From: Lactobacillus sp. MRS-253-APC-2B | Lineage (GTDB): Bacteria > Bacillota > Bacilli > Lactobacillales > Lactobacillaceae | DNA: 64,000 nt | NCBI RefSeq assembly: GCF_012843675.1 | Contig: NZ_JABAFO010000001.1 | Location: 186,001-250,000, forward strand | Direction: 5' to 3' | Position numbers and translations under genes: made by a program | In this document: piece after piece, positions 1 to 64,000 of the stretch | Layout of the letters: each line of letters starts with the position of its first letter | Numbering within the stretch: position 1 is the stretch's first letter | Notes under the pieces: model-generated | The model's database searches: none | What the model was told of the DNA's origin: nothing | The model's input: only the letters and a program-made list of their open reading frames with translations

Positions 1-697
1 CTTGCGGAAAGACGTGCGGAACGTCATGGGCATAAACGACGGAGAGAATATCGATACCGGGCTGATCCTTATCGCCGATTACTTCAGTTACCATCCCCGT
101 CATGATTTGTGGCGATTCATCGCTTGGATAAGAAGAAATCGTGGCATTAACGATTTCGTTGTCTTCTGGGTGTAGACCATCATCTGTGACAAAAAACCGG
201 AAATTACTGAGTTTTTTGTCCTTTAGAATAATCTCGCCAATGAAATGTCCCATCGTAATATTTTTAAACTCACCGACCACGTGCTCATAATGCCGCGTCA
301 GAATCTCGGTAACCTGTCCTTCTGGTCCTTGATCGCTGCCTGGTTCTGGCATACGCAAAATCTTGACCTCAACCTCATCACCGCTCATTGCGTGCATAGT
401 GTGATCGGGATTGACGTAGATATCAGGCTGTTCGGGATCGTAGGCCACAAAACCAAATCCCTTGGCATTTCCCCGAAAGACCCCACTGACCGTCTTTGAC
501 TTAATCACGGCCTTAAACTCGCCTTGATCCGTTACCATGACCTTTTTGTCACGTTCCAATTGAGCCAGTGCCTGCACGACCGGCGTAAATTGGTCAGCTC
601 TGTTCATTCCCAGCTGCTGGGCGATTTTTTCAGCCGAAAAGCTGAGTTCTTGATGATCGAGTAAACGCTTGAGTATTTCAAGTTGTAATTGTGTCAT
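1..697 (-). CDS. rnr: Ribonuclease R, N-terminal part (cut by window edge)
   Basis: Reading down from the ATG at 697 gives an uninterrupted 232-codon frame that runs off the window. The first ~65 residues (MTQLQLEILKRLLDHQ...) look like the RNase R winged-helix domain. A cold-shock-type OB segment follows (GVFRGNAKGFGFVAYD, about residues 71-86), then a second OB region. The catalytic RNB and S1 domains would lie outside. RNase R is a 3'-5' exoribonuclease that degrades structured RNA. An AGAGG SD sits 7-8 nt before the ATG. An ATG at 701 is out of frame. secG-rnr order is typical of Gram-positives, where smpB often follows. Confidence 0.93.
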   Translation of the reverse strand, partial: MTQLQLEILKRLLDHQELSFSAEKIAQQLGMNRADQFTPVVQALAQLERDKKVMVTDQGEFKAVIKSKTVSGVFRGNAKGFGFVAYDPEQPDIYVNPDHTMHAMSGDEVEVKILRMPEPGSDQGPEGQVTEILTRHYEHVVGEFKNITMGHFIGEIILKDKKLSNFRFFVTDDGLHPEDNEIVNATISSYPSDESPQIMTGMVTEVIGDKDQPGIDILSVVYAHDVPHVFPQ

Positions 698-723
698 CCA
701 TATACCTCTTTAATAAATAAAAA

Positions 724-746
724 GCCCCCCGAGATTGGCAGGAGGC
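724..746 (-). terminator. Intrinsic terminator after secG
   Basis: On the minus strand GCCTCC pairs with GGGGGC (one G-T pair) around a short loop and is followed by TTTTTATTT. It lies between secG and rnr and could partly uncouple them. Confidence 0.6.
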
Positions 747-753
747 ACTTAAA

Positions 754-993
754 CTAGTGTGAAGAAACATAGACCAGCGCCAGTGCCAAAATAAAGAAGA
801 GGGCACCAAAGATGGTCGTAGCAATCTGCATAACCGCTTCAAAACCGCGAGCCTTGCGCCGACTGAACAGGTCGCCAGCACCCCCGGTCAAAGCGGACAT
901 GGCATCGTTGTCATTCTTGGCTGGCTGCATCATTACGCAAGCAATTAAAATGACGCAGACAATCAAGAAGAGGGTCATAATCGTATTATACAA
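754..993 (-). CDS. secG: SecG, preprotein translocase subunit
   Basis: A 79-residue protein with two hydrophobic segments (about 3-22 and 53-75) separated by a polar loop, ending VYVSSH, as usual for SecG. It is the small accessory subunit of the SecYEG channel in the membrane and aids SecA-driven export; secA lies in this window at 33-35 kb. The start is a TTG at 993, preceded by GGAGGA 8 nt upstream. No ATG fits that SD; the first internal ATG (codon 6) is too far. It sits directly upstream of rnr on the same strand, a common Gram-positive pairing. Confidence 0.92.
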   Translation of the reverse strand: MYNTIMTLFLIVCVILIACVMMQPAKNDNDAMSALTGGAGDLFSRRKARGFEAVMQIATTIFGALFFILALALVYVSSH

Positions 994-1031
994 AAAAGAT
1001 TTCCTCCTATTTCACCCGCTATATCCGTTAA

Positions 1032-1061
1032 ATCATACCATATTTCCAGTTATTTGGCTAA
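1032..1061 (-). promoter_or_regulatory. Putative secG promoter with extended -10
   Basis: Minus strand: TTAGCC, 18-nt spacer, then TGG-TATGAT (TGn extended -10), just upstream of the secG SD. The -35 is weak and overlaps the stop of the ClC gene, so secG probably has its own transcription start. Confidence 0.5.
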
Positions 1062-2608
1062 TCATGCAACGATTGCCGAGCCGCGGCATTGATCCGTGCC
1101 TGGTTGGCAATGTGATTTTTACCGCGCAATTGAACGACCAGCGTATCACCAGCCTTTAATCTGGTATTGCCATGCGGAATCAGCTGGTTTTCACCACGAT
1201 AGATGCAAGTGATCAGCGCCCCGGCTGGCCAGTCAAAATCCTTAATTAAGCAGCCATCCAGTACGGAACCCACAAAAATCGGCGTTGTCATCTGGGTCAG
1301 GCCCAACAGCTCTCTTTGCGGCTGTTTGTGCATCATGTTGGCAAACATCGCCGCATAAATCGGCGTGCCGCCCATCAGATCAACCACCAGCCAAGCCACA
1401 ATCGAGACAATCGCCAGGGGCATCAGATGCGTCAGCGTCCCCACCATTTCCGTAATCAATAAAATCGCCGTAAAGGGGGCCTTGCTGATACAGGCAAAGT
1501 AGCCGGCCATAGCACAGATAACGTAATTTGGCAGATACTTGGCTGGAATCAATCCCCAATGGATCATGATCGCGCAATAGAGTGCCCCGATAATGCCACC
1601 CAGCGTTAGGATCGGCAAGAAAATCCCCCCGGGCAGCTCAGAAGCATAGCTGATCATGGAAAAAACAAAGCGTAAGATAAACAATCCCAGCATCACTTTA
1701 AACTCAGCCGGCATCTTAGGCAACGCCACGACCAGATTATTGCCGCCACCCAGCGTTATCGGCCACCACCAGGCAATTGGAATTACCAGTAAAAACGGAA
1801 TCACCGGATACCAAGCTGGTTTTAAGAAATGCAGCTTGTGCATCCATTTTGGCAGCTGCAAAATCACAACCTGATACAGTCGCCCTAATAGCCCCAGTAA
1901 GATTCCCAGCAAGATTAGATGCCAGTACTGTGAAGCTGGAAGCAGCACCTCATGTGGCACATTCAGATCTGGCGCTAATCCAAAGAAAGCCATCGATACT
2001 AAATTAGCGGCCAAGGAACTGATAAACACCGACAGCCAGACTAACGGCGAAAAGTTATGATAAACCTCTTCTAAGATAAACATTGTACTGGCAATTGGAG
2101 CATTAAAGGCCGCTGAAAGTCCAGCCGCAGCCCCGCTGGCAATCCCAACGCGTCTTTCGATTTCAGTACCGGTATTTTTTTCGGCAATTCCTTGACCGAT
2201 CGCGGCTCCTAGTTGAATCGAGGGACCTTCTCGCCCCAAGAACAGCCCCGAGCCAATACTGATAATGCCACCAAAAAACTTGCGCCACAGCACCGGCCAC
2301 CATTTTTCATCAAACTGTCCTGTCAGCTGTCCCTCAACTTGAGGAATCCCAGAACCTTTAATATCCGGATTTTTCTGCACCAATCGTCCTAAAAAAAGCG
2401 CGACCAGTATGCTTGCCAAACTCCAAGGCAGCAGCCAAAATGGATGACCATGAAAATATCCAAATGCTCTGATGACCCCATTTAACAGATTCTGAATTGC
2501 CCAGCGAAACAAACTTACGACTAGTCCGGCAAGCAGGCCAATGATGGTGGCGCGGCCAAGCTGACGTAGATTTGCATACCTGAGTCTTGCAATTCTTGTA
2601 GTTTTCAC
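1058..2608 (-). CDS. ClC-family chloride transporter with C-terminal TrkA-C-like domain
   Basis: A 516-residue membrane protein with the ClC selectivity-filter motifs in order: GSGIPQ (85-90), GREGPS (125-130, with the gating glutamate at 127) and PGGIFLP (326-332). The pair EE at 180-181 (FILEEVYHNF) matches the internal proton glutamate of H+/Cl- antiporters such as E. coli ClcA, so exchange is more likely than a passive channel. The last ~70 residues resemble an RCK/TrkA-C ligand-binding domain. The start is GTG at 2608 with only a weak SD (GAAGAG). It may act in chloride or pH homeostasis. It is transcribed toward secG; no clear terminator separates them. Confidence 0.85.
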   Translation of the reverse strand: MKTTRIARLRYANLRQLGRATIIGLLAGLVVSLFRWAIQNLLNGVIRAFGYFHGHPFWLLPWSLASILVALFLGRLVQKNPDIKGSGIPQVEGQLTGQFDEKWWPVLWRKFFGGIISIGSGLFLGREGPSIQLGAAIGQGIAEKNTGTEIERRVGIASGAAAGLSAAFNAPIASTMFILEEVYHNFSPLVWLSVFISSLAANLVSMAFFGLAPDLNVPHEVLLPASQYWHLILLGILLGLLGRLYQVVILQLPKWMHKLHFLKPAWYPVIPFLLVIPIAWWWPITLGGGNNLVVALPKMPAEFKVMLGLFILRFVFSMISYASELPGGIFLPILTLGGIIGALYCAIMIHWGLIPAKYLPNYVICAMAGYFACISKAPFTAILLITEMVGTLTHLMPLAIVSIVAWLVVDLMGGTPIYAAMFANMMHKQPQRELLGLTQMTTPIFVGSVLDGCLIKDFDWPAGALITCIYRGENQLIPHGNTRLKAGDTLVVQLRGKNHIANQARINAAARQSLHD

Positions 2609-2674
2609 TTTCTCTTCACACCCAAAAATTCTTGTTACTAAACTAGTCTAGCACAGATTTGCGGTCGCAAAAAA

Positions 2675-2700
2675 AAGCGTTTGGAAAAATCCAAACGCTT
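2675..2700 (-). terminator. Terminator after eno
   Basis: Perfect 11-bp stem (AAGCGTTTGGA / TCCAAACGCTT), short A-rich loop, and a run of eight T on the minus strand, 20 nt beyond the eno stop. Confidence 0.9.
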
Positions 2701-2720
2701 TAAAATCATTAATTGAAAAA

Positions 2721-4061
<1,341 letters not shown>

Positions 4062-4094
4062 TCATTTTAAAATTGGAAAGTTCTTCCGCTTTCC

Positions 4095-4123
4095 ATTGTA
4101 TTATTCAGAACAATTTAAAACAA
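4095..4123 (-). promoter_or_regulatory. Putative eno promoter
   Basis: Minus strand: TTGTTT, 17-nt spacer, TACAAT, about 50 nt before the eno ATG. The transcribed leader would contain a small hairpin (GGAAAG...CTTTCC). Confidence 0.6.
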
Positions 4124-4131
4124 GCTTTATC

Positions 4132-4881
4132 TTAAGAGTTTACAAGCTTTAAGAATCGGTTGGGGTCCAGACTGGCGCCACCAACCAAAACGCCATCGAT
4201 ATCGTCATAGGCCATCAGCGCATTGATATTGGTCTCATTGACGCTGCCACCATAAAGAATTCGCACGGCATTGCCAATATCTTCGCCATACATATCGCGA
4301 ATCGTCTGACGAATCAGGTAGCATCCTTCTGCCGCCTGCTCTGGGTCGGCGCTTTGCCCGGTACCGATTGCCCAGCTTGGCTCAAAGGCCATCGTAACCT
4401 TGGTAACGTCAATCGGTGACAGACCTTTTAAATCGGCCAGAATGCGGCTGACAACCCAGCGAACCTTCTTACCGGCAATTCGGCGTCCCATTGTATCATC
4501 ACAGCAGACGATTGGGCACAGACCATTGCGCAAGGCCACCTGAACCTTTTGATTGATTAGTTCATCGGTCTCGTTAAACAGCCGCCGCCGCTCAGAATGC
4601 CCTAAGATGACATGATGAATGCCTGCTAAAGACAAAGAGCGTGGACTGGTTTCGCCGGTATAGGCCCCCGCAATTCGACTATAACAATTTTCAGCAGCGA
4701 TTTTTAACGGCGTATCTTTCGCCGCTTGTACCATTGACGTTAAAGACAGCGTGGGTGCAGCCAGAATGGTTTCACGCTCACTAGGGTCTGGAAGATCGTT
4801 TTTAACGTAATTAACAAATTCAACGGCCTCTGAAACCGTCTTATTCATCTTCCAGTTGCCCGCAACAATTGGTACGCGCAT
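4132..4881 (-). CDS. tpiA: Triosephosphate isomerase
   Basis: A 249-residue cytosolic isomerase interconverting DHAP and glyceraldehyde-3-phosphate. Active-site residues are present: Asn9/Lys11 (GNWKM), His95 in GHSERR and Glu167 in FEPSWAIGTG, plus the phosphate loop ILYGGSV near the C terminus. Odd points: the usual CVGET loop reads CCDDTMGRR (126-134), and the signature has AFEP where AYEP or AWEP is common, so this is a divergent copy. Start ATG at 4881 with an AGGAG SD. It lies between pgk and eno on the same strand, with a pgk terminator just upstream, so it may depend partly on read-through. Confidence 0.95.
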   Translation of the reverse strand: MRVPIVAGNWKMNKTVSEAVEFVNYVKNDLPDPSERETILAAPTLSLTSMVQAAKDTPLKIAAENCYSRIAGAYTGETSPRSLSLAGIHHVILGHSERRRLFNETDELINQKVQVALRNGLCPIVCCDDTMGRRIAGKKVRWVVSRILADLKGLSPIDVTKVTMAFEPSWAIGTGQSADPEQAAEGCYLIRQTIRDMYGEDIGNAVRILYGGSVNETNINALMAYDDIDGVLVGGASLDPNRFLKLVNS

Positions 4882-4930
4882 GCAAAAGCCTCCTTTAATT
4901 ATTTTTCCGCTGCTTTTATTTTATCAAAAA

Positions 4931-4966
4931 AAGCGATTGAATCGCTACTATGCTAATCAATCGCTT
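4931..4966 (-). terminator. Terminator after pgk
   Basis: Minus strand AAGCGATTGA pairs with TCAATCGCTT over a 16-nt loop and is followed by TTTTTTT. It lies directly after the pgk stop and before tpiA. Confidence 0.8.
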
Positions 4967-4974
4967 AAATATCT

Positions 4975-6183
4975 TTACTTTTCGGAAATTGCTGCAATCC
5001 CTGGCAGTTCCTTACCTTCCAAGTAAGTCAATGAGGCACCGCCACCAGTTGAGATGTGGCTCAGACGGTCGGCAATCCCCAATTGCTTAGCAGCGGCCGT
5101 AGAGTCCCCGCCACCAACAATCGTCGTAGCATCCGTCAGCGTGCCCAGGAACTTGCCGATTTCCAGCGTACCCTTGGCAAAGTTGCTCATTTCAAAGACA
5201 CCCATTGGACCGTTCCATACAACCGTCTTAGCATCAGCCAATACGCTCTTGTACAGTTCAATCGTCTTAGGGCCAATATCCAGGGCCATCCAGCCATCGT
5301 CAATGTCGCCTTCGACTACCTTGGTGTTGGCATCGTTCTTGAAGGCATCGGCAACTACATTGTCAACTGGCAGTACCAGCTTGTCACCGGCTTTGTCCAT
5401 AATTTGCTTGGCAACGTCGATCTTGTCTTTTTCAACCAGTGAGTTACCAGTCTTGATGCCCTTAGCTGCGTAGAACGTGTAGGCCATACCGCCACCGATG
5501 ATGATCTTGTCGGCCTTATCCAACAGGTGATCGATAACGCCAATCTTGTCAGAAACCTTGGCACCACCCAGGATGGCAACAAAAGGACGAACCGGGTTGT
5601 CAACGGCATCACCCAAGAACTTGATTTCCTTTTCCATCAAGAAGCCAACACCTGACTTGCCTTCGCCGATCGCTTGCGCAATCCCGACGTTGGAAGCGTG
5701 GGCACGGTGAGCCGTACCAAAGGCATCGTTGACAAAGACATCGCCCAAGGAAGCCCAGTACTTACCCAGTTCAGGGTCGTTACCAGATTCACGCTTGACG
5801 TATTCGCCATCCTTAACGTCTTCGTAACGCGTGTTTTGAACCAGCAGTACGTCGCCGTTGTTCATTTGGTTGATGGCATCTTCCAATTGCTTACCTTCCG
5901 TTACTGGAACGAAGGTAACCGGCTTGTTCAACAGGTTGGAAAGCCGTTCTGCAACTGGACGCAGTGACAGACCTGGCTTGTCTTCTTCCTTCTTGATTCG
6001 ACCAAGGTGGGAGAACAGAATTGCCCGACCACCATGATCGATTACATGGTTGATCGTTGGCAGTGCAGCCACGATTCGATTGTCGTCACCAACGACACCG
6101 TCTTTGATTGGCACGTTGAAGTCAACACGCATCAAAACCTTTTTGCCTTCCAATGGAAGATCTTCAACAGTCATTTTAGCCAT
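4975..6183 (-). CDS. pgk: Phosphoglycerate kinase
   Basis: A 402-residue two-domain enzyme making ATP and 3-phosphoglycerate from 1,3-bisphosphoglycerate. The N-terminal signature [13 protein letters not shown] (14-26), the substrate-binding FSHLGR segment (about 57-62), the central VSDKIGV region and the C-terminal nucleotide loop [10 protein letters not shown] are all visible. Start ATG at 6183 behind an AGGAGG SD. It follows gap after 85 nt that hold a strong hairpin, so gap is expected to be made in excess over pgk. Length and motifs are normal. Confidence 0.98.
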
Positions 6184-6212
6184 AATTGACCAATTCCTCC
6201 TTAATTTGAAAA

Positions 6213-6244
6213 GAAGGCGGGCGGAGTTTCCTCCTCCCGCCTTC
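6213..6244 (-). terminator. Hairpin terminator/attenuator between gap and pgk
   Basis: A 14-bp stem (GAAGGCGGGNGGAG / CTCCNCCCGCCTTC) with one mismatch and a tetraloop. On the minus strand it is followed by TTTT. It is positioned to stop most gap transcripts, with some read-through into pgk. Confidence 0.75.
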
Positions 6245-6268
6245 CTAATTGGTACTATTCAGTTCGCA

Positions 6269-7282
6269 TTACAGAGTAGCGAAGTGAAGCAGCGTACGGA
6301 TCATGTTGCAAGTGAAGCCGTATTCGTTGTCGTACCAAGCAACCGTCTTAACCAGTTGTGCGCCTTCGCCATCAGACATGATTTCAGTTTGAGATGGGTC
6401 GAAGACAGAACCGTAAGTAGAACCAATGATGTCAGAAGATACGATTGGGTCTTCAGTGTAACCAAAGGCTTCGTTGCCTTCAGTTGCCTTCTTCATAGCA
6501 GCGTTGACTTCATCAACCGTAACTTCCTTGTCCAGGATGGAAACAAGTTCAGTCAGGGAACCGTCAACGACACCAACACGTTGTGCGTGACCGGACAGCT
6601 TACCGTTCAGTTCTGGGATAACCAGACCGATAGCCTTGGCAGCACCAGAAGAGTGAGGAATCGTGTTCGTGCTTGCAGTACGGTTGTTACGCATCTTCTT
6701 GCCACGAGGGCCGTCCAGGATAGCTTGCGTGGAAGTAAATGCGTGGATCGTAGTCATGGTACCAACCTTAACGCCGAATTCCTTGTTCAGGAAGTAAGCC
6801 ATTGGAGCCAGGCAGCTGGTCGTGCAAGAACCAGCAGAAACGATCTTGTCGTCAGCCTTCAGCGTGTCCAGGTTAACACCAGGAACAACAGTTGGGATGT
6901 TACCAGCAGGTGCAGAAATCAGCACACGCTTTGCGCCAGCGTCCAGGTGTGCTTGTGACTTTTCTGCAGAAGTGTAGAAACCAGTACATTCCAGAACGAA
7001 GTCAACACCATCGTTCTTAACCCAAGGAATGTTCCGTGCGTCGCGTTCAGCGTATACAGGGTATTCCTTGCCATCAACAACGATGCCCTTGTCAGTGGAA
7101 GAAACTTCGCCAGGGAACTTGCCGTGAGTAGAGTCGTACTTCAGCAGGTAGGCCAGCATTGAAGGAGTAGTCAAATCGTTGATTGCAACAACTTCAATGT
7201 CCTTGGAGCCCAGTTCGTGGATCCGACGGAAAGCCAAACGACCAATACGGCCAAAGCCATTAATACCAATTTTTACAGTCAT
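6269..7282 (-). CDS. gap: Glyceraldehyde-3-phosphate dehydrogenase, type I
   Basis: A 337-residue NAD-dependent enzyme oxidising glyceraldehyde-3-phosphate. The Rossmann start is [13 protein letters not shown] (3-15) and the catalytic cysteine is C153 in [10 protein letters not shown] (157 is the usual second Cys). A longer frame opens at 7315, but AAAGGAGG sits 8 nt before the ATG at 7282, and the protein then begins MTVKIGING like its family, so 7282 is chosen. Extreme codon bias suggests very high expression. No cggR regulator gene lies upstream; the neighbour is a tRNA on the other strand. Confidence 0.98.
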
Positions 7283-7326
7283 ACTGCAATTTCCTCCTTT
7301 AGGAAAATAATTCAATGTTCTTGTTT

Positions 7327-7332
7327 AGTTTA
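7327..7332 (-). promoter_or_regulatory. Putative gap -10 box (extended)
   Basis: Minus strand TGG-TAAACT, a TGn-extended -10, about 45 nt upstream of the gap start. No good -35 at 17 nt is seen; an inverted repeat occupies that region. Confidence 0.5.
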
Positions 7333-7347
7333 CCACAACTTTTCATC

Positions 7348-7385
7348 CAAAATTGCCAAATTTAAGGAAAAAATCGGCAATTTTG
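7348..7385. promoter_or_regulatory. Inverted repeat upstream of gap promoter (operator candidate)
   Basis: Perfect 10-bp arms CAAAATTGCC and GGCAATTTTG separated by 18 nt, lying in the -35 region of the gap promoter. No T-run follows it in either direction. It could bind a repressor or activator of the glycolytic genes; the protein is unknown. Confidence 0.5.
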
Positions 7386-7519
7386 TCTGCTAGCTAAACA
7401 ATCACACTAACCTACGTTGTTTATGATACTCAAAACCGACTAACTTGTCCATGGAAATGTATTTAGTTTTCATCAAATTGGATCCATCCAATATTTTTGT
7501 AAAAATATTCATTTTCCTC

Positions 7520-7548
7520 TTGCATTTTGGTGCTGCAAAGGATATTAT
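7520..7548 (+). promoter_or_regulatory. Promoter of tRNA-Arg
   Basis: TTGCAT, 17-nt spacer, TATTAT, with transcription expected about 40 nt before the tRNA. Confidence 0.65.
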
Positions 7549-7591
7549 AATAAACGTTCGTGTTATTTATGCGAACTCATCTAAACAAGAT

Positions 7592-7663
7592 GCGCCCTTA
7601 GTGTAATGGATCGCACGTGAGATTCCGGTTCTCGAGATCCGGGTTCGACTCCCGGGGGGCGCA
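7592..7663 (+). tRNA. tRNA-Arg (anticodon CCG)
   Basis: A 72-nt cloverleaf. The acceptor stem is GCGCCCT/GGGGCGC with one G-T pair, and the D-stem is GTGT/GCAC. The anticodon stem TGAGA/TCTCG encloses the loop TTCCGGT (anticodon CCG, reading CGG). The T-arm is CCGGG-TTCGACT-CCCGG and the discriminator is A. The 3' CCA is not encoded. Its own promoter and terminator flank it. Confidence 0.95.
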
Positions 7664-7675
7664 TTTAGGTACATC

Positions 7676-7704
7676 AAAGCACTGGTCAGGCTGATCAGTG
7701 CTTT
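7676..7704 (+). terminator. Terminator after tRNA-Arg
   Basis: AAGCACTG pairs with CAGTGCTT and is followed by TTTATT, 13 nt after the tRNA. Confidence 0.8.
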
Positions 7705-7740
7705 TATTATACTTAAATGATCTTAATTAAAAATCAGCAT

Positions 7741-7783
7741 AAAAAAGACCTCATCACAGTCAGCCTGGATGAGGTCTTTTTTT
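7741..7783. terminator. Terminator of the small basic gene (bidirectional shape)
   Basis: AAAAGACCTCATC pairs with GATGAGGTCTTTT around a 12-nt loop. T-runs follow on both strands. It lies just beyond the stop of the 43-residue gene on the minus strand. Confidence 0.85.
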
Positions 7784-7797
7784 AATGGAAAAGCAAA

Positions 7798-7929
7798 TTA
7801 CTTTTCTTCAGCTGGCTTTTGCTTAGCCCACTTACGAATAGCTTCGATTTTCTTTTCCTTCTTAGCCCGCGTGTAACGGTCTGCGACTGGGCGACGGCCT
7901 TGTACGCCGTATGGATGTGCTTTACGCAT
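7798..7929 (-). CDS. Small basic protein of 43 residues, unknown function
   Basis: The frame starts MRKAHPYGVQGRRPVADRY and ends KQKPAEEK. It is rich in Lys and Arg, with no membrane segment or cysteine. The call rests on a perfect AAAGGAGG SD 8 nt before the ATG at 7929 and a strong terminator 15 nt past the stop. A longer 74-codon frame overlaps it in another register but has no SD and an unlikely composition. The N-terminal half, rich in Arg, Gly and Pro, hints at RNA or ribosome binding, but this is only inference. I do not recognise the family. Confidence 0.75.
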   Translation of the reverse strand: MRKAHPYGVQGRRPVADRYTRAKKEKKIEAIRKWAKQKPAEEK

Positions 7930-8189
7930 AGCAATATGCCTCCTTTATATCTAACGTAAATAATCAACATTCCAATTATAAGGGTCAGGGTATCAAAAAT
8001 CAACAACTATTATTACAACCAAGCTGTCATCAATAAAATTCAAAAAAATTTTTTGATTATCTGACTGATTTTGGGCATCTTGCTCATTTTTTAATTTCTA
8101 AGCTGGAAAGCCGGTCTGCGTTGACCTTTGGAAACGTTAGCACTGTTTTCACAATAAAAAATTGATAAACGTTTTCTGTCAATTTGACC
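7930..8189. other. AT-rich intergenic stretch without a gene
   Basis: No credible coding frame. One cre-like 14-mer, TGGAAACGTTAGCA (8129-8142), fits the relaxed CcpA consensus but is about 100 bp from the next promoter. A promoter for the minus-strand 43-residue gene is expected here, but I cannot place it with confidence. Confidence 0.5.
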
Positions 8190-8207
8190 TATACCAATTT
8201 GGGTATA
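8190..8207. promoter_or_regulatory. Operator-like palindrome, copy 1
   Basis: TATACC and GGTATA arms around a 6-nt centre. It shares the core ATACCAATTTGG with a second copy 55 bp downstream inside the promoter of the 41-residue gene. Confidence 0.5.
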
Positions 8208-8235
8208 AAAACCAAAAATCGCTTAAAACAGGCAC

Positions 8236-8264
8236 TTGTCAATAATACCAATTTGGTGTATAGT
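8236..8264 (+). promoter_or_regulatory. Promoter of the 41-residue gene containing operator copy 2
   Basis: TTGTCA, exactly 17 nt, TATAGT: a strong sigma-A type promoter. The spacer carries ATACCAATTTGGTGTAT (8245-8261), nearly the same motif as at 8190. A protein bound there would block RNA polymerase, so repression is the likely mode. Confidence 0.7.
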
Positions 8265-8331
8265 CTTAGACATCACAGAGGTTAACAATTAATTCATTCA
8301 CAAATCCATATTATTCGGGGAGATGAAATCT

Positions 8332-8457
8332 ATGTTTAAAAAGAACATGCACGAATTGAACGAACTTAAGAAATTGATCGAAAATGACGATCGGGCCATG
8401 CTGGATGCCGAAATCGCCGATCAAGAACTGAGCATGATCTCAGCTGACTTGAAATAA
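8332..8457 (+). CDS. Small acidic protein of 41 residues, unknown function
   Basis: The frame starts MFKKNMHELNELKKLIENDD and ends SMISADLK. Charged residues alternate with Leu/Ile/Met, suggesting one or two amphipathic helices; there is no signal peptide or cysteine. Support: a GGGGAG SD 10 nt before the ATG, an excellent promoter at 8236-8264 with an operator-like repeat, and a terminator at 8482-8527 that makes it a single-gene unit of about 260 nt. Possible roles include a regulated adaptor or stress peptide, but nothing in the sequence decides this. It lies next to clpP, which has a separate promoter. Confidence 0.7.
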   Translation: MFKKNMHELNELKKLIENDDRAMLDAEIADQELSMISADLK

Positions 8458-8481
8458 TTCTACCTATTATAAGGTTAGAAA

Positions 8482-8527
8482 GCGCTGTCATTGACGACAT
8501 TTAGGTCGTACTTGGCAGCGCCTTTTT
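8482..8527 (+). terminator. Terminator after the 41-residue gene
   Basis: GCGCTG/CAGCGC outer stem with an inner ACGAC/GTCGT stem, followed by TTTTTT. It isolates the small gene from clpP. Confidence 0.85.
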
Positions 8528-8539
8528 TGTGACAAAACA

Positions 8540-8569
8540 TTTGACCTTTTCTGACCTATCGAGTATAGT
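8540..8569 (+). promoter_or_regulatory. clpP promoter overlapped by a CtsR box
   Basis: The promoter is TTGACC (8541-8546), 17 nt, TATAGT (8564-8569). On the minus strand 8556-8540 reads GGTCAGA-AAA-GGTCAAA, matching the CtsR tandem heptad (RGTCAAA NAN RGTCAAA) with one mismatch. It covers the -35, so CtsR binding should repress clpP until heat or other protein stress. Confidence 0.88.
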
Positions 8570-8626
8570 ATTCACATAAGTTAGCAATCGAAGCTGACTA
8601 CTGCTAATTAAGAGGGAGGCCAAAGC

Positions 8627-9220
8627 ATGAACTTAGTTCCAACGGTCATTGAACAGTCATCACGCGGCGAACGCGCTTATGACATTTATTCACGTCTGTT
8701 GAAGGACCGCATCATTATGCTGTCCGGTCCGATTGAAGATGACATGGCAAACTCAATCGTTGCGCAGCTGCTATTCTTGGATGCGCAAGATTCAACCAAA
8801 GATATTTACCTTTACATTAACTCACCCGGTGGTGTCGTAACCTCTGGGATGGCCATCTATGACACGATGAACTTCATCAAAGCCGATGTTCAGACCATCG
8901 TAATCGGTATGGCCGCATCAATGGCCAGCGTGCTGGTATCATCTGGTGCCAAGGGCAAGCGTTTCGGTTTGCCACACTCAACGGTTATGATTCACCAACC
9001 ATCTGGTGGTGCTCAAGGTCAACAAACCGAGATTCAGATCGCAGCTGAAGAAATCTTGAAGACGCGTAAGATGATCAATGGCATTTTGGCAGAAAATTCC
9101 GGCCAGCCAATTGAGCAAATCGAACGTGATACTGAACGCGACCACTACTTAACGGCCCAGGAAGCCGTTGACTACGGTCTGCTTGACGGCATCATGGAAA
9201 ACAGTGCCAAGTTGAAGTAA
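8627..9220 (+). CDS. clpP: ATP-dependent Clp protease proteolytic subunit
   Basis: A 197-residue serine peptidase. The catalytic Ser98 is in GMAASMAS and His123 in MIHQPSGG; the Asp lies in the C-terminal helix region near DRDHYL. The [18 protein letters not shown] handle region, typical of ClpP, is intact. It forms a tetradecameric chamber fed by ClpX/C/E ATPases in the cytosol. The ATG at 8627 follows a GAGGGAGG SD. CtsR control of its promoter is visible. Single-gene unit closed by a terminator shared with whiA. Confidence 0.98.
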
Positions 9221-9242
9221 TCACTCGCTTTTAAATATTTAA

Positions 9243-9278
9243 AAACCACGACTGCATGACACATGACAGCCGTGGTTT
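9243..9278. terminator. Bidirectional terminator between clpP and whiA
   Basis: AAACCACG pairs with CGTGGTTT; the interior can pair further (CTG/CAG). A T-run follows on the plus strand and an A-run precedes it, so it can serve both convergent genes. Confidence 0.85.
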
Positions 9279-9280
9279 TT

Positions 9281-10219
9281 TTAGTTGGTTTTAGCCTGCC
9301 GTAATTCATCGGCATAGGCATTTAATTTACGCAATCGGTGGTTAACCCCTGATTTCGAGATTGGACCACCTGGCACCAAAACGCCGAGCTCTTTTAGACT
9401 GACTTCTTGATGAGCCAGACGGGTTTCGGCAATAGCGCGCAGCTTTTCTGGCAGACTGTCCAAACCAACCATTGAATCAATCAGACGGATATTTTCGATT
9501 TGGCGATTGGATGCATTGGCAACCTTATCCATATTGGCATTCTCGCAGTTGACCAGTCGATTGACGGAATTGCGCATGTCACGTACGATTCGAATATTTT
9601 CAAATTTGAGCATGCCATTGGTAGCACCGATTAATTGAAGAAACTCGGCAATCTTTTCGGCTTCTTTCAGATAGACGATGTAGCCGCTGCGGCGAGCCGT
9701 GGTTCGGGCATTCAGATGATAGCGATTGATCATCTGGGCAATCATTTCATTATGTTCTTCATATAAAGAATAAATTTCCAGATGATAGCGCGATGTCTCA
9801 GGATTATTGACTGAACCACCCGCCAAAAACGCCCCACGCAGATACGAACGAATCATCAAATCATCCTTAAGCAATGCCATTGGAACCTTTTCTTTGATCT
9901 GAAAACCTTCCAAAATTCCCAGATCACTGAGAATCTCTTGGGCGTGATAGCGCAGGCGTACCACGTATTGATTGTTCTTTTTAAGCTTCATCTTACGCCG
10001 GACGACGATCTCACTTTCAACTTGATAAAACTGCTTTAAAAGCGAGTAGATTCTGCGAGCAATCGCCGGGCTTTCCGTTTGAACGTTTAAAACCAGATTG
10101 CGATTGGCAATTCCTAAAGCGCCATTCATCCGAATCAGCGCCATCAGTTCGGCCTTGGCATTATCCAAGTGCACCTGCAGCCCCGTCAGCTCTTTTTTTA
10201 CCTCGCTGGCATATGACAT
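9281..10219 (-). CDS. whiA: WhiA-family DNA-binding protein
   Basis: A 312-residue protein with a degenerate LAGLIDADG-like N-terminal domain (roughly 10-190, including [12 protein letters not shown]) and a C-terminal helix-turn-helix (LAETR...[12 protein letters not shown]...[12 protein letters not shown], about 260-300). In Firmicutes WhiA influences cell division and chromosome segregation; the mechanism is still unsettled. The ATG at 10219 follows a GGGGGA SD. It is the third gene of rapZ-yvcK-whiA, with 18 nt between yvcK and whiA, a gene order conserved in low-GC Gram-positives. Confidence 0.95.
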
Positions 10220-10237
10220 GCGCGATTCCCCCTCTTG

Positions 10238-11227
10238 TTAATAATGGACGCCATGTAGACGATTCAGCAGTTCAGCCACCACCTTGTCGCGATCATGAAA
10301 CGCCCCATTGTCTCTTAAACGCAAGAAATTACTGGAGATTACCCGACAGCCCATATCACGCAAGCCTTGAAAGTCATGCTTGACAGGCTGAGAGATCTCG
10401 TTCCATTCTTGAAAATCAATATAGTCTTTTGGCACCGGCTGAATATTTACCAAAACGGTATCAATGAAATTTTGCTTTAAGTGCGAGTTGAGCACGCGCA
10501 CATGATCAGCATCTGAGAAATTGTCGGTTTCACCCTTTTGTGTCATGATGTTGCAGATATAGACAACTTCAGCTTTGGTTTCACAGACGGCCCGACCAAC
10601 GTTTTCGATCATCAGGTTGGGCAAGATGCTGGTAAACAGACTCCCTGGTCCCAATACGATTTGATCGGCATCCATAATGGCATCAATAACCTGCTTGACG
10701 GCTTTTGCCTGGTGATGATTCTCATTATTGGACGGCGTGATCCAGACCCGCTGAATTCGCTTATGTGCTGCCGTAATCTCGGATTCACCACTCAATGTCG
10801 AACCGTCAGTAAACTCGGCATTTAAGGTCAGCGGCTCATCGGTAACTGGATAGATGTGTCCTTTAATCTTCATCAATGACGACAGTTCCTGCACGGCAGC
10901 GAAAATATCGCCGCCTTTCATCTCAGCCAAAGCTGAAATAATCAGATTACCAATCGCATGGCCAGCCAGAAACTGGTCAGTACTGTTGAAACGATATTGA
11001 AAAATTGACAGCTCTAGTTCCGATAATTCCGATAAGGCAACCAGTGCATTGCGAATATCACCAGGCGGCACCACATTGACATAGTTGCGTAAGATTCCTG
11101 ATGAGCCGCCGTCATCGGCTACCGTCACGATTGCTGTAACGTCAACGTCTTTGTCCCTAAGACCATGTAGAATCTCAGGAAGTCCCGTCCCCCCACCGAT
11201 CATGACGATTTTAGGTTTGTGGATCAT
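10238..11227 (-). CDS. yvcK: YvcK-family gluconeogenesis factor / UDP-sugar-binding protein
   Basis: A 329-residue protein of the CofD/YvcK fold. It begins with the nucleotide-binding [15 protein letters not shown] (12-26), then [11 protein letters not shown] (36-46) and GDIRNAL, and carries [10 protein letters not shown]-like motif [14 protein letters not shown] at about 193-206. In B. subtilis YvcK is needed for growth on gluconeogenic carbon and binds UDP-GlcNAc. Start ATG at 11227 with an AAGGAGG SD. It sits 12 nt after rapZ and 18 nt before whiA, clearly one operon. Confidence 0.93.
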
Positions 11228-11239
11228 TTGAATACCTCC

Positions 11240-12109
11240 TTATTTTGCCTTATCGACGTCACGATGATGCAAATTGACCGTATAGCCATCCTGACGCAGA
11301 TCATGATTTAACCGGTTGGCAATCGTTACTGAACGATGCTGACCGCCAGTACAGCCAATGGCAATCGTCAGGCTGCTTTTGCCTTCTTGAATATAGCCAG
11401 GTAAGGTTACCTTTAACAGGGCCTTGAGGTGTGAATAAAAATCTTGGGCCAACTGACTCTTCATCACATAGTCTTGGACTGGCTGATCGTTGCCGGTTAA
11501 ATGCTTGAGCTCAGGCAGATAGAATGGGTTGGGCAAAAAACGAGCATCAATAACGATATCAGCATCTAATGGCAATCCATATTTAAAGCCAAATGACATA
11601 ACCTCAACAAAAAAGCTGCTGGTCTGACCATTGCCAAAGTAGTCATCAATCCGCAGCCGCAGATTGCGCGGCGTCAGGTTAGTGGTGTCAATAACAACGT
11701 CGGCTTGACTCTTCAGATCACTCAAAAGCGTCCGTTCCTTTTGAATTCCTTCTAAAACGCCACCTTGCCGTGACAGTGGGTGCGAGCGCCGCGTTTCCTT
11801 ATAGCGTGATACCAGCTCAACATCACTGGCATCCAAAAACAAAACTTCAACTTTTAGATCAGTCCGATTCTTCAAGCGCTGAATGCAAGGCAGAATCTGG
11901 TCATAGAACGCTTGTGATCGCGAGTCCATTACCATCGCCATCTGGTCGAATTCAGCAGCGTTTTGGATCACGTCGGCAAATTTTTCCGCCAGATTAGGCA
12001 GCATGTTATCAATTACAAAATAGCCTAGATCCTCAAAGCTTTGAACGGCAACCGTCTTACCGGCGCCACTCATCCCAGTAATGATCACGACTTGTAGTGG
12101 TTTTGCCAC
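11240..12109 (-). CDS. rapZ: RapZ / YvcJ nucleotide-binding protein
   Basis: A 289-residue P-loop protein with Walker A GMSGAGKT (12-19) and the C-terminal GCTGGQHRSV segment (about 252-261) typical of RapZ. In E. coli RapZ senses GlcN6P and guides RNase E to GlmZ. In Bacillus the homologue YvcJ hydrolyses nucleotides and affects competence. The same RNA role cannot be assumed here. The start is GTG at 12109, preceded by GAGGTG at good spacing. First gene of rapZ-yvcK-whiA; a promoter lies 34 nt upstream. Confidence 0.93.
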   Translation of the reverse strand: MAKPLQVVIITGMSGAGKTVAVQSFEDLGYFVIDNMLPNLAEKFADVIQNAAEFDQMAMVMDSRSQAFYDQILPCIQRLKNRTDLKVEVLFLDASDVELVSRYKETRRSHPLSRQGGVLEGIQKERTLLSDLKSQADVVIDTTNLTPRNLRLRIDDYFGNGQTSSFFVEVMSFGFKYGLPLDADIVIDARFLPNPFYLPELKHLTGNDQPVQDYVMKSQLAQDFYSHLKALLKVTLPGYIQEGKSSLTIAIGCTGGQHRSVTIANRLNHDLRQDGYTVNLHHRDVDKAK

Positions 12110-12142
12110 GGAGCTATCACCTCAATTCAAAATACGCTTCTC

Positions 12143-12171
12143 ATTGTATCACACCCGGGCGTGTCTTTTAA
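12143..12171 (-). promoter_or_regulatory. Promoter of rapZ-yvcK-whiA
   Basis: Minus strand TTAAAA, 17-nt spacer, TACAAT. The spacer holds a near-palindrome (ACACGCCCGGGTGT) that could be an operator. Confidence 0.6.
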
Positions 12172-12191
12172 TTTTAATGACTTTTCATTAA

Positions 12192-12391
12192 AAAAGCATG
12201 AGAGTGAGAAAAAACTCCGAAAATCAGCTTGCGACCGATTTTCGGAGTTTGTCTTCGAACCTCCTCAATTATGGCTAGGTCGGTCAAATGCTGATTTATC
12301 AGCGTTTGAACTGCCAGCCAGCTACTGCGCTGAGGCATTACTATCCATAAAATAGTTAAGAGGTTGAGTTAATTCCCAGCCTCATGCTTTT
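12192..12391. repeat. Dispersed ~180-200 bp structured repeat, copy 1
   Basis: Positions 12201-12380 match 39435-39613 with about nine differences in 180 bp. Ends are imperfect inverted repeats: AAAAGCATGAG at 12192-12202 pairs with CTCATGCTTTT at 12381-12391, and the next 15 bp also mostly pair. Inside are a 12-bp hairpin (12214-12248) and a 10-bp hairpin (12285-12308). It contains no convincing gene. It fills the space between rapZ and aroD. It could be a MITE-like element or a structured RNA. Confidence 0.85.
12214..12248 (-). terminator. Terminator-like hairpin inside repeat copy 1
   Basis: Minus strand ACTCCGAAAATC pairs with GATTTTCGGAGT and is followed by TTTTTTCTC. It lies about 150 nt beyond the aroD stop and probably ends that operon. 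Confidence 0.7.
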
Positions 12392-12404
12392 AAGATCAAT
12401 TATC

Positions 12405-13157
12405 TTAAATTTTTAAATTATCCAGTGCCCTTCTTAATTCGGCAATGCTTAGCTGACCGGGGGCTGAGGCCTTTTCAACGGCACCAAACGTCAATGCTGA
12501 GCCAAAGACCTCACCGGCTATGCGCGTTACCTTCCCTAGATCGCCCATGGCCATGGTGATCAATGGCAAATCCAGTTGTGCATGTGCTTGAGCAGTCGCT
12601 TGCAAAAGTGTCAAAACATCATTTGAGTTTTGCGGCATAACGGCAATCTTAGCCACATCGGCACCAAGATCAGCCATCACGTGCAAGCGATAATAGATCT
12701 CTTCAGCAGCTGGCGTTCGGGCAAAATCGTGGCTGCTCATAATTACCTTAATACCATGAGTGTTTGCCAGTGCTACGATTCGCTCAATCTGAGATCTTTG
12801 ATGAAACAGCTCAAGATCAATGGCATCCGTCAGCTCATTTTCAATTACAAAATGTACGATCTGAAAATACTTTGCTTCATCAAGCTTTCGACTGCCACCT
12901 TCTTCAATCGTGCGAAACGTGGTTAAAAGCGGCAGCTCAGCCAGTATTTTTCTCAATTTAAGGGCTGCTGAGCGTAGTTTTTCAAAATCCAGGACATCAT
13001 CAAAAAAATCAATTCGCCATTCAACAACGTCTGGCTGCGCATTTACGATGGCTTGTGCCTGCTTTTCAATGGACATTTGATCATCAGCAACGATTGGAAC
13101 GGCAATTTTAGGTCTGCCATTGCCCAAGACGATATTTCTAAGCTTAACCTCTTTCAT
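12405..13157 (-). CDS. aroD: 3-dehydroquinate dehydratase, type I
   Basis: A 250-residue class I dehydratase that interconverts 3-dehydroquinate and 3-dehydroshikimate through a Schiff base. The catalytic His143 (SSHDF) and Lys170 (AKIAVMP) are present, and EWRIDFF (46-52) holds the substrate-binding Glu/Arg. The start codon touches the stop of aroE (TAGATG), so the pair is translationally coupled. No other shikimate-pathway gene is nearby, so the pair could serve use of environmental quinate/shikimate rather than aromatic amino acid synthesis. Confidence 0.93.
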   Translation of the reverse strand: MKEVKLRNIVLGNGRPKIAVPIVADDQMSIEKQAQAIVNAQPDVVEWRIDFFDDVLDFEKLRSAALKLRKILAELPLLTTFRTIEEGGSRKLDEAKYFQIVHFVIENELTDAIDLELFHQRSQIERIVALANTHGIKVIMSSHDFARTPAAEEIYYRLHVMADLGADVAKIAVMPQNSNDVLTLLQATAQAHAQLDLPLITMAMGDLGKVTRIAGEVFGSALTFGAVEKASAPGQLSIAELRRALDNLKI

Positions 13158-14063
13158 CTAATCTTCCTCTTTGAAAAGCAGATTGCGAATGTATTCAACC
13201 GGCATGTTCTGACCAGTCCAAAGCTTAAAAGCTGCGGCTCCTTGCTCCAGCATCATGCCCAGTCCGTTGAAGACGTGATTGACGCCTGCTTGCTGGGCCA
13301 CCTTCATCAACTTGGTCTCACGTGGAGAGTAGACCGTATCGTAGACAATCATGTCCTCATGGAACCAGCTTGGATCCTCAACCAAAGTCATATCTTCCAG
13401 TGGCTTCATACCGACACCGGTTGCATCAACATAGATATCACAATCGGTCAGCTCTTTTTTAAAGTCATCCTGGTCCTCTAAACGATGCAGCGTAGCATGG
13501 GCACCGGTCTTTTCATTGATGATCTTGACGTTGCGCTCGGCATTTGGCCATTTGTCATCGGCAATGTTAAACAGCGAAAGCTCACTAACGCCATCAATTG
13601 CTGCTTGCATGGCAATCGGTGTCCCAGCACCGCCTGCTCCGGTCAGCACCATCTTTTTGCCACTAATATCCAGCCCCTCGTCTCGCAACGATTGCATAAA
13701 GCCGATTCCGTCGGTTGTGTAGCCCGTCAAGACGCCATGATCGTTAACAATGGTATTGACGGCCTGACAAAGTTCAGCCGATTCATCCAGCTTGTCTAGG
13801 TATGGAATTACTTTTTGCTTGTTGGGCATTGAGATATTGGAGCCGCGCATATCCAACGTTCTGATGGCATCAATAGCTTTGGGCAGCTTTTGATTATCAA
13901 TCTCAAAACAAAGGTAGGCGTAGTTTAGACCCAATTTAGCAAAAGCATTGTTATGCATCGTTGGCGACATTGAGTGACGAATCGGATCCGCCATCAAGCC
14001 AATTAAAATCGTGTGTCCATTAAGCGAAATGTTTTTCCCGGTATGAATATTGTTCAGATCCAT
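13158..14063 (-). CDS. aroE: Shikimate / quinate dehydrogenase family protein
   Basis: A 301-residue NAD(P)-dependent dehydrogenase. Motifs: SMSPTMHN (31-38, substrate), NISMPNKQ (76-83, with catalytic Lys82), GYTTDG (114-119, with Asp118), and the Rossmann loop GAGGAG (142-147). The family reduces 3-dehydroshikimate or acts on quinate. Cofactor choice (NAD or NADP) is not clear from the loop after the Rossmann strand (NIADDK, no obvious Arg pair), which leans to NAD and a YdiB-like role. ATG at 14063 with a CGGAGG SD. First gene of the aroE-aroD unit. Confidence 0.88.
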   Translation of the reverse strand: MDLNNIHTGKNISLNGHTILIGLMADPIRHSMSPTMHNNAFAKLGLNYAYLCFEIDNQKLPKAIDAIRTLDMRGSNISMPNKQKVIPYLDKLDESAELCQAVNTIVNDHGVLTGYTTDGIGFMQSLRDEGLDISGKKMVLTGAGGAGTPIAMQAAIDGVSELSLFNIADDKWPNAERNVKIINEKTGAHATLHRLEDQDDFKKELTDCDIYVDATGVGMKPLEDMTLVEDPSWFHEDMIVYDTVYSPRETKLMKVAQQAGVNHVFNGLGMMLEQGAAAFKLWTGQNMPVEYIRNLLFKEED

Positions 14064-14084
14064 CAGCCAGACCTCCGTTTTTAT

Positions 14085-14149
14085 TTTTAATTAAAATATA
14101 ATATTCTAATCTTAATATAACGATTATAGAATTTCAATCTTTAATTAAA
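14085..14149. promoter_or_regulatory. AT-rich control region of aroE-aroD with paired TTTTAATTAAAA palindromes
   Basis: TTTTAATTAAAA at 14085-14096 and TTTAATTAAA at 14140-14149 flank ATATTCTAATCTT (about 14101-14113). The same arrangement occurs upstream of the gene at 50701-51663. TATAAT-like -10 boxes are present on the minus strand, but the exact start is uncertain. Confidence 0.45.
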
Positions 14150-14150
14150 A

Positions 14151-14178
14151 AGTCCAGCGGATCAAAACCCGCTGGACT
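14151..14178 (-). terminator. Terminator after uvrA
   Basis: Perfect AGTCCAGCGG / CCGCTGGACT stem with an 8-nt loop, followed on the minus strand by TTTTTAATT, 25 nt beyond the uvrA stop. Confidence 0.88.
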
Positions 14179-14202
14179 AGTAGCATTCAAATCAAAATCA
14201 TT

Positions 14203-17055
14203 TTATCTTTCATGCTGAGCAGCCCATTTGCGGTCACGCTCCAGCATCGGCTTGAGGTATTGTCCCGTATAGCTTTCTGACACTTCAGCAATTGTTTCTG
14301 GCGTTCCGGTGGCCACGACATAGCCGCCAGCCTCGCCGCCTTCTGGCCCCAGATCAATCAGCCAGTCCGCTGATTTAACCACATCCAGGTCATGTTCGAT
14401 TACCAAGACGGTATTGCCGGTATCAACCAGACGCTGCAAAACACCCAAGAGCCGCTTGATATCAGCCATGTGCAGACCGGTTGTCGGCTCATCGAGAATA
14501 TAAAAGCTCTTGCCATGCGACTGCCGGTGCAATTCACTGGCCAGTTTCATCCGCTGGGCCTCACCACCCGAAAGCGTCGTTGCCGGCTGACCCAACTGCA
14601 CGTAGCCCAGCCCAACGTCTTCAATAGTCTGCAGCTTGCGCCGGATCTTCGGAATGGCACTGAAGAATTCCAGTGCTTCAGAAACCGTCATCTTAAGGAC
14701 TTCAGCAATGTTTTTGCCTTTATATTCAACTTCCAGCGTTTCGGAATTATAACGCGTGCCATGACAGACCTCACATGGTACATAGACATCAGGCAAAAAG
14801 TTCATCTCGATTTTTAAGATCCCATCGCCGCGGCAGGCCTCACAGCGACCGCCCTTGACGTTAAAACTGAAGCGTCCTTTGGTATAGCCGCGTAATTTAG
14901 CCTCATTGGTCTGTGCGAACAGATCACGAATATCGTCAAAGACCCCGGTATAGGTTGCCGGATTGCTGCGCGGCGTCCGACCGATTGGCGATTGATCAAT
15001 ATCAATGACTTTTTCGATATTTTCCAGACCACTGATCGAAGCATAGCGTCCTGGCTTGGCTGATGCACCATTAAGCTTTTGAGCCAGGATGCGCTTGAGG
15101 ATCAGATTGACCAGCGTTGACTTGCCAGATCCGGAAACGCCGGTTACGCAAATAAACTCACCCAACGGGAATTTAACGTCGATATTTTTCAGATTATTGG
15201 CCTGGGCGCCTTTTAGTTCGATAAAGTTTCCGTTGCCGCTACGCCGTTTTTCAGGTACAGGAATCAGCTGTTTGCCGGAAAGATATTGACCAGTCAGCGA
15301 CTTGCGTGAACGCATGATCTGTTTTGGCGTTCCAGCGGCCATGACTTGACCACCGTTTTCGCCGGCGCCGGGGCCAATGTCGATAATGTAGTCAGCTGCC
15401 CGCATGGTATCCTCATCGTGTTCAACGACGATCAGCGTATTACCCAGATCACGCATCTTCTTGAGTGAAGCGATCAGTCGATCATTGTCGCGCTGATGCA
15501 GGCCAATTGATGGTTCATCCAAGACATACATGACGCCGGAAAGGTTTGAGCCAATCTGAGTAGCCAACCGAATTCGCTGCGCCTCACCACCCGAAAGCGT
15601 CCGTGCGGCTCGACTCAGCGTCAGGTATTCAACGCCAACGTTAGCCATAAACGTCAGGCGATCCAAAATTTCTTTTAGAATCGGCTTGGCAATCTTGGCC
15701 TTGGCTGGTGACAACTCGACATCTTTAAAGAATGGGATGGCTTGGCTGATTGGCAGTTCAGAGACCTCGCCAATGTTTTTACCCATGATCTTAACGGCCA
15801 AAGCCTTTTCGTTCAAACGATAGCCATGACAGGCCGGACATGGCAGCTCAGTCATATACTTGCGCATCTGCTCACGGGTAAAGTCAGAGTTGGTTTCATG
15901 GTAACGCCGCTTGACATTGTTGATGACGCCTTCAAACGGTACGTCAACATCACGCACCCCGCCAAAGTCGTTTTCATAATGAAAATGAAACGTCGTCTCA
16001 CCATTGCCATAAAGAACCTGCTTTTGCTGCTTGGCTGGCAGCTTTTCAAATGGTACGTCCATATCAATGCCAACCGAGTCACAGAACTGTTCCAGCATTT
16101 TTGGATAGTACTGAGACGAGATTGGATTCCATGGCAGCATGGCACCTTCACGCAGTGTTTTTTGTCGATCTGGCACGACTAATTCTTCGTCAACCTCTAA
16201 TTTACTGCCCAGGCCTTCACACTCAGGGCAGGCCCCCAGCGGTGCGTTGAATGAAAACAGTCGTGGTTCTAATTCGCCAACCGTAAAGCCGCAGACTGGA
16301 CAGGCATACTGCTCAGAAAACATCAATGGCGTTCCGCCAATCACGTCCGCCGTTGCATAACCATCGCTTAAACGCAGCGCAGCCTCAAACGAGTCGAATA
16401 GGCGCGAGCGGATACCATCTTTGATGATGATTCGATCAACCACCACGTCAACGGTATGCTTTTTATTTTTATCCAGCTCTGGAACCTCTTCAAGATCATA
16501 GGTCTCGCCATCGACTTGGACACGGACGAAACCGGCCTTCTTGATTTTTTCAAAGACCGCTTTTTGTGTTCCCTTCTTATCACGAACGACCGGAGCCAAG
16601 ACCTGCAGCCGCGTGCGTTTTGGCAATTCCAATACACGGTCAACCATCTGCTCGACGGACTGACTGGCAATCACGCTGCCATCATTAGGACAGATTGGCG
16701 TCCCAACTCTTGCCCACAGCAGCCGCAAAAAGTCATTGATCTCAGTAACCGTGCCGACCGTAGAACGCGGATTGTGCGAAGTTGTTTTTTGATCGATCGA
16801 AATTGCCGGTGACAGGCCATCGATCGAGTCAACATCGGGTTTGTCCATCTGCCCCAAGAACTGCCGCGCATAGGCAGAAAGGCTCTCAACATAGCGACGC
16901 TGTCCTTCAGCATACAGTGTATCAAAGGCCAGTGAGCTCTTGCCTGATCCGGAAAGCCCCGTGATCACGACCAGCTTGTTTTTAGGAATCGTTACGTCTA
17001 TATTTTTTAAGTTGTGGGCACGTGCACCATGCACCACGATTTTATCGTTGGCCAT
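14203..17055 (-). CDS. uvrA: UvrABC excinuclease subunit A
   Basis: A 950-residue damage-recognition ATPase of nucleotide excision repair. It has two ABC ATPase modules, each with a Walker A (GLSGSGKSS near residue 32-40 and GVSGSGKST near 640), LSGGEAQR signatures, and DEPS/DEPT Walker B motifs. Zinc-finger cysteines are present (CPVCG...CPEC and CEACRGDG...CEVCHG). The frame opens with a TTG at 17061, but the GGGGGA SD is 7 nt before the ATG at 17055, so that is the start. It follows uvrB after 18 nt as one operon under a LexA-type box. Confidence 0.98.
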
Positions 17056-17073
17056 TGCCAAATCCCCCTAGTC

Positions 17074-19113
17074 TCAGTGCTTAGCCTGTTTGGTTTTCTG
17101 ATGCTTGATTGCGGCATTGAGTTCCATGATCGTATCGCGCAGCGTGGCCGCCTGTTCAAAATCAAGTCGCTTGGCAGCTGAGCGCATCTGCTCGGTCAGC
17201 TCAGCCAAAAGATTTGCCTGCTCGTCTTTAGCCAGGGCCTTAAAGTCCTTGACCGTAAATTCAGTATCATGCTCAACCTTACCAGTATCTTCGGCTGGCT
17301 TAACGGCACTAATCGCTTCTTGAATCGGCTTGATGATGGTTTTGGGCACGATATGATGGGCCTGATTGTAAGCTTCTTGAATCTCACGCCGCCGCTTGGT
17401 CTCATCGATGGCAGCCTGCATTGAATCGGTAATCGTATCGGCGTACATGATAACCTGACCGTTAGCATTACGGGCAGCCCGCCCAATGGTTTGAATCAAG
17501 GAGCGTTCATTGCGCAGAAAGCCTTCCTTATCCGCATCTAAAATTGCGACCAGCGAAACTTCCGGAATATCCAGACCTTCCCGCAACAGGTTGATTCCGA
17601 CTAAAACATCAAACTTGCCTAACCGGAGCTCACGAATAATCTGAGTTCGCTCCAATGTCTTAATGTCACTGTGCAGATATTTGACTTTTAAGCCCAGATC
17701 CTTTAGATAGTCGGTCAGATCCTCTGACATTTTTTTAGTCAGAGTCGTAATCAAGACGCGTTCGTTCTTTTCAATCCGCTGGTTGATCTCACCCACCAAA
17801 TCATCAATCTGCCCCATAACTGGCCGGACCTCAACCTTAGGATCCAAAAGTCCGGTTGGCCGGATAATCTGTTGAACGACATGATCAGTCTGGGCCAGTT
17901 CATAAGGGCCTGGTGTGGCTGACATGTAGATAACCTGATTGATTCGTTCTTCAAACTCGCTTAGTTTCAGTGGCCGGTTGTCTAAAGCACTTGGCAGCCG
18001 GAATCCATAATCGATCAGCTGCTGCTTACGAGCGCGGTCACCATTATACATCCCACGTACTTGTGGCATGGTCTGATGTGATTCGTCAACGACCAGCAGA
18101 AAATCCTTAGGGAAAAAGTCCAACAGCGTAAATGGCGGCTCGCCGGGCTTTCTGCCATCCATGAAGCGCGAATAGTTTTCAATACCGTTGGTGTAGCCCA
18201 TCTCGCGCATCATTTCAATATCATAGGTCGTCCGTTGCTGAATCCGTTCCGCTTCCAACGGCTTGCCTTCTTTAGTAAATTTTGCAACCTGCTCTTTCAT
18301 CTCAGCTTCAATCTGTGGTAAGGCAGTATCCATAATATCGTCACTGGTTAAAAAGTGCGTAGCCGGGAAAATCGAAACCTGTTCACGATCACCGATAATC
18401 TCGCCAGTCAAAGCATCAACTTCACGAATTCGATCGATCTCATCGCCAAAAAACTCAACGCGCAGTGCTCGCTCGCCACGCGAAGCTGGAAAGATCTCGA
18501 CAACGTCGCCATGAACGCGAAAACGGCCACGCTGAAAATCAATATCGTTGCGATCAAACTGAATCTCGACCAGGTCTCTAAGCAGCTGGTTACGCTCGAT
18601 TTCTTGACCAACGTGCAGCGACAAGACATGATCACGATATTCGCGCGGATCACCCAAACCAAAAATACTGGAAACCGAAGCGACAACGATTACGTCATTG
18701 CGTTCCAAAAGCGCGCTGGTGGCTGCATGCCGCAATTTATCGATCTCATCATTAATTGAGGCATCCTTTTCAATATAGGTGTCACTGGATGGTACATAGG
18801 CTTCCGGCTGATAGTAGTCATAATAGGAAACAAAATACTCAACTGCATTGTTGGGAAAGAACTTTTTCATCTCACCATACAGCTGACCGGCCAGAGTCTT
18901 GTTGTGCGACAAAATCAGTGTTGGCTTGTTGTTTTGGGCAATGACGTTTGAGATCGTAAACGTCTTGCCAGTCCCGGTTGCCCCCAGCAGAATCTGGGCA
19001 TGCTCGCCTTCTTTAAGACCTTGCGTCAACTGAGCAATGGCCTCGGGCTGATCACCGGTTGGCCGGTAGTCAGAAACCAGTTCAAATGGTCGATCAGGCT
19101 GACGATAAATCAA
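17074..19113 (-). CDS. uvrB: UvrABC excinuclease subunit B
   Basis: A 679-residue helicase-like damage verifier. Walker A GATGTGKT (44-51), the DNA-inserting beta-hairpin [12 protein letters not shown] (about 96-107), helicase motifs VDESHQ and QTIGRAARN, and the C-terminal UVR coiled coil that binds UvrC ([15 protein letters not shown], about 643-657) are all visible. The start is TTG at 19113 with GGAGG 7 nt upstream. Directly upstream lie a promoter and a LexA box, so SOS induction is likely. uvrB precedes uvrA. Confidence 0.98.
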
Positions 19114-19188
19114 AAGAATTCCTCCTTGTTGACGACAGCAGGATTCGCTGATTCTGCCGTCGCATAAAATCGGTACAAGTTTAGCACA

Positions 19189-19202
19189 CGAACGTTTATT
19201 CG
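19189..19202. promoter_or_regulatory. LexA (SOS) box upstream of uvrBA
   Basis: CGAACGTTTATTCG fits the Gram-positive LexA consensus CGAAC-N4-GTTCG with one mismatch. On the minus strand it lies between a TTAGAC -35-like and a TAAACT -10-like element. Confidence 0.75.
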
Positions 19203-19235
19203 TCTAACGATTTGCTCCTGCCTTAAAAATAAAAA

Positions 19236-19253
19236 GCCGCCTGATTTGGCAGC
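19236..19253 (-). terminator. Terminator after the HAD-like gene
   Basis: Minus strand GCTGCC/GGCGGC with a 6-nt loop and TTTTTATTTTT behind, 10 nt past the stop. Confidence 0.75.
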
Positions 19254-19262
19254 TTAAGCTCT

Positions 19263-19958
19263 TTAGTTTGATTGGCGCGCAGCTCGTTCCTCCATATCTG
19301 GCGCAACGCGGGCAATATAGTCTGGCAGCTTCTCTAAGGTTGGCAGCGCCTTATTGTGCTTGTACATCCGTGAGTTGGCCATTCCTTGCCGATTGATCCA
19401 AACGTTATGCCAAGACCGATCAGCAGCTGGCTTGATATCTTGCCAATAATCACTGCCGATATGTGCATGAGCCTGTTGGTCAAGGTTGAGCTTTTCGCTG
19501 ACCAGATCAAATAAGGCTGCCTGTGGCTGGTAAGCCTGTACTTGTTCAGCAGTCAAGATGCCATCCAGCCATTCATTCAATTCCTGCAGCTGAGCTTGAG
19601 CAATATCATTGTCGGTATTGGCAATCGCATACAGTTTATTATGACGCTTTAATACCGGCAGCGCCTTTAAAGCATCGTTGAATGGATGCAATTCTTTTTG
19701 GGCGGCCAGCAGCTCGTCATAGTGACGACCAAACCAGCCGCGGTCATTAAATTGCACGTCCATCAGCATTAAGGTCTGCTTTAAGATCGTCTTTTGATCC
19801 TGGTATGCCTGGCCATACTGTAAGCGTGCCTGGTAGAAGCGGTAAGCCGAAACAACCTGTTCTTCATCCAGTTCTGGCTCTTTGGCAAGTGCTTTTAATG
19901 CATCAAAAAATAGCGTTTCATCCAATAGCGTGCCATTAACGGCAAAAGTCAAAATCAT
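19263..19958 (-). CDS. HAD-superfamily protein with degenerate catalytic motif
   Basis: A 231-residue protein shaped like haloacid-dehalogenase hydrolases, with an alpha-helical cap at about 15-90 and GSDYWQDIKPA as motif IV near 180-190. Motif I, normally DxDxT or DxYGT, reads FAVNGTLLDE: the nucleophilic Asp is Ala (GCC) and the second Asp is Asn. It is therefore probably not an active phosphatase and may bind a ligand or protein. A GTG at 19991 opens the frame, but the AAGGGG SD points to the ATG at 19958. Possibly co-transcribed with the small membrane gene upstream. Confidence 0.75.
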   Translation of the reverse strand: MILTFAVNGTLLDETLFFDALKALAKEPELDEEQVVSAYRFYQARLQYGQAYQDQKTILKQTLMLMDVQFNDRGWFGRHYDELLAAQKELHPFNDALKALPVLKRHNKLYAIANTDNDIAQAQLQELNEWLDGILTAEQVQAYQPQAALFDLVSEKLNLDQQAHAHIGSDYWQDIKPAADRSWHNVWINRQGMANSRMYKHNKALPTLEKLPDYIARVAPDMEERAARQSN

Positions 19959-20007
19959 TGGCAATTGACCCCTTTTTAAATTATTCTTCACTTAGTATAG
20001 CGCATTT

Positions 20008-20211
20008 TTAATCATCATGACGCTGTTGGGTAGCTAATTTACCCATCAGATAAAACTGCAGTCCCGTAGCTGCCAGATAAATCAGCAGCATGGCCGCCAT
20101 CCAGCCCATATGACGACCGGCCAGACAAAAGCCGCCGACAAACATGGCAAAATTAGCCAGGCCCGACAGTAGAATCTGACCATCAATTCGACGGCGCGTT
20201 GGCTTATCCAT
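20008..20211 (-). CDS. Small membrane protein of 67 residues
   Basis: Positively charged start (MDKPTRRR), then two hydrophobic stretches (about 15-32 and 37-55) and a polar tail ending QQRHDD, so a two-span inner-membrane protein with both ends likely inside. The ATG at 20211 follows GGGGGA at 6-7 nt. It lies 49 nt upstream of the HAD-like gene on the same strand and diverges from the paralogue pair. I do not recognise a family. Confidence 0.7.
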   Translation of the reverse strand: MDKPTRRRIDGQILLSGLANFAMFVGGFCLAGRHMGWMAAMLLIYLAATGLQFYLMGKLATQQRHDD

Positions 20212-20342
20212 TTAAAATCCCCCTTGCAGTAGCGTTGAACTAAATTATAGGCGATCAAGTTCAAAAATGCATTTATTTGTCAAATCAGAAAAAACGTGAA
20301 AAAATTAATTATATCTATTCAGTATCGGAAAGGAAGTTGGCC

Positions 20343-21134
20343 ATGTTTGTTACGCCAGCCATGTGCAAAGGATTGGAGCGTGAGTATCTGACCTACCGCT
20401 TTAATCGGCATACCAATTATCTAACCGGATTCTTTCGCTCACCACTTTTAAAGCCCGGACAGACCGAGTTTATCTTTCGGCCCACTAAAACAACCATCGC
20501 AGCTTATGATCAAGCACGGATGGAACTGAATCAGCGCTCACTGATGATGCAAAAAAAGCGCGGCATTCCGGAGAAATTTCAGCAGCTGGCCTTTTCTCAA
20601 AGTTTCAGCCAGGACTTTAACGAAAGCGACTATCGCTATTCAACGGCTCAGGCCACGCGCTGGATGGAAGAGCTGACTGGTCAGCCAATTCATATCTGGC
20701 GAGTCAGCGCCCAGTTATTGGATCATGTGGGAACGACATCATTGGATCATGCCTTACTGTGCTTTTTCGGTACTGACCCAATGCATCATGACTATCAGAT
20801 GTTTACCGCCGGCTTTGCACCTTTATATCATTTAGCCCACTCAATGGAAAATGCCTTTAACTTCTCGGCTGATGATTTATTTTCAACCAATTATCATCAG
20901 TTTGATCAATGGGTTTTTACCTTATTTCATGCCTTAGCACTGGAAATGACCGAGCAGCCTGACCTTGGCGAGGCCGCTGCTAGCGACACCTTGTTTTTAC
21001 AGCCGGATCGCCATTTCGAGCACTGGACGCTGCAAAATGAGTTTCCTACACGCGCGGATTATTGGAATCTGCATGGTCGCGTCATTATGGCCATGTCTTT
21101 GAATGCCGATTTGGCCAGTGAGGATCATGATTAG
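20343..21134 (+). CDS. Unknown protein, first of a tandem paralogue pair
   Basis: A soluble 263-residue protein with no signal peptide. It shares its layout with the next gene: LKPGQTEF followed by a region ending in a basic helix, an LLDHVGT segment, a DYQMFTAGFAPLYHLAHSM stretch and a helical C-terminal half. The frame opens at a TTG at 20277, but AAAGGA precedes the ATG at 20343 (MFVTPAMCKG), chosen as start. It is rich in His, Gln, Phe and Tyr. No catalytic motif is apparent. The two genes are 14 nt apart and form one unit closed by a terminator. Confidence 0.75.
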   Translation: MFVTPAMCKGLEREYLTYRFNRHTNYLTGFFRSPLLKPGQTEFIFRPTKTTIAAYDQARMELNQRSLMMQKKRGIPEKFQQLAFSQSFSQDFNESDYRYSTAQATRWMEELTGQPIHIWRVSAQLLDHVGTTSLDHALLCFFGTDPMHHDYQMFTAGFAPLYHLAHSMENAFNFSADDLFSTNYHQFDQWVFTLFHALALEMTEQPDLGEAAASDTLFLQPDRHFEHWTLQNEFPTRADYWNLHGRVIMAMSLNADLASEDHD

Positions 21135-21148
21135 AAAGGATGATGCTG

Positions 21149-21925
21149 ATGATCCCAGATGAGTTGTTTGAACTATTATTGCAGGAGTTTTCCAGCGACC
21201 CAGTCCATGACTACATTTTAAAGACATTTTCATCGTCACCATTAAAACCGGGTGAGACGGAATTTTACTATTCACCGCTGGGACTGAACACGTTTACCGT
21301 TTTTGATGAGCAGCGCGAGCGCATTGCCGCCCAGAGACTTCATCATGTAATTCCTTCATTTACCGAAGAGTTCATGGCCAATCCCTGGCGCTTTGCCGGC
21401 TCGACCAGCCTTGCCGATCAAATGATGACCAGCTATGCCAATTCATTGCGACCCGCTTCTGAACAGACCGTCGTTCAGACTATAGAAGTTGTAGCAGCTC
21501 TGCTTGACGTCATCGGCACTCAGCAGTCCTGGCAGGCCCTGCAGCTTTATCACGGTCAGTCACATGATAGAAACGACTATTTTCTGCTACAGACCGGCAT
21601 CGTACCGCTGCTTGCCCTGGCTAGAGATCTGGCCCATGATCATGAGATTTTGGATTACGATGCTGAACTGGCTCATTTTAATAACGTTGCAGACTTTGTC
21701 GGTGCTTTAAGCAATATTGCCATGGCACTAGTCCATCGCTGGTTTAGCGAGGTTGTTATTAATTTTTCCATGACCTCAAGAATTCAAGCAGCTTGGCCTT
21801 ATCTTTTGGTACCCACTCAAAATAGCTGGCATAATGAGCCCTTAACTCAAGATTCATTTAAATCACTGCCGCTTGCAAACGTCAATTCAAGACATGTCCA
21901 GCTGCTGTTGCCATTTTCCATATAA
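21149..21925 (+). CDS. Unknown protein, second of a tandem paralogue pair
   Basis: A 258-residue soluble protein, diverged from the preceding gene. Common blocks are LKPGETEF (about 32-39), DEQRERIAAQRL, a central LLDVIGT block, and DYFLLQTGIVPLLALARDL. The first ATG at 21140 lies within the SD (AAAGGA); the ATG at 21149 is 8 nt downstream and is preferred. It is acidic and predicted mostly helical. No function is recognisable; the pair suggests a heteromeric complex or duplication with divergence. Confidence 0.75.
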   Translation: MIPDELFELLLQEFSSDPVHDYILKTFSSSPLKPGETEFYYSPLGLNTFTVFDEQRERIAAQRLHHVIPSFTEEFMANPWRFAGSTSLADQMMTSYANSLRPASEQTVVQTIEVVAALLDVIGTQQSWQALQLYHGQSHDRNDYFLLQTGIVPLLALARDLAHDHEILDYDAELAHFNNVADFVGALSNIAMALVHRWFSEVVINFSMTSRIQAAWPYLLVPTQNSWHNEPLTQDSFKSLPLANVNSRHVQLLLPFSI

Positions 21926-21926
21926 C

Positions 21927-21957
21927 AAAAAGATTCTGCATTTCGGCAGAATCTTTT
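21927..21957. terminator. Bidirectional terminator between the paralogue pair and the HD gene
   Basis: AAAAAGATTCTGC pairs with GCAGAATCTTTTT over a 6-nt loop; T-runs on both strands between convergent genes. Confidence 0.9.
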
Positions 21958-21967
21958 TATTTTAATT

Positions 21968-22606
21968 TTAACGTTGAATAATCTGCGTGGTAACAACGGC
22001 CAATTGCGTCTGACTTTGCGTCCCCGCATTGTCTTTTAAGAGTTCAGGCAGAATCCTTTTTAAGAAATACTTAACGCTGGCCATCTCATGAAACTCCATG
22101 ATCGATTCTAGACTGGAGCGATAAATATCCATGTAGACCGGCTCTGGATTGCCTTTTTGAATTTCGCCAAACGACTCATACATCAGATCGATCTTATCAG
22201 CCACGGATAAAATTCGTCCTTCAATCGTATCATCTTTACCTTCGCTAAAGCGTCGCCGATAGGCCTTACGAAACTCTAGCGGAATTTCAGTTTCAATAAA
22301 GTTTTCCGTCAATGAGTCATCAACTTTGGCCAGCATCTCACGCAGCTCTGGCGTGGCATACTTGACCGGCGTCTTGATATCACCGATGAAGCGTTCCGTA
22401 TAGTCATGATTCAAGGCCTTTTCATAAAGCGAGCGCCAATCAATCTCATTGCCAGCCTGCTCTTCAATATCGCCCAGCATCTGTGCCGCCTGGGTAACCT
22501 TAAACGAATGAGCTGCAACGTTATGCTGCTCAAATTTAAAATATCCCGGTGCACGGTTGATCATCTCAAGATCACTCAGACTTTTTAAGTATTCATGCAT
22601 TCCCAT
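21968..22606 (-). CDS. HD-domain protein, YfbR-type 5'-nucleotidase family
   Basis: A 212-residue HD phosphohydrolase. Metal ligands fit the YfbR pattern: His33 (AAHSFKV), His67-Asp68 (NHDYTERF) and a distal Asp in VADKIDLM (near 147). YfbR in E. coli dephosphorylates deoxynucleoside monophosphates; the substrate here is unknown. The frame extends upstream into pgcA in another register, but that part is a shadow. The ATG at 22606 (MGMHEYL) follows AGGTG. A second ATG at 22600 is possible. Confidence 0.8.
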   Translation of the reverse strand: MGMHEYLKSLSDLEMINRAPGYFKFEQHNVAAHSFKVTQAAQMLGDIEEQAGNEIDWRSLYEKALNHDYTERFIGDIKTPVKYATPELREMLAKVDDSLTENFIETEIPLEFRKAYRRRFSEGKDDTIEGRILSVADKIDLMYESFGEIQKGNPEPVYMDIYRSSLESIMEFHEMASVKYFLKRILPELLKDNAGTQSQTQLAVVTTQIIQR

Positions 22607-22638
22607 TTGATCACCTGCTTTCTTAAAATAATAATAAA

Positions 22639-22666
22639 AACGGCTTGTGGTTTCCCGCAAGTCGTT
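22639..22666 (-). terminator. Terminator after pgcA
   Basis: Minus strand AACGACTTGCGG / CCACAAGCCGTT with two mismatches and a GAAA loop, then TTTTTATTATTATTTT. Confidence 0.75.
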
Positions 22667-22676
22667 TTCAGCTTGG

Positions 22677-24401
22677 CTAGGCTTCAGCAAATTCTTGCAG
22701 TGCCTTTTCAAAGTCAACCAGCTTTTGCTTGGCGCCATCCAAAGTGTCGGCACTCGTACCAATGTAGTACTTAAGTTTTGGTTCCGTACCAGAAGGACGA
22801 ATAGCAATCCAGGTACCATCAGCCAAAACATAGCGCAGTACGTTTGATTCTGGAATGCCCAGTTCTTCAACCGTACCATCGGCCAGCGTCTTGGTATTGT
22901 TGGAGAAGTCTTCGGTAGCTGCAACCTTTTGACCGGCAAAGTCCTTTGGTGCCTCTTCACGGAACTTCTTCATCAAGCCCTTGATCTTAGCAGGTCCCTC
23001 AACCCCGGCATAAGTATTGGCAATCGTCTTTTCTTGGAAGTAGCCATACTTTTGGAACAGTTCCTGCAGACCATCGTACAGCGTCATATTGCGGCTCCGG
23101 TAATAGGCAGCTACTTCAGCCAGCAGCGTCAGCGTTTGAATGGCATCCTTGTCGCGGACGAATGGCTTGATCAGATAGCCGAAACTTTCTTCAAAACCAA
23201 ACATAAACGTGTGGTTGTGCTTGGTCTCATATTGGTGAATCTGATCGGCAATCCACTTAAAGCCGGTTAAGACGTTGACCATCTTGACTCCGTAATCTTC
23301 AGCAATCTTGGTGGCAAACTCAGTCGAAACGATCGATTTAACAGCAGCTGCATTTTCTGGCAGCGTACCAGCCTGTTTGTGGGCTTCCAAAATGTAGTGC
23401 AGCATGATTGAGGCAATCTGGTTACCAGTCAAGAGCAGGTATTCACCATCTGGCTGACGAATTGCACATCCCAGACGGTCGGCATCAGGGTCAGTAGCGA
23501 TCAGAATATCGGCATTAACCTGCTTACCCAGCTTTTCAGAACGAACGAAGGCTTCAGGGAATTCTGGATTTGGATGTTCCAAGCCAGGGAAATCACCATT
23601 TGGCTGACCTTCAAATGGTTCTACCTCATAGTTGGTAAAGCCGGCTTGACGCAGGGCCCGTTCGCCAAGCATTCGACCGGTTCCGCACAGCGGCGTGAAG
23701 ACAAACTTCATTTCCTTACCGTACTTTTTGGCCAGCTCATGGTCGATCGTAACCGTCTTGGCATTTTCAAGGTAAGCGGCGTCCACGTCTTCGCCCATGA
23801 TGTTTTCAATACCGTTATCCAGCATTTCCTGCTCGTCAGCCAGCTTGATATCAAAAATATCATCAATCTTGCGAATATAGCTGGTCATCAGATCAGATTC
23901 CTTAGGTGGCATCTGACCGCCGTCTTCACCGTAGATCTTGTAGCCGTTGTATTCCTTAGGGTTATGGCTGGCCGTAATCATAATACCGGCATAAGTGTGC
24001 TTGTAGCGTACGGCAAACGACAGCTCAGGGGTTGGCCGCAGATTATCGTAGATGTAGACCTTAATGTTGTGGGCTCCCAGAACACGGGCAGCGTCGTGTG
24101 CAAACAGACGCGAGTTGTGACGGGAGTCGTAGCTGATGGCAACCCCGCGCTGCTTGATTTCTTCGCCCAGCGTGTCCATAAATTGAGCCAGACCTTCCGT
24201 AGCCTGCCGAACCGTGTAAACGTTCATTCGATTGATGCCCGGACCCATCAATCCCCGCATGCCGGCCGTTCCAAACGAAAGCGGACCATAAAAGGCATCC
24301 TCAATTTCTTTTTCGTCCTTCATTGCTGCCAATTGACGCTTCAAGCCAGGTTCCAGATCTTTACGATCGAGCCAGGTTTGGTAGGTATCTTTCCAACTCA
24401 C
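22677..24401 (-). CDS. pgcA: Alpha-phosphoglucomutase
   Basis: A 574-residue phosphohexomutase converting glucose-1-phosphate and glucose-6-phosphate. The phosphoserine loop TASHNPKEYNGYK starts at residue 143 (Ser145), the metal loop is DPDADRLG (about 305-312), the sugar loop is GFEESFGYL (about 402-410), and the phosphate loop RPSGTEPKLKYY is near the end. The start is GTG at 24401 with an AGGAG SD. The product feeds galU (27.5-28.4 kb), which makes UDP-glucose. The HD-domain gene follows it after a terminator. Confidence 0.96.
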   Translation of the reverse strand: MSWKDTYQTWLDRKDLEPGLKRQLAAMKDEKEIEDAFYGPLSFGTAGMRGLMGPGINRMNVYTVRQATEGLAQFMDTLGEEIKQRGVAISYDSRHNSRLFAHDAARVLGAHNIKVYIYDNLRPTPELSFAVRYKHTYAGIMITASHNPKEYNGYKIYGEDGGQMPPKESDLMTSYIRKIDDIFDIKLADEQEMLDNGIENIMGEDVDAAYLENAKTVTIDHELAKKYGKEMKFVFTPLCGTGRMLGERALRQAGFTNYEVEPFEGQPNGDFPGLEHPNPEFPEAFVRSEKLGKQVNADILIATDPDADRLGCAIRQPDGEYLLLTGNQIASIMLHYILEAHKQAGTLPENAAAVKSIVSTEFATKIAEDYGVKMVNVLTGFKWIADQIHQYETKHNHTFMFGFEESFGYLIKPFVRDKDAIQTLTLLAEVAAYYRSRNMTLYDGLQELFQKYGYFQEKTIANTYAGVEGPAKIKGLMKKFREEAPKDFAGQKVAATEDFSNNTKTLADGTVEELGIPESNVLRYVLADGTWIAIRPSGTEPKLKYYIGTSADTLDGAKQKLVDFEKALQEFAEA

Positions 24402-24443
24402 AATGACATCTCCTTAAATTATAATCACCTGTATCACAGTAAC

Positions 24444-25265
24444 TTAAGTATACCGCACTTGGTCCTTGTTTGGTGCAATTCGTTCAATAATTTGGGCTAT
24501 ACCATCTTTTTCGTTGCTTAAAGCAATTATCTCAGCGCTTTCCTTAACGTTTTGACTGGCATTTGCCATGGCAACCGGATGAGAGACGCTTTTAAGCAAC
24601 GGCAGATCGTTTTCATCGTCGCCAAATGCCATCAACTGATCATAACTGGCTAGGCCATGATTGATCAAATAATGCGCAGCCTGACTCTTATCGGCACTGG
24701 CTGCGTTAATCGTCAAATAGCCATCACCGGCTTCATGTACTGCAATCTCAGCTGACTGCAGACTTAGGATTGCTGATTTGACCTTTTTTAAAAGGATGGG
24801 ATCTTCAATGATCAAAAGCATTTGCAGTGCGTTTTGGATTGGGCGATTATGCACATCATAGACTGGCTTGATGCCAGTATAAAAGATCTCATTGGCTACC
24901 CCTTGGTCATAAGTTGAGACATGCCAAGCAAAAGCATCCATCCAGGTAAGATTGAGCTGAGGAAACACCGATTCAATCAATTCTTGCACCTTTTGCGCGG
25001 CTGGATCAGGAATCGCATGCTGGTTTAAGATTTCAAATTTATCCTGATTTGGCTGAAAAACAACCGCGCCATTTAAGGCTGTCTGTGGTCCCTTCAGTTG
25101 CAGCTGATTGATGACATCCAGCATCTGAGCCGGCATTCTTGCTGAGGCCAGCATCAGTGAAAGACCGCTAGAAACGACGGCATGAATCGTTCTTTGACTC
25201 AATCTGCCTTGTTCATTGAGCAGCGTATGGTCCAGATCGCTGATTAGATAATATTGCATGCCCAC
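24444..25265 (-). CDS. Cof-type HAD-family sugar phosphatase
   Basis: A 273-residue member of HAD subfamily IIB. Motif I is SDLDHTLL (near residue 9-16, both Asp present), motif II ASAR, and motif IV FGDDENDLPLL (about 213-223), with a C2-type cap between. Such proteins dephosphorylate sugar phosphates or flavin precursors; the substrate cannot be told. GGAGG lies 12 nt before a GTG at 25265 and 18 nt before an ATG at 25259, so GTG is preferred but not certain. The larger frame to 25361 has no SD. It diverges from the 2-hydroxyacid dehydrogenase gene. Confidence 0.85.
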   Translation of the reverse strand: MGMQYYLISDLDHTLLNEQGRLSQRTIHAVVSSGLSLMLASARMPAQMLDVINQLQLKGPQTALNGAVVFQPNQDKFEILNQHAIPDPAAQKVQELIESVFPQLNLTWMDAFAWHVSTYDQGVANEIFYTGIKPVYDVHNRPIQNALQMLLIIEDPILLKKVKSAILSLQSAEIAVHEAGDGYLTINAASADKSQAAHYLINHGLASYDQLMAFGDDENDLPLLKSVSHPVAMANASQNVKESAEIIALSNEKDGIAQIIERIAPNKDQVRYT

Positions 25266-25324
25266 TGTTAAATCATTCCTCCTTAAAGATGGTATTTTTC
25301 TAATCTTAGCATGGTCGACTCGCA

Positions 25325-25383
25325 AAAAGTTTGCCATTTTCAGCAAACTTTTCATGGACATTTATAAAAAATAGCGTTAAGAT
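25325..25383 (+). promoter_or_regulatory. Promoter of the 2-hydroxyacid dehydrogenase with adjacent inverted repeat
   Basis: TGGACA (25355-25360), 17 nt, TAAGAT (25378-25383). Immediately upstream AAAAGTTTGC (25325-25334) pairs with GCAAACTTTT (25343-25352). The repeat could be an operator or a weak terminator of upstream transcription. Confidence 0.55.
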
Positions 25384-25436
25384 TAAAAAAACATTAAAAA
25401 ATAAGTTTTAATTCTAATTTTAAGGGAGATGTCCGT

Positions 25437-26378
25437 ATGAGTCGAAAAGTTGCTGTTATCGGAATGGGAAACGTTGGTGCCGCAGTTGCTCACTATATTG
25501 TCGCCTGTGGATTTGTTGACGACCTGGTGCTGATTGACAAAAACGAAGCTAAAGTCAAAGCTGACGCATTGGACTTCTACGACGCAATGCCAAACCTTAA
25601 GAACCACACCAACATCTTCGTTAACGACTACTCACAGTTGGAAGATGCTGACGTTGTGGTTTCCGCGCTTGGCAATATCAAGCTGCAGGACAACAAAGAT
25701 GATGACCGCTTTGCCGAACTGCCATTTACGCGCGTTCAAGTCCGTGAGGTTGCTCAAAAGATCAAAGAATCTGGCTTCCATGGCAAGATGGTGGTAATTA
25801 CCAACCCAGTTGACGTGATTACTTCAATTTACCAAGAAGTTACTGGTCTGCCAAAGAACCATGTCATTGGTACCGGGACGCTGCTTGACTCTGCACGGAT
25901 GAAGCGGGCTGTGGCTCAGCGTCTACATCTGGATCCTCGTTCCGTTACCGGCTATAACCTTGGCGAACACGGTAACTCACAATTTACGGCTTGGTCAACG
26001 GTTCGCGTTTTGGATCAGCCAATTACTGAACTGGCCAAGGATCGCGGCCTTGATCTGGACAGTCTGGACCAAGAAGCACGGGTTGGCGGTTTTACCGTTT
26101 TCCGTGGCAAGAAGTACACTAACTACGGGGTCGCAACGGCTGCCGTTCGTCTGGTCAACACGATTCTTTCCGATGCCCACACGGAACTGCCAGTTTCCAA
26201 CTATCGTGAAGAATACGGCACCTATCTTTCCTACCCTGCCGTGGTTGGTCGCGATGGCATCTTGGAACAGGTTCAACTGGATCTGACTGATGAAGAACTG
26301 GAAAAGCTGCAGACCTCTGCCAACTACATCAAGCAAAAGTATGCCGAAAGTCAAGAAGCCGCCAAAGAAGGCAAATAA
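25437..26378 (+). CDS. L-2-hydroxyisocaproate dehydrogenase (lactate/malate dehydrogenase family)
   Basis: A 313-residue NAD-dependent enzyme. It has the Rossmann GMGNVG (9-14), Asp34 for NAD binding, DSARM with Arg154, and [12 protein letters not shown] with catalytic His178. The stretch [14 protein letters not shown] and the overall pattern fit L-HicDH of Weissella (formerly L. confusus) more than L-lactate dehydrogenase. It would reduce branched 2-keto acids from Leu, Ile or Val catabolism and regenerate NAD+. ATG at 25437 with an AAGGGAG SD. Single-gene unit between its promoter and a terminator. Confidence 0.88.
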
Positions 26379-26393
26379 GCATACCAAGGCAAT

Positions 26394-26425
26394 AAAAAAG
26401 GATGGGTTATCACCCATCCTTTTTT
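26394..26425. terminator. Bidirectional terminator between dehydrogenase and trxB
   Basis: AAAAAAGGATGGGT pairs with CACCCATCCTTTTTT over a short loop; convergent genes on both sides. Confidence 0.9.
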
Positions 26426-26428
26426 GGC

Positions 26429-27364
26429 TTAAAGACTTCTTAGGTATTGGTAAACCTGTTGACCGGCAATCGCACCATCACCAACTGCTGTTGCTACTTG
26501 GCGCAGTGGCGTCTCACGCACATCACCAATGGCAAAGATGCCTGGTACATCGGCAGCCATCAGATCATTGGTCTTAACATAGCCCTGCTCATTTAGGATA
26601 CCCAGATTCTTAAACGGCGCCGTCATTGGCAGGCTGCCAACGTAGATAAAGACACCGTCTGCTTGTAGCTGCTCATCCGCACCGATTTGCGAATTGTGTA
26701 CCTTAACGCCGGTAACTTTGTTTTCATCGCCAAGCACTTCGGTAACGCTGGTGTTGAAGACAAACTCCATCTTGTTATTTTGCTTGGCCTGTTCTTGAAT
26801 CAATGGCTGAGCCCGCAGCTGATCACGACGAACGACAACCGTTACCTTATCGGCCAGCTGAGTCAGATACATTCCTTCCTCAACGGCAGAGTCGCCACCA
26901 CCAACAACGATAACATGCTTGTTTTTAAAGAAGGCACCATCGCATACCGCGCAGTAGGATACGCCGCGGCCACCATATTCTTCTTCACCTGGGACGCCCA
27001 TATGACGCTGCTGGGTTCCCGTTGCAATTACCAGGGCCTTGGTTTCAAAAACATCGCCCATGTCAGTCGTCAGACGCTTTAGATCACCATCAAGCTCAAC
27101 TTTTTCCACCGTTCCGTAGGCATACTGAGCACCGAACTGGGTTGCTCCTTGGTACATATCCTGGGCCAGTTCAGGTCCTTGGATTGACTTGAAGCCAGGA
27201 TAGTTTTCGATTGCCGCCGTGTTGTTCAGATTACCGCCATAGATACCGCGATCCAGCATCAACACGGACAAATTGGCCCGTGAGGCATACAAGGCCGCAG
27301 TCATGCCGGCAGGCCCAGCACCAACCACGATTACGTCATAACTGGTTTGTTTTTCTTCTGCCAT
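26429..27364 (-). CDS. trxB: Thioredoxin reductase
   Basis: A 311-residue FAD/NADPH flavoprotein reducing thioredoxin. The FAD loop is VVGAGPAGMTAAL (13-25), the redox pair is C138-A-V-C141 (YCAVCDGAFF), and the NADPH loop is VVGGGDSAVEEG (about 153-164); IFAIGDVRE near the end contacts FAD. ATG at 27364 with a GGAGG SD. It acts in cytosolic thiol balance. It is transcribed alone, flanked by a bidirectional terminator and by the galU terminator upstream. Confidence 0.97.
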   Translation of the reverse strand: MAEEKQTSYDVIVVGAGPAGMTAALYASRANLSVLMLDRGIYGGNLNNTAAIENYPGFKSIQGPELAQDMYQGATQFGAQYAYGTVEKVELDGDLKRLTTDMGDVFETKALVIATGTQQRHMGVPGEEEYGGRGVSYCAVCDGAFFKNKHVIVVGGGDSAVEEGMYLTQLADKVTVVVRRDQLRAQPLIQEQAKQNNKMEFVFNTSVTEVLGDENKVTGVKVHNSQIGADEQLQADGVFIYVGSLPMTAPFKNLGILNEQGYVKTNDLMAADVPGIFAIGDVRETPLRQVATAVGDGAIAGQQVYQYLRSL

Positions 27365-27453
27365 GTTGTTCCTCCGTATAATTTATGATTAATGCCATCT
27401 TACTTGGTTTAATTTTATTTGTCCACAACTTTGCTTACTTTTTGTTAGTTAAT

Positions 27454-27487
27454 AAAAATGGGGCGCTGATAACGGCGTCCCATTTTT
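27454..27487 (-). terminator. Terminator after galU
   Basis: Minus strand AAAAATGGG-CGC pairs with GCG-CCCATTTTT (one bulge), followed by TTTTTATTAA. Confidence 0.8.
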
Positions 27488-27490
27488 ATG

Positions 27491-28396
27491 TTATTTCTTG
27501 GCTTTGTCCTCAGCAGTCATTTTGGCACCGAGTTCTTTAATGTATTCGCGCAGCTCGTCTTTGACTTCTGGGTGGTTCAGACCATATTCAATGTTGGTTT
27601 CGATCCAGCCAAACTTGTTGCCGACATCGTAGCGGTCGCCTTTGTATTCGTGGGCAAAGACCCGTTGCGTTTTGTTCAGCGTATTGATGGCATCCGTCAG
27701 TTGAATCTCATTGCCCTTGCCTGGCTTGGTCTTAGCCAGTACGTCAAAGATTTCTGGCGTAAAGACGTAACGGCCAATAATTGCCAGATCGCTTGGTGCA
27801 TCTTTTGGATCTGGTTTTTCAACGAAGCTCGTGACGTTGAACAGCCCTGGCTTGACTTCCTGACTTGGATTGATCACACCGTATTTTGAAGTATCCTCAT
27901 GTGGCACGCGCATAACGGCTAAAGTAGAGGCACCCGTCTCTTGATAGCTGTCGATCAGTTCCTTGGTCAGCGGCGTACCGTTGTTGTTGATGTCGTTTAA
28001 ATCGTCACCAAGCATTACAACGAATGGCTCATCACCAATAAAGTCACGCGCCGTCAAAACAGCATCTCCCAAACCACGTGGGTGAGATTGACGAATAAAG
28101 TAAATGTTGATGTCAGTGGTTTCTTGAACCAGCTTGAGCATCTCGTCCTTATGCTTGTCACGCAGGTTGTCTTCCAGCTCTGGGTTGGAATCAAAGTGAT
28201 CTTCAATCGAGCGCTTGTTTTTGCCATCAACAACGACGATGTCTTGAATGCCTGACTTGCGGGCTTCTTCAACGATAAATTGAATCGTTGGTTTGTCAAC
28301 GATTGGCAGCATTTCCTTAGCTAAAGCCTTGGTAGCCGGTAAGAACCGCGTCCCCAGACCAGCTGCAGGAATAATTGCTTTACGAACTTGTTTCAT
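27491..28396 (-). CDS. galU: UTP-glucose-1-phosphate uridylyltransferase
   Basis: A 301-residue nucleotidyltransferase making UDP-glucose for polysaccharide and glycolipid synthesis. It has the nucleotide loop [20 protein letters not shown] (9-28), [23 protein letters not shown] and the C-terminal [17 protein letters not shown] at 28402 also opens the frame, but AAAGGA is 10 nt before the ATG at 28396. It follows gpsA by about 70 nt on the same strand and uses the product of pgcA. Confidence 0.96.
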
Positions 28397-28465
28397 TATC
28401 AAAAAATCCTTTCAGCTTCATAGCAGAATAGTTACACGCTTACATTCTACCATACTTATGGCAGA

Positions 28466-29482
28466 TTATTCCATTTCAGATGTGGCCTTTCGACTCATCA
28501 GATTGGTAATCGCCGTTTCAATGTCTTCTCCTTCATAAAGAACCCGGTAGAGTGCCTCGGTAATCGGCATTTTGACATTGCGTTTTTGGGCCAGTTCATA
28601 GGCTGCCTTGGCCGTGTAGATTCCTTCAATAACCATACCCATGTTGCTGATGACATCCTCTAACTGGCGTCCTTGCCCCAGCTGATAGCCGGCTCGCCAG
28701 TTACGTGAGTTTTTACTGGTAGCCGTTACGACCAGGTCACCAACACCAGAAAGGCCAATAAACGTGAATGGATTAGCACCAAAGGCCACGCCTAAGCGCC
28801 GAATCTCAGCCAGTCCCCGCGTAATCAGAGCTGCCCGTGCATTGTCCTTGTAGCCCAGTCCCTGCAGTGCACCGGCACCGATTGCAATAATGTTTTTTAA
28901 GGCTCCACCAAATTCAGCGCCGATGACGTCATCATTGGTGTAAACCCGGAAGAAGTTGTTGGAGAACAGTTTTTGAACGCGCTCAGCTGCCGCCAGGTTG
29001 GCACAGGCGGCCGTAACCGCCGTCATATCTTGGATAGCAACGTCTTCGGCATGGCTTGGGCCGGAAAGCACGACAATGTCTTGACGATGGTTTTCATCAA
29101 TTTCTTCGGCCAGCATTTGAGAAGGACGCTTGTAGGTTTCCTGTTCCAGACCCTTAGTGGCGTGAATCAAAAGTGGCTTTTGGTTCAGCTTAACCAGAAT
29201 CTGATTCAGGTTACCGGCAACTTCGCGCAAGCCCTTGGTTGGAATGACCATCAAAATATATTCGGCACCCCGCACAGCTTCTTCCATGTCATCAGTCGCC
29301 TTTAGATCTGGGGAGTACTTAAAGTCCTTCATGTATTGAGGATTGATGTGCCAGCGATTCATCGTAACCACCTGTTCGGAGTCACGTGACCAAAGCATTA
29401 CTTCTTGATTGTTGCCAACCAAAAGATTAGCTAAGACACTGCCCCATGATCCGGCACCTAAAACAGCAATTTTGTTACTCAT
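28466..29482 (-). CDS. gpsA: NAD(P)-dependent glycerol-3-phosphate dehydrogenase
   Basis: A 338-residue enzyme reducing DHAP to sn-glycerol-3-phosphate for phospholipids. The Rossmann loop is LGAGSWGS (8-15); the substrate motif GAALKNIIAIGAG reads GGALKNIIAIGAGALQGLG (about 195-213, with the catalytic Lys). The ATG at 29482 overlaps the end of lgt by 8 nt, and its SD (AAAGGAG) lies inside the last lgt codons. It is the terminal gene of hprK-lgt-gpsA, with galU next. Confidence 0.97.
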   Translation of the reverse strand: MSNKIAVLGAGSWGSVLANLLVGNNQEVMLWSRDSEQVVTMNRWHINPQYMKDFKYSPDLKATDDMEEAVRGAEYILMVIPTKGLREVAGNLNQILVKLNQKPLLIHATKGLEQETYKRPSQMLAEEIDENHRQDIVVLSGPSHAEDVAIQDMTAVTAACANLAAAERVQKLFSNNFFRVYTNDDVIGAEFGGALKNIIAIGAGALQGLGYKDNARAALITRGLAEIRRLGVAFGANPFTFIGLSGVGDLVVTATSKNSRNWRAGYQLGQGRQLEDVISNMGMVIEGIYTAKAAYELAQKRNVKMPITEALYRVLYEGEDIETAITNLMSRKATSEME

Positions 29483-30308
29483 ATTTTTCTCCTTTCAACG
29501 ATGCGGCATACCATGGTAATTGTTTTGAATGACGCCGCGTGATCCAAATTATTAGTGCACCAATAAAGAAGACGGCAGATAAGACTTGCGAGATGCGCAA
29601 GGGGCCGATCATCAGGCTGTCCGTGCGCATTCCTTCAATAAAGAATCTGCCAAATGCATACCACATAACGTAGGTCAAAAAGATTTCACCCTGCTTAAAC
29701 AAATGTGGGCGATGGCGCAGGCTCACCAATAGCAAAAAGCCTGTCAGATCCCACAATGATTCGTATAGAAAAGTCGGCACGTGATAATGACCGCCAATAT
29801 ACATTTGATTAATGATAAAAGCAGGTAGGTGCTGAGCCTTTAAGGCAACCAGCGTCGTGATTTTCCCAAAGGCTTCTTGGTTGAAAAAGTTTCCCCAGCG
29901 TCCCATCGCCTGAGCCATAATCACGGTTGGCGCAATGACGTCCAGCATCGTCCAAGTCGATATTCTTCTCGCCCGGCAAAAAAGCCACAGGGTCAAAAAG
30001 CCACCCAGAATCGCGCCATAAATAGCGATCCCACCATCCCAGACTGCAATGATCTCACCAGGAAAACGAGAGTAATACGACCACTGAAACGCCACGTAAT
30101 AAATGCGAGCACAGATTACAGCAATTGGCAGCGCCCATAAAAGATAGTCGTAAAAGTAATCCTCATCGAGTCCCTTGCGCTGGCCCTCACGAATCGAAAG
30201 CCACAGTGCCAAAACGACACCAGTTGCAATAATGATACCATACCAGTGAACCTTGATTGCCCCCAGGCGAAAGGCAATCGGATCCAAACTCAAGAGTGTA
30301 TCAGTCAT
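29475..30308 (-). CDS. lgt: Prolipoprotein diacylglyceryl transferase
   Basis: A 277-residue membrane enzyme that transfers diacylglycerol to the lipobox cysteine of exported lipoproteins. It shows about seven hydrophobic spans, the Lgt signature AMGRWGNFFNQEAFG (about 143-157), and conserved His/Tyr in the first spans (IKVHWYGIIIATG). The ATG at 30308 overlaps the hprK stop by 8 nt, and its stop overlaps gpsA by 8 nt, so the three are translationally coupled. Confidence 0.96.
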   Translation of the reverse strand: MTDTLLSLDPIAFRLGAIKVHWYGIIIATGVVLALWLSIREGQRKGLDEDYFYDYLLWALPIAVICARIYYVAFQWSYYSRFPGEIIAVWDGGIAIYGAILGGFLTLWLFCRARRISTWTMLDVIAPTVIMAQAMGRWGNFFNQEAFGKITTLVALKAQHLPAFIINQMYIGGHYHVPTFLYESLWDLTGFLLLVSLRHRPHLFKQGEIFLTYVMWYAFGRFFIEGMRTDSLMIGPLRISQVLSAVFFIGALIIWITRRHSKQLPWYAASLKGEKYE

Positions 30309-31275
30309 GCTCTTGACCCTGTTTTTGTTCCTTTGCCTGTGTGTCGTGAACCGAATTTTGTTGAATCAGCCGGTTTAAGTTGTCATCAAAAGTCTTGGTG
30401 GCATCGTATCCCATCGTTTCAGCACGATAGTTCATCGCTGCTGATTCAATAATAATAGCCAAGTTACGACCGGTTTTGACCGGAATTGATACCTTAGGAA
30501 TGATAACGCCTTGAATCGTCTGGGTGTCACCACGGTCGCCAAGCCTGTCAAACTGTGCATCGGGCGTCCATGTTTCCAGGTGTACGATGAAGTTGATGAT
30601 GTCGCTTTCCATAATGGCCCCGGCACCATACAGGTTCATCACATCAATAATCCCGATGCCCCGAATTTCCATTAAGTGATCAAGAATTGCCGGTGCTGAG
30701 CCAACCAGCGTCTGTTCGTCTCTGGCGTAAACCTCAACACGATCATCGGCAACCAGCCGATGACCACGCCGAACCAGCTCCAGCGCCGTTTCTGATTTAC
30801 CGACCCCTGAGTCACCGGTAATCAGAACCCCAATTCCGTTGATGTCAACCAAAACCCCGTGCAGTGACTGCCGTTTGGCCAGACAGCCAACCAAATATGA
30901 GGTCATGTTGCTTAGAATTCGCGAAGAGGTCAGATGCGTACCCAAAATTGGAATATGAGCCTCTTCGGCAGCTTTTGACAGTTCTACTGGAATTGGCAGA
31001 TCCGTTGAGATAACGAAGCATGGCGTCTGTGGCATGCACATCTTGGTCATATATTCCGTTCGGTGCTCTTGAGTCATGTCCTTGGCAAAAGAGGTTTCCG
31101 TAATTCCCAAGAGCTGAATTCGCTCAGCTGGATAATGAGTAAAGTAGCCGGCAAATTCCAATGCTGGCCGACAGATGTCACTGGTGACGATTGGCCGCTG
31201 CAGATAGTCTTCACCCTGCAGCACTTTGAGTCGGACGTTTTTGACCAACTCTTCAACAGTTACGCTTTCTGGCAT
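30301..31275 (-). CDS. hprK: HPr kinase/phosphorylase
   Basis: A 324-residue bifunctional enzyme that phosphorylates HPr at Ser46 in response to glycolytic intermediates. HPr(Ser-P) with CcpA then acts at cre sites (one is at 36688). P-loop GDSGVGKS (154-161), the HPrK signature EIRGIGIIDVMNLYGAGAI (about 204-222) and the K3-loop region are intact. ATG at 31275. It is followed by lgt and gpsA, the usual Firmicute order, and preceded by two small membrane genes on the same strand. Confidence 0.97.
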   Translation of the reverse strand: MPESVTVEELVKNVRLKVLQGEDYLQRPIVTSDICRPALEFAGYFTHYPAERIQLLGITETSFAKDMTQEHRTEYMTKMCMPQTPCFVISTDLPIPVELSKAAEEAHIPILGTHLTSSRILSNMTSYLVGCLAKRQSLHGVLVDINGIGVLITGDSGVGKSETALELVRRGHRLVADDRVEVYARDEQTLVGSAPAILDHLMEIRGIGIIDVMNLYGAGAIMESDIINFIVHLETWTPDAQFDRLGDRGDTQTIQGVIIPKVSIPVKTGRNLAIIIESAAMNYRAETMGYDATKTFDDNLNRLIQQNSVHDTQAKEQKQGQEHD

Positions 31276-31295
31276 TTTTATTCACTTCCTGATAA

Positions 31296-31649
31296 TTAGC
31301 TTTCAAAGTGATTGGCAATAATCGTATTGCATACTGACATAATTAAGGCAATCAGCATGGCTGACCACAGCGATGAAAAGTAAAATGCGCTTTTACCAAC
31401 TACGCTCGAGGTCATAATCAACATCAAGCCATTGATTACAATGCTGAAAAGTCCTAGCGTCAAGACGTTGATTGGCAAGGAGATCAGCATCAAAAAGGGT
31501 TTTACCAAAGCATTCAGAACTGCTAGCACCAGGCTGGCCAGCAAAGCTGCACCAACGCTGGAGACATAAAACATTCCGGTCTGAGCAAATATGCCCGCTA
31601 AGGCGATAAATAAAACGGCATCAATCAAAATGCTCTTAAAAAAGCCCAT
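31296..31649 (-). CDS. Small membrane protein, YvlD / phage-holin-superfamily-IV type
   Basis: A 117-residue protein made almost wholly of four membrane spans (about 7-24, 30-48, 58-80, 88-108), with the family-like VLAVLNALVKPFLMLISLP. The holin name is historical; here it is a chromosomal gene next to pspC, as in the B. subtilis yvl genes, and is more likely tied to envelope stress. Its ATG shares one base with the upstream stop (31649), and hprK follows after 20 nt. Confidence 0.8.
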   Translation of the reverse strand: MGFFKSILIDAVLFIALAGIFAQTGMFYVSSVGAALLASLVLAVLNALVKPFLMLISLPINVLTLGLFSIVINGLMLIMTSSVVGKSAFYFSSLWSAMLIALIMSVCNTIIANHFES

Positions 31650-31984
31650 TAATCTTTCCTTCCTGATTTAACATCATGCTCTTCGACGTTATGCAATACT
31701 CGTCGTGATTCTTTTGGCTCCGGTTCGCCTTTTTTGGTATGGCTCAGCCAGTCAAAAAAATTGAAAGGTTGTGGGTCTGCTGGAATGATGATTGCCATCA
31801 GCAGATAGATCAAAACCCCTGGGACGATCGAAGTCAAAATCGTCAGCACCGCATAGCCGATTCGCAGCCATTTAGGATCGATCTTAAAATAACGACCCAA
31901 GCCGCCAAACACACCGGCAATATAACGATCGCTTGCTGATCGAGTCAGGCGACGATTTGGTTTATAACGCTGTTCTCTGGTCAA
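31649..31984 (-). CDS. PspC-domain protein
   Basis: A 111-residue protein with an N-terminal basic segment, the PspC core (SASDRYIAGVFGGLGRYFKI, then WLRIGYAVLTILTSIVPGVLIYLLMAIIIP, about 47-70) and a charged cytosolic tail. PspC proteins sense envelope stress; in lactobacilli their partner genes vary. The start is TTG at 31984 after GGAAGGG. First gene of the unit leading through the YvlD-like gene to hprK-lgt-gpsA, with a promoter at 32009-32037. Confidence 0.85.
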   Translation of the reverse strand: MTREQRYKPNRRLTRSASDRYIAGVFGGLGRYFKIDPKWLRIGYAVLTILTSIVPGVLIYLLMAIIIPADPQPFNFFDWLSHTKKGEPEPKESRRVLHNVEEHDVKSGRKD

Positions 31985-32008
31985 GATTTTCCCTTCCTTT
32001 CCTTATCT

Positions 32009-32037
32009 ATCTTACTTTGTTTTCGCTTTCATCACAA
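32009..32037 (-). promoter_or_regulatory. Promoter of pspC-yvlD-hprK-lgt-gpsA
   Basis: Minus strand TTGTGA, 17 nt, TAAGAT, about 25 nt before the pspC start. Confidence 0.65.
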
Positions 32038-32043
32038 TCTGCT

Positions 32044-33160
32044 TTAACGTGGATTTTTCTTGCTGAGCCGCCATTGCAGATAGGCATTGATAAATGGGTC
32101 CAAATCGCCATCCATTACGCCCTGCACGTCATGGGTCTCATAGCCGCTGCGATTATCTTTGACCATCGTGTATGGTTGGAAGACATATGAACGAATCTGT
32201 GAGCCCCAGCCAATATCCAGCTGTACTCCTTCGATCTCAGCACGCTGCTTGGCCTGTTTTTCTTCTTCCAGTTCATAGAGCTTGGATTTCAGCATACTCA
32301 TCGCCGTCTGACGGTTCTGCAGCTGTGAACGCTCAGCCTGCGAAGCCACCACGATCCCAGTTGGCAAGTGAGTGATCCGGACGGCCGATTCGGTCTTATT
32401 GATATGCTGACCACCGGCACCTGATGAACGGAAGGTATCAACGCGCAGATCAGATGGATCGATGTCGATTTGAACACTGTCATCAAGTTCAGGCATGACG
32501 TCAACACTGGCAAATGACGTATGACGGCGCTTGGCTGCGTCAAATGGCGAGATTCTAACCAGACGATGAACGCCTTTTTCACTGCGCAGCATGCCATAGG
32601 CGTTGCGGCCCTTAATCAATAGACTGACACTCTTGATACCGGCTTCTTCACCAGCTTCATAGTTGGCCGTCTCCACGACAAAGCCATGCCGCTCTGCCCA
32701 ACGGACATACATGCGCAAAAGCATTGCCCCCCAGTCTTGAGCTTCGGTACCGCCAGCACCAGGATGAATTTCTAAAATTGCGTTTTTGTCATCGTATGGG
32801 CCATCCAAAAGCTGCGTCAGTCGATATTCACGCAGTTCTTTTTGCGTGGCCTCATAGTCATGGTCAAACGCTTCTTTAAGCTCATCATCGGGCTCAACGC
32901 TTAACAGTTCAATCGTCGTCTGCAGGTTCTCAAGCTGTTCTTTTAGATGCACGTAGGTGTCGCGTTTGGCCTTTAAGTCATTGTTTTCATTGATGACTTT
33001 TTGAGCAGTCTCATTGTCGTTCCAAAAATCAGGAGCGGTCATTTGATGCTCGTTTTCAGCGATACGCTCATTTAATGCATCCAGGTCAAAGAGACCTCCC
33101 GAAGCGTGCAACCTCAGCCTGCATTGCTTCTAAATTCTTTTTGGCTTCACTTAGTTCCAA
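32044..33160 (-). CDS. prfB: Peptide chain release factor 2, expressed by programmed +1 frameshift
   Basis: RF2 of 371 residues encoded in two frames. Frame 0 starts at a TTG (33160, with GGAAGAG upstream) and runs MELSEAKKNLEAMQAEVARF, then GRSL, to a TGA at 33088-33086. The site is CTT-TGA-C, with an SD-like GGGAGG just upstream, the classic RF2 autoregulatory slip. After the shift the second frame continues DLDALNERIAENEHQ to 32044 and contains the GGQ peptidyl-hydrolysis motif (SGAGGQHINKT). RF2 reads UGA and UAA. Low RF2 raises shifting at its own UGA. Confidence 0.96.
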
Positions 33161-33188
33161 AGTGACTCTTCCTTTCAATAATCAAAAA

Positions 33189-33226
33189 TACGGCAGCGGT
33201 ACCGTGCTTGGCGCCTTGCTGCCGTA
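33189..33226 (-). terminator. Terminator between secA and prfB
   Basis: Minus strand TACGGCAGC / GCTGCCGTA, 20-nt loop, then TTTTT, 12 nt beyond the secA stop. Confidence 0.8.
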
Positions 33227-33237
33227 CCTGTTTGGTT

Positions 33238-35604
33238 TTATCGTTCAACGTTGTGTCTGATTTCCGACTTCATGAAAAGACGCGTTGTTTCATATTCAAT
33301 ATCGGCAATCATCTGTTCAAACATATGGTAGCCAGCCGTCTGATACTCAACCAATGGATTAAGCTGACCATAGCCACGCAGGCCAACTGACTGCCGGAAC
33401 TGATCCATCACATCGATATGATCGGTCCAGTGAGAGTCCACGACCCGCAGGATAACAACCTTTTCAAACTCAAGCATCTGTGCTGGATCATAAAGCTGGC
33501 GCTGCTTGTCTTTATAGACGCCATTGGCCAGACTCATCAAATGTTTGGTAATCTCTTCTTGAGACTTTCCTTCAAGATCCTTGATACTGATCTGCTCTGG
33601 CTTGACCAGCGTTTCAACGGCAAAGTCAACAATCTCTTGGAGTTTCCAGTCCTTTTGATCACCCAGCGTGTGCTGATCAACCTCACGTTGAATCGTACGT
33701 TCAACCATTGGCATCAAAACCCACTTTAAGGACTTCTCTTCAGTAATAACCTGCTGACGCTCCTTGTAGATGATCTCACGCTGCTCACGCATTACATCGT
33801 CATATTGAAGCACGTTTTTACGCGAGTCGTAGTTGTTCCCTTCAACCCGCTTTTGAGCTGATTCAACCTGACGCGTTAAAAAGCGGCTCTTGATGACGGC
33901 ATCCTCATCTTCAACCTTCATCCGTTCCAAGAAGGCCTTGATGCGATCGCCACCAAAACGACGCATCAGATCATCCTCCAGTGACAGATAGAACTGCGAA
34001 ATCCCAGGATCACCCTGACGACCAGAACGGCCTCGCAGCTGGTTGTCGATTCGGCGACTTTCATGACGTTCAGTCCCAATTACCGCCAAGCCGCCCAACT
34101 CACGCACACCGGGTCCCAGCTTGATGTCAGTACCACGACCAGCCATGTTGGTAGCAATCGTAACGGCACCAACTTGTCCGGCATTCTTGATGATGTCGGC
34201 TTCTTTGGCATGGTTCTTAGCGTTTAAGACAACGTGCGGAATATGCTCTTTGTCCAGCATTTCAGACAGGTATTCTGACGTTTCAACAGCCACCGTACCA
34301 ACCAAAACGGGCTGGCCCTTTTCGTGTAATGCCTTAATCCGCTTGACGACGGCCTTAAACTTGCTTTCCAAAGTTGGGTAGAGCAGGTCTGGCTCGTCAA
34401 TCCGGGCTACGGGACGGTTGGTTGGAATCGAGATGGTTTCCATGTTGTAGATCTCACGGAACTCTTCTTGTTCGGTCTTGGCCGTTCCCGTCATCCCGGC
34501 AAGTTTTTTGTACATCCGGAACAGGTTTTGGTAGGTGATGTTGGCCATCGTCTTGTTTTCTTCTTGAATCGGCACGTGCTCTTTGGCTTCAATTGCCTGA
34601 TGCAGACCATCTGAAAAGCGCCGACCCTGCATGATCCGTCCAGTAAATGAATCCACGATCAAGACTTCTTTATCCTTTGAAACCACGTAGTCCTTATCAC
34701 GCAACATGATGTAGTTGGCCCGCAGCGCTTGATCCAGGTGGTGCGTCAAAGCCGTGTTCTCTGGGTTGTAAAGGTTATCCAGATTAAAGTACTTATCAGC
34801 TTTTTTGATTCCTTCATCAGTCAGCGAAACCGTCTTGGATTCCAAATCAATCTTGTAGTCGACGTCTTTTTTCAGTTTCTTGACGAAGCGGTCGGTCTGT
34901 TGATAAAGCTTTGACGTTCCCGTACCCGGTCCTGAGATAATCAATGGCGTCCGTGCCTCATCAATCAAGATTGAGTCAACCTCATCGACAATGGCAAAAT
35001 TCAAGCCACGCTGAACCTGATCTTCTTTGTAGACAGCCATATTGTCACGCAAGTAGTCAAAACCAATCTCGCTGTTGGTTGAATACATGATGTCGCACTG
35101 GTAGGCCTTACGCTTTTCGTCAGGATCCATCTCAGAGTTGTTGACCCCAACCGAGCAGCCAAGCCAATTGTACAGCTGTCCCATTTCCGTTGCGTCACGC
35201 TTGGAAAGATATTCATTAACGGTAATAACGTGTACACCTTCACCAGAAATCGCATTAAGGTAGACCGGCATTGTGGCCGTCAGCGTCTTACCTTCACCAG
35301 TTTTCATTTCTGCGATGTTACCTTCGTGAAGAACGATGCCCCCCATGATCTGGACGTGGAAGGGATACAGTCCCAAAACCCGCTTAGCTGCCTCACGAGC
35401 AACGGCAAAGGCTTCTGGCAGCATATCGTCAAGCGACTCGCCTTTTTGGTAGCGCTGCCGAAATTCTGGCGTTTTGGCCTGCAGCTGCTCATCAGTCAGC
35501 TTGCTCATTTGATCAGCATAGCTCTCTACCCGATTGGCAATCTTATCAATCCGGCGCAGCTCGCGTCGATCGCTTTCAATCCACTTTTTCAGTATGTTCG
35601 CCAT
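33238..35604 (-). CDS. secA: SecA, preprotein translocase ATPase
   Basis: A 788-residue motor for Sec export. Walker A is MKTGEGKT (100-107), DEAD-like [15 protein letters not shown] follows near 207-221, and the second helicase domain has [11 protein letters not shown] and [10 protein letters not shown]. The C-terminal zinc/SecB-binding tail is absent, normal for lactobacilli. The ATG at 35604 is 13 nt behind GGAGG, slightly long spacing; no closer start is in frame. The upstream 165 nt are AT-rich and hold no clear promoter match. It works with SecYE and the SecG encoded at 0.8-1 kb. Confidence 0.98.
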
Positions 35605-35770
35605 TAAGCGTCATTTCCTCCATTACAATGATTCTAAAAAGCTAAATCGCCAAGTGCGGTCTAACCCATTATCATTTTATTTTCATATTTTCCATTTTAA
35701 CATGGAACCAGCGACATGAACACGAAACTGTTCAACGACCCTTAATCAATGCCGGCTTTTTTGTAACTAA

Positions 35771-35800
35771 AAAAGGAATGGCCAAAATTGCCATTCCTTT
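35771..35800 (-). terminator. Terminator after hpf
   Basis: AAAGGAATGGC / GCCATTCCTTT stem with T-run TTTTTTAG on the minus strand, 15 nt beyond the hpf stop. Confidence 0.88.
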
Positions 35801-35815
35801 TCCTTTGATTACGGA

Positions 35816-36358
35816 CTAGTTGATTTCAATCAGACCGTAGCGACCATCCTTACGACGGTATACGACGCTGGTACCATTGGTTTCAGCATCTTCAAAGACA
35901 AAGAAGTCATGTCCCAGCATGTCCATTTGCAAAACTGCCTCTTCTGGGTCCATTGGCTTCAAGGAGATTTGCTTGGTCCGAACGATCTTTAAGTCGTCAC
36001 TGACTGGTTCGTCTTCAACATCAGGTACAAAGTCCATGTTCTTGTAGCCCTTTTCACGGGACTTACGGTTAACCTTGGTCTTGTACTTACGGATTTGACG
36101 TTCCAGTTTATCGGTAACCAGGTCAATGCTACCGTACATGTCGCTAGAGGTTTCTTCCGCCCGCAGCGTCAAGTATGGAAGTGGAATCGTTACTTCAACC
36201 TTGAAAGTCTTGTTAGGGTAGACCTTCAGATTAACGTGCGCGTTTGCTTCAACGTTATCTTCGAAGAACTTTTCCAGCTTGCTGATCCGCTTGATGACGT
36301 AGTCGCGAATCGATTCGGTAACTTCGACGTTTTCACCACGAATATTGAATTTTAGCAT
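35816..36358 (-). CDS. hpf: Ribosome hibernation promoting factor, long form
   Basis: A 180-residue long HPF. The N-terminal S30AE domain (1-100: MLKFNIRGENVEVTESIRDY, SRKSREKGYK) binds the 30S subunit. The C-terminal domain after a linker (about 120-178: VRTKQISLKPMDPEEAVLQM) dimerises ribosomes into 100S particles in resting cells. The ATG at 36358 has only a weak SD (GAGAAG). It has its own strong promoter about 290 nt upstream, with a cre site, and a long structured leader. Catabolite control and leader-based control are likely. Confidence 0.96.
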   Translation of the reverse strand: MLKFNIRGENVEVTESIRDYVIKRISKLEKFFEDNVEANAHVNLKVYPNKTFKVEVTIPLPYLTLRAEETSSDMYGSIDLVTDKLERQIRKYKTKVNRKSREKGYKNMDFVPDVEDEPVSDDLKIVRTKQISLKPMDPEEAVLQMDMLGHDFFVFEDAETNGTSVVYRRKDGRYGLIEIN

Positions 36359-36644
36359 TGCACTTCTCTGTCGCTCAAAAATGACGAGATTTGATTATTT
36401 ACCCACTATGCTTACCGTCACAGATTAATCTGAAAAGACGGCACCCAAGACCACTGCCCTTGCCTCAAGCAGCAGTCTACGGTGATAGCCACAACCGCAA
36501 TTTTTCCAATAAATCAGCTATAAGACTTATTGGGTTGCTATTGCATAGTGCTCGCCAGATCTGCCGACAGAAATTCATCTCCTTCCAGTCCAAGCAAAAA
36601 GCTTGTTCTGATTGATATCAGAAGGACCACTCTTCTCATATCCT
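36359..36644 (-). ncRNA. Long structured 5' leader of hpf (candidate cis-RNA)
   Basis: Between the inferred start (about 36644) and the hpf ATG lie 286 nt with many stems on the minus strand: AGAAG/CTTCT; CAAGC-TTTTT-GCTTG; CCAATAA/TTATTGG nested in ATAGC-AACC / GGTT-GT-GGCTAT; CACC-AGAC-GCTGC / GGCAGT-GGTCT-GGGTG; and AGATTAATCT. There is no coding frame with an SD. Structured RNAs upstream of raiA/hpf genes have been described in Firmicutes; whether this is one of them I cannot test. Confidence 0.55.
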
Positions 36645-36650
36645 GATTCT

Positions 36651-36679
36651 ATTATAGATTACTTTGCCTTAATAGACAA
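36651..36679 (-). promoter_or_regulatory. hpf promoter
   Basis: Minus strand TTGTCT, 17 nt, TATAAT: near-consensus sigma-A promoter, directed at the hpf leader. Confidence 0.85.
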
Positions 36680-36687
36680 ATTCATTT

Positions 36688-36701
36688 TGTAATCGTTTAC
36701 A
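36688..36701. promoter_or_regulatory. CcpA cre site upstream of the hpf promoter
   Basis: TGTAATCGTTTACA (rev. TGTAAACGATTACA) fits the cre consensus TGWAANCGNTNWCA at every position. It ends 8 nt upstream of the -35, a position compatible with activation as well as repression. Confidence 0.8.
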
Positions 36702-36706
36702 GAATT

Positions 36707-37387
36707 TTAACTGACCAAGGTGGCACTCTTGACTTCAAGACAACCGGCCTGATGGCATAAAACCGCTGCATGATATAGTGTCCGGCCGGTCGTATAGACA
36801 TCATCAACCAATAAAACCCGCTGATGAATGATTTTTTGTGGTTGCGTCAGGCGAAAAATCTGTGGCGTTTTTAGACGTTCTTGCCGTGTTTTGGATGATT
36901 GTTTCTGTTTATTATTCGCAATTGTCGTCAAGGCCGTGGTATAGGGCAGTGTCAAAAGAGCCGTTGTCTGATTAAAGCCGCGCGTCTGCCATGTATGCGG
37001 CGCTATCGGAATGGGGACCAATACATCATAGTCAAATTCTTTTAAAAATTGGTTGAATTCAGCCTGAAAAGCCAAGCGCAGTCCATAGTCTCCTTGAAAC
37101 TTATATCTTTTCATATATTCACGCATCATGTCATTATATGCGTAAAGACTTTGATTGGCCAATAGCCAGCCATACTGATGCTGCCATTGTTGACATTCCC
37201 AGCATATCGTTTCCGATGCCAGTAGCTTTCGACCGCATCCTGGACATGGATGAGTACTTTTCCTTAAAACAAGGCGACTTTGACACTTGATACATATTTT
37301 AGGCTGTGGGATTCGACCTGGCAGCAGCAATTGTTTTAGGCTGAGACGCTTTTCAATCGTCGCGCCGCAAAGCAGGCATTTTAGCAA
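36707..37387 (-). CDS. comFC: ComFC-like phosphoribosyltransferase (competence)
   Basis: A 226-residue protein with an N-terminal cysteine-rich zinc region (C4/C7, C32/C35, C48/C51, C62/C65) and a PRTase fold bearing the PRPP loop VLLVDDVYTTGRT (about 190-202). It is needed for DNA uptake in naturally competent relatives; its substrate is not established. Its ATG lies 35 nt inside the 3' end of comFA. The gene itself appears intact, although its partner comFA is frameshifted. A cre site lies just beyond its stop. Confidence 0.9.
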   Translation of the reverse strand: MLKCLLCGATIEKRLSLKQLLLPGRIPQPKICIKCQSRLVLRKSTHPCPGCGRKLLASETICWECQQWQHQYGWLLANQSLYAYNDMMREYMKRYKFQGDYGLRLAFQAEFNQFLKEFDYDVLVPIPIAPHTWQTRGFNQTTALLTLPYTTALTTIANNKQKQSSKTRQERLKTPQIFRLTQPQKIIHQRVLLVDDVYTTGRTLYHAAVLCHQAGCLEVKSATLVS

Positions 37388-38701
37388 GTAGACGCGCCCC
37401 CTTTTGATTCATATAGGCAATCTGATACAAAGCCTCGCGAACCCGGCGGCTCATTGCCCCAACGTAAAACCAGACGCTGCCAGTAGGACGCTTTTGTGAA
37501 CGCCCCGCTCGGCCCGCCATTTGAACCAGCGCGGATGCTGAAAAAACCTCATCATCGGCACCCAGAATTATGACATCAATTTCTGGAAACGTAACGCCGC
37601 GTTCCAAAATTGACGTCGTAACCAAAAAAAATACTTTTGATCACGCATCGCCTGTACTTTTTCCAGACGCTTTGGATCACTGGCATAGACAGTCGCAAAA
37701 TCCATCGTTTCCAAATCATTATGCAAAGCAAGCTTGACTGCCGGCAGATCCTTAACGTGTGGTACAAAAAGCAAAAAACGCTGGCCAGTCGCAAGCTCAT
37801 GCTGCAGTGTTTGTCTGACTTTGGGCGGCAAATGACCTTTTTGCAGCTGAAGACGCCAGTTTAAGGTCAACTCAACTCTTGGTACTGGCAATAAATGGCC
37901 ATGATAGCGCAACGGCAGATAACTGACTTGCAGTTGACCTCGCTTTACGGACTGCAGCAATGCTTTACCAGGCGTAGCCGTTAAAAAAGTCATCCCACCA
38001 TCAGGCTTAACGGCATTTTGGGCAGCAAAGTACAGCTGGGGGTTAGTCGCAAATGGAAAGGCATCGACCTCATCAATGATCAGATTATCAAAGGCATGAT
38101 AAAATCTCAGTAGCTGATGGGTGGTGCAGACGGTCAGCTGTCGATAGTGATACGGTTCTTGGGCTTTGCCGTACAACAGTGCAATCTCGCAGTTTTTAAA
38201 TGCTTTTTTTAAACGCGGATAAATCTCTAGGCAAACATCAACGCGCGGCGAGGCCCAAGCGATTCGCTCACCTTGCTGCAGCCGCTCAGCCAGTCCTTTA
38301 AACATCATTTCTGTCTTGCCAGCTCCCGTAACCGCCCAGATCAATCGTCTTTCATGATGGCACATGCTCACCTGGACCTCTTTTGCTACCTGCTCTTGCA
38401 GCAATGAAAGCTGACCTTGCCAAATCAGCTGCGGATATGGCGGACAAAATTGATTTGGCTCGGCAACATGGTAAAATTTACTCAGCGTATCAACTCGACC
38501 TAGATTCAGGCAAATGGGGCAATAAAATTCATGATTGGGCAGCGCTGCGGCACTTAAACTGATTCTTGCACCGCAGCGCTGACAGATGATTGTACTTTTG
38601 GCAACTTTCATCGTTGGCAGTACCTTGATTTTTGCTGGCAGTGTTTTTGGCATATCAACGATTGGTACCAAGATCCGACGGCCAAAATAGTCTTCTATCA
38701 T
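37353..38701 (-). pseudogene. comFA: comFA, DNA-uptake helicase, frameshifted at an 8-T tract
   Basis: The N-terminal part (38701 to 37568) has zinc cysteines C40/C43/C61/C64, Walker A AVTGAGKT (123-130), DEVDAF, and TATP, i.e. a ComFA helicase. After RDQKYFF the frame leaves the family and ends. The correct continuation, VTTSILERGVTFPEIDVII with the motif-VI segment ALVQMAGRAGRS, is in another frame (37353-37625). The break is at T8 (37624-37631). It could be a true mutation, a reversible slippage tract, or a sequencing error. Start ATG at 38701 with a GGAGGGG SD. Confidence 0.9.
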
Positions 38702-38785
38702 TTCAAATCCCCTCCTGAGATACTCTATGCCAATTAGATCATGTTCACATTAAATTAAGCGATAAAATAATAAAGAGGAATTTTT

Positions 38786-39427
38786 ATGACTGCGCCATTT
38801 TTAACTATTGCTCAAGATGTCACCCATGAAATCATCATTAAAAAATCACGCTTTATCTGCAGCCTGTTTCGCGTTGAGTCTGAAGAGCAGGCGCAAGCGG
38901 CAATTACCCAGATTAATAAGCTTCACCGCAAGGCAACCCACAACTGCTTTGCCTACCTGATCGGCGAACACGACCAGATTCAGCGTGAAAGCGACAACGG
39001 CGAGCCCAGTGGAACCGCCGGCGTACCAATGCTGGAAGCTTTAAAGGCCAATCAGCTGCATAACGTTTTAGCCGTCGTCACCCGCTATTTTGGCGGCATC
39101 AAGCTGGGAGCTGGCGGCTTGATTCGTGCCTACAGCAATTCGGTATCGCAGGCTATCGAACAGGCCGGACTGGTCGAACGTGTCGAGCAGGCCGTTTTAA
39201 AAGTCAATGTTTCCTATTCACAGCATGACTCACTACTTTATTTTTTAAAGCAAAACAACCTTGAGATTGCCGCTGAAGATTACGGTGCCAGTGTCATCGT
39301 CAGCATATATGTTGATGAAGATCAGCTAAGTGAACGGCTAAAGCAACTGACTGATCGTTTCAACAACCAGCTGACAATTGAAAAAGGCCCGACGCGCATT
39401 CACGAGATTCCATATTCCAAGGCATAA
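38786..39427 (+). CDS. YigZ / IMPACT-family protein
   Basis: A 213-residue protein with the UPF0029 domain (about 1-125: HEIIIKKSRFICSL, HNCFAYLIG, SDNGEPSGTAG, VVTRYFGGIKLGAGGL) and a C-terminal DUF1949-type ferredoxin-like half. Homologues associate with translation (IMPACT regulates Gcn2 in eukaryotes); the bacterial role is unclear. Divergent from comFA-comFC, a conserved Firmicute arrangement. ATG at 38786 with an AAAGAGG SD. Confidence 0.9.
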   Translation: MTAPFLTIAQDVTHEIIIKKSRFICSLFRVESEEQAQAAITQINKLHRKATHNCFAYLIGEHDQIQRESDNGEPSGTAGVPMLEALKANQLHNVLAVVTRYFGGIKLGAGGLIRAYSNSVSQAIEQAGLVERVEQAVLKVNVSYSQHDSLLYFLKQNNLEIAAEDYGASVIVSIYVDEDQLSERLKQLTDRFNNQLTIEKGPTRIHEIPYSKA

Positions 39428-39434
39428 TTAAAAG

Positions 39435-39613
39435 AGAGTGAGAAAAAACTCCGAGAATCAGTTTGCGACCGATTTTCGGAGTTTGTCTTCGAACCTCCGC
39501 AAGGATGGCTAGGTCGGTCAAATGCTGATTTATCAGCATTTGAACTGCCAGCCAGCTACTGCGCTGAGGCATTATTATCCATACATAGTTAAGAGGTTGA
39601 GTTAATTCCCAGC
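39435..39613. repeat. Dispersed structured repeat, copy 2
   Basis: About 95% identical to 12201-12380 in the same orientation. It lies between the yigZ stop (plus) and the MFS gene stop (minus). Hairpins correspond: ACTCCGAGAATC/GATTTTCGGAGT (39448-39482) and CAAATGCTGA/TCAGCATTTG. One extra stem, CCTCC-GCAA-GG(A)TGG, is present here and broken in copy 1. No coding frame with an SD. Confidence 0.85.
39448..39482 (-). terminator. Terminator-like hairpin in repeat copy 2
   Basis: 12-bp stem with one A-C mismatch on the minus strand, followed by TTTTTTCTC; probably ends MFS transcripts about 145 nt beyond the stop. Confidence 0.6.
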
Positions 39614-39625
39614 TTCTTTGTTTAT

Positions 39626-41014
39626 TTATTTTTCCTTTGGCACGCTCTTAAAGTAGCTCAGCCAAACGATCAGACTAAAAATCAACAGCATGATAAAGGC
39701 ATGCTGCGTACCGATTGCCGTAGCTTTAGCCGTTCCAACATGCAGATGGTATTGACTCTGTGCCACTACGGTAGCCGAAAGCGAGGTCCCCATCGCACCA
39801 GCAAACTGCTGCAGCGTGTTCATAATCGCATTCCCTTGAGTTCGCTCCTTAACTTGCAAAGTATTTAAGGCACTGGTCATAACACAGCCCATACACGCAC
39901 CCATGCCGCCCATATACAAAATATAGATCAGCATAATAAACATATTGCTTAGCTGTCGGCTGAAGGCTGCAAACAGCACCAATGAGATCACACAGCTGGT
40001 AAAGCCGGCTAAAATCGGCTTGCGCGGACCATATTGGTCCAGCAGCTTGCCACCAAACGGACCAAAAAATGCTCCCATAAAGCCAGCCGGTAAGACCAAT
40101 AGCCCAGCCAGCAGCGCTGAGTTGCCATTGACCAGCTGAATATAATTTGGCAACAAAAAGGCAAAGCCCAATGAGATGATCTGCGTCAAAAAGAAGCCCA
40201 GTACGTGTCCAGCAAAAGCTTGGTTATTAAACAGTCTTAGATTCAAGATTGGCACCGCAATCTTTAGTGAGCGCACAATCAAAACAATCATGCCAATCAG
40301 TCCAAACAAAAGTGCGCCACCAACTTGCCAGCTTAAGAATTGACCACTGCTGAGGTTGCTGAAGCCAAAAATCAAGCCGGAAAACATCATGGCAATACCA
40401 GCAAAGCTGATGCCATCGATTTTTTGCCGCTCAATAGCCGATTTTTGCTCAATACCCCAGATTCCCAAGAGCAAAGAGATTACCAATAGTGGTAATAAAA
40501 AGTAAAAGACCCAACGCCAGCCAAAACTGCTGACGACGATTCCGCCAAAGGTTGGACCGATTGCTGGCGCGATCCCGGTAATCATATTGGCCAGTCCCAT
40601 CATAAAACCAATTTTACTTTGCGGTACCTGTTCCAAAATAATATTGAACATCAATGGTAAGGCAATCCCCGTTCCAATTCCTTGAATTGCTCGCCCCATC
40701 AGCAAAAAGGCAAAGCTGCCCGCCAAAGCATCAATCAAAGCCCCAGTAATAAACAGCAGATTGGCACATAAAAATAATTTTTTGGTTGCAAACGACTTCT
40801 TTAAGATGGCTGACAGTGGCACGATAATTGCCACGATCAATAGATAGATCGATGTCATCCACTGAACCATGTTTGTTGTAATATCAAATTCCTTCATCAA
40901 TGTGGGGAAGGTTATGTTCATTGCCGTTTCCACAATCACACCGCTAAACGACATCAGTCCCGTTGCTAGAATCGCTGCGTAGACCCGCTTATCGATTCGA
41001 TCCGTTTGATTCAC
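39626..41014 (-). CDS. MFS drug-efflux transporter, DHA2 (EmrB/QacA) type
   Basis: A 462-residue membrane protein with 13-14 hydrophobic spans. It carries the MFS motif GRAIQGIGTGIALPLMF (about 108-124), the antiporter motif C region (LANMITGIAPAIGPTFGGIV, about 141-160) and a charged start. It is expected to be a proton-driven multidrug exporter. The start is GTG at 41014, which overlaps the stop of the marR-like gene by one base (TAGTG), so it is translationally coupled to its probable regulator. Substrate unknown. Confidence 0.88.
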   Translation of the reverse strand: MNQTDRIDKRVYAAILATGLMSFSGVIVETAMNITFPTLMKEFDITTNMVQWMTSIYLLIVAIIVPLSAILKKSFATKKLFLCANLLFITGALIDALAGSFAFLLMGRAIQGIGTGIALPLMFNIILEQVPQSKIGFMMGLANMITGIAPAIGPTFGGIVVSSFGWRWVFYFLLPLLVISLLLGIWGIEQKSAIERQKIDGISFAGIAMMFSGLIFGFSNLSSGQFLSWQVGGALLFGLIGMIVLIVRSLKIAVPILNLRLFNNQAFAGHVLGFFLTQIISLGFAFLLPNYIQLVNGNSALLAGLLVLPAGFMGAFFGPFGGKLLDQYGPRKPILAGFTSCVISLVLFAAFSRQLSNMFIMLIYILYMGGMGACMGCVMTSALNTLQVKERTQGNAIMNTLQQFAGAMGTSLSATVVAQSQYHLHVGTAKATAIGTQHAFIMLLIFSLIVWLSYFKSVPKEK

Positions 41015-41433
41015 TAATCATCACTCTTTTCTTGCAGATATGCCAAAACTTCTTCAAAGTCTGCCAGCTGTTGAGAAGAAAAACGATTTTCCAAACGCTG
41101 CTGACGCATGTCAAGATACTGACGAGCAGTCTTGGCAAACACCCTGGCCTGCGGTGTTAATGAAACGATCTTGCTGCGCCGGTCATTGCTGGCAGTTTTT
41201 CTGGTAACCAACCTTGCTTTTTCCATTCGCTGCAGCATCTTGGCCGTCGTCGACCGTTTGATGTTGAATTCCAATTCAATCGCATGCTGCGTACTTTGCC
41301 ATTGTGGCTGGTTGGCCAAAAAATCAATCGTTGACAGCTGCTGTCCGGTCAATCCATATTCATTTGCAAAATGATCAAACTTCCAGGCCAGATAGTTGGC
41401 AGTTTGGTGTAGTTCTTTTTCCAGATAGCTCAT
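41014..41433 (-). CDS. MarR-family transcriptional regulator
   Basis: A 139-residue winged-helix protein. The helix-turn-helix (about 50-95: TQHAIELEFNIKRSTTAKMLQRMEKARLV) and wing (VTRKTASNDRRSKIVSLT) are typical. It probably represses itself and the MFS pump: a perfect GTTAGC/GCTAAC palindrome overlaps the transcription start. ATG at 41433 with an AAGGAGA SD. Confidence 0.92.
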   Translation of the reverse strand: MSYLEKELHQTANYLAWKFDHFANEYGLTGQQLSTIDFLANQPQWQSTQHAIELEFNIKRSTTAKMLQRMEKARLVTRKTASNDRRSKIVSLTPQARVFAKTARQYLDMRQQRLENRFSSQQLADFEEVLAYLQEKSDD

Positions 41434-41448
41434 GTTTTTCTCCTTTTT

Positions 41449-41497
41449 GTTAGCTGGCTAACATTAATATGCTAAGGCATGTCTCATTGCCTGTCAA
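41449..41497 (-). promoter_or_regulatory. Promoter and operator of the marR-MFS operon
   Basis: Minus strand TTGACA (41497-41492), 17 nt, TAGCAT (41474-41469). The 14-bp palindrome GTTAGC-TG-GCTAAC (41449-41462) covers the expected start site, a typical MarR repressor position. Confidence 0.75.
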
Positions 41498-41500
41498 AAC

Positions 41501-41540
41501 AAAAAAGACTGACATTGATTTTCATCAATGTCAGTCTTTT
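41501..41540 (-). terminator. Terminator after the 90-residue membrane gene
   Basis: AAGACTGACATTGA / TCAATGTCAGTCTT, 14-bp perfect stem, then TTTTTTG on the minus strand. Confidence 0.88.
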
Positions 41541-41547
41541 GTTTAAA

Positions 41548-41820
41548 TTAACCAAGCAATGATTGAACTACTTCCAAACCGATCAAAACGATAACTAAAA
41601 CTAAGATCAATCGCACCGAAGCAATGGTTTTTCGATCATGACTCTTAATCTTTGTCCAATTAAAGCCCAAATACGCGCCAACCAGCAGTACGCAGCCCAA
41701 AAAGCCGCCTAGATCAGAAACAAAGTGCTGATGCCGAATTGAAAAGCTCGAAATCAAAAAGATACCGACTGCTCCTAATGCAGCCCAGAGCCATTGACGA
41801 TGCTTCAAAAATTTTTCCAT
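41548..41820 (-). CDS. Small membrane protein of 90 residues
   Basis: Three hydrophobic spans (about 10-25, 35-51, 68-86) separated by short basic loops (HRQW, KIKSHDRK). ATG at 41820, with AGGAG 11 nt upstream. It is 22 nt after the KimA-like transporter on the same strand and ends at a strong terminator, so it is probably co-transcribed and may be an accessory. No family recognised. Confidence 0.7.
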   Translation of the reverse strand: MEKFLKHRQWLWAALGAVGIFLISSFSIRHQHFVSDLGGFLGCVLLVGAYLGFNWTKIKSHDRKTIASVRLILVLVIVLIGLEVVQSLLG

Positions 41821-41842
41821 AGTTCAAAATTGCTCCTATTGG

Positions 41843-43681
41843 CTATTCATGCAAGTGATAGTTGTAACTGGAAACGACGATGTTTTCCCGTGAGTTCAAA
41901 GCAGCTCGCAGTCTGACACTGGTCTGGTTGTGCAGTGCCATCTGCCATGGCTTATTGGGAATAAACTGCGGTACCAGAACCGTTGTTGAATAGTTTCTGG
42001 CTGCCGCTCGCTTGGCAACGACATCAACAAAGCGTAGCGTTGGCTTGGCAATTGAGCGATATGACGAATGAATATCGACAAACCGTACGTCTGGATACTC
42101 TGCTTTAAACTCATTGGCCGTCTTGTGTTCTTTACCAGGGTTTTCATCAAATGAGACGTGCATGGCAATGACATAGTCACCGATTGAACGCGCATAATTG
42201 ATGGCTCCCTTGGTAACCCGGGTCACGTTACCAATCAAGACGATCACGGTCGAACCATCATAGTCATGCAGCTGAACCTTGGTCTTTTCGGCAATCCGCA
42301 GCTGCATGCCGACCTTGATATAGTGGTTGTGAATCTTGTAGAACATAAACAGCAGAGCAGGCATGATGATCAAGTATGGCCATACGTTGCCAAAATGCTG
42401 CCAGAACAAGAAGACAACCAGGCATGCCGAGATCAAGGCCCCGACCAGATTGATCGTGGACTTGCCCAGCCAGTGTCCCTGGCGATGTCTAAACCAGTGA
42501 ATGATCATCCCGGACTGAGAAAGCGTAAATGGCACAAAAACACCAACCGCATACAGTGGAATTAACATGTTGGTCTTACCATGGAAGATCAAAATCATGA
42601 CGATGGCACCAACGGCCAGAGCAATGATCCCATTGGAATATCCCAAACGGTCCCCACGATCCATAAAGGCATGTGGTAGATACTTGTCCTTGGCCATGTT
42701 AAACGCCAGAATTGGAAAGGCCGAAAAACCAGTATTGGCAGCAACGGCTAAGATCATGGCCGTAGAAAGCTGCAGCAGGTAAAAGCCGATTCCATGACCG
42801 TCAAAGATTACGGCACCAATCTGTGAAAGCACGGTGGCATGTGAGTTTGGCACAATTCCAAAGTAGTAGCTAAAGAACGTGATTCCGCCAAAGAAGGCAG
42901 CCAGAATTAGACTCATGATCGCCAGCGTATTGGCCGCGTTCTTCTTTTTAGGTTCATTAAAGTTTGGCACGGCATTGCTGATCGCCTCAACCCCGGTCAA
43001 TGAGGATGAACCGGCTGAAAAAGCCCGAATAAACAGCACTGCCGACATTCCGGCAACCGGTGTTCCAAACGATGCCGTCGCATGATAGGTCAAGTGGCCC
43101 GTGGCAATATTGATAAAGCCCCAAACAATCATGGCCGTGATCATAACGATAAAGAAATAAACCGGAACCGTTAAGAAATTGGCACTATCACTCAATCCCC
43201 GCAGGTTCAAAATCATAATCAGCAAGACGATAATGACTGAAATCGGCACCGAATACTTATAAAGCTGCGGGACCGCAGAAACGATCGCTTCAGTGCCGGA
43301 AGTCGTTGAAACCGCGACCGTCAGCATATAGTCAACCAAAAGTGAGCCACCAGCCAACAAGCCACCGGTGCGGCCCCAGTTTTCGGTAGCAACGACATAG
43401 GCACCACCACCGCTTGGATAGGCATTGATGATCTGTCGATAGGAAAGGGTAATTGCCACCAGCAGAATCAAAACCATCGCTGCAATCGGCAGTGAGTACC
43501 AGATCGCAGCCGCTGACAAGGTTACCAAAACAGTCGTAATCTGTTCAGTACCATAGGCAACGGATGATAAAGCATCCGACGATAACAAGGCCAATGCCTT
43601 AAACTTGGTCAAATGGGCCTGGCCTTCATCCAGCGTCTTCAATGGCTTACCAATGAGAACGCGTTTTAAATACCGCCACAT
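41843..43681 (-). CDS. APC-superfamily transporter, KimA (YdaO)-like
   Basis: A 612-residue protein with about 12 membrane spans in the first ~450 residues and a cytosolic ~150-residue C-terminal domain. The start region (IGKPLKTLDEGQ, FKALALLSSDALSSVAYGTE) matches KimA of B. subtilis, a high-affinity K+ importer controlled by c-di-AMP, better than amino-acid permeases. The C-terminal part (VIVLIGNVTRVTKGAINYAR) resembles the KimA regulatory domain. The ATG at 43681 follows AAGGAG; a TTG frame start at 43720 has none. No c-di-AMP riboswitch is seen in the short upstream gap. Confidence 0.8.
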   Translation of the reverse strand: MWRYLKRVLIGKPLKTLDEGQAHLTKFKALALLSSDALSSVAYGTEQITTVLVTLSAAAIWYSLPIAAMVLILLVAITLSYRQIINAYPSGGGAYVVATENWGRTGGLLAGGSLLVDYMLTVAVSTTSGTEAIVSAVPQLYKYSVPISVIIVLLIMILNLRGLSDSANFLTVPVYFFIVMITAMIVWGFINIATGHLTYHATASFGTPVAGMSAVLFIRAFSAGSSSLTGVEAISNAVPNFNEPKKKNAANTLAIMSLILAAFFGGITFFSYYFGIVPNSHATVLSQIGAVIFDGHGIGFYLLQLSTAMILAVAANTGFSAFPILAFNMAKDKYLPHAFMDRGDRLGYSNGIIALAVGAIVMILIFHGKTNMLIPLYAVGVFVPFTLSQSGMIIHWFRHRQGHWLGKSTINLVGALISACLVVFLFWQHFGNVWPYLIIMPALLFMFYKIHNHYIKVGMQLRIAEKTKVQLHDYDGSTVIVLIGNVTRVTKGAINYARSIGDYVIAMHVSFDENPGKEHKTANEFKAEYPDVRFVDIHSSYRSIAKPTLRFVDVVAKRAAARNYSTTVLVPQFIPNKPWQMALHNQTSVRLRAALNSRENIVVSSYNYHLHE

Positions 43682-43805
43682 ATTCTTTTTCTCCTTCACT
43701 CTATTAAGATATAAAGTCAATAGTTATTCTACACCACTAAAATGGTTAATACCACCCACCCGCAATTGGCGGATCGGCGGTTTAAAAGACTTTATCAAAG
43801 CTGCG

Positions 43806-45407
43806 CTATTCATCGATGCGCGCGTTGACGGCCCGTCCCAATTCAAGATCCTGGCCAGCAACGCTGCTATTGATCCCCCACCAGTAAAATACTAGTGAAC
43901 ATAAAATGATTACAACAAAGTCAAAAGGATATTCAATCCAGTTCTGACCACCAAAGCCATCACTACCCAGATAAGACATAATTGATATGAACACCAGATA
44001 GCCCAACAGCCAGCCGCATCCTTTCAGCTGCATCTTCCAAGAAACGTGATGGTAACGAATCTCATAATAGGCATAGATTGGCAGACCGAGACAAATGACA
44101 AAAATCACCTCAATCGTCGTCGGCCACATTGCCCAATAGATTGCAAGACTGGTCAGTACAAACGACAATGGTGCCATCCAGCTTAAAGAACGTGGCTTAA
44201 ATGGCCGCTTCAAATCAGGCGCAATTTTTCTAAGTGCTACGGCAGCTACCGGTCCCGTCAAATAGGCAATCAGCGTTGAGGCGGAAATTACACTTGCCAA
44301 GGCACTCCAATTGCGGAAAATGCAGACCAAAACAGCCGCCAAAATCAGATTCACCACCATGGCAAAACGCGGTACCATATAACGGCGCTGCAGTCTCCCC
44401 AGCCAAGCTGGCAGATGATCGCCACGCGCCATTGCCGCCAGCGTTCGTGAAGCATTGGTAACAAAAGCCACCCCGGTACCAAACGGCGACACAAAAGCAT
44501 CAATATACAAAAGAATCGTCAGCCAGTTGATCCCCATCAAAATGGCCAGATCTGCAAACGGCGAAGCAAAATTAATCCCGTGCCAGCCATGCACAGACAA
44601 AAGTGATGGCTTAACGGCACCAATAAAAGTAATCTGCAACAGAATATATAGCACAGCTGTAATCGTCAGTGAGATCACGACCCCACGATAGATGTTTTTT
44701 TGTGGATCCTTCATCTCGCCACCCAAATTGACGACCGTTTGAAAGGCATCGTATGAAAAAATAATTCCGGCTACCGTTGTCGCCTCAAAAATCGAACGGC
44801 TGCCATAGGGCATAAAGCCTTGAACGCTGTGACCAAAGTTGCCGGTATGAAAACCACTCAGCATCAAAACAACAATCGTCAAAGTCGGCATCAGCAGCTT
44901 AAAAATCGAGATCAAGCCCGTAAAATGAGTTAAGATCTTAACTGACCAGAAATTGATCAGCGTAAAAACGATCATAAACGCAAAGACCACCAGCAGCCCT
45001 TGATTGGTAATGCTGCCATGGCTGACAAAGCTGCGCGTCCAGTTGGCCCAGCTCCATGGCCATGAGCTCATGTATTGAACCGAGGCTACAGCTTCAATCG
45101 GAATCAGTGTAATCAAAGAGACCCAATTAGCCCAAGCAGCTACGAATCCCAACAACGGGCCGTGACTGTATTGAGCATAGCGGCTCATGCCCCCGCTTTC
45201 TGGAAACATCGCCCCTAATTCTACGTAGTTAAAGGCAATCACCATGATGATGATCGCCCCTAAAATCCAGGAAATAACCGCTGCCGGCCCCGCAATTCTA
45301 GCCGCTTCGCCAGCCCCAAACAGCCATCCGGATCCAATTAATGAATTCAGAGCCAGTAAAATGACGGAAGTTAAAGACATTTTCTGACTAGGTATTTTTG
45401 ATGACAT
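43806..45407 (-). CDS. APC-family amino-acid permease
   Basis: A 533-residue protein with about 12-13 membrane spans. The N-terminal LNSLIGSGWLFGAGEAAR (unwound TM1 with GSG) and the PESGGMSRY segment are typical of APC amino-acid transporters. Substrate not predictable; the closest feel is the YjeM/AdcT-like group with long hydrophobic C terminus. The ATG at 45407 follows GTGGAG at 8 nt. It lies just upstream of the KimA-like gene on the same strand with 124 nt between, and downstream of groEL with a terminator. Confidence 0.85.
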   Translation of the reverse strand: MSSKIPSQKMSLTSVILLALNSLIGSGWLFGAGEAARIAGPAAVISWILGAIIIMVIAFNYVELGAMFPESGGMSRYAQYSHGPLLGFVAAWANWVSLITLIPIEAVASVQYMSSWPWSWANWTRSFVSHGSITNQGLLVVFAFMIVFTLINFWSVKILTHFTGLISIFKLLMPTLTIVVLMLSGFHTGNFGHSVQGFMPYGSRSIFEATTVAGIIFSYDAFQTVVNLGGEMKDPQKNIYRGVVISLTITAVLYILLQITFIGAVKPSLLSVHGWHGINFASPFADLAILMGINWLTILLYIDAFVSPFGTGVAFVTNASRTLAAMARGDHLPAWLGRLQRRYMVPRFAMVVNLILAAVLVCIFRNWSALASVISASTLIAYLTGPVAAVALRKIAPDLKRPFKPRSLSWMAPLSFVLTSLAIYWAMWPTTIEVIFVICLGLPIYAYYEIRYHHVSWKMQLKGCGWLLGYLVFISIMSYLGSDGFGGQNWIEYPFDFVVIILCSLVFYWWGINSSVAGQDLELGRAVNARIDE

Positions 45408-45490
45408 AAAAATTACTCCACTAAATAAGTTAGCGCCCATCATTTTAATGGACATAACTAACAGAATACCACTAAGTGGCCATTAAACGC

Positions 45491-45526
45491 AAAAAAGCGT
45501 CTCAACTTAAAGTCGAGACGCTTTTT
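45491..45526 (-). terminator. Terminator after groEL
   Basis: AAGCGTCTC / GAGACGCTT stem with inner pairing and TTTTTT on the minus strand. Confidence 0.9.
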
Positions 45527-45542
45527 ATTCATCCAATAAGGA

Positions 45543-47174
<1,632 letters not shown>

Positions 47175-47214
47175 TCACCTCATTAATATTGATCGAATGC
47201 GAAAACAAGTCTAC

Positions 47215-47499
47215 TTAGTCAACAATGGCAACCAGGTCTTTTTCACGAACGACCAGGTACTTTTCACCCTTGTATTCAACTTCATTGCCTGCGTACTTGT
47301 CAAACAGGACGCGGTCGCCTTCCTTAACGGCTGGAGCAACTTTTTGACCATTGTCCAGGTAGCGGCCTTCGCCAACTGCGACAACCGTACCCGTCGTTGG
47401 CTTATCCTTGGCATTGTTAGCCAATACGATTCCGCCAACCGTCTTTTCTTCAGCTTGTTCCGCTTTAAGAACAACGCGATCTCCTAATGGTTTTAACAC
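47215..47499 (-). CDS. groES: Co-chaperonin GroES
   Basis: A 94-residue lid protein for GroEL, with [11 protein letters not shown] at the start, the mobile loop (about 15-31: [17 protein letters not shown]) and VLFDKYAG. The open frame begins earlier at 47523, but GGAGGG lies 6 nt before a GTG at 47499, giving the standard GroES length, so GTG is the start. First gene of groESL. Confidence 0.96.
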
Positions 47500-47542
47500 G
47501 TTAATCCCTCCATCAATCATCATTAATAATTCAGATATTTAT

Positions 47543-47569
47543 TTAGCACTCTTATCACCTAAGTGCTAA
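47543..47569. promoter_or_regulatory. CIRCE element (HrcA operator) upstream of groESL
   Basis: TTAGCACTC, 9 nt, AAGTGCTAA: the CIRCE inverted repeat with a single mismatch (A for G in the right arm). It lies in the 5' leader of groES, downstream of the -10. Confidence 0.95.
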
Positions 47570-47580
47570 TTACATGATCT

Positions 47581-47608
47581 ACTATATCATGATCTTGCCA
47601 AAATGCAA
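47581..47608 (-). promoter_or_regulatory. groESL promoter
   Basis: Minus strand TTGCAT (47608-47603), 16 nt, TATAGT (47586-47581), directly upstream of CIRCE. Confidence 0.75.
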
Positions 47609-47615
47609 CAATTAT

Positions 47616-47632
47616 TTTGACCAATTTTGACT
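47616..47632. promoter_or_regulatory. CtsR-like tandem heptad upstream of groESL
   Basis: Minus strand AGTCAAA-ATT-GGTCAAA: both heptads fit RGTCAAA perfectly, the 3-nt spacer deviates from NAN. It ends 8 bp upstream of the -35, suggesting dual HrcA/CtsR control. Confidence 0.7.
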
Positions 47633-47703
47633 ATTAGACTTTTAAAAACGCTTTAGTTGCTGATATCAAGGCATTTTGACTTTTTGATCAATAATTAAAA
47701 AAA

Positions 47704-47723
47704 CACGGCGATTGCTCGCCGTG
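47704..47723 (-). terminator. Terminator after rex
   Basis: CACGGCGA / TCGCCGTG stem with a GCAA tetraloop and TTTTTTT on the minus strand. Confidence 0.9.
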
Positions 47724-47730
47724 CGTTACA

Positions 47731-48378
47731 CTATTTTTGACCATCTTTGGCATTGTTGTTTTCAATAAAGTAGATCAGCGTCTGCAGCTCATTGGTCAGG
47801 TCAATGTTTTGCACCTGAACGTCTTTTGGCACTGACAGGCGTACCGGCGTAAAGTTCAAGATACCGTGTACACCGGCCTCAACCAGCTCATCAGTAACTG
47901 CTTGTGACTTTTCACCGGGAACCGTTAAAATGACAACGTCAATCTGCTGTTCCTTCAGCTGCTTTTTCATCTCACCGACTGGGTAGACAGGAATCCCACT
48001 CTTAACGGTATTGGCCAGAGCAGGTTTAGGATCAAAGGCGGCACTGATCCGCAGATTGGTACTTTGATGAAAGTTATAGTTCATCAGGGCACTGCCCAAG
48101 CTGCCGACCCCGACCAACGCCACACTGGTCAGCTTGTCTTGATTCAGGATACCCTTGAAAAAGTTTAAAAGCTTTTCCACATCATAGCCATAGCCTCGTT
48201 TGCCCAATTCGCCAAAATAGGAAAAGTCGCGTCGAATCGTTGCTGAGTCAACCTTGACTGCTTCTGACAGTTCAGTTGATGAAACCCGCCGCTTGTTGGC
48301 ATTAAGCAAAACGTTCAGATACCGATAGTAGACCGGCAACCGCTTAGCCGTGGCACGGGGAATTTTACGCGTTGCCAT
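47731..48378 (-). CDS. rex: Redox-sensing transcriptional repressor Rex
   Basis: A 215-residue repressor. The N-terminal winged helix (about 1-80: [40 protein letters not shown]) binds DNA, and the Rossmann domain ([15 protein letters not shown], about 90-104) binds NADH, which releases Rex from DNA. ATG at 48378. Candidate Rex boxes lie in its own promoter. Targets would include fermentation genes. Confidence 0.96.
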
Positions 48379-48407
48379 TAATAGATTCCTCCAATTCAGA
48401 TTCTAGT

Positions 48408-48426
48408 TTGTGAAAATTATTCCTTT
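48408..48426. promoter_or_regulatory. Partial Rex-like box in the rex leader
   Basis: TTGTGAAAATTATTC matches the left half and centre of the Rex consensus (TTGTGAAATAWWTTCACAA); the right half is poor. It lies just downstream of the rex -10. Confidence 0.4.
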
Positions 48427-48429
48427 ATT

Positions 48430-48470
48430 ATTTTAGCAACTCAGCCAGACTTTGTGAACTATTTTCCAAG
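48430..48470 (-). promoter_or_regulatory. rex promoter with overlapping Rex-like box
   Basis: Minus strand TTCACA (48458-48453), 17 nt, TAAAAT (48435-48430). TTGTGAACTATTTTCCAAG at 48452-48470 matches about 15 of 19 positions of the Rex operator and covers the -35, so self-repression is likely. Confidence 0.6.
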
Positions 48471-48676
48471 AAAAGAATCTTTTTTTCATACTTAACGTGC
48501 CTTTTATTATGCTACAGGGATCGATGCTTGTCCATGAGGAATTTGTGAAAAACCGATTGCTGTTTTGATTATGCGCATCTGATCATTTGCTCTCGAACCG
48601 ATTTTTTACACACTAAATTAAATGCTTAACATTGTCGTCACTCGGCTCAATCTCGCCAGTCCACTCAATCTTGTGC

Positions 48677-48682
48677 TACAAT
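48677..48682 (+). promoter_or_regulatory. Extended -10 of the ABC-F gene
   Basis: TGC-TACAAT, 37 nt before the start; no strong -35. The rest of 48471-48676 shows no gene; a further TTTGTGAAA occurs at 48543. Confidence 0.5.
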
Positions 48683-48718
48683 CTTACTGATTATCTACAA
48701 TAAAAATGAGGTTGAACT

Positions 48719-50650
48719 ATGCTCTTATTGCAAACCAATAACGTTGAGCGTCGTTTTGGCAGCGATGTCTTGTTTCACAATATGAATATGCAGATCCAAG
48801 ATCACGGCCGTACTGCCCTGGTTGGCCGTAACGGTGCCGGTAAAACGACTTTCTTAAAGATCGTTGCTGGCCTGACCGAGCCCGATGAAGGCACGGTCAC
48901 TCATGCTCGTGATCTCACGATTGGCTACTTAGCCCAAAATCAAGGACTCGACAGTCAAAACTCAATCTGGGCTGAATTAGACAGCGTTTTTGCTCCCCTA
49001 CACGATCTAGAACGTCAGCTGCATGATCTGGAAGAACGATTAGGAACGCTTGCTCCTGACGATGCTGACTATCAAGAAATACTAGCCAGCTATGATCGAC
49101 TGTCGGAACAGTTTAAAAAGCAAGGCGGCTATGAATATGCCTCCCGGATGCGGGGTGTTTTGCATGGTTTTGGCTTTGGCGAAGAAATGTATGACACCTC
49201 AGTCAATGCGCTTTCTGGCGGTCAAAAGACCAAGCTGGCCCTAGCCAAGATTTTGCTACAGTCGCCTAATCTTTTAATCTTAGACGAACCGACCAATCAC
49301 TTGGATATGGGTGTTTTAAGTTGGTTGGAAGATTATCTTAAAAGCTACCAGGGTGCGCTCTTGATCGTCTCTCACGACCGTTACTTTTTGGATCGCGTCG
49401 TTACCGATGTTTATGATCTGGACAACCGGACCCTGATTCACTATACCGGCAACTACACTCAGTTTGTTACCCATAAGCGTGAACGACTGCAAGCGGAATG
49501 GAAGCACTATGAGCAGCAGCAAAAAGAAATCGCCAAACTGGAGGATTTCGTCAATCGCAATATCGTGCGCGCATCAACAACCAAACGAGCTCAGGCCCGG
49601 CGCAAACAGCTGGAGAAAATGGATCGCCTGGAGCGTCCAGTGACTGATGATGCCTCGATTCACTTTCAGTTTCACAGTGATCATGACTCTGGCAACGAGG
49701 TCTTAGATGTTTTTGATCTCAACATTGGCTATCAGGATCAAAAACTGGCTGGACCATTATCGTTTAAGGTCCGCAAAGGCCAGCGCATCGGTATCATCGG
49801 ACCAAACGGAATTGGCAAGTCCACATTGTTAAAAACGCTTTTGAAAAAGATTCCCAAACTCAGTGGCACGATCAAGTTTGGCGCCAACTTAGAGATTGGC
49901 TATTACGACCAGGAACAACAGCAGCTGCACCCCGAAAAAACCGTTTTAGAAGAAGTCTGGGACGATCATCCCGAAGTTTCTGAAAAAGATATTCGCTCGC
50001 TTTTAGGCAGCTTCTTGTTTGTTGGCGATGACGTCTACAAACCGGTCAGTGCTCTTTCTGGTGGTGAAAAGGCACGTCTTGAGCTGACCAAGCTGTCATT
50101 TATGCCGATCAACTTCTTGATCCTTGATGAACCAACCAATCACTTGGACATCGACAGTCGTGAGGTCTTGGAAACTGCTATCAATGAGTTTGACGGTACC
50201 GTCTTATTCATCTCGCATGACCGCTACTTCTTAAATCAAGTAGCTACTGACATCCTGCACATGACGGCTGATGGCATGACCCATTATGAGGGCAACTATG
50301 ACGACTATCTAACCCAGCAGGCCAAAACATCAGCTGCCATTCAGCCTACAGTCAAGACCAAACAGTCAGCGGGTCAAGCCTCCTATCAGCAGAGCAAAGA
50401 AACCCAGCGTGCCCGGCGCAAACTGCAGCGTCAGGTCGACCAATTGGAGACTCAGATGGGCGAGTTGGAAGACAAACAAGCGACCATCGAAGCCCAGATG
50501 GCTCAACCAGAGATTGCTACCGATATTGCCAAGCTGACTGATCTGCAAAAAGAACTGGATGCTTTAAAAGCGCAAAGTGAGGAAATCGAGCTGCAATGGA
50601 CTGAGGCAGCTGAAGCTTTGGAGAAATTTAACCAAGAAAATCCTGAATAA
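48719..50650 (+). CDS. ABC-F family ATPase (YdiF/EttA-like)
   Basis: A 643-residue soluble protein with two ABC ATPase modules: Walker A GRNGAGKT (37-44) and GPNGIGKS (about 361-368); signatures LSGGQ and LSGGE; and two DEPTNHLD Walker B boxes. The interdomain linker (EIAKLEDFVNRNIVRASTTKRAQARRK) inserts into the ribosomal E site in this family. The C-terminal extension (about 545-643) is a charged coiled coil. No membrane spans, so not an exporter. Probably a translation factor; antibiotic protection cannot be judged. ATG at 48719 behind GAGG. Confidence 0.93.
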   Translation: MLLLQTNNVERRFGSDVLFHNMNMQIQDHGRTALVGRNGAGKTTFLKIVAGLTEPDEGTVTHARDLTIGYLAQNQGLDSQNSIWAELDSVFAPLHDLERQLHDLEERLGTLAPDDADYQEILASYDRLSEQFKKQGGYEYASRMRGVLHGFGFGEEMYDTSVNALSGGQKTKLALAKILLQSPNLLILDEPTNHLDMGVLSWLEDYLKSYQGALLIVSHDRYFLDRVVTDVYDLDNRTLIHYTGNYTQFVTHKRERLQAEWKHYEQQQKEIAKLEDFVNRNIVRASTTKRAQARRKQLEKMDRLERPVTDDASIHFQFHSDHDSGNEVLDVFDLNIGYQDQKLAGPLSFKVRKGQRIGIIGPNGIGKSTLLKTLLKKIPKLSGTIKFGANLEIGYYDQEQQQLHPEKTVLEEVWDDHPEVSEKDIRSLLGSFLFVGDDVYKPVSALSGGEKARLELTKLSFMPINFLILDEPTNHLDIDSREVLETAINEFDGTVLFISHDRYFLNQVATDILHMTADGMTHYEGNYDDYLTQQAKTSAAIQPTVKTKQSAGQASYQQSKETQRARRKLQRQVDQLETQMGELEDKQATIEAQMAQPEIATDIAKLTDLQKELDALKAQSEEIELQWTEAAEALEKFNQENPE

Positions 50651-50651
50651 T

Positions 50652-50689
50652 AAAAGACCGCCGAATCTGTCTTAATTCAGCGGTCTTTT
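50652..50689. terminator. Terminator between the ABC-F gene and the dehydrogenase
   Basis: AAAAGACCGC..GAAT / ATTC..GCGGTCTTTT stem, usable by both convergent genes. Confidence 0.88.
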
Positions 50690-50700
50690 GTTGTTTGTAA

Positions 50701-51663
50701 CTATTGACGGAACTTACGGGTATTTTCAGCTAAATGAACCAGCCCCCGCAAGAAATCATGAGTCGTGGCCTCATAATCATACTTTTTGCCCAGTTCGTAG
50801 ATGTAGCCATTGATGTAGTCGACTTCGGTGTTACGGCCATTGTGCATGTCTTGATACATTGAAGGATAATGTAATGGATTACCAACCCGGCTGACGTATT
50901 CAACCGTCTTCCATTCGGTTTCGCGATCATTAAGCAGCTTGATACCGGCTCGTTCGGTCACATCATAAGCCTCATTGATCAATTGCTTGCTCAAGCGTTC
51001 GGCACCTGGGTAGTCGATGAATTGACCCATTTGAATCTCAAACAGCGTGCAGATCGTGTTGACAACTGAATTAAAGACAACCTTGGTCATCAACGTTCCC
51101 AAAAAGTTGGTCGTCAGTGTTGGATTTAAGTTGGCAGCCTTAAAGTCGGCGATAATCTCATGCGTGCGTTCGTCTGGTTCTTCGGTCTCATTGGCAACAT
51201 TGATCGATCCGGCACCCGGCTTGCCGATAAAGTCAACGTCACCAGCCTTGTTTAAGACGGTCCCGATCAGACACGTACCGGCCAAGACATGTTCTTTAGG
51301 GAAATATTTGTTCAGTTTTTTAATGTGGCCCATCCCGTTCATACCAGAAAAGACGTACTGTTTTTCAGGCTTAAAGAAGTGAGCCGAACGTTCCAGGAGG
51401 TCTTGCAGCGTCATCTGCTTAGCAAAAACGATAAACACGTCGGGCTCACCTTGGTATTCTTCTGGTGAATAGATGTTGACCGGTACCAGATGGCGGTTTT
51501 CATGATCACGGGAAACATAGACCCCGCCTTGTTTTTTGATGGTCTCAACTTCTGGTGCCCAGTTGTCGACAAAATCAACCTGTGCCCCCGCATTTTCCTG
51601 CAGCAGCACCCCAAAGCGCAATCCCATTGCACCTGCACCTAAAACCGTATATCGCAGTGTCAT
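50701..51663 (-). CDS. Ketopantoate reductase-family 2-hydroxyacid dehydrogenase
   Basis: A 320-residue ApbA/PanE-fold protein: Rossmann LGAGAMGLRFG (about 8-18), a central NAD(P)-binding half, and a C-terminal half with KVVFNSVVNTI (Lys and Asn of the family) and PSMYQDMHNGRNTEVDYING (the S-x-x-x-D-x-x-x-G-R-x-T-E pattern). No pantothenate gene is nearby; some members of this family in lactic acid bacteria are D-2-hydroxyacid dehydrogenases, so reduction of branched 2-keto acids is an alternative. A GTG at 51672 sits too close to the SD; ATG 51663 is used. Confidence 0.8.
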   Translation of the reverse strand: MTLRYTVLGAGAMGLRFGVLLQENAGAQVDFVDNWAPEVETIKKQGGVYVSRDHENRHLVPVNIYSPEEYQGEPDVFIVFAKQMTLQDLLERSAHFFKPEKQYVFSGMNGMGHIKKLNKYFPKEHVLAGTCLIGTVLNKAGDVDFIGKPGAGSINVANETEEPDERTHEIIADFKAANLNPTLTTNFLGTLMTKVVFNSVVNTICTLFEIQMGQFIDYPGAERLSKQLINEAYDVTERAGIKLLNDRETEWKTVEYVSRVGNPLHYPSMYQDMHNGRNTEVDYINGYIYELGKKYDYEATTHDFLRGLVHLAENTRKFRQ

Positions 51664-51688
51664 TTTTATCACTGATCCTTTCGTAACC

Positions 51689-51773
51689 TTAATTAAAATA
51701 TGTTATTGGGCTTAAATCATTATTCATCTTAATCAACGCCTCATATTCTAATCTTGTTTTAATTAAAAATCAA
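51689..51773 (-). promoter_or_regulatory. Promoter region of the ketopantoate-reductase-like gene
   Basis: Minus strand TTGATT (51773-51768), 17 nt, TAGAAT (51750-51745). TTTTAATTAAAA (51757-51768) fills the spacer and TTAATTAA recurs at 51689-51696; ATATTCTAATCTT is shared with the aroE upstream region. Confidence 0.65.
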
Positions 51774-51787
51774 TGATAAAAAGTGAT

Positions 51788-52087
51788 TTATTTAAAATAG
51801 ATCTGGCCATGCAGACTGCATTTTGGATTAAAAGCATGCCCACAGCGCGGACAGGTTCCCAACTGATATTGATCGAATCTCATCAGACAGCCACAGATAC
51901 CGCACATAACCGGCCAATCATCTTTATTGCTGGCGGCAAAACGATGGTTCTCCAGTGCATCATGGCACTGATAACAGGCATAGTATCTTTGACAGCGCGC
52001 GCATTTCATTGCTGCCACGTCAACTGACAGGTGGTAATGGATACAGCGACCCGCCTGATCCAGATCCAAGCCATAAATCCTCATCAT
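51788..52087 (-). CDS. CHY-type zinc-finger protein
   Basis: A 99-residue protein with the CHY pattern: C15-I-H17-Y-H19 (GRCIHYH), C29/C32 (KCARCQ), YACYQCHDALENH (C38, C41, H42, H48), C62/C65 (MCGICG) and C79/C82 (TCPRCGH), then a final Cys/His pair. These residues should bind two or three zinc ions. Function in bacteria is not established. The start ATG overlaps the birA stop (ATGA), so it is translationally coupled to the biotin ligase. Confidence 0.85.
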   Translation of the reverse strand: MMRIYGLDLDQAGRCIHYHLSVDVAAMKCARCQRYYACYQCHDALENHRFAASNKDDWPVMCGICGCLMRFDQYQLGTCPRCGHAFNPKCSLHGQIYFK

Positions 52088-53070
52088 GACATCATCCCTG
52101 GCAGATTAACCTTGGTAACCTCGCCACTGATAAATGATTGCTTGGTTCCATCGGCAAGCTCTACTACCAGGCCACCTTGCTCATCAATATCAATTGCTGT
52201 TCCAACGACCTGACGATTGCCAATTTTGAGTTCGACTGGCCGATTCAAGACCAGTGAATGATCACGATACTCCGGCAAAAACTTTCCAGAATCATACTCG
52301 TGATAGATGCTCATGATCTCTACCAACAGTTCAGCAGCCAAACGATTACGATCAACGGTCTGGCCAGGAACAATGCTGCCGGCCTTTTGGGCAAATTCAT
52401 TTGGGAAATCTGCTGTCGATAGATTGATGCCAATACCGACAATCAATGCTGCCGACGAGGCTGATTCAAGCTCCAGCGTAGCTTCGGTCAAAATGCCGCA
52501 GACTTTGTGACCATTCATGTAAATATCGTTGACCCATTTATATGAAAAATCATGATCGGGAAAAGTCCGTTTAAGCACGTGACCGACCGCAACGGCGACC
52601 CCAGTTGTCAAAAGACCGATCTTAGGCAAGGCACTCATTGGGTTGTGCGGCAACACCAGACTGAAATAAAGCCCGGTTTTTTGCGGCGAATAGAACTGAC
52701 GCCCCCGTCTGCCATAACCAGCTGTCTGCTGATCAGCCAAAAAAGCAACCGGTCGATCGGGCTGATGGCTGCTGAGATACTGCTTAGCCCAGTTTTGCGT
52801 TGAGTCAATCGATCTGGCAGTATGAATCTCACCTGCAAAGCGGCCCTTGGTCTGCATTTTAATTACAGCACTATCCAAGTGATCAGATCCCAAATAGCGA
52901 TAGCCAAGCGAACGCTGACTTTCAATCCGATGTCCTTGTTTACGCAAGGCATCGACGCCTTTCCAAATGCTTTCGCGACTAATGCTCAGCTTTTGGGCCA
53001 ACTGACTGCCTGAAACCCACTGATTTTCATTAAGCAAAAAAATCTTCAGCAGCTCATCTTTGGTACTCAT
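52084..53070 (-). CDS. birA: BirA: biotin protein ligase with N-terminal repressor domain
   Basis: A 328-residue bifunctional protein. The N-terminal winged helix (about 15-60: WVSGSQLAQKLSISRESIWKGVDAL) binds DNA. The ligase domain has the biotin/ATP loop YGRRGRQFYSP (about 113-123), KWVNDIYMNGHKVCGIL and a C-terminal SH3-like part. It attaches biotin to AccB and Pyc, both encoded nearby, and represses biotin uptake. ATG at 53070. It lies 11 nt after bioY, and a BirA-type operator precedes bioY. Confidence 0.95.
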   Translation of the reverse strand: MSTKDELLKIFLLNENQWVSGSQLAQKLSISRESIWKGVDALRKQGHRIESQRSLGYRYLGSDHLDSAVIKMQTKGRFAGEIHTARSIDSTQNWAKQYLSSHQPDRPVAFLADQQTAGYGRRGRQFYSPQKTGLYFSLVLPHNPMSALPKIGLLTTGVAVAVGHVLKRTFPDHDFSYKWVNDIYMNGHKVCGILTEATLELESASSAALIVGIGINLSTADFPNEFAQKAGSIVPGQTVDRNRLAAELLVEIMSIYHEYDSGKFLPEYRDHSLVLNRPVELKIGNRQVVGTAIDIDEQGGLVVELADGTKQSFISGEVTKVNLPGMMS

Positions 53071-53081
53071 CGTTATTCCCC

Positions 53082-53633
53082 CTAGTCTAGGTTCAGCGTT
53101 GGTACGCTGCGCAGCTGACGAGCAATGGCAACGGCAACGCCTGCTTTAATCAAATCACCGGGAATAAAGGCCAGGTTAGACATCAAAGCGGCTGCCAGCG
53201 TCATATGCGACTGCCAGCTGAGCCAGACCGAGCCCGTAACATCAATAAACACCACGCCAGCAACGATCACCATTAAAAATTCCTGCCACCAGTTCCAGCT
53301 GCCGCCAAAATGTCTCCGCAGACTACCAATCAAAAGCGGCGTAAACAGCCATGCCAAAAGATAGCCACCGGTTGGCCCGGCAAAAACGGCAATACCACCG
53401 CTGCCACCAGTCAAAAATGGAAAACCAACCGCTACCAAAAACAGCAGCAATGCAACTGAGGTCGTTCCCTCTTTGGGACCAAGCAGCTCACCAGCCATCA
53501 TGACTCCCATATTTTGCAAAACGATTGGTACTGGAATAAAACCCAATGGAATTCCTGGAATCATGCCTAAAACGATCAACATGGCCGTCATCAAAGCAGT
53601 CTGTGTTAAATGAACTATATTTTGTCGTTTCAT
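53082..53633 (-). CDS. bioY: BioY, biotin transporter substrate-binding subunit
   Basis: A 183-residue S component of an ECF-type biotin importer, with about six spans and the BioY pattern PVPIVLQNMGVMMAGELLGPKEG (first part about 34-47) and GPTGGYLLAWLF. It needs the shared EcfAA'T module, not in this window. No biotin synthesis genes are seen, so uptake is probably essential. The ATG at 53633 follows GAGGG; the frame extends to 53681 without SD and would run into the operator. Confidence 0.93.
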   Translation of the reverse strand: MKRQNIVHLTQTALMTAMLIVLGMIPGIPLGFIPVPIVLQNMGVMMAGELLGPKEGTTSVALLLFLVAVGFPFLTGGSGGIAVFAGPTGGYLLAWLFTPLLIGSLRRHFGGSWNWWQEFLMVIVAGVVFIDVTGSVWLSWQSHMTLAAALMSNLAFIPGDLIKAGVAVAIARQLRSVPTLNLD

Positions 53634-53649
53634 TTTATCCCTCTTTTTC

Positions 53650-53681
53650 TTGTCACCCACTTTTTTAAAAATGGGTGACAA
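53650..53681. promoter_or_regulatory. BirA-type operator upstream of bioY-birA
   Basis: TTGTCACCC, 14 nt, GGGTGACAA: perfect 9-bp inverted arms with the 14-nt spacing of BirA boxes (TTGTTAACC-N14-GGTTAACAA). Position 17 nt before the bioY start suggests biotin-dependent repression of bioY-birA. Confidence 0.8.
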
Positions 53682-53695
53682 TATTTTTAAAACAA

Positions 53696-53722
53696 GAGCT
53701 CAGCTCGCATTGAACTGAGCTC
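53696..53722 (-). terminator. Terminator after the aminotransferase gene
   Basis: GAGCTCAG / CTGAGCTC stem, then TTGTTTT on the minus strand, 17 nt after the stop. Confidence 0.7.
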
Positions 53723-53738
53723 AGTAATTGACGATTAA

Positions 53739-54926
53739 TTATTTTTGATGGTTGGCCATAAAGGCTTGAATCCGCTGTACGGCTTCTTTCAAAACATCCA
53801 TGCTGGTTGCATAGCTGATCCGTACATGATTTTCCATCCCAAAGGCGGCGCCGGGAACGACTGCCACATGGGCCTCTTCAAGCAGGGCATTGACAAACTC
53901 GTCAGTTGAGGCAAATCCGGTCAGCTTAACTGCCTCGCTGACGTCTGGAAAGGCATAGAAGGCACCGGCTGGCTTAACGTCCAACTTAAAGCCAGGAATC
54001 TCATTTAATAATGGATAAAGCGTGTTGATGCGTTCTTCGTAAGTAGCGCGCATTTCTTCAACACAGGACTGGTCACCAGTAATAGCTGCCAGAGCTGCAT
54101 ATTGACTAACAGCGGCCATGTTGCCGGCTGCATGACTCAAGAACGTCTTCAATCCCTTGACTACGTCAGCATCAGCAATTGCGTAGCCAACGCGCCAGCC
54201 GGTCATTGAATAGGTCTTGGACATTCCGTTGACCAGAATCGTCTGCTGGCGAATCTCAGGCGACAGATCCAACAGTGAAACAAACTTGGTACCATTGTAA
54301 ACCAGCTTGCCATAGATATCGTCGGCAATCACGATCACGTTATGCTCAACGGCCCAATCACCAATTGCCTGCAGCTGCTCACGCGTATAGACGGCACCAG
54401 ATGGGTTGTTTGGCGTATTTAAAATCATGGCCTTGGTCTTAGGCGTGCGAGCGGCTTCCAGTTCTTCTGGCGCAACCGTCAGACGGCTTGCTGCCGGCTT
54501 GACGAACACCGGCTTGGCACCGGCCAGCTTGACTTGTTCGCCATAAGTTACCCAGTAAGGCAATGGGATCAAAACTTCATCGCCTTCGTTAAACAGTGCT
54601 TGTCCCAGGGCGTACAGCGTCATTTTGGCACCATTCATTACTACTACGTTGTCGGCTGTGAAATTGGTGCCATGATCAGCGTTTTCCTTATCGGCAATTG
54701 CTTTTCGCAAAGGCTCGATACCGACTGCCGCGGTGTAGAAGTCAACGTCACCGGATTCAATTGCCTTGATAGCGGCCTGACCGATATGTTTTGGCGTATT
54801 GAAGTCTGGCTGACCAATCGAAAGGTTTAAGACGTCAATACCTTGTGCCTTCATCGCCTTGGCCTTGCCGGACAAAGCCAGCGTTGCTGAGGGTTGAATG
54901 TTGCTTACGCGTTCTGAAATTTCCAC
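53739..54926 (-). CDS. Class I PLP aminotransferase, aspartate aminotransferase-like
   Basis: A 395-residue aminotransferase of subgroup I-gamma. The PLP Lys lies in NGMSKTYSMTGWRVGY (about 231-246), with NTPNNPSG (about 169-176), IADDIYG (about 200-206) and the carboxylate Arg near the end (VRISYA). AspB-type enzymes move amino groups between Asp and Glu, although aromatic or branched substrates are possible. The start is GTG at 54926 with GAGGT upstream. It follows pyc by 41 nt; oxaloacetate made by Pyc would be its substrate. Confidence 0.88.
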   Translation of the reverse strand: MEISERVSNIQPSATLALSGKAKAMKAQGIDVLNLSIGQPDFNTPKHIGQAAIKAIESGDVDFYTAAVGIEPLRKAIADKENADHGTNFTADNVVVMNGAKMTLYALGQALFNEGDEVLIPLPYWVTYGEQVKLAGAKPVFVKPAASRLTVAPEELEAARTPKTKAMILNTPNNPSGAVYTREQLQAIGDWAVEHNVIVIADDIYGKLVYNGTKFVSLLDLSPEIRQQTILVNGMSKTYSMTGWRVGYAIADADVVKGLKTFLSHAAGNMAAVSQYAALAAITGDQSCVEEMRATYEERINTLYPLLNEIPGFKLDVKPAGAFYAFPDVSEAVKLTGFASTDEFVNALLEEAHVAVVPGAAFGMENHVRISYATSMDVLKEAVQRIQAFMANHQK

Positions 54927-54967
54927 TGTTTTAACCTCGCTTTACAAATCAATGCTGCTAAATCTGA

Positions 54968-57900
54968 TTAGCTTAAAGGACTCATCTGAATCAAAAGATC
55001 TTGACTTTCCATCGTTGAACCAGCCTTGGCGTAGACTTTGTCGATCTTGCCGTCAAATGAAGCCTTGATCGTTGTTTCCATCTTCATGGCCTCAGTTACG
55101 ACCAGCGTCTGGCCCTTCTTGACCTCATCACCGTTTTCGACCATCACGTCAACGACCGTTCCGTTAAGCGGCATCCCAATCTGACCTGGATCGTGCGGAT
55201 CGGCTTTTGGTACGCTAACCTTGGCCGTAGCGGCATGCGTTTGATCCTTGACCGTCAAGACCAGCTGCTGGCCGTTTTCAGAGAACAGCAGTTGACGGTT
55301 ACCATCAACGTCCATGTCTGAAACGGTATTAAGCTGCAAAATTTCGGTCCGCCCTGGCCGCAGGTTGACGTAGATCTTTTCTCCTGGCCGCATGCCTTGG
55401 TAAAACGTGTTCGTATCCAGGACGCCAATCTGGCCATACTGGCGATTGCGCTTGACGTAATCCAAAAAGACGTCTGGATAAAGCACGTAGCTGATGACCT
55501 CTTCGGCAGTTGGCTGACGCTTCAGCTGTTCAGCCAATTCCTTGGTCGTCTGATCAAAGTCAACTGGCTTGGCCAGACTGCCGGGACGTACTGTAATGGC
55601 AGGATGATCCTTTAAGACAACTTGCTGCAGCTGCTTTGGAAAGCCACCATATGGCTGTCCCAAATCACCAGCAAAGAAGTTGACGACTGATTCTGGGAAG
55701 TCCAGCGTCTTGCCACGTTCCAAGATATTACTGCTGTCCAGACCATTTTGAATCATAAAGATGGCCATATCGCCAACCACCTTGGAACTTGGCGTAACCT
55801 TAACGATGTCGCCGAGCAGGGCGTTAACTTCACGATACTTGGCCTTGACCTCATCAAAGTCGTCCAGTCCCAGTGACTTGGCCTGCTGCTGCAGATTGGA
55901 GTACTGACCACCAGGCATTTCCGTCTGGTAGATATCGGTCTGTGGCGACGTGATGCCGTTCATGAAGTCTTGATACAATGGCTTGACCTGAGCCCAGTAA
56001 TCATTGATCTTTTCAACCGTTTCAATATCCAGTTCTGGTTGCCGCTCATTGCCAGCCAGAGCATAGTAGAAGCTGCTCATGCTTGGCTGACTCGTAGTCC
56101 CAGAAAGTGCGCTGGAAGCCACGTCAACCACGTCAACTCCGGCTCTGGTAGCCTGAACGTAGGTTGCAACCCCATTGCCGGTCGTGTCATGCGTATGCAG
56201 GTGAACCGGTACGTCATACTTGCTCTTCAGCTCACCAACCAGCTCATAGGCTGCCTGTGGCTTGAGCAGACCGGCCATGTCCTTGATCCCGATGATCTGG
56301 GCGCCGGCATCAACCAATTGACCAGCCAGCGTCTTGTAGTAGTCCAGCGTGTACTTGTGCTCGTCAGGACTAAGCAGGTCACCAGTGTAGCACATCGTTC
56401 CTTCCGCAATCTTACCGGTTTGACGAACGTATTCAATGCTTTTTTGCATCTGTTCAATCCAGTTCAGACTGTCAAAGATCCGAAAGACGTCAACGCCATC
56501 TTCAGCACTCTTGTCGATAAACTTCTTTAAGGCGTTATCTGGATAGTTCTTGTAGCCAACCGCGTTTGATCCCCGCAAGAGCATCTGCAGCATGGTATGT
56601 GGCATCTTTTCACGCAGAATCTTCAGACGTTCCCAAGGATCCTCACCCAAGAAGCGATAGGCCACGTCAAAGGTTGCGCCACCCCATACCTCAGCAGAGA
56701 AGACGTTTGGCATGGCACGATCATAAAGATCTGCAATTGGCAGCATGTCCTTGGTCCGCATCCGCGTGGCAAACAGACTCTGGTGGGCATCCCGCATCGT
56801 CGTATCAGTAATCAAAACGCGCTTTTGATCACTAACCCACTTCATAGCAGCCTCAGCCCCGTCACGATCCAAGATGTCCTTGGCATTGACGATTGGCAGG
56901 CCATTGTGACGTTCCAAATTGATCTTTGGTGCCTTCAATTCAGCAGCATGGACCTGTTCGCGTGCCTTAACGCCATTAAAGCCATTAACGGTAACGTCAC
57001 CAACGTAGGTCAGCAATTGCTTGGCTGAGTCTGGCTTTTCGTGCTTAAAGTCAAATAATTCTGGTGTCTGATCAATAAACGTCGTGTGGGCCTGCCCAGC
57101 CTCAAAGACTGGATGGTGCAGCACGTTTAGCATAAATGGAATGTTGGTCTTAATCCCGCGAATCTGGAACTCATGCAGTACCCGAATCATACGACGGACG
57201 GCTGACTTAAACGTCCGTGCATGAACGCAGGCCTTAACCAGCAGTGAGTCAAAGTATGGCGTGATTACGGCTCCCGCATAGGCATTGCCCCCGTCAAGCC
57301 GCACGCCCATCCCACCAGGTGAACGATACGTTTCAATGCGACCCGTGTCTGGCATAAAGTTGTTTTCAGGGTCTTCGGTCGTAACCCGACATTGGATCCC
57401 ATAGCCGTTGTGCTCCAATTGATCTTGAGCCGGCAGCTCGAGATCCTTATATAAATCAGCACCATCGGCAATCAGGATCTGTGACTGCACAATGTCGATA
57501 TCGGTAATCAATTCCGTAACAGTGTGCTCAACTTGAATCCGCGGATTGACCTCAATAAAGTAAAAGTCATCATCGGTTACCAGAAATTCAACCGTCCCGG
57601 CATTTTGATAGTGTACGCTTTCCATCAGCTTAACGGCTGCCTGGCAGATTGCCTGGCGCCGTTCTTCATTTAGAGCCAGGCTGGGCGCAAACTCGATCAC
57701 TTTTTGATTCCGCCGCTGAACCGAACAGTCTCGCTCAAACAGATGCATGACGTGCCCGTGTTGGTCAGCCAGAATCTGAACTTCAATATGTTTAGGATTC
57801 TTCAGATACTTTTCAACGTAGAGCTCATCATCGCCAAATGACTGCTTGGCCTCGCTGCGAGCTCGGTCGTAGGCGCCATCAAGCTCATCATCATTATGAA

Positions 57901-58411
57901 CGATCCGCATCCCGCGGCCACCGCCACCCATGGCTGCCTTGATCATAATCGGATAGCCATGCGTATGAGCAAATTTGCGAACCTCATCAATTGACTGAAC
58001 TGGCTCATCCGTACCGGGAATCGTCTTCAAGCCAGCCTTGACCGCAACTTCCTTAGCCGCAACCTTGTCACCAAACAGCTGCAGCTGACGAACGGTTGGG
58101 CCGATAAAGATAATGCCGTTGTCCGCACATTTTTGTGCAAACTCTTCATTTTCAGCTAAAAAGCCGTAACCGGGATGCACCGCATCGGCACCGGTCTGCT
58201 TAGCGACCCGAATAATGTCATCCATGTCCAGGTAGGCTTCGATTGGCTTTTTGCCGGCACCAATCTGATAAGCCTCATCCGCACGGAAACGATGGACGCC
58301 ATATTCATCTTCCTTGGCGTAAACGGCAACCGTCTTCAGACCCAATTCATGACAGGCCCGTATGATCCGGACTGCTATTTCACCACGATTGGCAATTAAA
58401 ACTTTCTTCAC
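54968..58411 (-). CDS. pyc: Pyruvate carboxylase
   Basis: A 1147-residue biotin enzyme. The biotin carboxylase domain starts KKVLIANRGEIAVRIIRA, with the Gly-rich ATP-grasp loop MGGGGRGMR (about 164-172). The carboxyltransferase starts near 530 (DTTMRDAHQSLFATRMR), and the carrier domain ends with the biotinyl motif EAMKMETT. It fixes bicarbonate onto pyruvate to give oxaloacetate. The frame opens at a TTG (58432), but AAGGTGG points to the GTG at 58411. An extended -10 lies at 58473. Aminotransferase downstream; BirA supplies biotinylation. Confidence 0.97.
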   Translation of the reverse strand: MKKVLIANRGEIAVRIIRACHELGLKTVAVYAKEDEYGVHRFRADEAYQIGAGKKPIEAYLDMDDIIRVAKQTGADAVHPGYGFLAENEEFAQKCADNGIIFIGPTVRQLQLFGDKVAAKEVAVKAGLKTIPGTDEPVQSIDEVRKFAHTHGYPIMIKAAMGGGGRGMRIVHNDDELDGAYDRARSEAKQSFGDDELYVEKYLKNPKHIEVQILADQHGHVMHLFERDCSVQRRNQKVIEFAPSLALNEERRQAICQAAVKLMESVHYQNAGTVEFLVTDDDFYFIEVNPRIQVEHTVTELITDIDIVQSQILIADGADLYKDLELPAQDQLEHNGYGIQCRVTTEDPENNFMPDTGRIETYRSPGGMGVRLDGGNAYAGAVITPYFDSLLVKACVHARTFKSAVRRMIRVLHEFQIRGIKTNIPFMLNVLHHPVFEAGQAHTTFIDQTPELFDFKHEKPDSAKQLLTYVGDVTVNGFNGVKAREQVHAAELKAPKINLERHNGLPIVNAKDILDRDGAEAAMKWVSDQKRVLITDTTMRDAHQSLFATRMRTKDMLPIADLYDRAMPNVFSAEVWGGATFDVAYRFLGEDPWERLKILREKMPHTMLQMLLRGSNAVGYKNYPDNALKKFIDKSAEDGVDVFRIFDSLNWIEQMQKSIEYVRQTGKIAEGTMCYTGDLLSPDEHKYTLDYYKTLAGQLVDAGAQIIGIKDMAGLLKPQAAYELVGELKSKYDVPVHLHTHDTTGNGVATYVQATRAGVDVVDVASSALSGTTSQPSMSSFYYALAGNERQPELDIETVEKINDYWAQVKPLYQDFMNGITSPQTDIYQTEMPGGQYSNLQQQAKSLGLDDFDEVKAKYREVNALLGDIVKVTPSSKVVGDMAIFMIQNGLDSSNILERGKTLDFPESVVNFFAGDLGQPYGGFPKQLQQVVLKDHPAITVRPGSLAKPVDFDQTTKELAEQLKRQPTAEEVISYVLYPDVFLDYVKRNRQYGQIGVLDTNTFYQGMRPGEKIYVNLRPGRTEILQLNTVSDMDVDGNRQLLFSENGQQLVLTVKDQTHAATAKVSVPKADPHDPGQIGMPLNGTVVDVMVENGDEVKKGQTLVVTEAMKMETTIKASFDGKIDKVYAKAGSTMESQDLLIQMSPLS

Positions 58412-58472
58412 GAAATACACCACCTTGAACAATCGTCAACAGTAACGAACTTTCTCCCTACCTCAAGGCAAA

Positions 58473-58481
58473 ATTATATCA
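58473..58481 (-). promoter_or_regulatory. Putative pyc promoter, extended -10
   Basis: Minus strand TGA-TATAAT, 62 nt before the GTG start; -35 not clear. Confidence 0.6.
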
Positions 58482-58585
58482 TAAATTTTTAGCTTGATTG
58501 TCTAAAAAATGAGAAATCAATAAGATTTATCGAGCAAAAACGAACCATTTTTTTATTTTTAAAACTGCCTAGCAATTTTTCGCAA

Positions 58586-58621
58586 AATTAAAAGGATTCA
58601 GAGCGCTGAATCCTTTTAATT
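58586..58621 (-). terminator. Terminator at the end of the fab-acc operon
   Basis: 15-bp perfect stem AATTAAAAGGATTCA / TGAATCCTTTTAATT with TTTTGCG behind, just past the fabI stop. Confidence 0.9.
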
Positions 58622-58623
58622 AG

Positions 58624-59388
58624 TTAGATTAAATGAACACCTTTGTCAACGTAAATGACATCGCCGGCGATTCCTTTTGAAAGATCACTCATCAAAAAGG
58701 CACAGGTACCGCCGATCTCTTCCAAAGTCACAGATTGACCATCAGTCGTCCGATCCTGCGACATCTTTAAAAGATCGCTATGGTTGTCGATTCCAGTAAC
58801 GGCCAGCGTCTTCATGGCCCCTGCAGAAATAGCGTTTACTCGTACACCCATTGAACCCATGTCGCGAGCCAAATAGCGAACACTGGCCTCCAGTGCCGCC
58901 TTGGCTACTCCCATAACGTTATAGTTTGGAATTGCCCGCTCCGAGCCAAAGTAGGTCAGAGTCGCAATGCTGGCCGGATCATTAAGCAGATCCAGTTCAT
59001 GAGCAGCCTTGGCAACGGCAATCAGTGAATAGGCCGAAACATTTTGAGCCAGGGCATATCCTTCACGACTGACGTTTAGAATCGAGCCACTCAGTTCTTC
59101 TTTTTTTGCATAGGCAATTGCATGCACCAAACCATCAACCTTGCCAAATCGCTTCTTAATGGCCTTAAAAGCTGTCTGAATGCTGTCATCGTTGGCAACG
59201 TCGCATTCAATCAGGCGCTGTTCGTCATTTACCAAACGACTGATGCTTTTTTTCATGCGTTCATTTTGGTAGGTATAAATGACGGTTGCCCCTTGTTTTT
59301 CCATTTCCTGGGCACATCCCCACGCAATTGAGCGCTTATTGGCCACGCCCATGACAATGATTCGCTTATTGCTTAAAATTCCTTCCAT
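58624..59388 (-). CDS. fabI: Enoyl-ACP reductase (NADH)
   Basis: A 254-residue SDR enzyme doing the last reduction of each fatty-acid elongation round. It begins with GILSNKRIIVMGVANKRSIAW, and the catalytic Tyr and Lys lie in YNVMGVAKAALEA (about 155-167). It is the FabI type, the common triclosan target. ATG at 59388, 15 nt after accA. Last gene of the operon. Confidence 0.96.
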   Translation of the reverse strand: MEGILSNKRIIVMGVANKRSIAWGCAQEMEKQGATVIYTYQNERMKKSISRLVNDEQRLIECDVANDDSIQTAFKAIKKRFGKVDGLVHAIAYAKKEELSGSILNVSREGYALAQNVSAYSLIAVAKAAHELDLLNDPASIATLTYFGSERAIPNYNVMGVAKAALEASVRYLARDMGSMGVRVNAISAGAMKTLAVTGIDNHSDLLKMSQDRTTDGQSVTLEEIGGTCAFLMSDLSKGIAGDVIYVDKGVHLI

Positions 59389-59403
59389 TATTTTCTTCCC
59401 TCA

Positions 59404-60177
59404 CTAAAACTTTCTAAATCGCTGCTGACGACGCTGTAACAGCTCAGTAGGCGTTAACTGCTGCAAAGCTGCCAATTCACGAGTCAAGACTTCATCCAGA
59501 TTGGCAATTACGGCTTGATGATCAGCCGGTTCAGCAATGATCCCTTCTATGATCCCTTGCTTTTTTAGAGCCTGAGGCGTCAGCTGCATGATTTCAGCGG
59601 CCTCAGCTGCCCGTGAACTGTCTTTCCACAGAATCGATGCAAAACCTTCTGGTGAAAGAATCGAATAGGTACTGTTCTCAAGCATCCAAACCTCATCACC
59701 GCATGCCAAGGCCAGCGCCCCGCCACTGCCGCCTTCACCAAAAACGACCGTAATAATTGGAATGGCCAGCTGGCTGATTTCCAAGAGATTCTGAGCGATT
59801 GCCGCACCCTGACCGTTTTCTTCGGCTGATTGCCCCGGATAGGCACCTGGTGTATTGACAAAGCAAAAGACCGGCCGTTTGAATTTTTCAGCCTGCTTAA
59901 TCAAGCGCAGCGATTTTCGATAGCCGCCTGGTTCCGGACAGCCAAAATGGCATGCCATGCGTTCTTCAATGGTCTGGCCGCGATCAGTAGCAATCACGGT
60001 GACTGGCTGACCATGAAAATCGGCAATTCCGCCTTTAATGGCCGGATCATCAGTGCCATTGCGATCACCGTGCAGTTCAATAAAATCAGAAAATAATTGC
60101 GTTAAAATCTCGGCACTGGTGATCTTTTCCTCGCTGCGGGCAGCTTTAACAATCTCAACAGCTGTTTTTTCAGACAC
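59404..60177 (-). CDS. accA: Acetyl-CoA carboxylase carboxyltransferase, alpha subunit
   Basis: A 257-residue subunit. Crotonase-fold motifs RGQTIEERMACHFGCPEPGGYRKSL (about 65 onward; FGCPEPGGYRK), DTPGAYPG-like NTPGAYPGQSAEENGQ and GEGGSGGALAL are visible. With AccD it transfers CO2 from biotin to acetyl-CoA, giving malonyl-CoA. The GGGAGG SD is 8 nt before a GTG at 60177 (MSEKTAVEIV); the earlier GTG at 60186 lies on the SD. The start overlaps the accD stop by 8 nt. Confidence 0.95.
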   Translation of the reverse strand: MSEKTAVEIVKAARSEEKITSAEILTQLFSDFIELHGDRNGTDDPAIKGGIADFHGQPVTVIATDRGQTIEERMACHFGCPEPGGYRKSLRLIKQAEKFKRPVFCFVNTPGAYPGQSAEENGQGAAIAQNLLEISQLAIPIITVVFGEGGSGGALALACGDEVWMLENSTYSILSPEGFASILWKDSSRAAEAAEIMQLTPQALKKQGIIEGIIAEPADHQAVIANLDEVLTRELAALQQLTPTELLQRRQQRFRKF

Positions 60178-61021
60178 GCATGGCACCTCCCATCTTAAGC
60201 AGGCGCTTTAGGACTGCCTTTTCATCGGACCGCTTGACGATTGCATCAACAAAGCCATGTTTGAGCAGGTTCTCAGCTGCCTGCAGGTCATCAGGAATCT
60301 TTTGGTGCATCGTCTGTTCAATCACTCGCCGACCGGCAAAGCCAACCAATGCATGCGGCTCAGCCAAGGTAACGTCGCCTTGCATAGCAAAGCTTGCTGT
60401 CACCCCACCAGTCGTCGGGCCCGTTAAGACAACCGTGTAGAGCAGGCCGGCCTGATCATGAATAGCGACGGCATTGCTGATCTTGGCCATCTGCATCAGC
60501 GAATGAATTCCTTCTTGCATCCGTGCCCCGCCAGAAGCCGTAACAATGATGACCGGCAGCTGATGTTTGGTTGCATATTCAAACAACCGCGTAATCTTTT
60601 CGCCGGCTACGGTCCCCAAAGATCCCATGATAAAACCAGGATCCATGATGCCTAAAGCCACTCGATAGCTGCCAATTTCAGCCACGCCGGTTAAGACGGC
60701 ATCATTGAGTGCTGTCTTTTCCTGGGCGGCTTTTAACTTGGACTGATAGCCAGGAAACGATAATGGATCCTTGGTCTGCAGATCATTATCCATTTCCTCA
60801 AACTCATCAACCAGCCATTTGAGACGCTGTCTGGCACCAATTCGAAAGCCATAATAACATTGAGGACATTGAGCATAGCAGTCCAACTGACGACTGACGA
60901 TCGTCAAGCCGCACTGCGGGCACTTGCGCAACAGGTCATCGGGAACCTTGGCATCGGCTTTGCGATCAGCTTTGACGTGGCGTTCGCTAAGCGTATTCTT
61001 TTTTTGAACGTAAAGCTTCAC
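60170..61021 (-). CDS. accD: Acetyl-CoA carboxylase carboxyltransferase, beta subunit
   Basis: A 283-residue subunit with a four-Cys zinc ribbon near the N terminus (RKCPQCG, then CYAQCPQCYYG) and the biotin/CoA fold (SGGARMQEGIHSLMQMAK, LVGFAGRRVIEQT). The GTG at 61021 overlaps the accC stop (GTGA); SD is GGAGAGG. The 61045 frame extension lies inside accC and lacks an SD. Confidence 0.95.
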   Translation of the reverse strand: MKLYVQKKNTLSERHVKADRKADAKVPDDLLRKCPQCGLTIVSRQLDCYAQCPQCYYGFRIGARQRLKWLVDEFEEMDNDLQTKDPLSFPGYQSKLKAAQEKTALNDAVLTGVAEIGSYRVALGIMDPGFIMGSLGTVAGEKITRLFEYATKHQLPVIIVTASGGARMQEGIHSLMQMAKISNAVAIHDQAGLLYTVVLTGPTTGGVTASFAMQGDVTLAEPHALVGFAGRRVIEQTMHQKIPDDLQAAENLLKHGFVDAIVKRSDEKAVLKRLLKMGGAMRV

Positions 61022-62388
61022 TTGCCGTCCTCTCCTTTCCAACACGGCATGAAGTCCTGCTCCAGATAATTGGTTGTCATCGTCCCTTGCAAAAATTCAG
61101 AATCATTTAAGATTGCCAGATGAAAATTCTGATTGGTCGTAATCCCGGTAATCACCATCTCACCAAGCAACCGCTTAAGTTTTTCAATCGCCTCAATTCG
61201 ATCATGTCCCAAGGCAATTACCTTGGCAATCATCGAGTCGTAATAAGGCGTTACCTTTGCTTGCGGATAGAGTGCGGTATCGATTCGCATCCCCAGATTG
61301 CCGACTGGCAGATATAGATAATTGATTGTGCCAGTCGAAGGCATAAAGTCTTTTTGTGGATCCTCAGCATTGATGCGACATTCAATTGCCACCCCATGCA
61401 GCTTGATGTCGTCTTGCTTAAAAGGCAGCTGCTCACCGGCGGCAACCATCACCTGCGCTTTAACCAGATCAATACCGGTTACCATTTCCGTAACGGTGTG
61501 CTCAACTTGAATACGCGTATTCATTTCCATGAAATAAAAATGATGCGTCTGATCCATTAAAAACTCCAAGGTTCCGGTATTCCGATAGTCGATTGCTCGC
61601 ACTGCCTTGAGTGCCAGTTGTCCTAAATACTGTCGCTCATTTTGAGTAATCAGCGAACAGGGACTTTCCTCGATTACCTTTTGCTTATTGCGCTGCAAAG
61701 AGCAGTCACGCTCTGGAAACCAGACGGCATGGCCAAAGTCGTCACAAAAGACTTGAACCTCAATATGCTTGACGTTTTCTAAAATCTTCTCCAGATACAT
61801 TCGGTCATCATTAAATGATATCCTGGCCTCGCTTTGCGCCTCATCAAACGCACGCTGCATCTGCTGCTCATCTTCTATGCGCCGAATTCCCTTGCCACCA
61901 CCACCAGCAGCGGCCTTTAGCAAAACCGGATAGCCGATCTTTTCAGCTACTGCTCTGGCACTGGCTGCATCGCTAAGATAACCATCACTGCCGGGAATTA
62001 CCGGAACGCCGCTTTTTTTCATCTGTTCTCTGGCATGTTCCTTGTTGCCCATCAGATCAATCGTTTGCGCCTTAGGACCAATAAAGACGATTCCACAGGC
62101 TTCACACATCTCAGCAAAAGCCGCATTTTCCGAAAGAAAGCCAAAGCCAGGGTGAATTGCCTGGGCACCCGTACCGATTGCGGCCGCTAAGATATTCTGC
62201 ATATTCAAATACGAATCCTGGGGCCGAGCACTGCCAACACAGACAGCCTCATCAGCCAACTGAACGTGCAGACTGTCGCGATCTGCTGTTGAATATACGG
62301 CTACGGATTTGATCCCTAGTTCCCGTAAAGAGCGAATGATCCGCACTGCGATCTCGCCACGATTGGCTACCAATACTTTCGAAAACAT
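61018..62388 (-). CDS. accC: Acetyl-CoA carboxylase biotin carboxylase subunit
   Basis: A 456-residue ATP-grasp enzyme carboxylating the biotin of AccB. MFSKVLVANRGEIAVRII, the Gly-rich loop AAGGGGKGIRR (about 160-170), EMNTRIQVEHTVTE (about 290-303) and RINAEDPQKDFMPS are typical. It closely resembles the first domain of Pyc in this window. A GTG at 62397 opens the frame; the ATG at 62388 has AGGTG at better spacing. Confidence 0.96.
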   Translation of the reverse strand: MFSKVLVANRGEIAVRIIRSLRELGIKSVAVYSTADRDSLHVQLADEAVCVGSARPQDSYLNMQNILAAAIGTGAQAIHPGFGFLSENAAFAEMCEACGIVFIGPKAQTIDLMGNKEHAREQMKKSGVPVIPGSDGYLSDAASARAVAEKIGYPVLLKAAAGGGGKGIRRIEDEQQMQRAFDEAQSEARISFNDDRMYLEKILENVKHIEVQVFCDDFGHAVWFPERDCSLQRNKQKVIEESPCSLITQNERQYLGQLALKAVRAIDYRNTGTLEFLMDQTHHFYFMEMNTRIQVEHTVTEMVTGIDLVKAQVMVAAGEQLPFKQDDIKLHGVAIECRINAEDPQKDFMPSTGTINYLYLPVGNLGMRIDTALYPQAKVTPYYDSMIAKVIALGHDRIEAIEKLKRLLGEMVITGITTNQNFHLAILNDSEFLQGTMTTNYLEQDFMPCWKGEDGK

Positions 62389-62397
62389 ACTCTTCAC

Positions 62398-62832
62398 CTA
62401 GCCAATCAAAAAGGTAAGCTCTGCTGTGCAGGCCTTTTTCCCGTCAACCGTTGCAATTCCCTTGCCAAGTCCCACGTGACCACGAACCTTTTCCAGCTCT
62501 ACTTCCAATCTCAGCGTATCTCCGGGCCGCACAACCTTACGAAACTCGGCGGACTTGATGCCGCCAAAATAAGCCGTTTTGCCCTTAAACTCCGGCTCAG
62601 ACAAAAGCGCTACAGCTCCAGTCTGTGCCAGCGACTCAACGATCAGCGCACCCGGCAGCACCGGATTTTTTGGAAAGTGGCCATTAAAGACCTCCTCATT
62701 GATCGTAACGTTGCGAATTGCTGTCGCCTTCTTGCCTGGTTCCAGCTCAACCACACGATCGATCAAAAGCATCGGATAACGATGTGGAATAATCTTTTGA
62801 ATCGCATTTGAATCCAAAATCGTTTCAGTCAT
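62398..62832 (-). CDS. fabZ: 3-hydroxyacyl-ACP dehydratase
   Basis: A 144-residue hot-dog protein. Catalytic His52 is in [11 protein letters not shown] and Glu66 in [20 protein letters not shown] (17-27) is the usual start. It removes water from 3-hydroxyacyl-ACP. ATG at 62832, 3 nt after the accB stop, hence coupled. Confidence 0.96.
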
Positions 62833-62835
62833 TGA

Positions 62836-63261
62836 CTAATCCTCCGTAACTTCAAACAAGGGCTGATCAACCTCTACCAGTTCGCCATTTTTAACCTTGA
62901 CTGCACTAATGACGCCATCCTGATCGCTTTTAACCTCGGTCATCATCTTCATCGCCTCAATAATGCAGACGATATCACCCTTATGCACGCGATCACCGAC
63001 TTTAACATAGGCCGGCTGCTCTGGCTTGGCCTGCAGATAGACCGTACCGACCAGCGGTGCTTTGATCTGCTGAGCAGCTGCAGTAGTTGCTTGCGCCGGA
63101 TACTCAACGGGCGGGATCGTTGCCGCACTTGTAGCCGTCGTGCTGACTGCCTGCTGATTCTTGCTTAGGTAAAGATGAAAGGATCCGTCATCGATTTTTA
63201 GTTCTCTGGTGTCAGAGGCTTCAAACGCCTTCATTAAGTGTTGAACGTCTTTTAATTCCAA
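62836..63261 (-). CDS. accB: Biotin carboxyl carrier protein
   Basis: A 141-residue carrier. N-terminal dimer region, an Ala/Thr/Pro-rich linker (40-64), then the biotinyl domain with Lys105 in IEAMKMMTEV. It shuttles CO2 between AccC and AccA/AccD; BirA (53 kb) would biotinylate it. The start is a TTG at 63261 with GGAAGTG 9 nt before it, inside the end of fabF region; no better start is in frame. Confidence 0.93.
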   Translation of the reverse strand: MELKDVQHLMKAFEASDTRELKIDDGSFHLYLSKNQQAVSTTATSAATIPPVEYPAQATTAAAQQIKAPLVGTVYLQAKPEQPAYVKVGDRVHKGDIVCIIEAMKMMTEVKSDQDGVISAVKVKNGELVEVDQPLFEVTED

Positions 63262-63268
63262 TTAAAAA

Positions 63269-64000
63269 TCACTTCCATTTTCGAAAAGCCAATACGGCAT
63301 TATGTCCACCAAAACCAAATGAGTTGCTCAGCGCATATTCGGCTTCTGGCTGGTTTTGATTGGTTTGATCAACCAGATTGACCTGGCAATCCGGATCTTG
63401 ATTTTCACAGCCAATGTTTGGCGGCAAGATGCCTTTTTGCAATGCTGCAACGGTAATTACTGCCTCAATAGCTCCAGCTGCCCCCAGCAGATGACCTGTC
63501 ATTCCTTTGATTGAGCTGACCATTACCTTGCTTTGATCGCCAAAGACCTTGTTGATTGCCAAGGCCTCACCGGCATCATTGGCATGCGTAGCCGTACCGT
63601 GTGCATTAATGTAGTCGACCTTGTCTGGTTCAATTCGGGCCTCGTCGATTGCCTGCTGCATGGCTCTTGCCGCACCACGACCTTCTGGATCAGGAGAAGT
63701 AATGTGATAGGCATCGCCAGTCGCACCATAGCCAACAATCTCGCCCAAGATTTTAGCACCGCGCTTTTGGGCATGCTCAAGGCTTTCCAAGACCATCGCA
63801 GCACCGCCTTCACCAAGAACGAATCCATTACGATCCTTGTCAAATGGTCGCGAAGCTTTCATTGGGTCAGTCGTTGTACTAAGGGCCGTTAAAGCCGCAA
63901 AGCCAGCAATGCCAATCTCGTTGACGGAAGCTTCCGAACCGCCCGCAATCATGACTTGGGCGCGCCCTTCCTTAACTTGACGATAGGCCTCACCAATCGA
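63269..64000 (-). CDS. fabF: 3-oxoacyl-ACP synthase II, C-terminal part (cut by window edge)
   Basis: The last 243 residues of a ketosynthase; the frame stays open to the window end (SIGEAYRQVKEGRAQVMIAG). It contains catalytic His in NAHGTATHANDAGEA, the conserved Lys in SSIKGMTGHLLGAAGA, and His in FGFGGHNAV near the end. It condenses malonyl-ACP with acyl-ACP. The active-site Cys would lie in the missing part. It leads into accB after 7 nt, in the usual fabF-accB-fabZ-accC-accD-accA order. Confidence 0.95.
   Translation of the reverse strand, partial: SIGEAYRQVKEGRAQVMIAGGSEASVNEIGIAGFAALTALSTTTDPMKASRPFDKDRNGFVLGEGGAAMVLESLEHAQKRGAKILGEIVGYGATGDAYHITSPDPEGRGAARAMQQAIDEARIEPDKVDYINAHGTATHANDAGEALAINKVFGDQSKVMVSSIKGMTGHLLGAAGAIEAVITVAALQKGILPPNIGCENQDPDCQVNLVDQTNQNQPEAEYALSNSFGFGGHNAVLAFRKWK

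Follow-up and report, generated by a model that had tools for sequence, protein, structure and literature searches.

A repeat that occurs twice in a 64,000-nt stretch of the genome of Lactobacillus sp. MRS-253-APC-2B (the window, G000:C1:186001-250000, where G000 is the strain's own 1.98-Mb assembly) probably belongs to a non-coding, modular family of mobile repeats in Limosilactobacillus, whose members are putative transcription terminators, two-way in many copies, and which spreads by taking the place of terminator stem-loops. Transcripts arriving from the left would run through a first hairpin (A) and a core and stop at a terminal hairpin (R) with its U-tract, and transcripts from the right would run through R and the core and stop at A with its U-tract. 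To spread, the element would substitute for the G+C stem-loop of an intrinsic terminator already in the genome; because a terminator stem-loop already in place is replaced, landing would cost the host little.

Two copies of a modular repeat

The earlier note on this DNA had described two gene-free intergenic stretches, 95% identical and on the same strand. Both are there, with coordinates that were correct to 1-3 bases (Table 1), and neither contains a gene-sized open reading frame (ORF). The two differences in stems that it had listed between the copies are also present: in hairpin A an A is replaced by G, and in hairpin M of the core one copy has U-G where the other has U-A. Copy 1 is 184 bases long and copy 2 is 183 bases long; folded with short flanks, copy 1 reached z-scores of -7.25 (plus strand) and -7.98 (minus strand) against dinucleotide shuffles, and 0 of 200 shuffles equalled it. 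Its gap lies between aroD and rapZ, both minus-strand genes, with ATGCTTTT outside hairpin R and AAAAGCAT on the opposite side of the element. At the same gene border in genome G006, upstream of rapZ, locus L085 carries a long G+C-rich, repeat-like hairpin of an apparently different family.

Table 1. Features of the two element copies and their neighbouring genes, in window coordinates.
Feature	Position	Strand	Basis or context
Copy 1	12200..12383	+	BLAST of own genome; orientation set with hairpin A left and hairpin R right
Copy 1, core match to model R1	12260-12383		G000:C1:198260-198383
Copy 1, hairpin A	12200..12263		Sequence and folds; minus-strand reading ends GGAGTTTTTT
Copy 1, core: helix P2 and hairpin M (about 12272-12320)	12264..12329	+	Alignment A2, columns 5-70
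Copy 1, hairpin R	12360..12383	+	Right-end pattern match C1:198360-198383
Copy 2	39434..39616	+	Convergent yigZ / MFS gap; 6 and 9 bases to the two stop codons
Copy 2, core (P2 and M)	39498..39563	+	Model match C1:225494-225616 = window 39494-39616
Copy 2, hairpin R	39593..39616	+	Right-end pattern; then TTTGTTTATTTATTTTT
rapZ	11240..12109	-	Downstream of copy 1
Promoter-like site TTAAAA-17-TACAAT	12171-12143	-	Between copy 1 and rapZ
aroD	12405..13157	-	Upstream of copy 1; stop codon 21 bases from the element
yigZ/IMPACT gene	38786..39427	+	Left of copy 2
MFS efflux transporter gene	39626..41014	-	Right of copy 2, convergent

From left to right the element consists of hairpin A (GAGAGTGRGA...), which is self-complementary and varies in sequence; a rod in which helix P2 (CGCR/YGCG, degenerate in copy 1) joins hairpin M (GGCTAGG...CCAGCC) and unpaired bases are conserved; a linker; and hairpin R, GAGGYTGRGTTAATTCYCAGYCTC. 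Some copies carry an extra core hairpin, in others the core is missing, and A or R can also stand by itself. At L340 (G050:C1:569600-570700) we read a perfect lone A-type hairpin with AAAA/TTTT flanks, terminator-like on both strands, and at L347 (G050:C1:1499500-1500800) a lone R hairpin after the end of an ORF that resembles an IS30-type transposase gene. At L342 (G050:C1:1323000-1324000) and L039/L317 (G002:C35), a stretch starting TATGGCAGATTG, perhaps the end of an insertion sequence (IS), splits the element at the linker TTTAAA; this point, cut alike in two species, is a possible insertion hotspot.

Copy number and distribution

That the repeat is present twice, as the earlier note had it, holds for the window but not for the genome: a whole-genome BLAST search, which might have returned these two copies only, gave 51 rows; merging these by position left 34 places, of which 17 are near full length (at least 174 bases, 85-100% identity, copy 1 counted). 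A right-end pattern allowing up to 3 mismatches matched 28 sites in this genome and 55 in G050, with 0 matches for the reversed-pattern control. A covariance model of the core (R1), built from 23 copies, had matches at E<=0.01 in 36 of the 50 genomes searched in the genus, counting the own genome; in G044 this is a single match, at E 0.004. Match counts are 67 in G050, 65 in G020 and 49 in the own genome, figures that are too high, since the same hairpins also draw antisense partial matches. Among relatives, G014 and G049 are nearest by protein identity; they have 0 and 2 matches, respectively (the second in G049 being antisense to the first), yet G020 and G050, which are more distant from the own genome, are element-rich. 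This patchy presence, together with a mean identity of 93% (range 88.5-97.3%) among 16 own-genome copies, indicates recent multiplication in bursts within lineages.

In a sample of 396 genomes of the family, in which 8 candidates per genome were scored and G016 (2 matches in a finer search) was missed, 21 genomes matched, 14 of them Limosilactobacillus; the 7 others fall in 6 genera and are weak, with best E values of 7.6e-6 to 7.7e-4 per genome. Limosilactobacillus species also recurred among the matches listed in a pattern scan of named genomes, and among these the element was read at loci of L. oris, L. mucosae, L. coleohominis, L. rudii, L. avistercoris and L. viscerum. An own-genome copy (L006) and one of L. 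mucosae DSM 13345 (L118) have a flank in common, so the host is probably L. mucosae or a near relative. Pattern matches in S. sanguinis, also among the matches listed, were rejected as family members, the sequence around them being unrelated. A search of a phage collection and one pattern scan of viral contigs found no element. Two Limosilactobacillus plasmid records hold a similar stretch (69.5% identity across 99% of the query in one, 83.3% across 74% in the other). A copy on an L. reuteri plasmid (L410, NZ_CP139476.1:92518-96655) lies near a Pycsar effector/cyclase gene pair and is a possible route between strains; the other plasmid record carries dlt and murF-like genes and may represent chromosomal sequence inside a plasmid record.

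Placement at gene ends and terminator-like features

Gene context was read with a simple ORF caller for 133 copies, drawn from two hit sets (84 + 49 hits) after exclusion of antisense partial hits and the weakest hits. At least one gene 3' end faces the element in 128 of them: 48 copies lie in convergent, 76 in tandem and 5 in divergent gaps, and 4 have one side unknown. Tandem copies split 50 to 26 by order (binomial p 0.008). In 101 copies a stop codon faces the right end; the gap between the two has a median of 16 bases and is 30 bases or less in 80. Element-free gaps of at least 80 bases served as controls and numbered 6 convergent, 40 tandem and 32 divergent at the same loci; 3, 15 and 4 in the window; and 2, 15 and 3 in 60 kb of G014. 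Against the same-loci control, convergent gaps are in excess (Fisher p 1e-6) and divergent gaps in deficit (p 2e-11), figures to be read with the divergent gaps being rarer in the window and G014 controls and with the copies not all being independent, because some represent one orthologous insertion (the sets L230/L231/L311, L006/L224, L310/L038, L256/L325 and L257/L324). A preference for gene 3' ends is also expected of neutral insertions after selection.

Many copies have features of intrinsic terminators at their ends. Flank tests used the 83 or 94 copies whose ends could be placed by motif, and a tract was defined as at least 3 A before the left end or at least 3 T after the right end, within 5 bases. 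By this definition 72 of 83 copies have a tract beside at least one end (62 + 56 - 46), and thus a hairpin with a T-tract on at least one strand, a hallmark of intrinsic termination; 46 of 83 have tracts on both sides. A T-tract score of at least 2 was reached after hairpin R on the plus strand in 64% of 133 copies (below 2 in 36%) and after hairpin A on the minus strand in 71% of 104 (below 2 in 29%). After hairpin M the corresponding figure on the plus strand was 0% of 122; on the minus strand this position was scorable in 2 copies only, 1 of which was above the threshold. A strict terminator scan around both window copies returned 0 terminator-like sites. We infer that the element probably terminates transcription in the cell.

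Proposed exchange with resident terminators

At all 8 orthologous sites that we read, relatives without the element have a different, simple hairpin terminator in its place. The sites of copy 1 and copy 2 have such hairpins in both G014 and G049, as do those of L014, L010 and L009; L012 and L015 were compared with G014. The old hairpins have folding energies of -13.9 to -31.4 kcal/mol on the better strand; that at L014 is weak on the plus strand (-4.9 kcal/mol) and good on the minus strand (-20.2 kcal/mol). Judged by eye, A- and T-tracts stand on both sides of the occupied and the empty site in 5 of 8 cases (copy 2, L012, L015, L009 and L309), and on one side only in 3 (copy 1, L014 and L010). 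No 10-mer of the old stem-loop is left in the occupied gap at 6 of the 8 sites; the 2 found at L010 and the 8 at L309 are ascribed to the retained A/T tracts. An alignment of the own genome with G014 ran without a break through 9 of 10 element-free 3' gaps, which were taken without requiring a recognized terminator, and through 0 of the 5 element gaps listed.

The clearest case is L309 in G053, for which five relatives have flanks that are 90-98% identical. The gap between the aligned flanks is 21 bases in G056, G015, G021 and G016, 36 bases in G054 and at least 160 bases in G053. Both element-free genomes read here, G056 and G054, have a hairpin at the site (AATAGAAAATGA...TCATTTTCTATT in G056), and G053 retains an outer AATAGAAAAT/ATTTTCTATT stem around its element. 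In G055 (L358 / L351, C3 about 1907190-1909100) the orthologous site is split by about 1.9 kb, the start of which we take to resemble a group II intron end, with an element copy alongside. The remaining sites compared in the reuteri-like group, which are outside the 8, are occupied in both genomes or rearranged.

The earlier note had suggested that the element could be a MITE or a multi-copy RNA. The part of this suggestion that stands is a dispersed, structured and apparently mobile repeat; what does not fit is the lack of a target-site duplication, by which MITEs are defined, in 83 copies, in which direct identity of the flanks never rose more than 1 sd above shuffled pairings at lengths of 2-10 bases. 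The 8 orthologous empty sites likewise revealed exchange and no target duplication. Instead of being directly repeated, the flanks are inverted-complementary (0.667 versus 0.523 in shuffled pairings at 3 bases, about 6 sd, 83 copies); over 94 copies the mean complementarity was 6.38 versus 5.83 shuffled (sd 0.16), and past the first 5 bases it was 5.62 versus 5.49 (sd 0.14), not above shuffles. We considered and rejected a landing within the terminator loop that would leave the old upper stem in place, this stem being gone by comparison with the empty sites.

An ordinary MITE, mobilized by a transposase in trans, could have inserted at A/T-rich gene ends and later outlived the neighbouring terminator. 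Such an origin would suit the imperfect inversion of the ends (7-8 of the 10 terminal bases match by eye, and each end also forms a hairpin of its own), the burst in one species, the truncated copies and the A/T-rich flanks; set against it are the flank statistics and the loss of the old stem-loop 10-mers described above, and we regard it as unlikely. By eye comparison of left and right ends in G000 and G050, we saw no autonomous transposon or IS with matching ends. One pair of left and right ends, 3.1 kb apart in G050, was rejected as a transposon: it encloses a long, ordinary-looking ORF, presumably for the alcohol dehydrogenase AdhE, and no transposase.

Replacement of terminator stem-loops is the preferred reading. 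Had the element first inserted and the old terminator then been lost, the end state would be the same as after a direct exchange; we favour a one-step exchange, perhaps with the A/T tracts serving for template switching or short-homology recombination. Further than this, we propose only tentatively that a selfish non-coding element homes into terminators by a one-step hairpin swap between an A-tract and a T-tract, through a folded plus-strand ssDNA or RNA intermediate and with neither target duplication nor a transposase of its own, which would be a new mode of mobility. Replacement of stem-loops would be one concrete way for bacterial terminators to turn over, in which a mobile repeat brings a ready-made terminator and ousts the old ones, at a scale of dozens of sites per genome. 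For a genomic parasite it would amount to a safe-harbour strategy. The exchange step is open to a direct test in the reuteri-like group, whose species have flanks that are 90-98% identical.

Covariation and the favoured strand

Covariation, whose absence the earlier note held to speak against a functional RNA, is strong. In an alignment of 104 distinct sequences (A3; 100 loci out of the 133), which was fitted to the model and so favours structure, and in which related copies have changes in common, 95.9% of cells are paired in the consensus structure and 23 of 33 pairs have double changes, versus a shuffled mean of 13.2 (0 of 500 shuffles reach 23). Pairing registers slid by 1-3 columns gave 28-39% paired cells. 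Among 34 long-form A hairpins, 4 of 14 positions have at least two Watson-Crick types, each in at least 2 copies, and the partner follows.

Wobble pairs were then counted by strand, A-C on the plus strand corresponding to G-U on the minus strand. Over the 104 copies, the ratio of G-U to A-C on the plus strand is 162:16 in hairpin M, 114:34 in helix P2 (the P2/M column pairs 10-97 and 38-75 were possibly drawn in by being G-U on plus), 59:42 in hairpin R and 88:152 in hairpin A, the last counted on a symmetric fold that we drew for the left 76 bases, in which spurious outer pairs may be included. When the majority states of 31 sequence clusters are compared, the M helix (columns 42-52) favours the plus strand by 32:5 and R is even at 15:15. 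The hint in the earlier note that the plus strand is the favoured form thus extends to hairpin M and the core and not to the whole element, since hairpin A leans to the minus strand. The wobble counts indicate selection on the core in the form of a folded plus strand, either RNA or ssDNA, and we infer that this single-stranded form matters for upkeep or spread of the element.

The same data could reflect a multi-copy small RNA gene or a riboswitch-like RNA expressed from the plus strand, for which the covariation, the conserved unpaired bases and the G-U bias in M would all be expected. We consider this very unlikely, however, as promoter scans found 2 hits at one window copy and 1 at the other (0.9 and 0.7 in the respective shuffles), none inside the element; copies are placed by gene ends, with 5 of 133 between divergent genes; 14 of 50 genomes of the genus are without a match; and hairpin A leans to the opposite strand. 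On the element, none of the Rfam 15 families scored at its gathering level, and the weaker matches fell far short of it, for example mir-335 (23.2 of 64 bits, E 0.0054) and ylbH (25.6 of 50 bits, E 0.2), which leaves a large covariation-supported family with no Rfam 15 model at that score.

Comparison with known repeat families

REP/BIME sequences with their RAYT transposases are, like the element, extragenic palindromes near gene 3' ends. Movement of the family by a Y1 (RAYT) transposase is nevertheless scarcely credible and was set aside: the extragenic position of the hairpins, a minus-strand GTAG adjoining the M stem that we take to resemble a REP feature, 4 Y1 matches (fragments) in the own genome and 19 Y1 beside 7 element matches in G053 would speak for it, but over the 16 genomes searched the distribution of Y1 has no association with the element, Y1_Tnp (PF01797) having 0 matches in the element-rich G020, G046 and G003 and 27, 15 and 5 in the element-free G018, G008 and G009. 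Group IIC introns, which home to intrinsic terminators, insert next to the hairpin and bring along a ribozyme and a reverse transcriptase; they share with the element the terminator as landing site, whereas the element would swap the stem-loop and encodes nothing.

A literature search that covered few subscription journals found no such family in Lactobacillus or Limosilactobacillus and no terminator replacement, and a survey of stem-loop families, in the part available to us, includes L. johnsonii among its genomes (PMC2267715). Of the published repeats considered, the pneumococcal SPRITE, BOX and RUP come closest in kind. BOX and RUP of Streptococcus pneumoniae, whose ends reportedly resemble IS ends, are in the accessible portion of their description highly folded, spread in bursts and over-represented in convergent gaps, and BOX is modular, all of which recalls the element (PMC3049150); unlike them, the element is without target duplication and, in the two genomes compared, without an IS with matching ends. 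The pneumococcal Rho-independent terminator-like element SPRITE, with an 18-bp duplex and a U-rich tract and 30 copies in one S. pneumoniae genome, is, as far as the same partial account describes it, likewise dispersed, terminator-like, enriched in convergent gaps and without an IS with matching ends (PMC3049150). Compared by description only, the Limosilactobacillus element differs from SPRITE in having three modules with a conserved core, in belonging to another genus, in reaching 55 right ends in one genome (G050) and in having replaced resident terminators at the sites read. Terminator exchange and the absent target duplication set the family apart from SPRITE, BOX and RUP as that source portrays them in the sections consulted.
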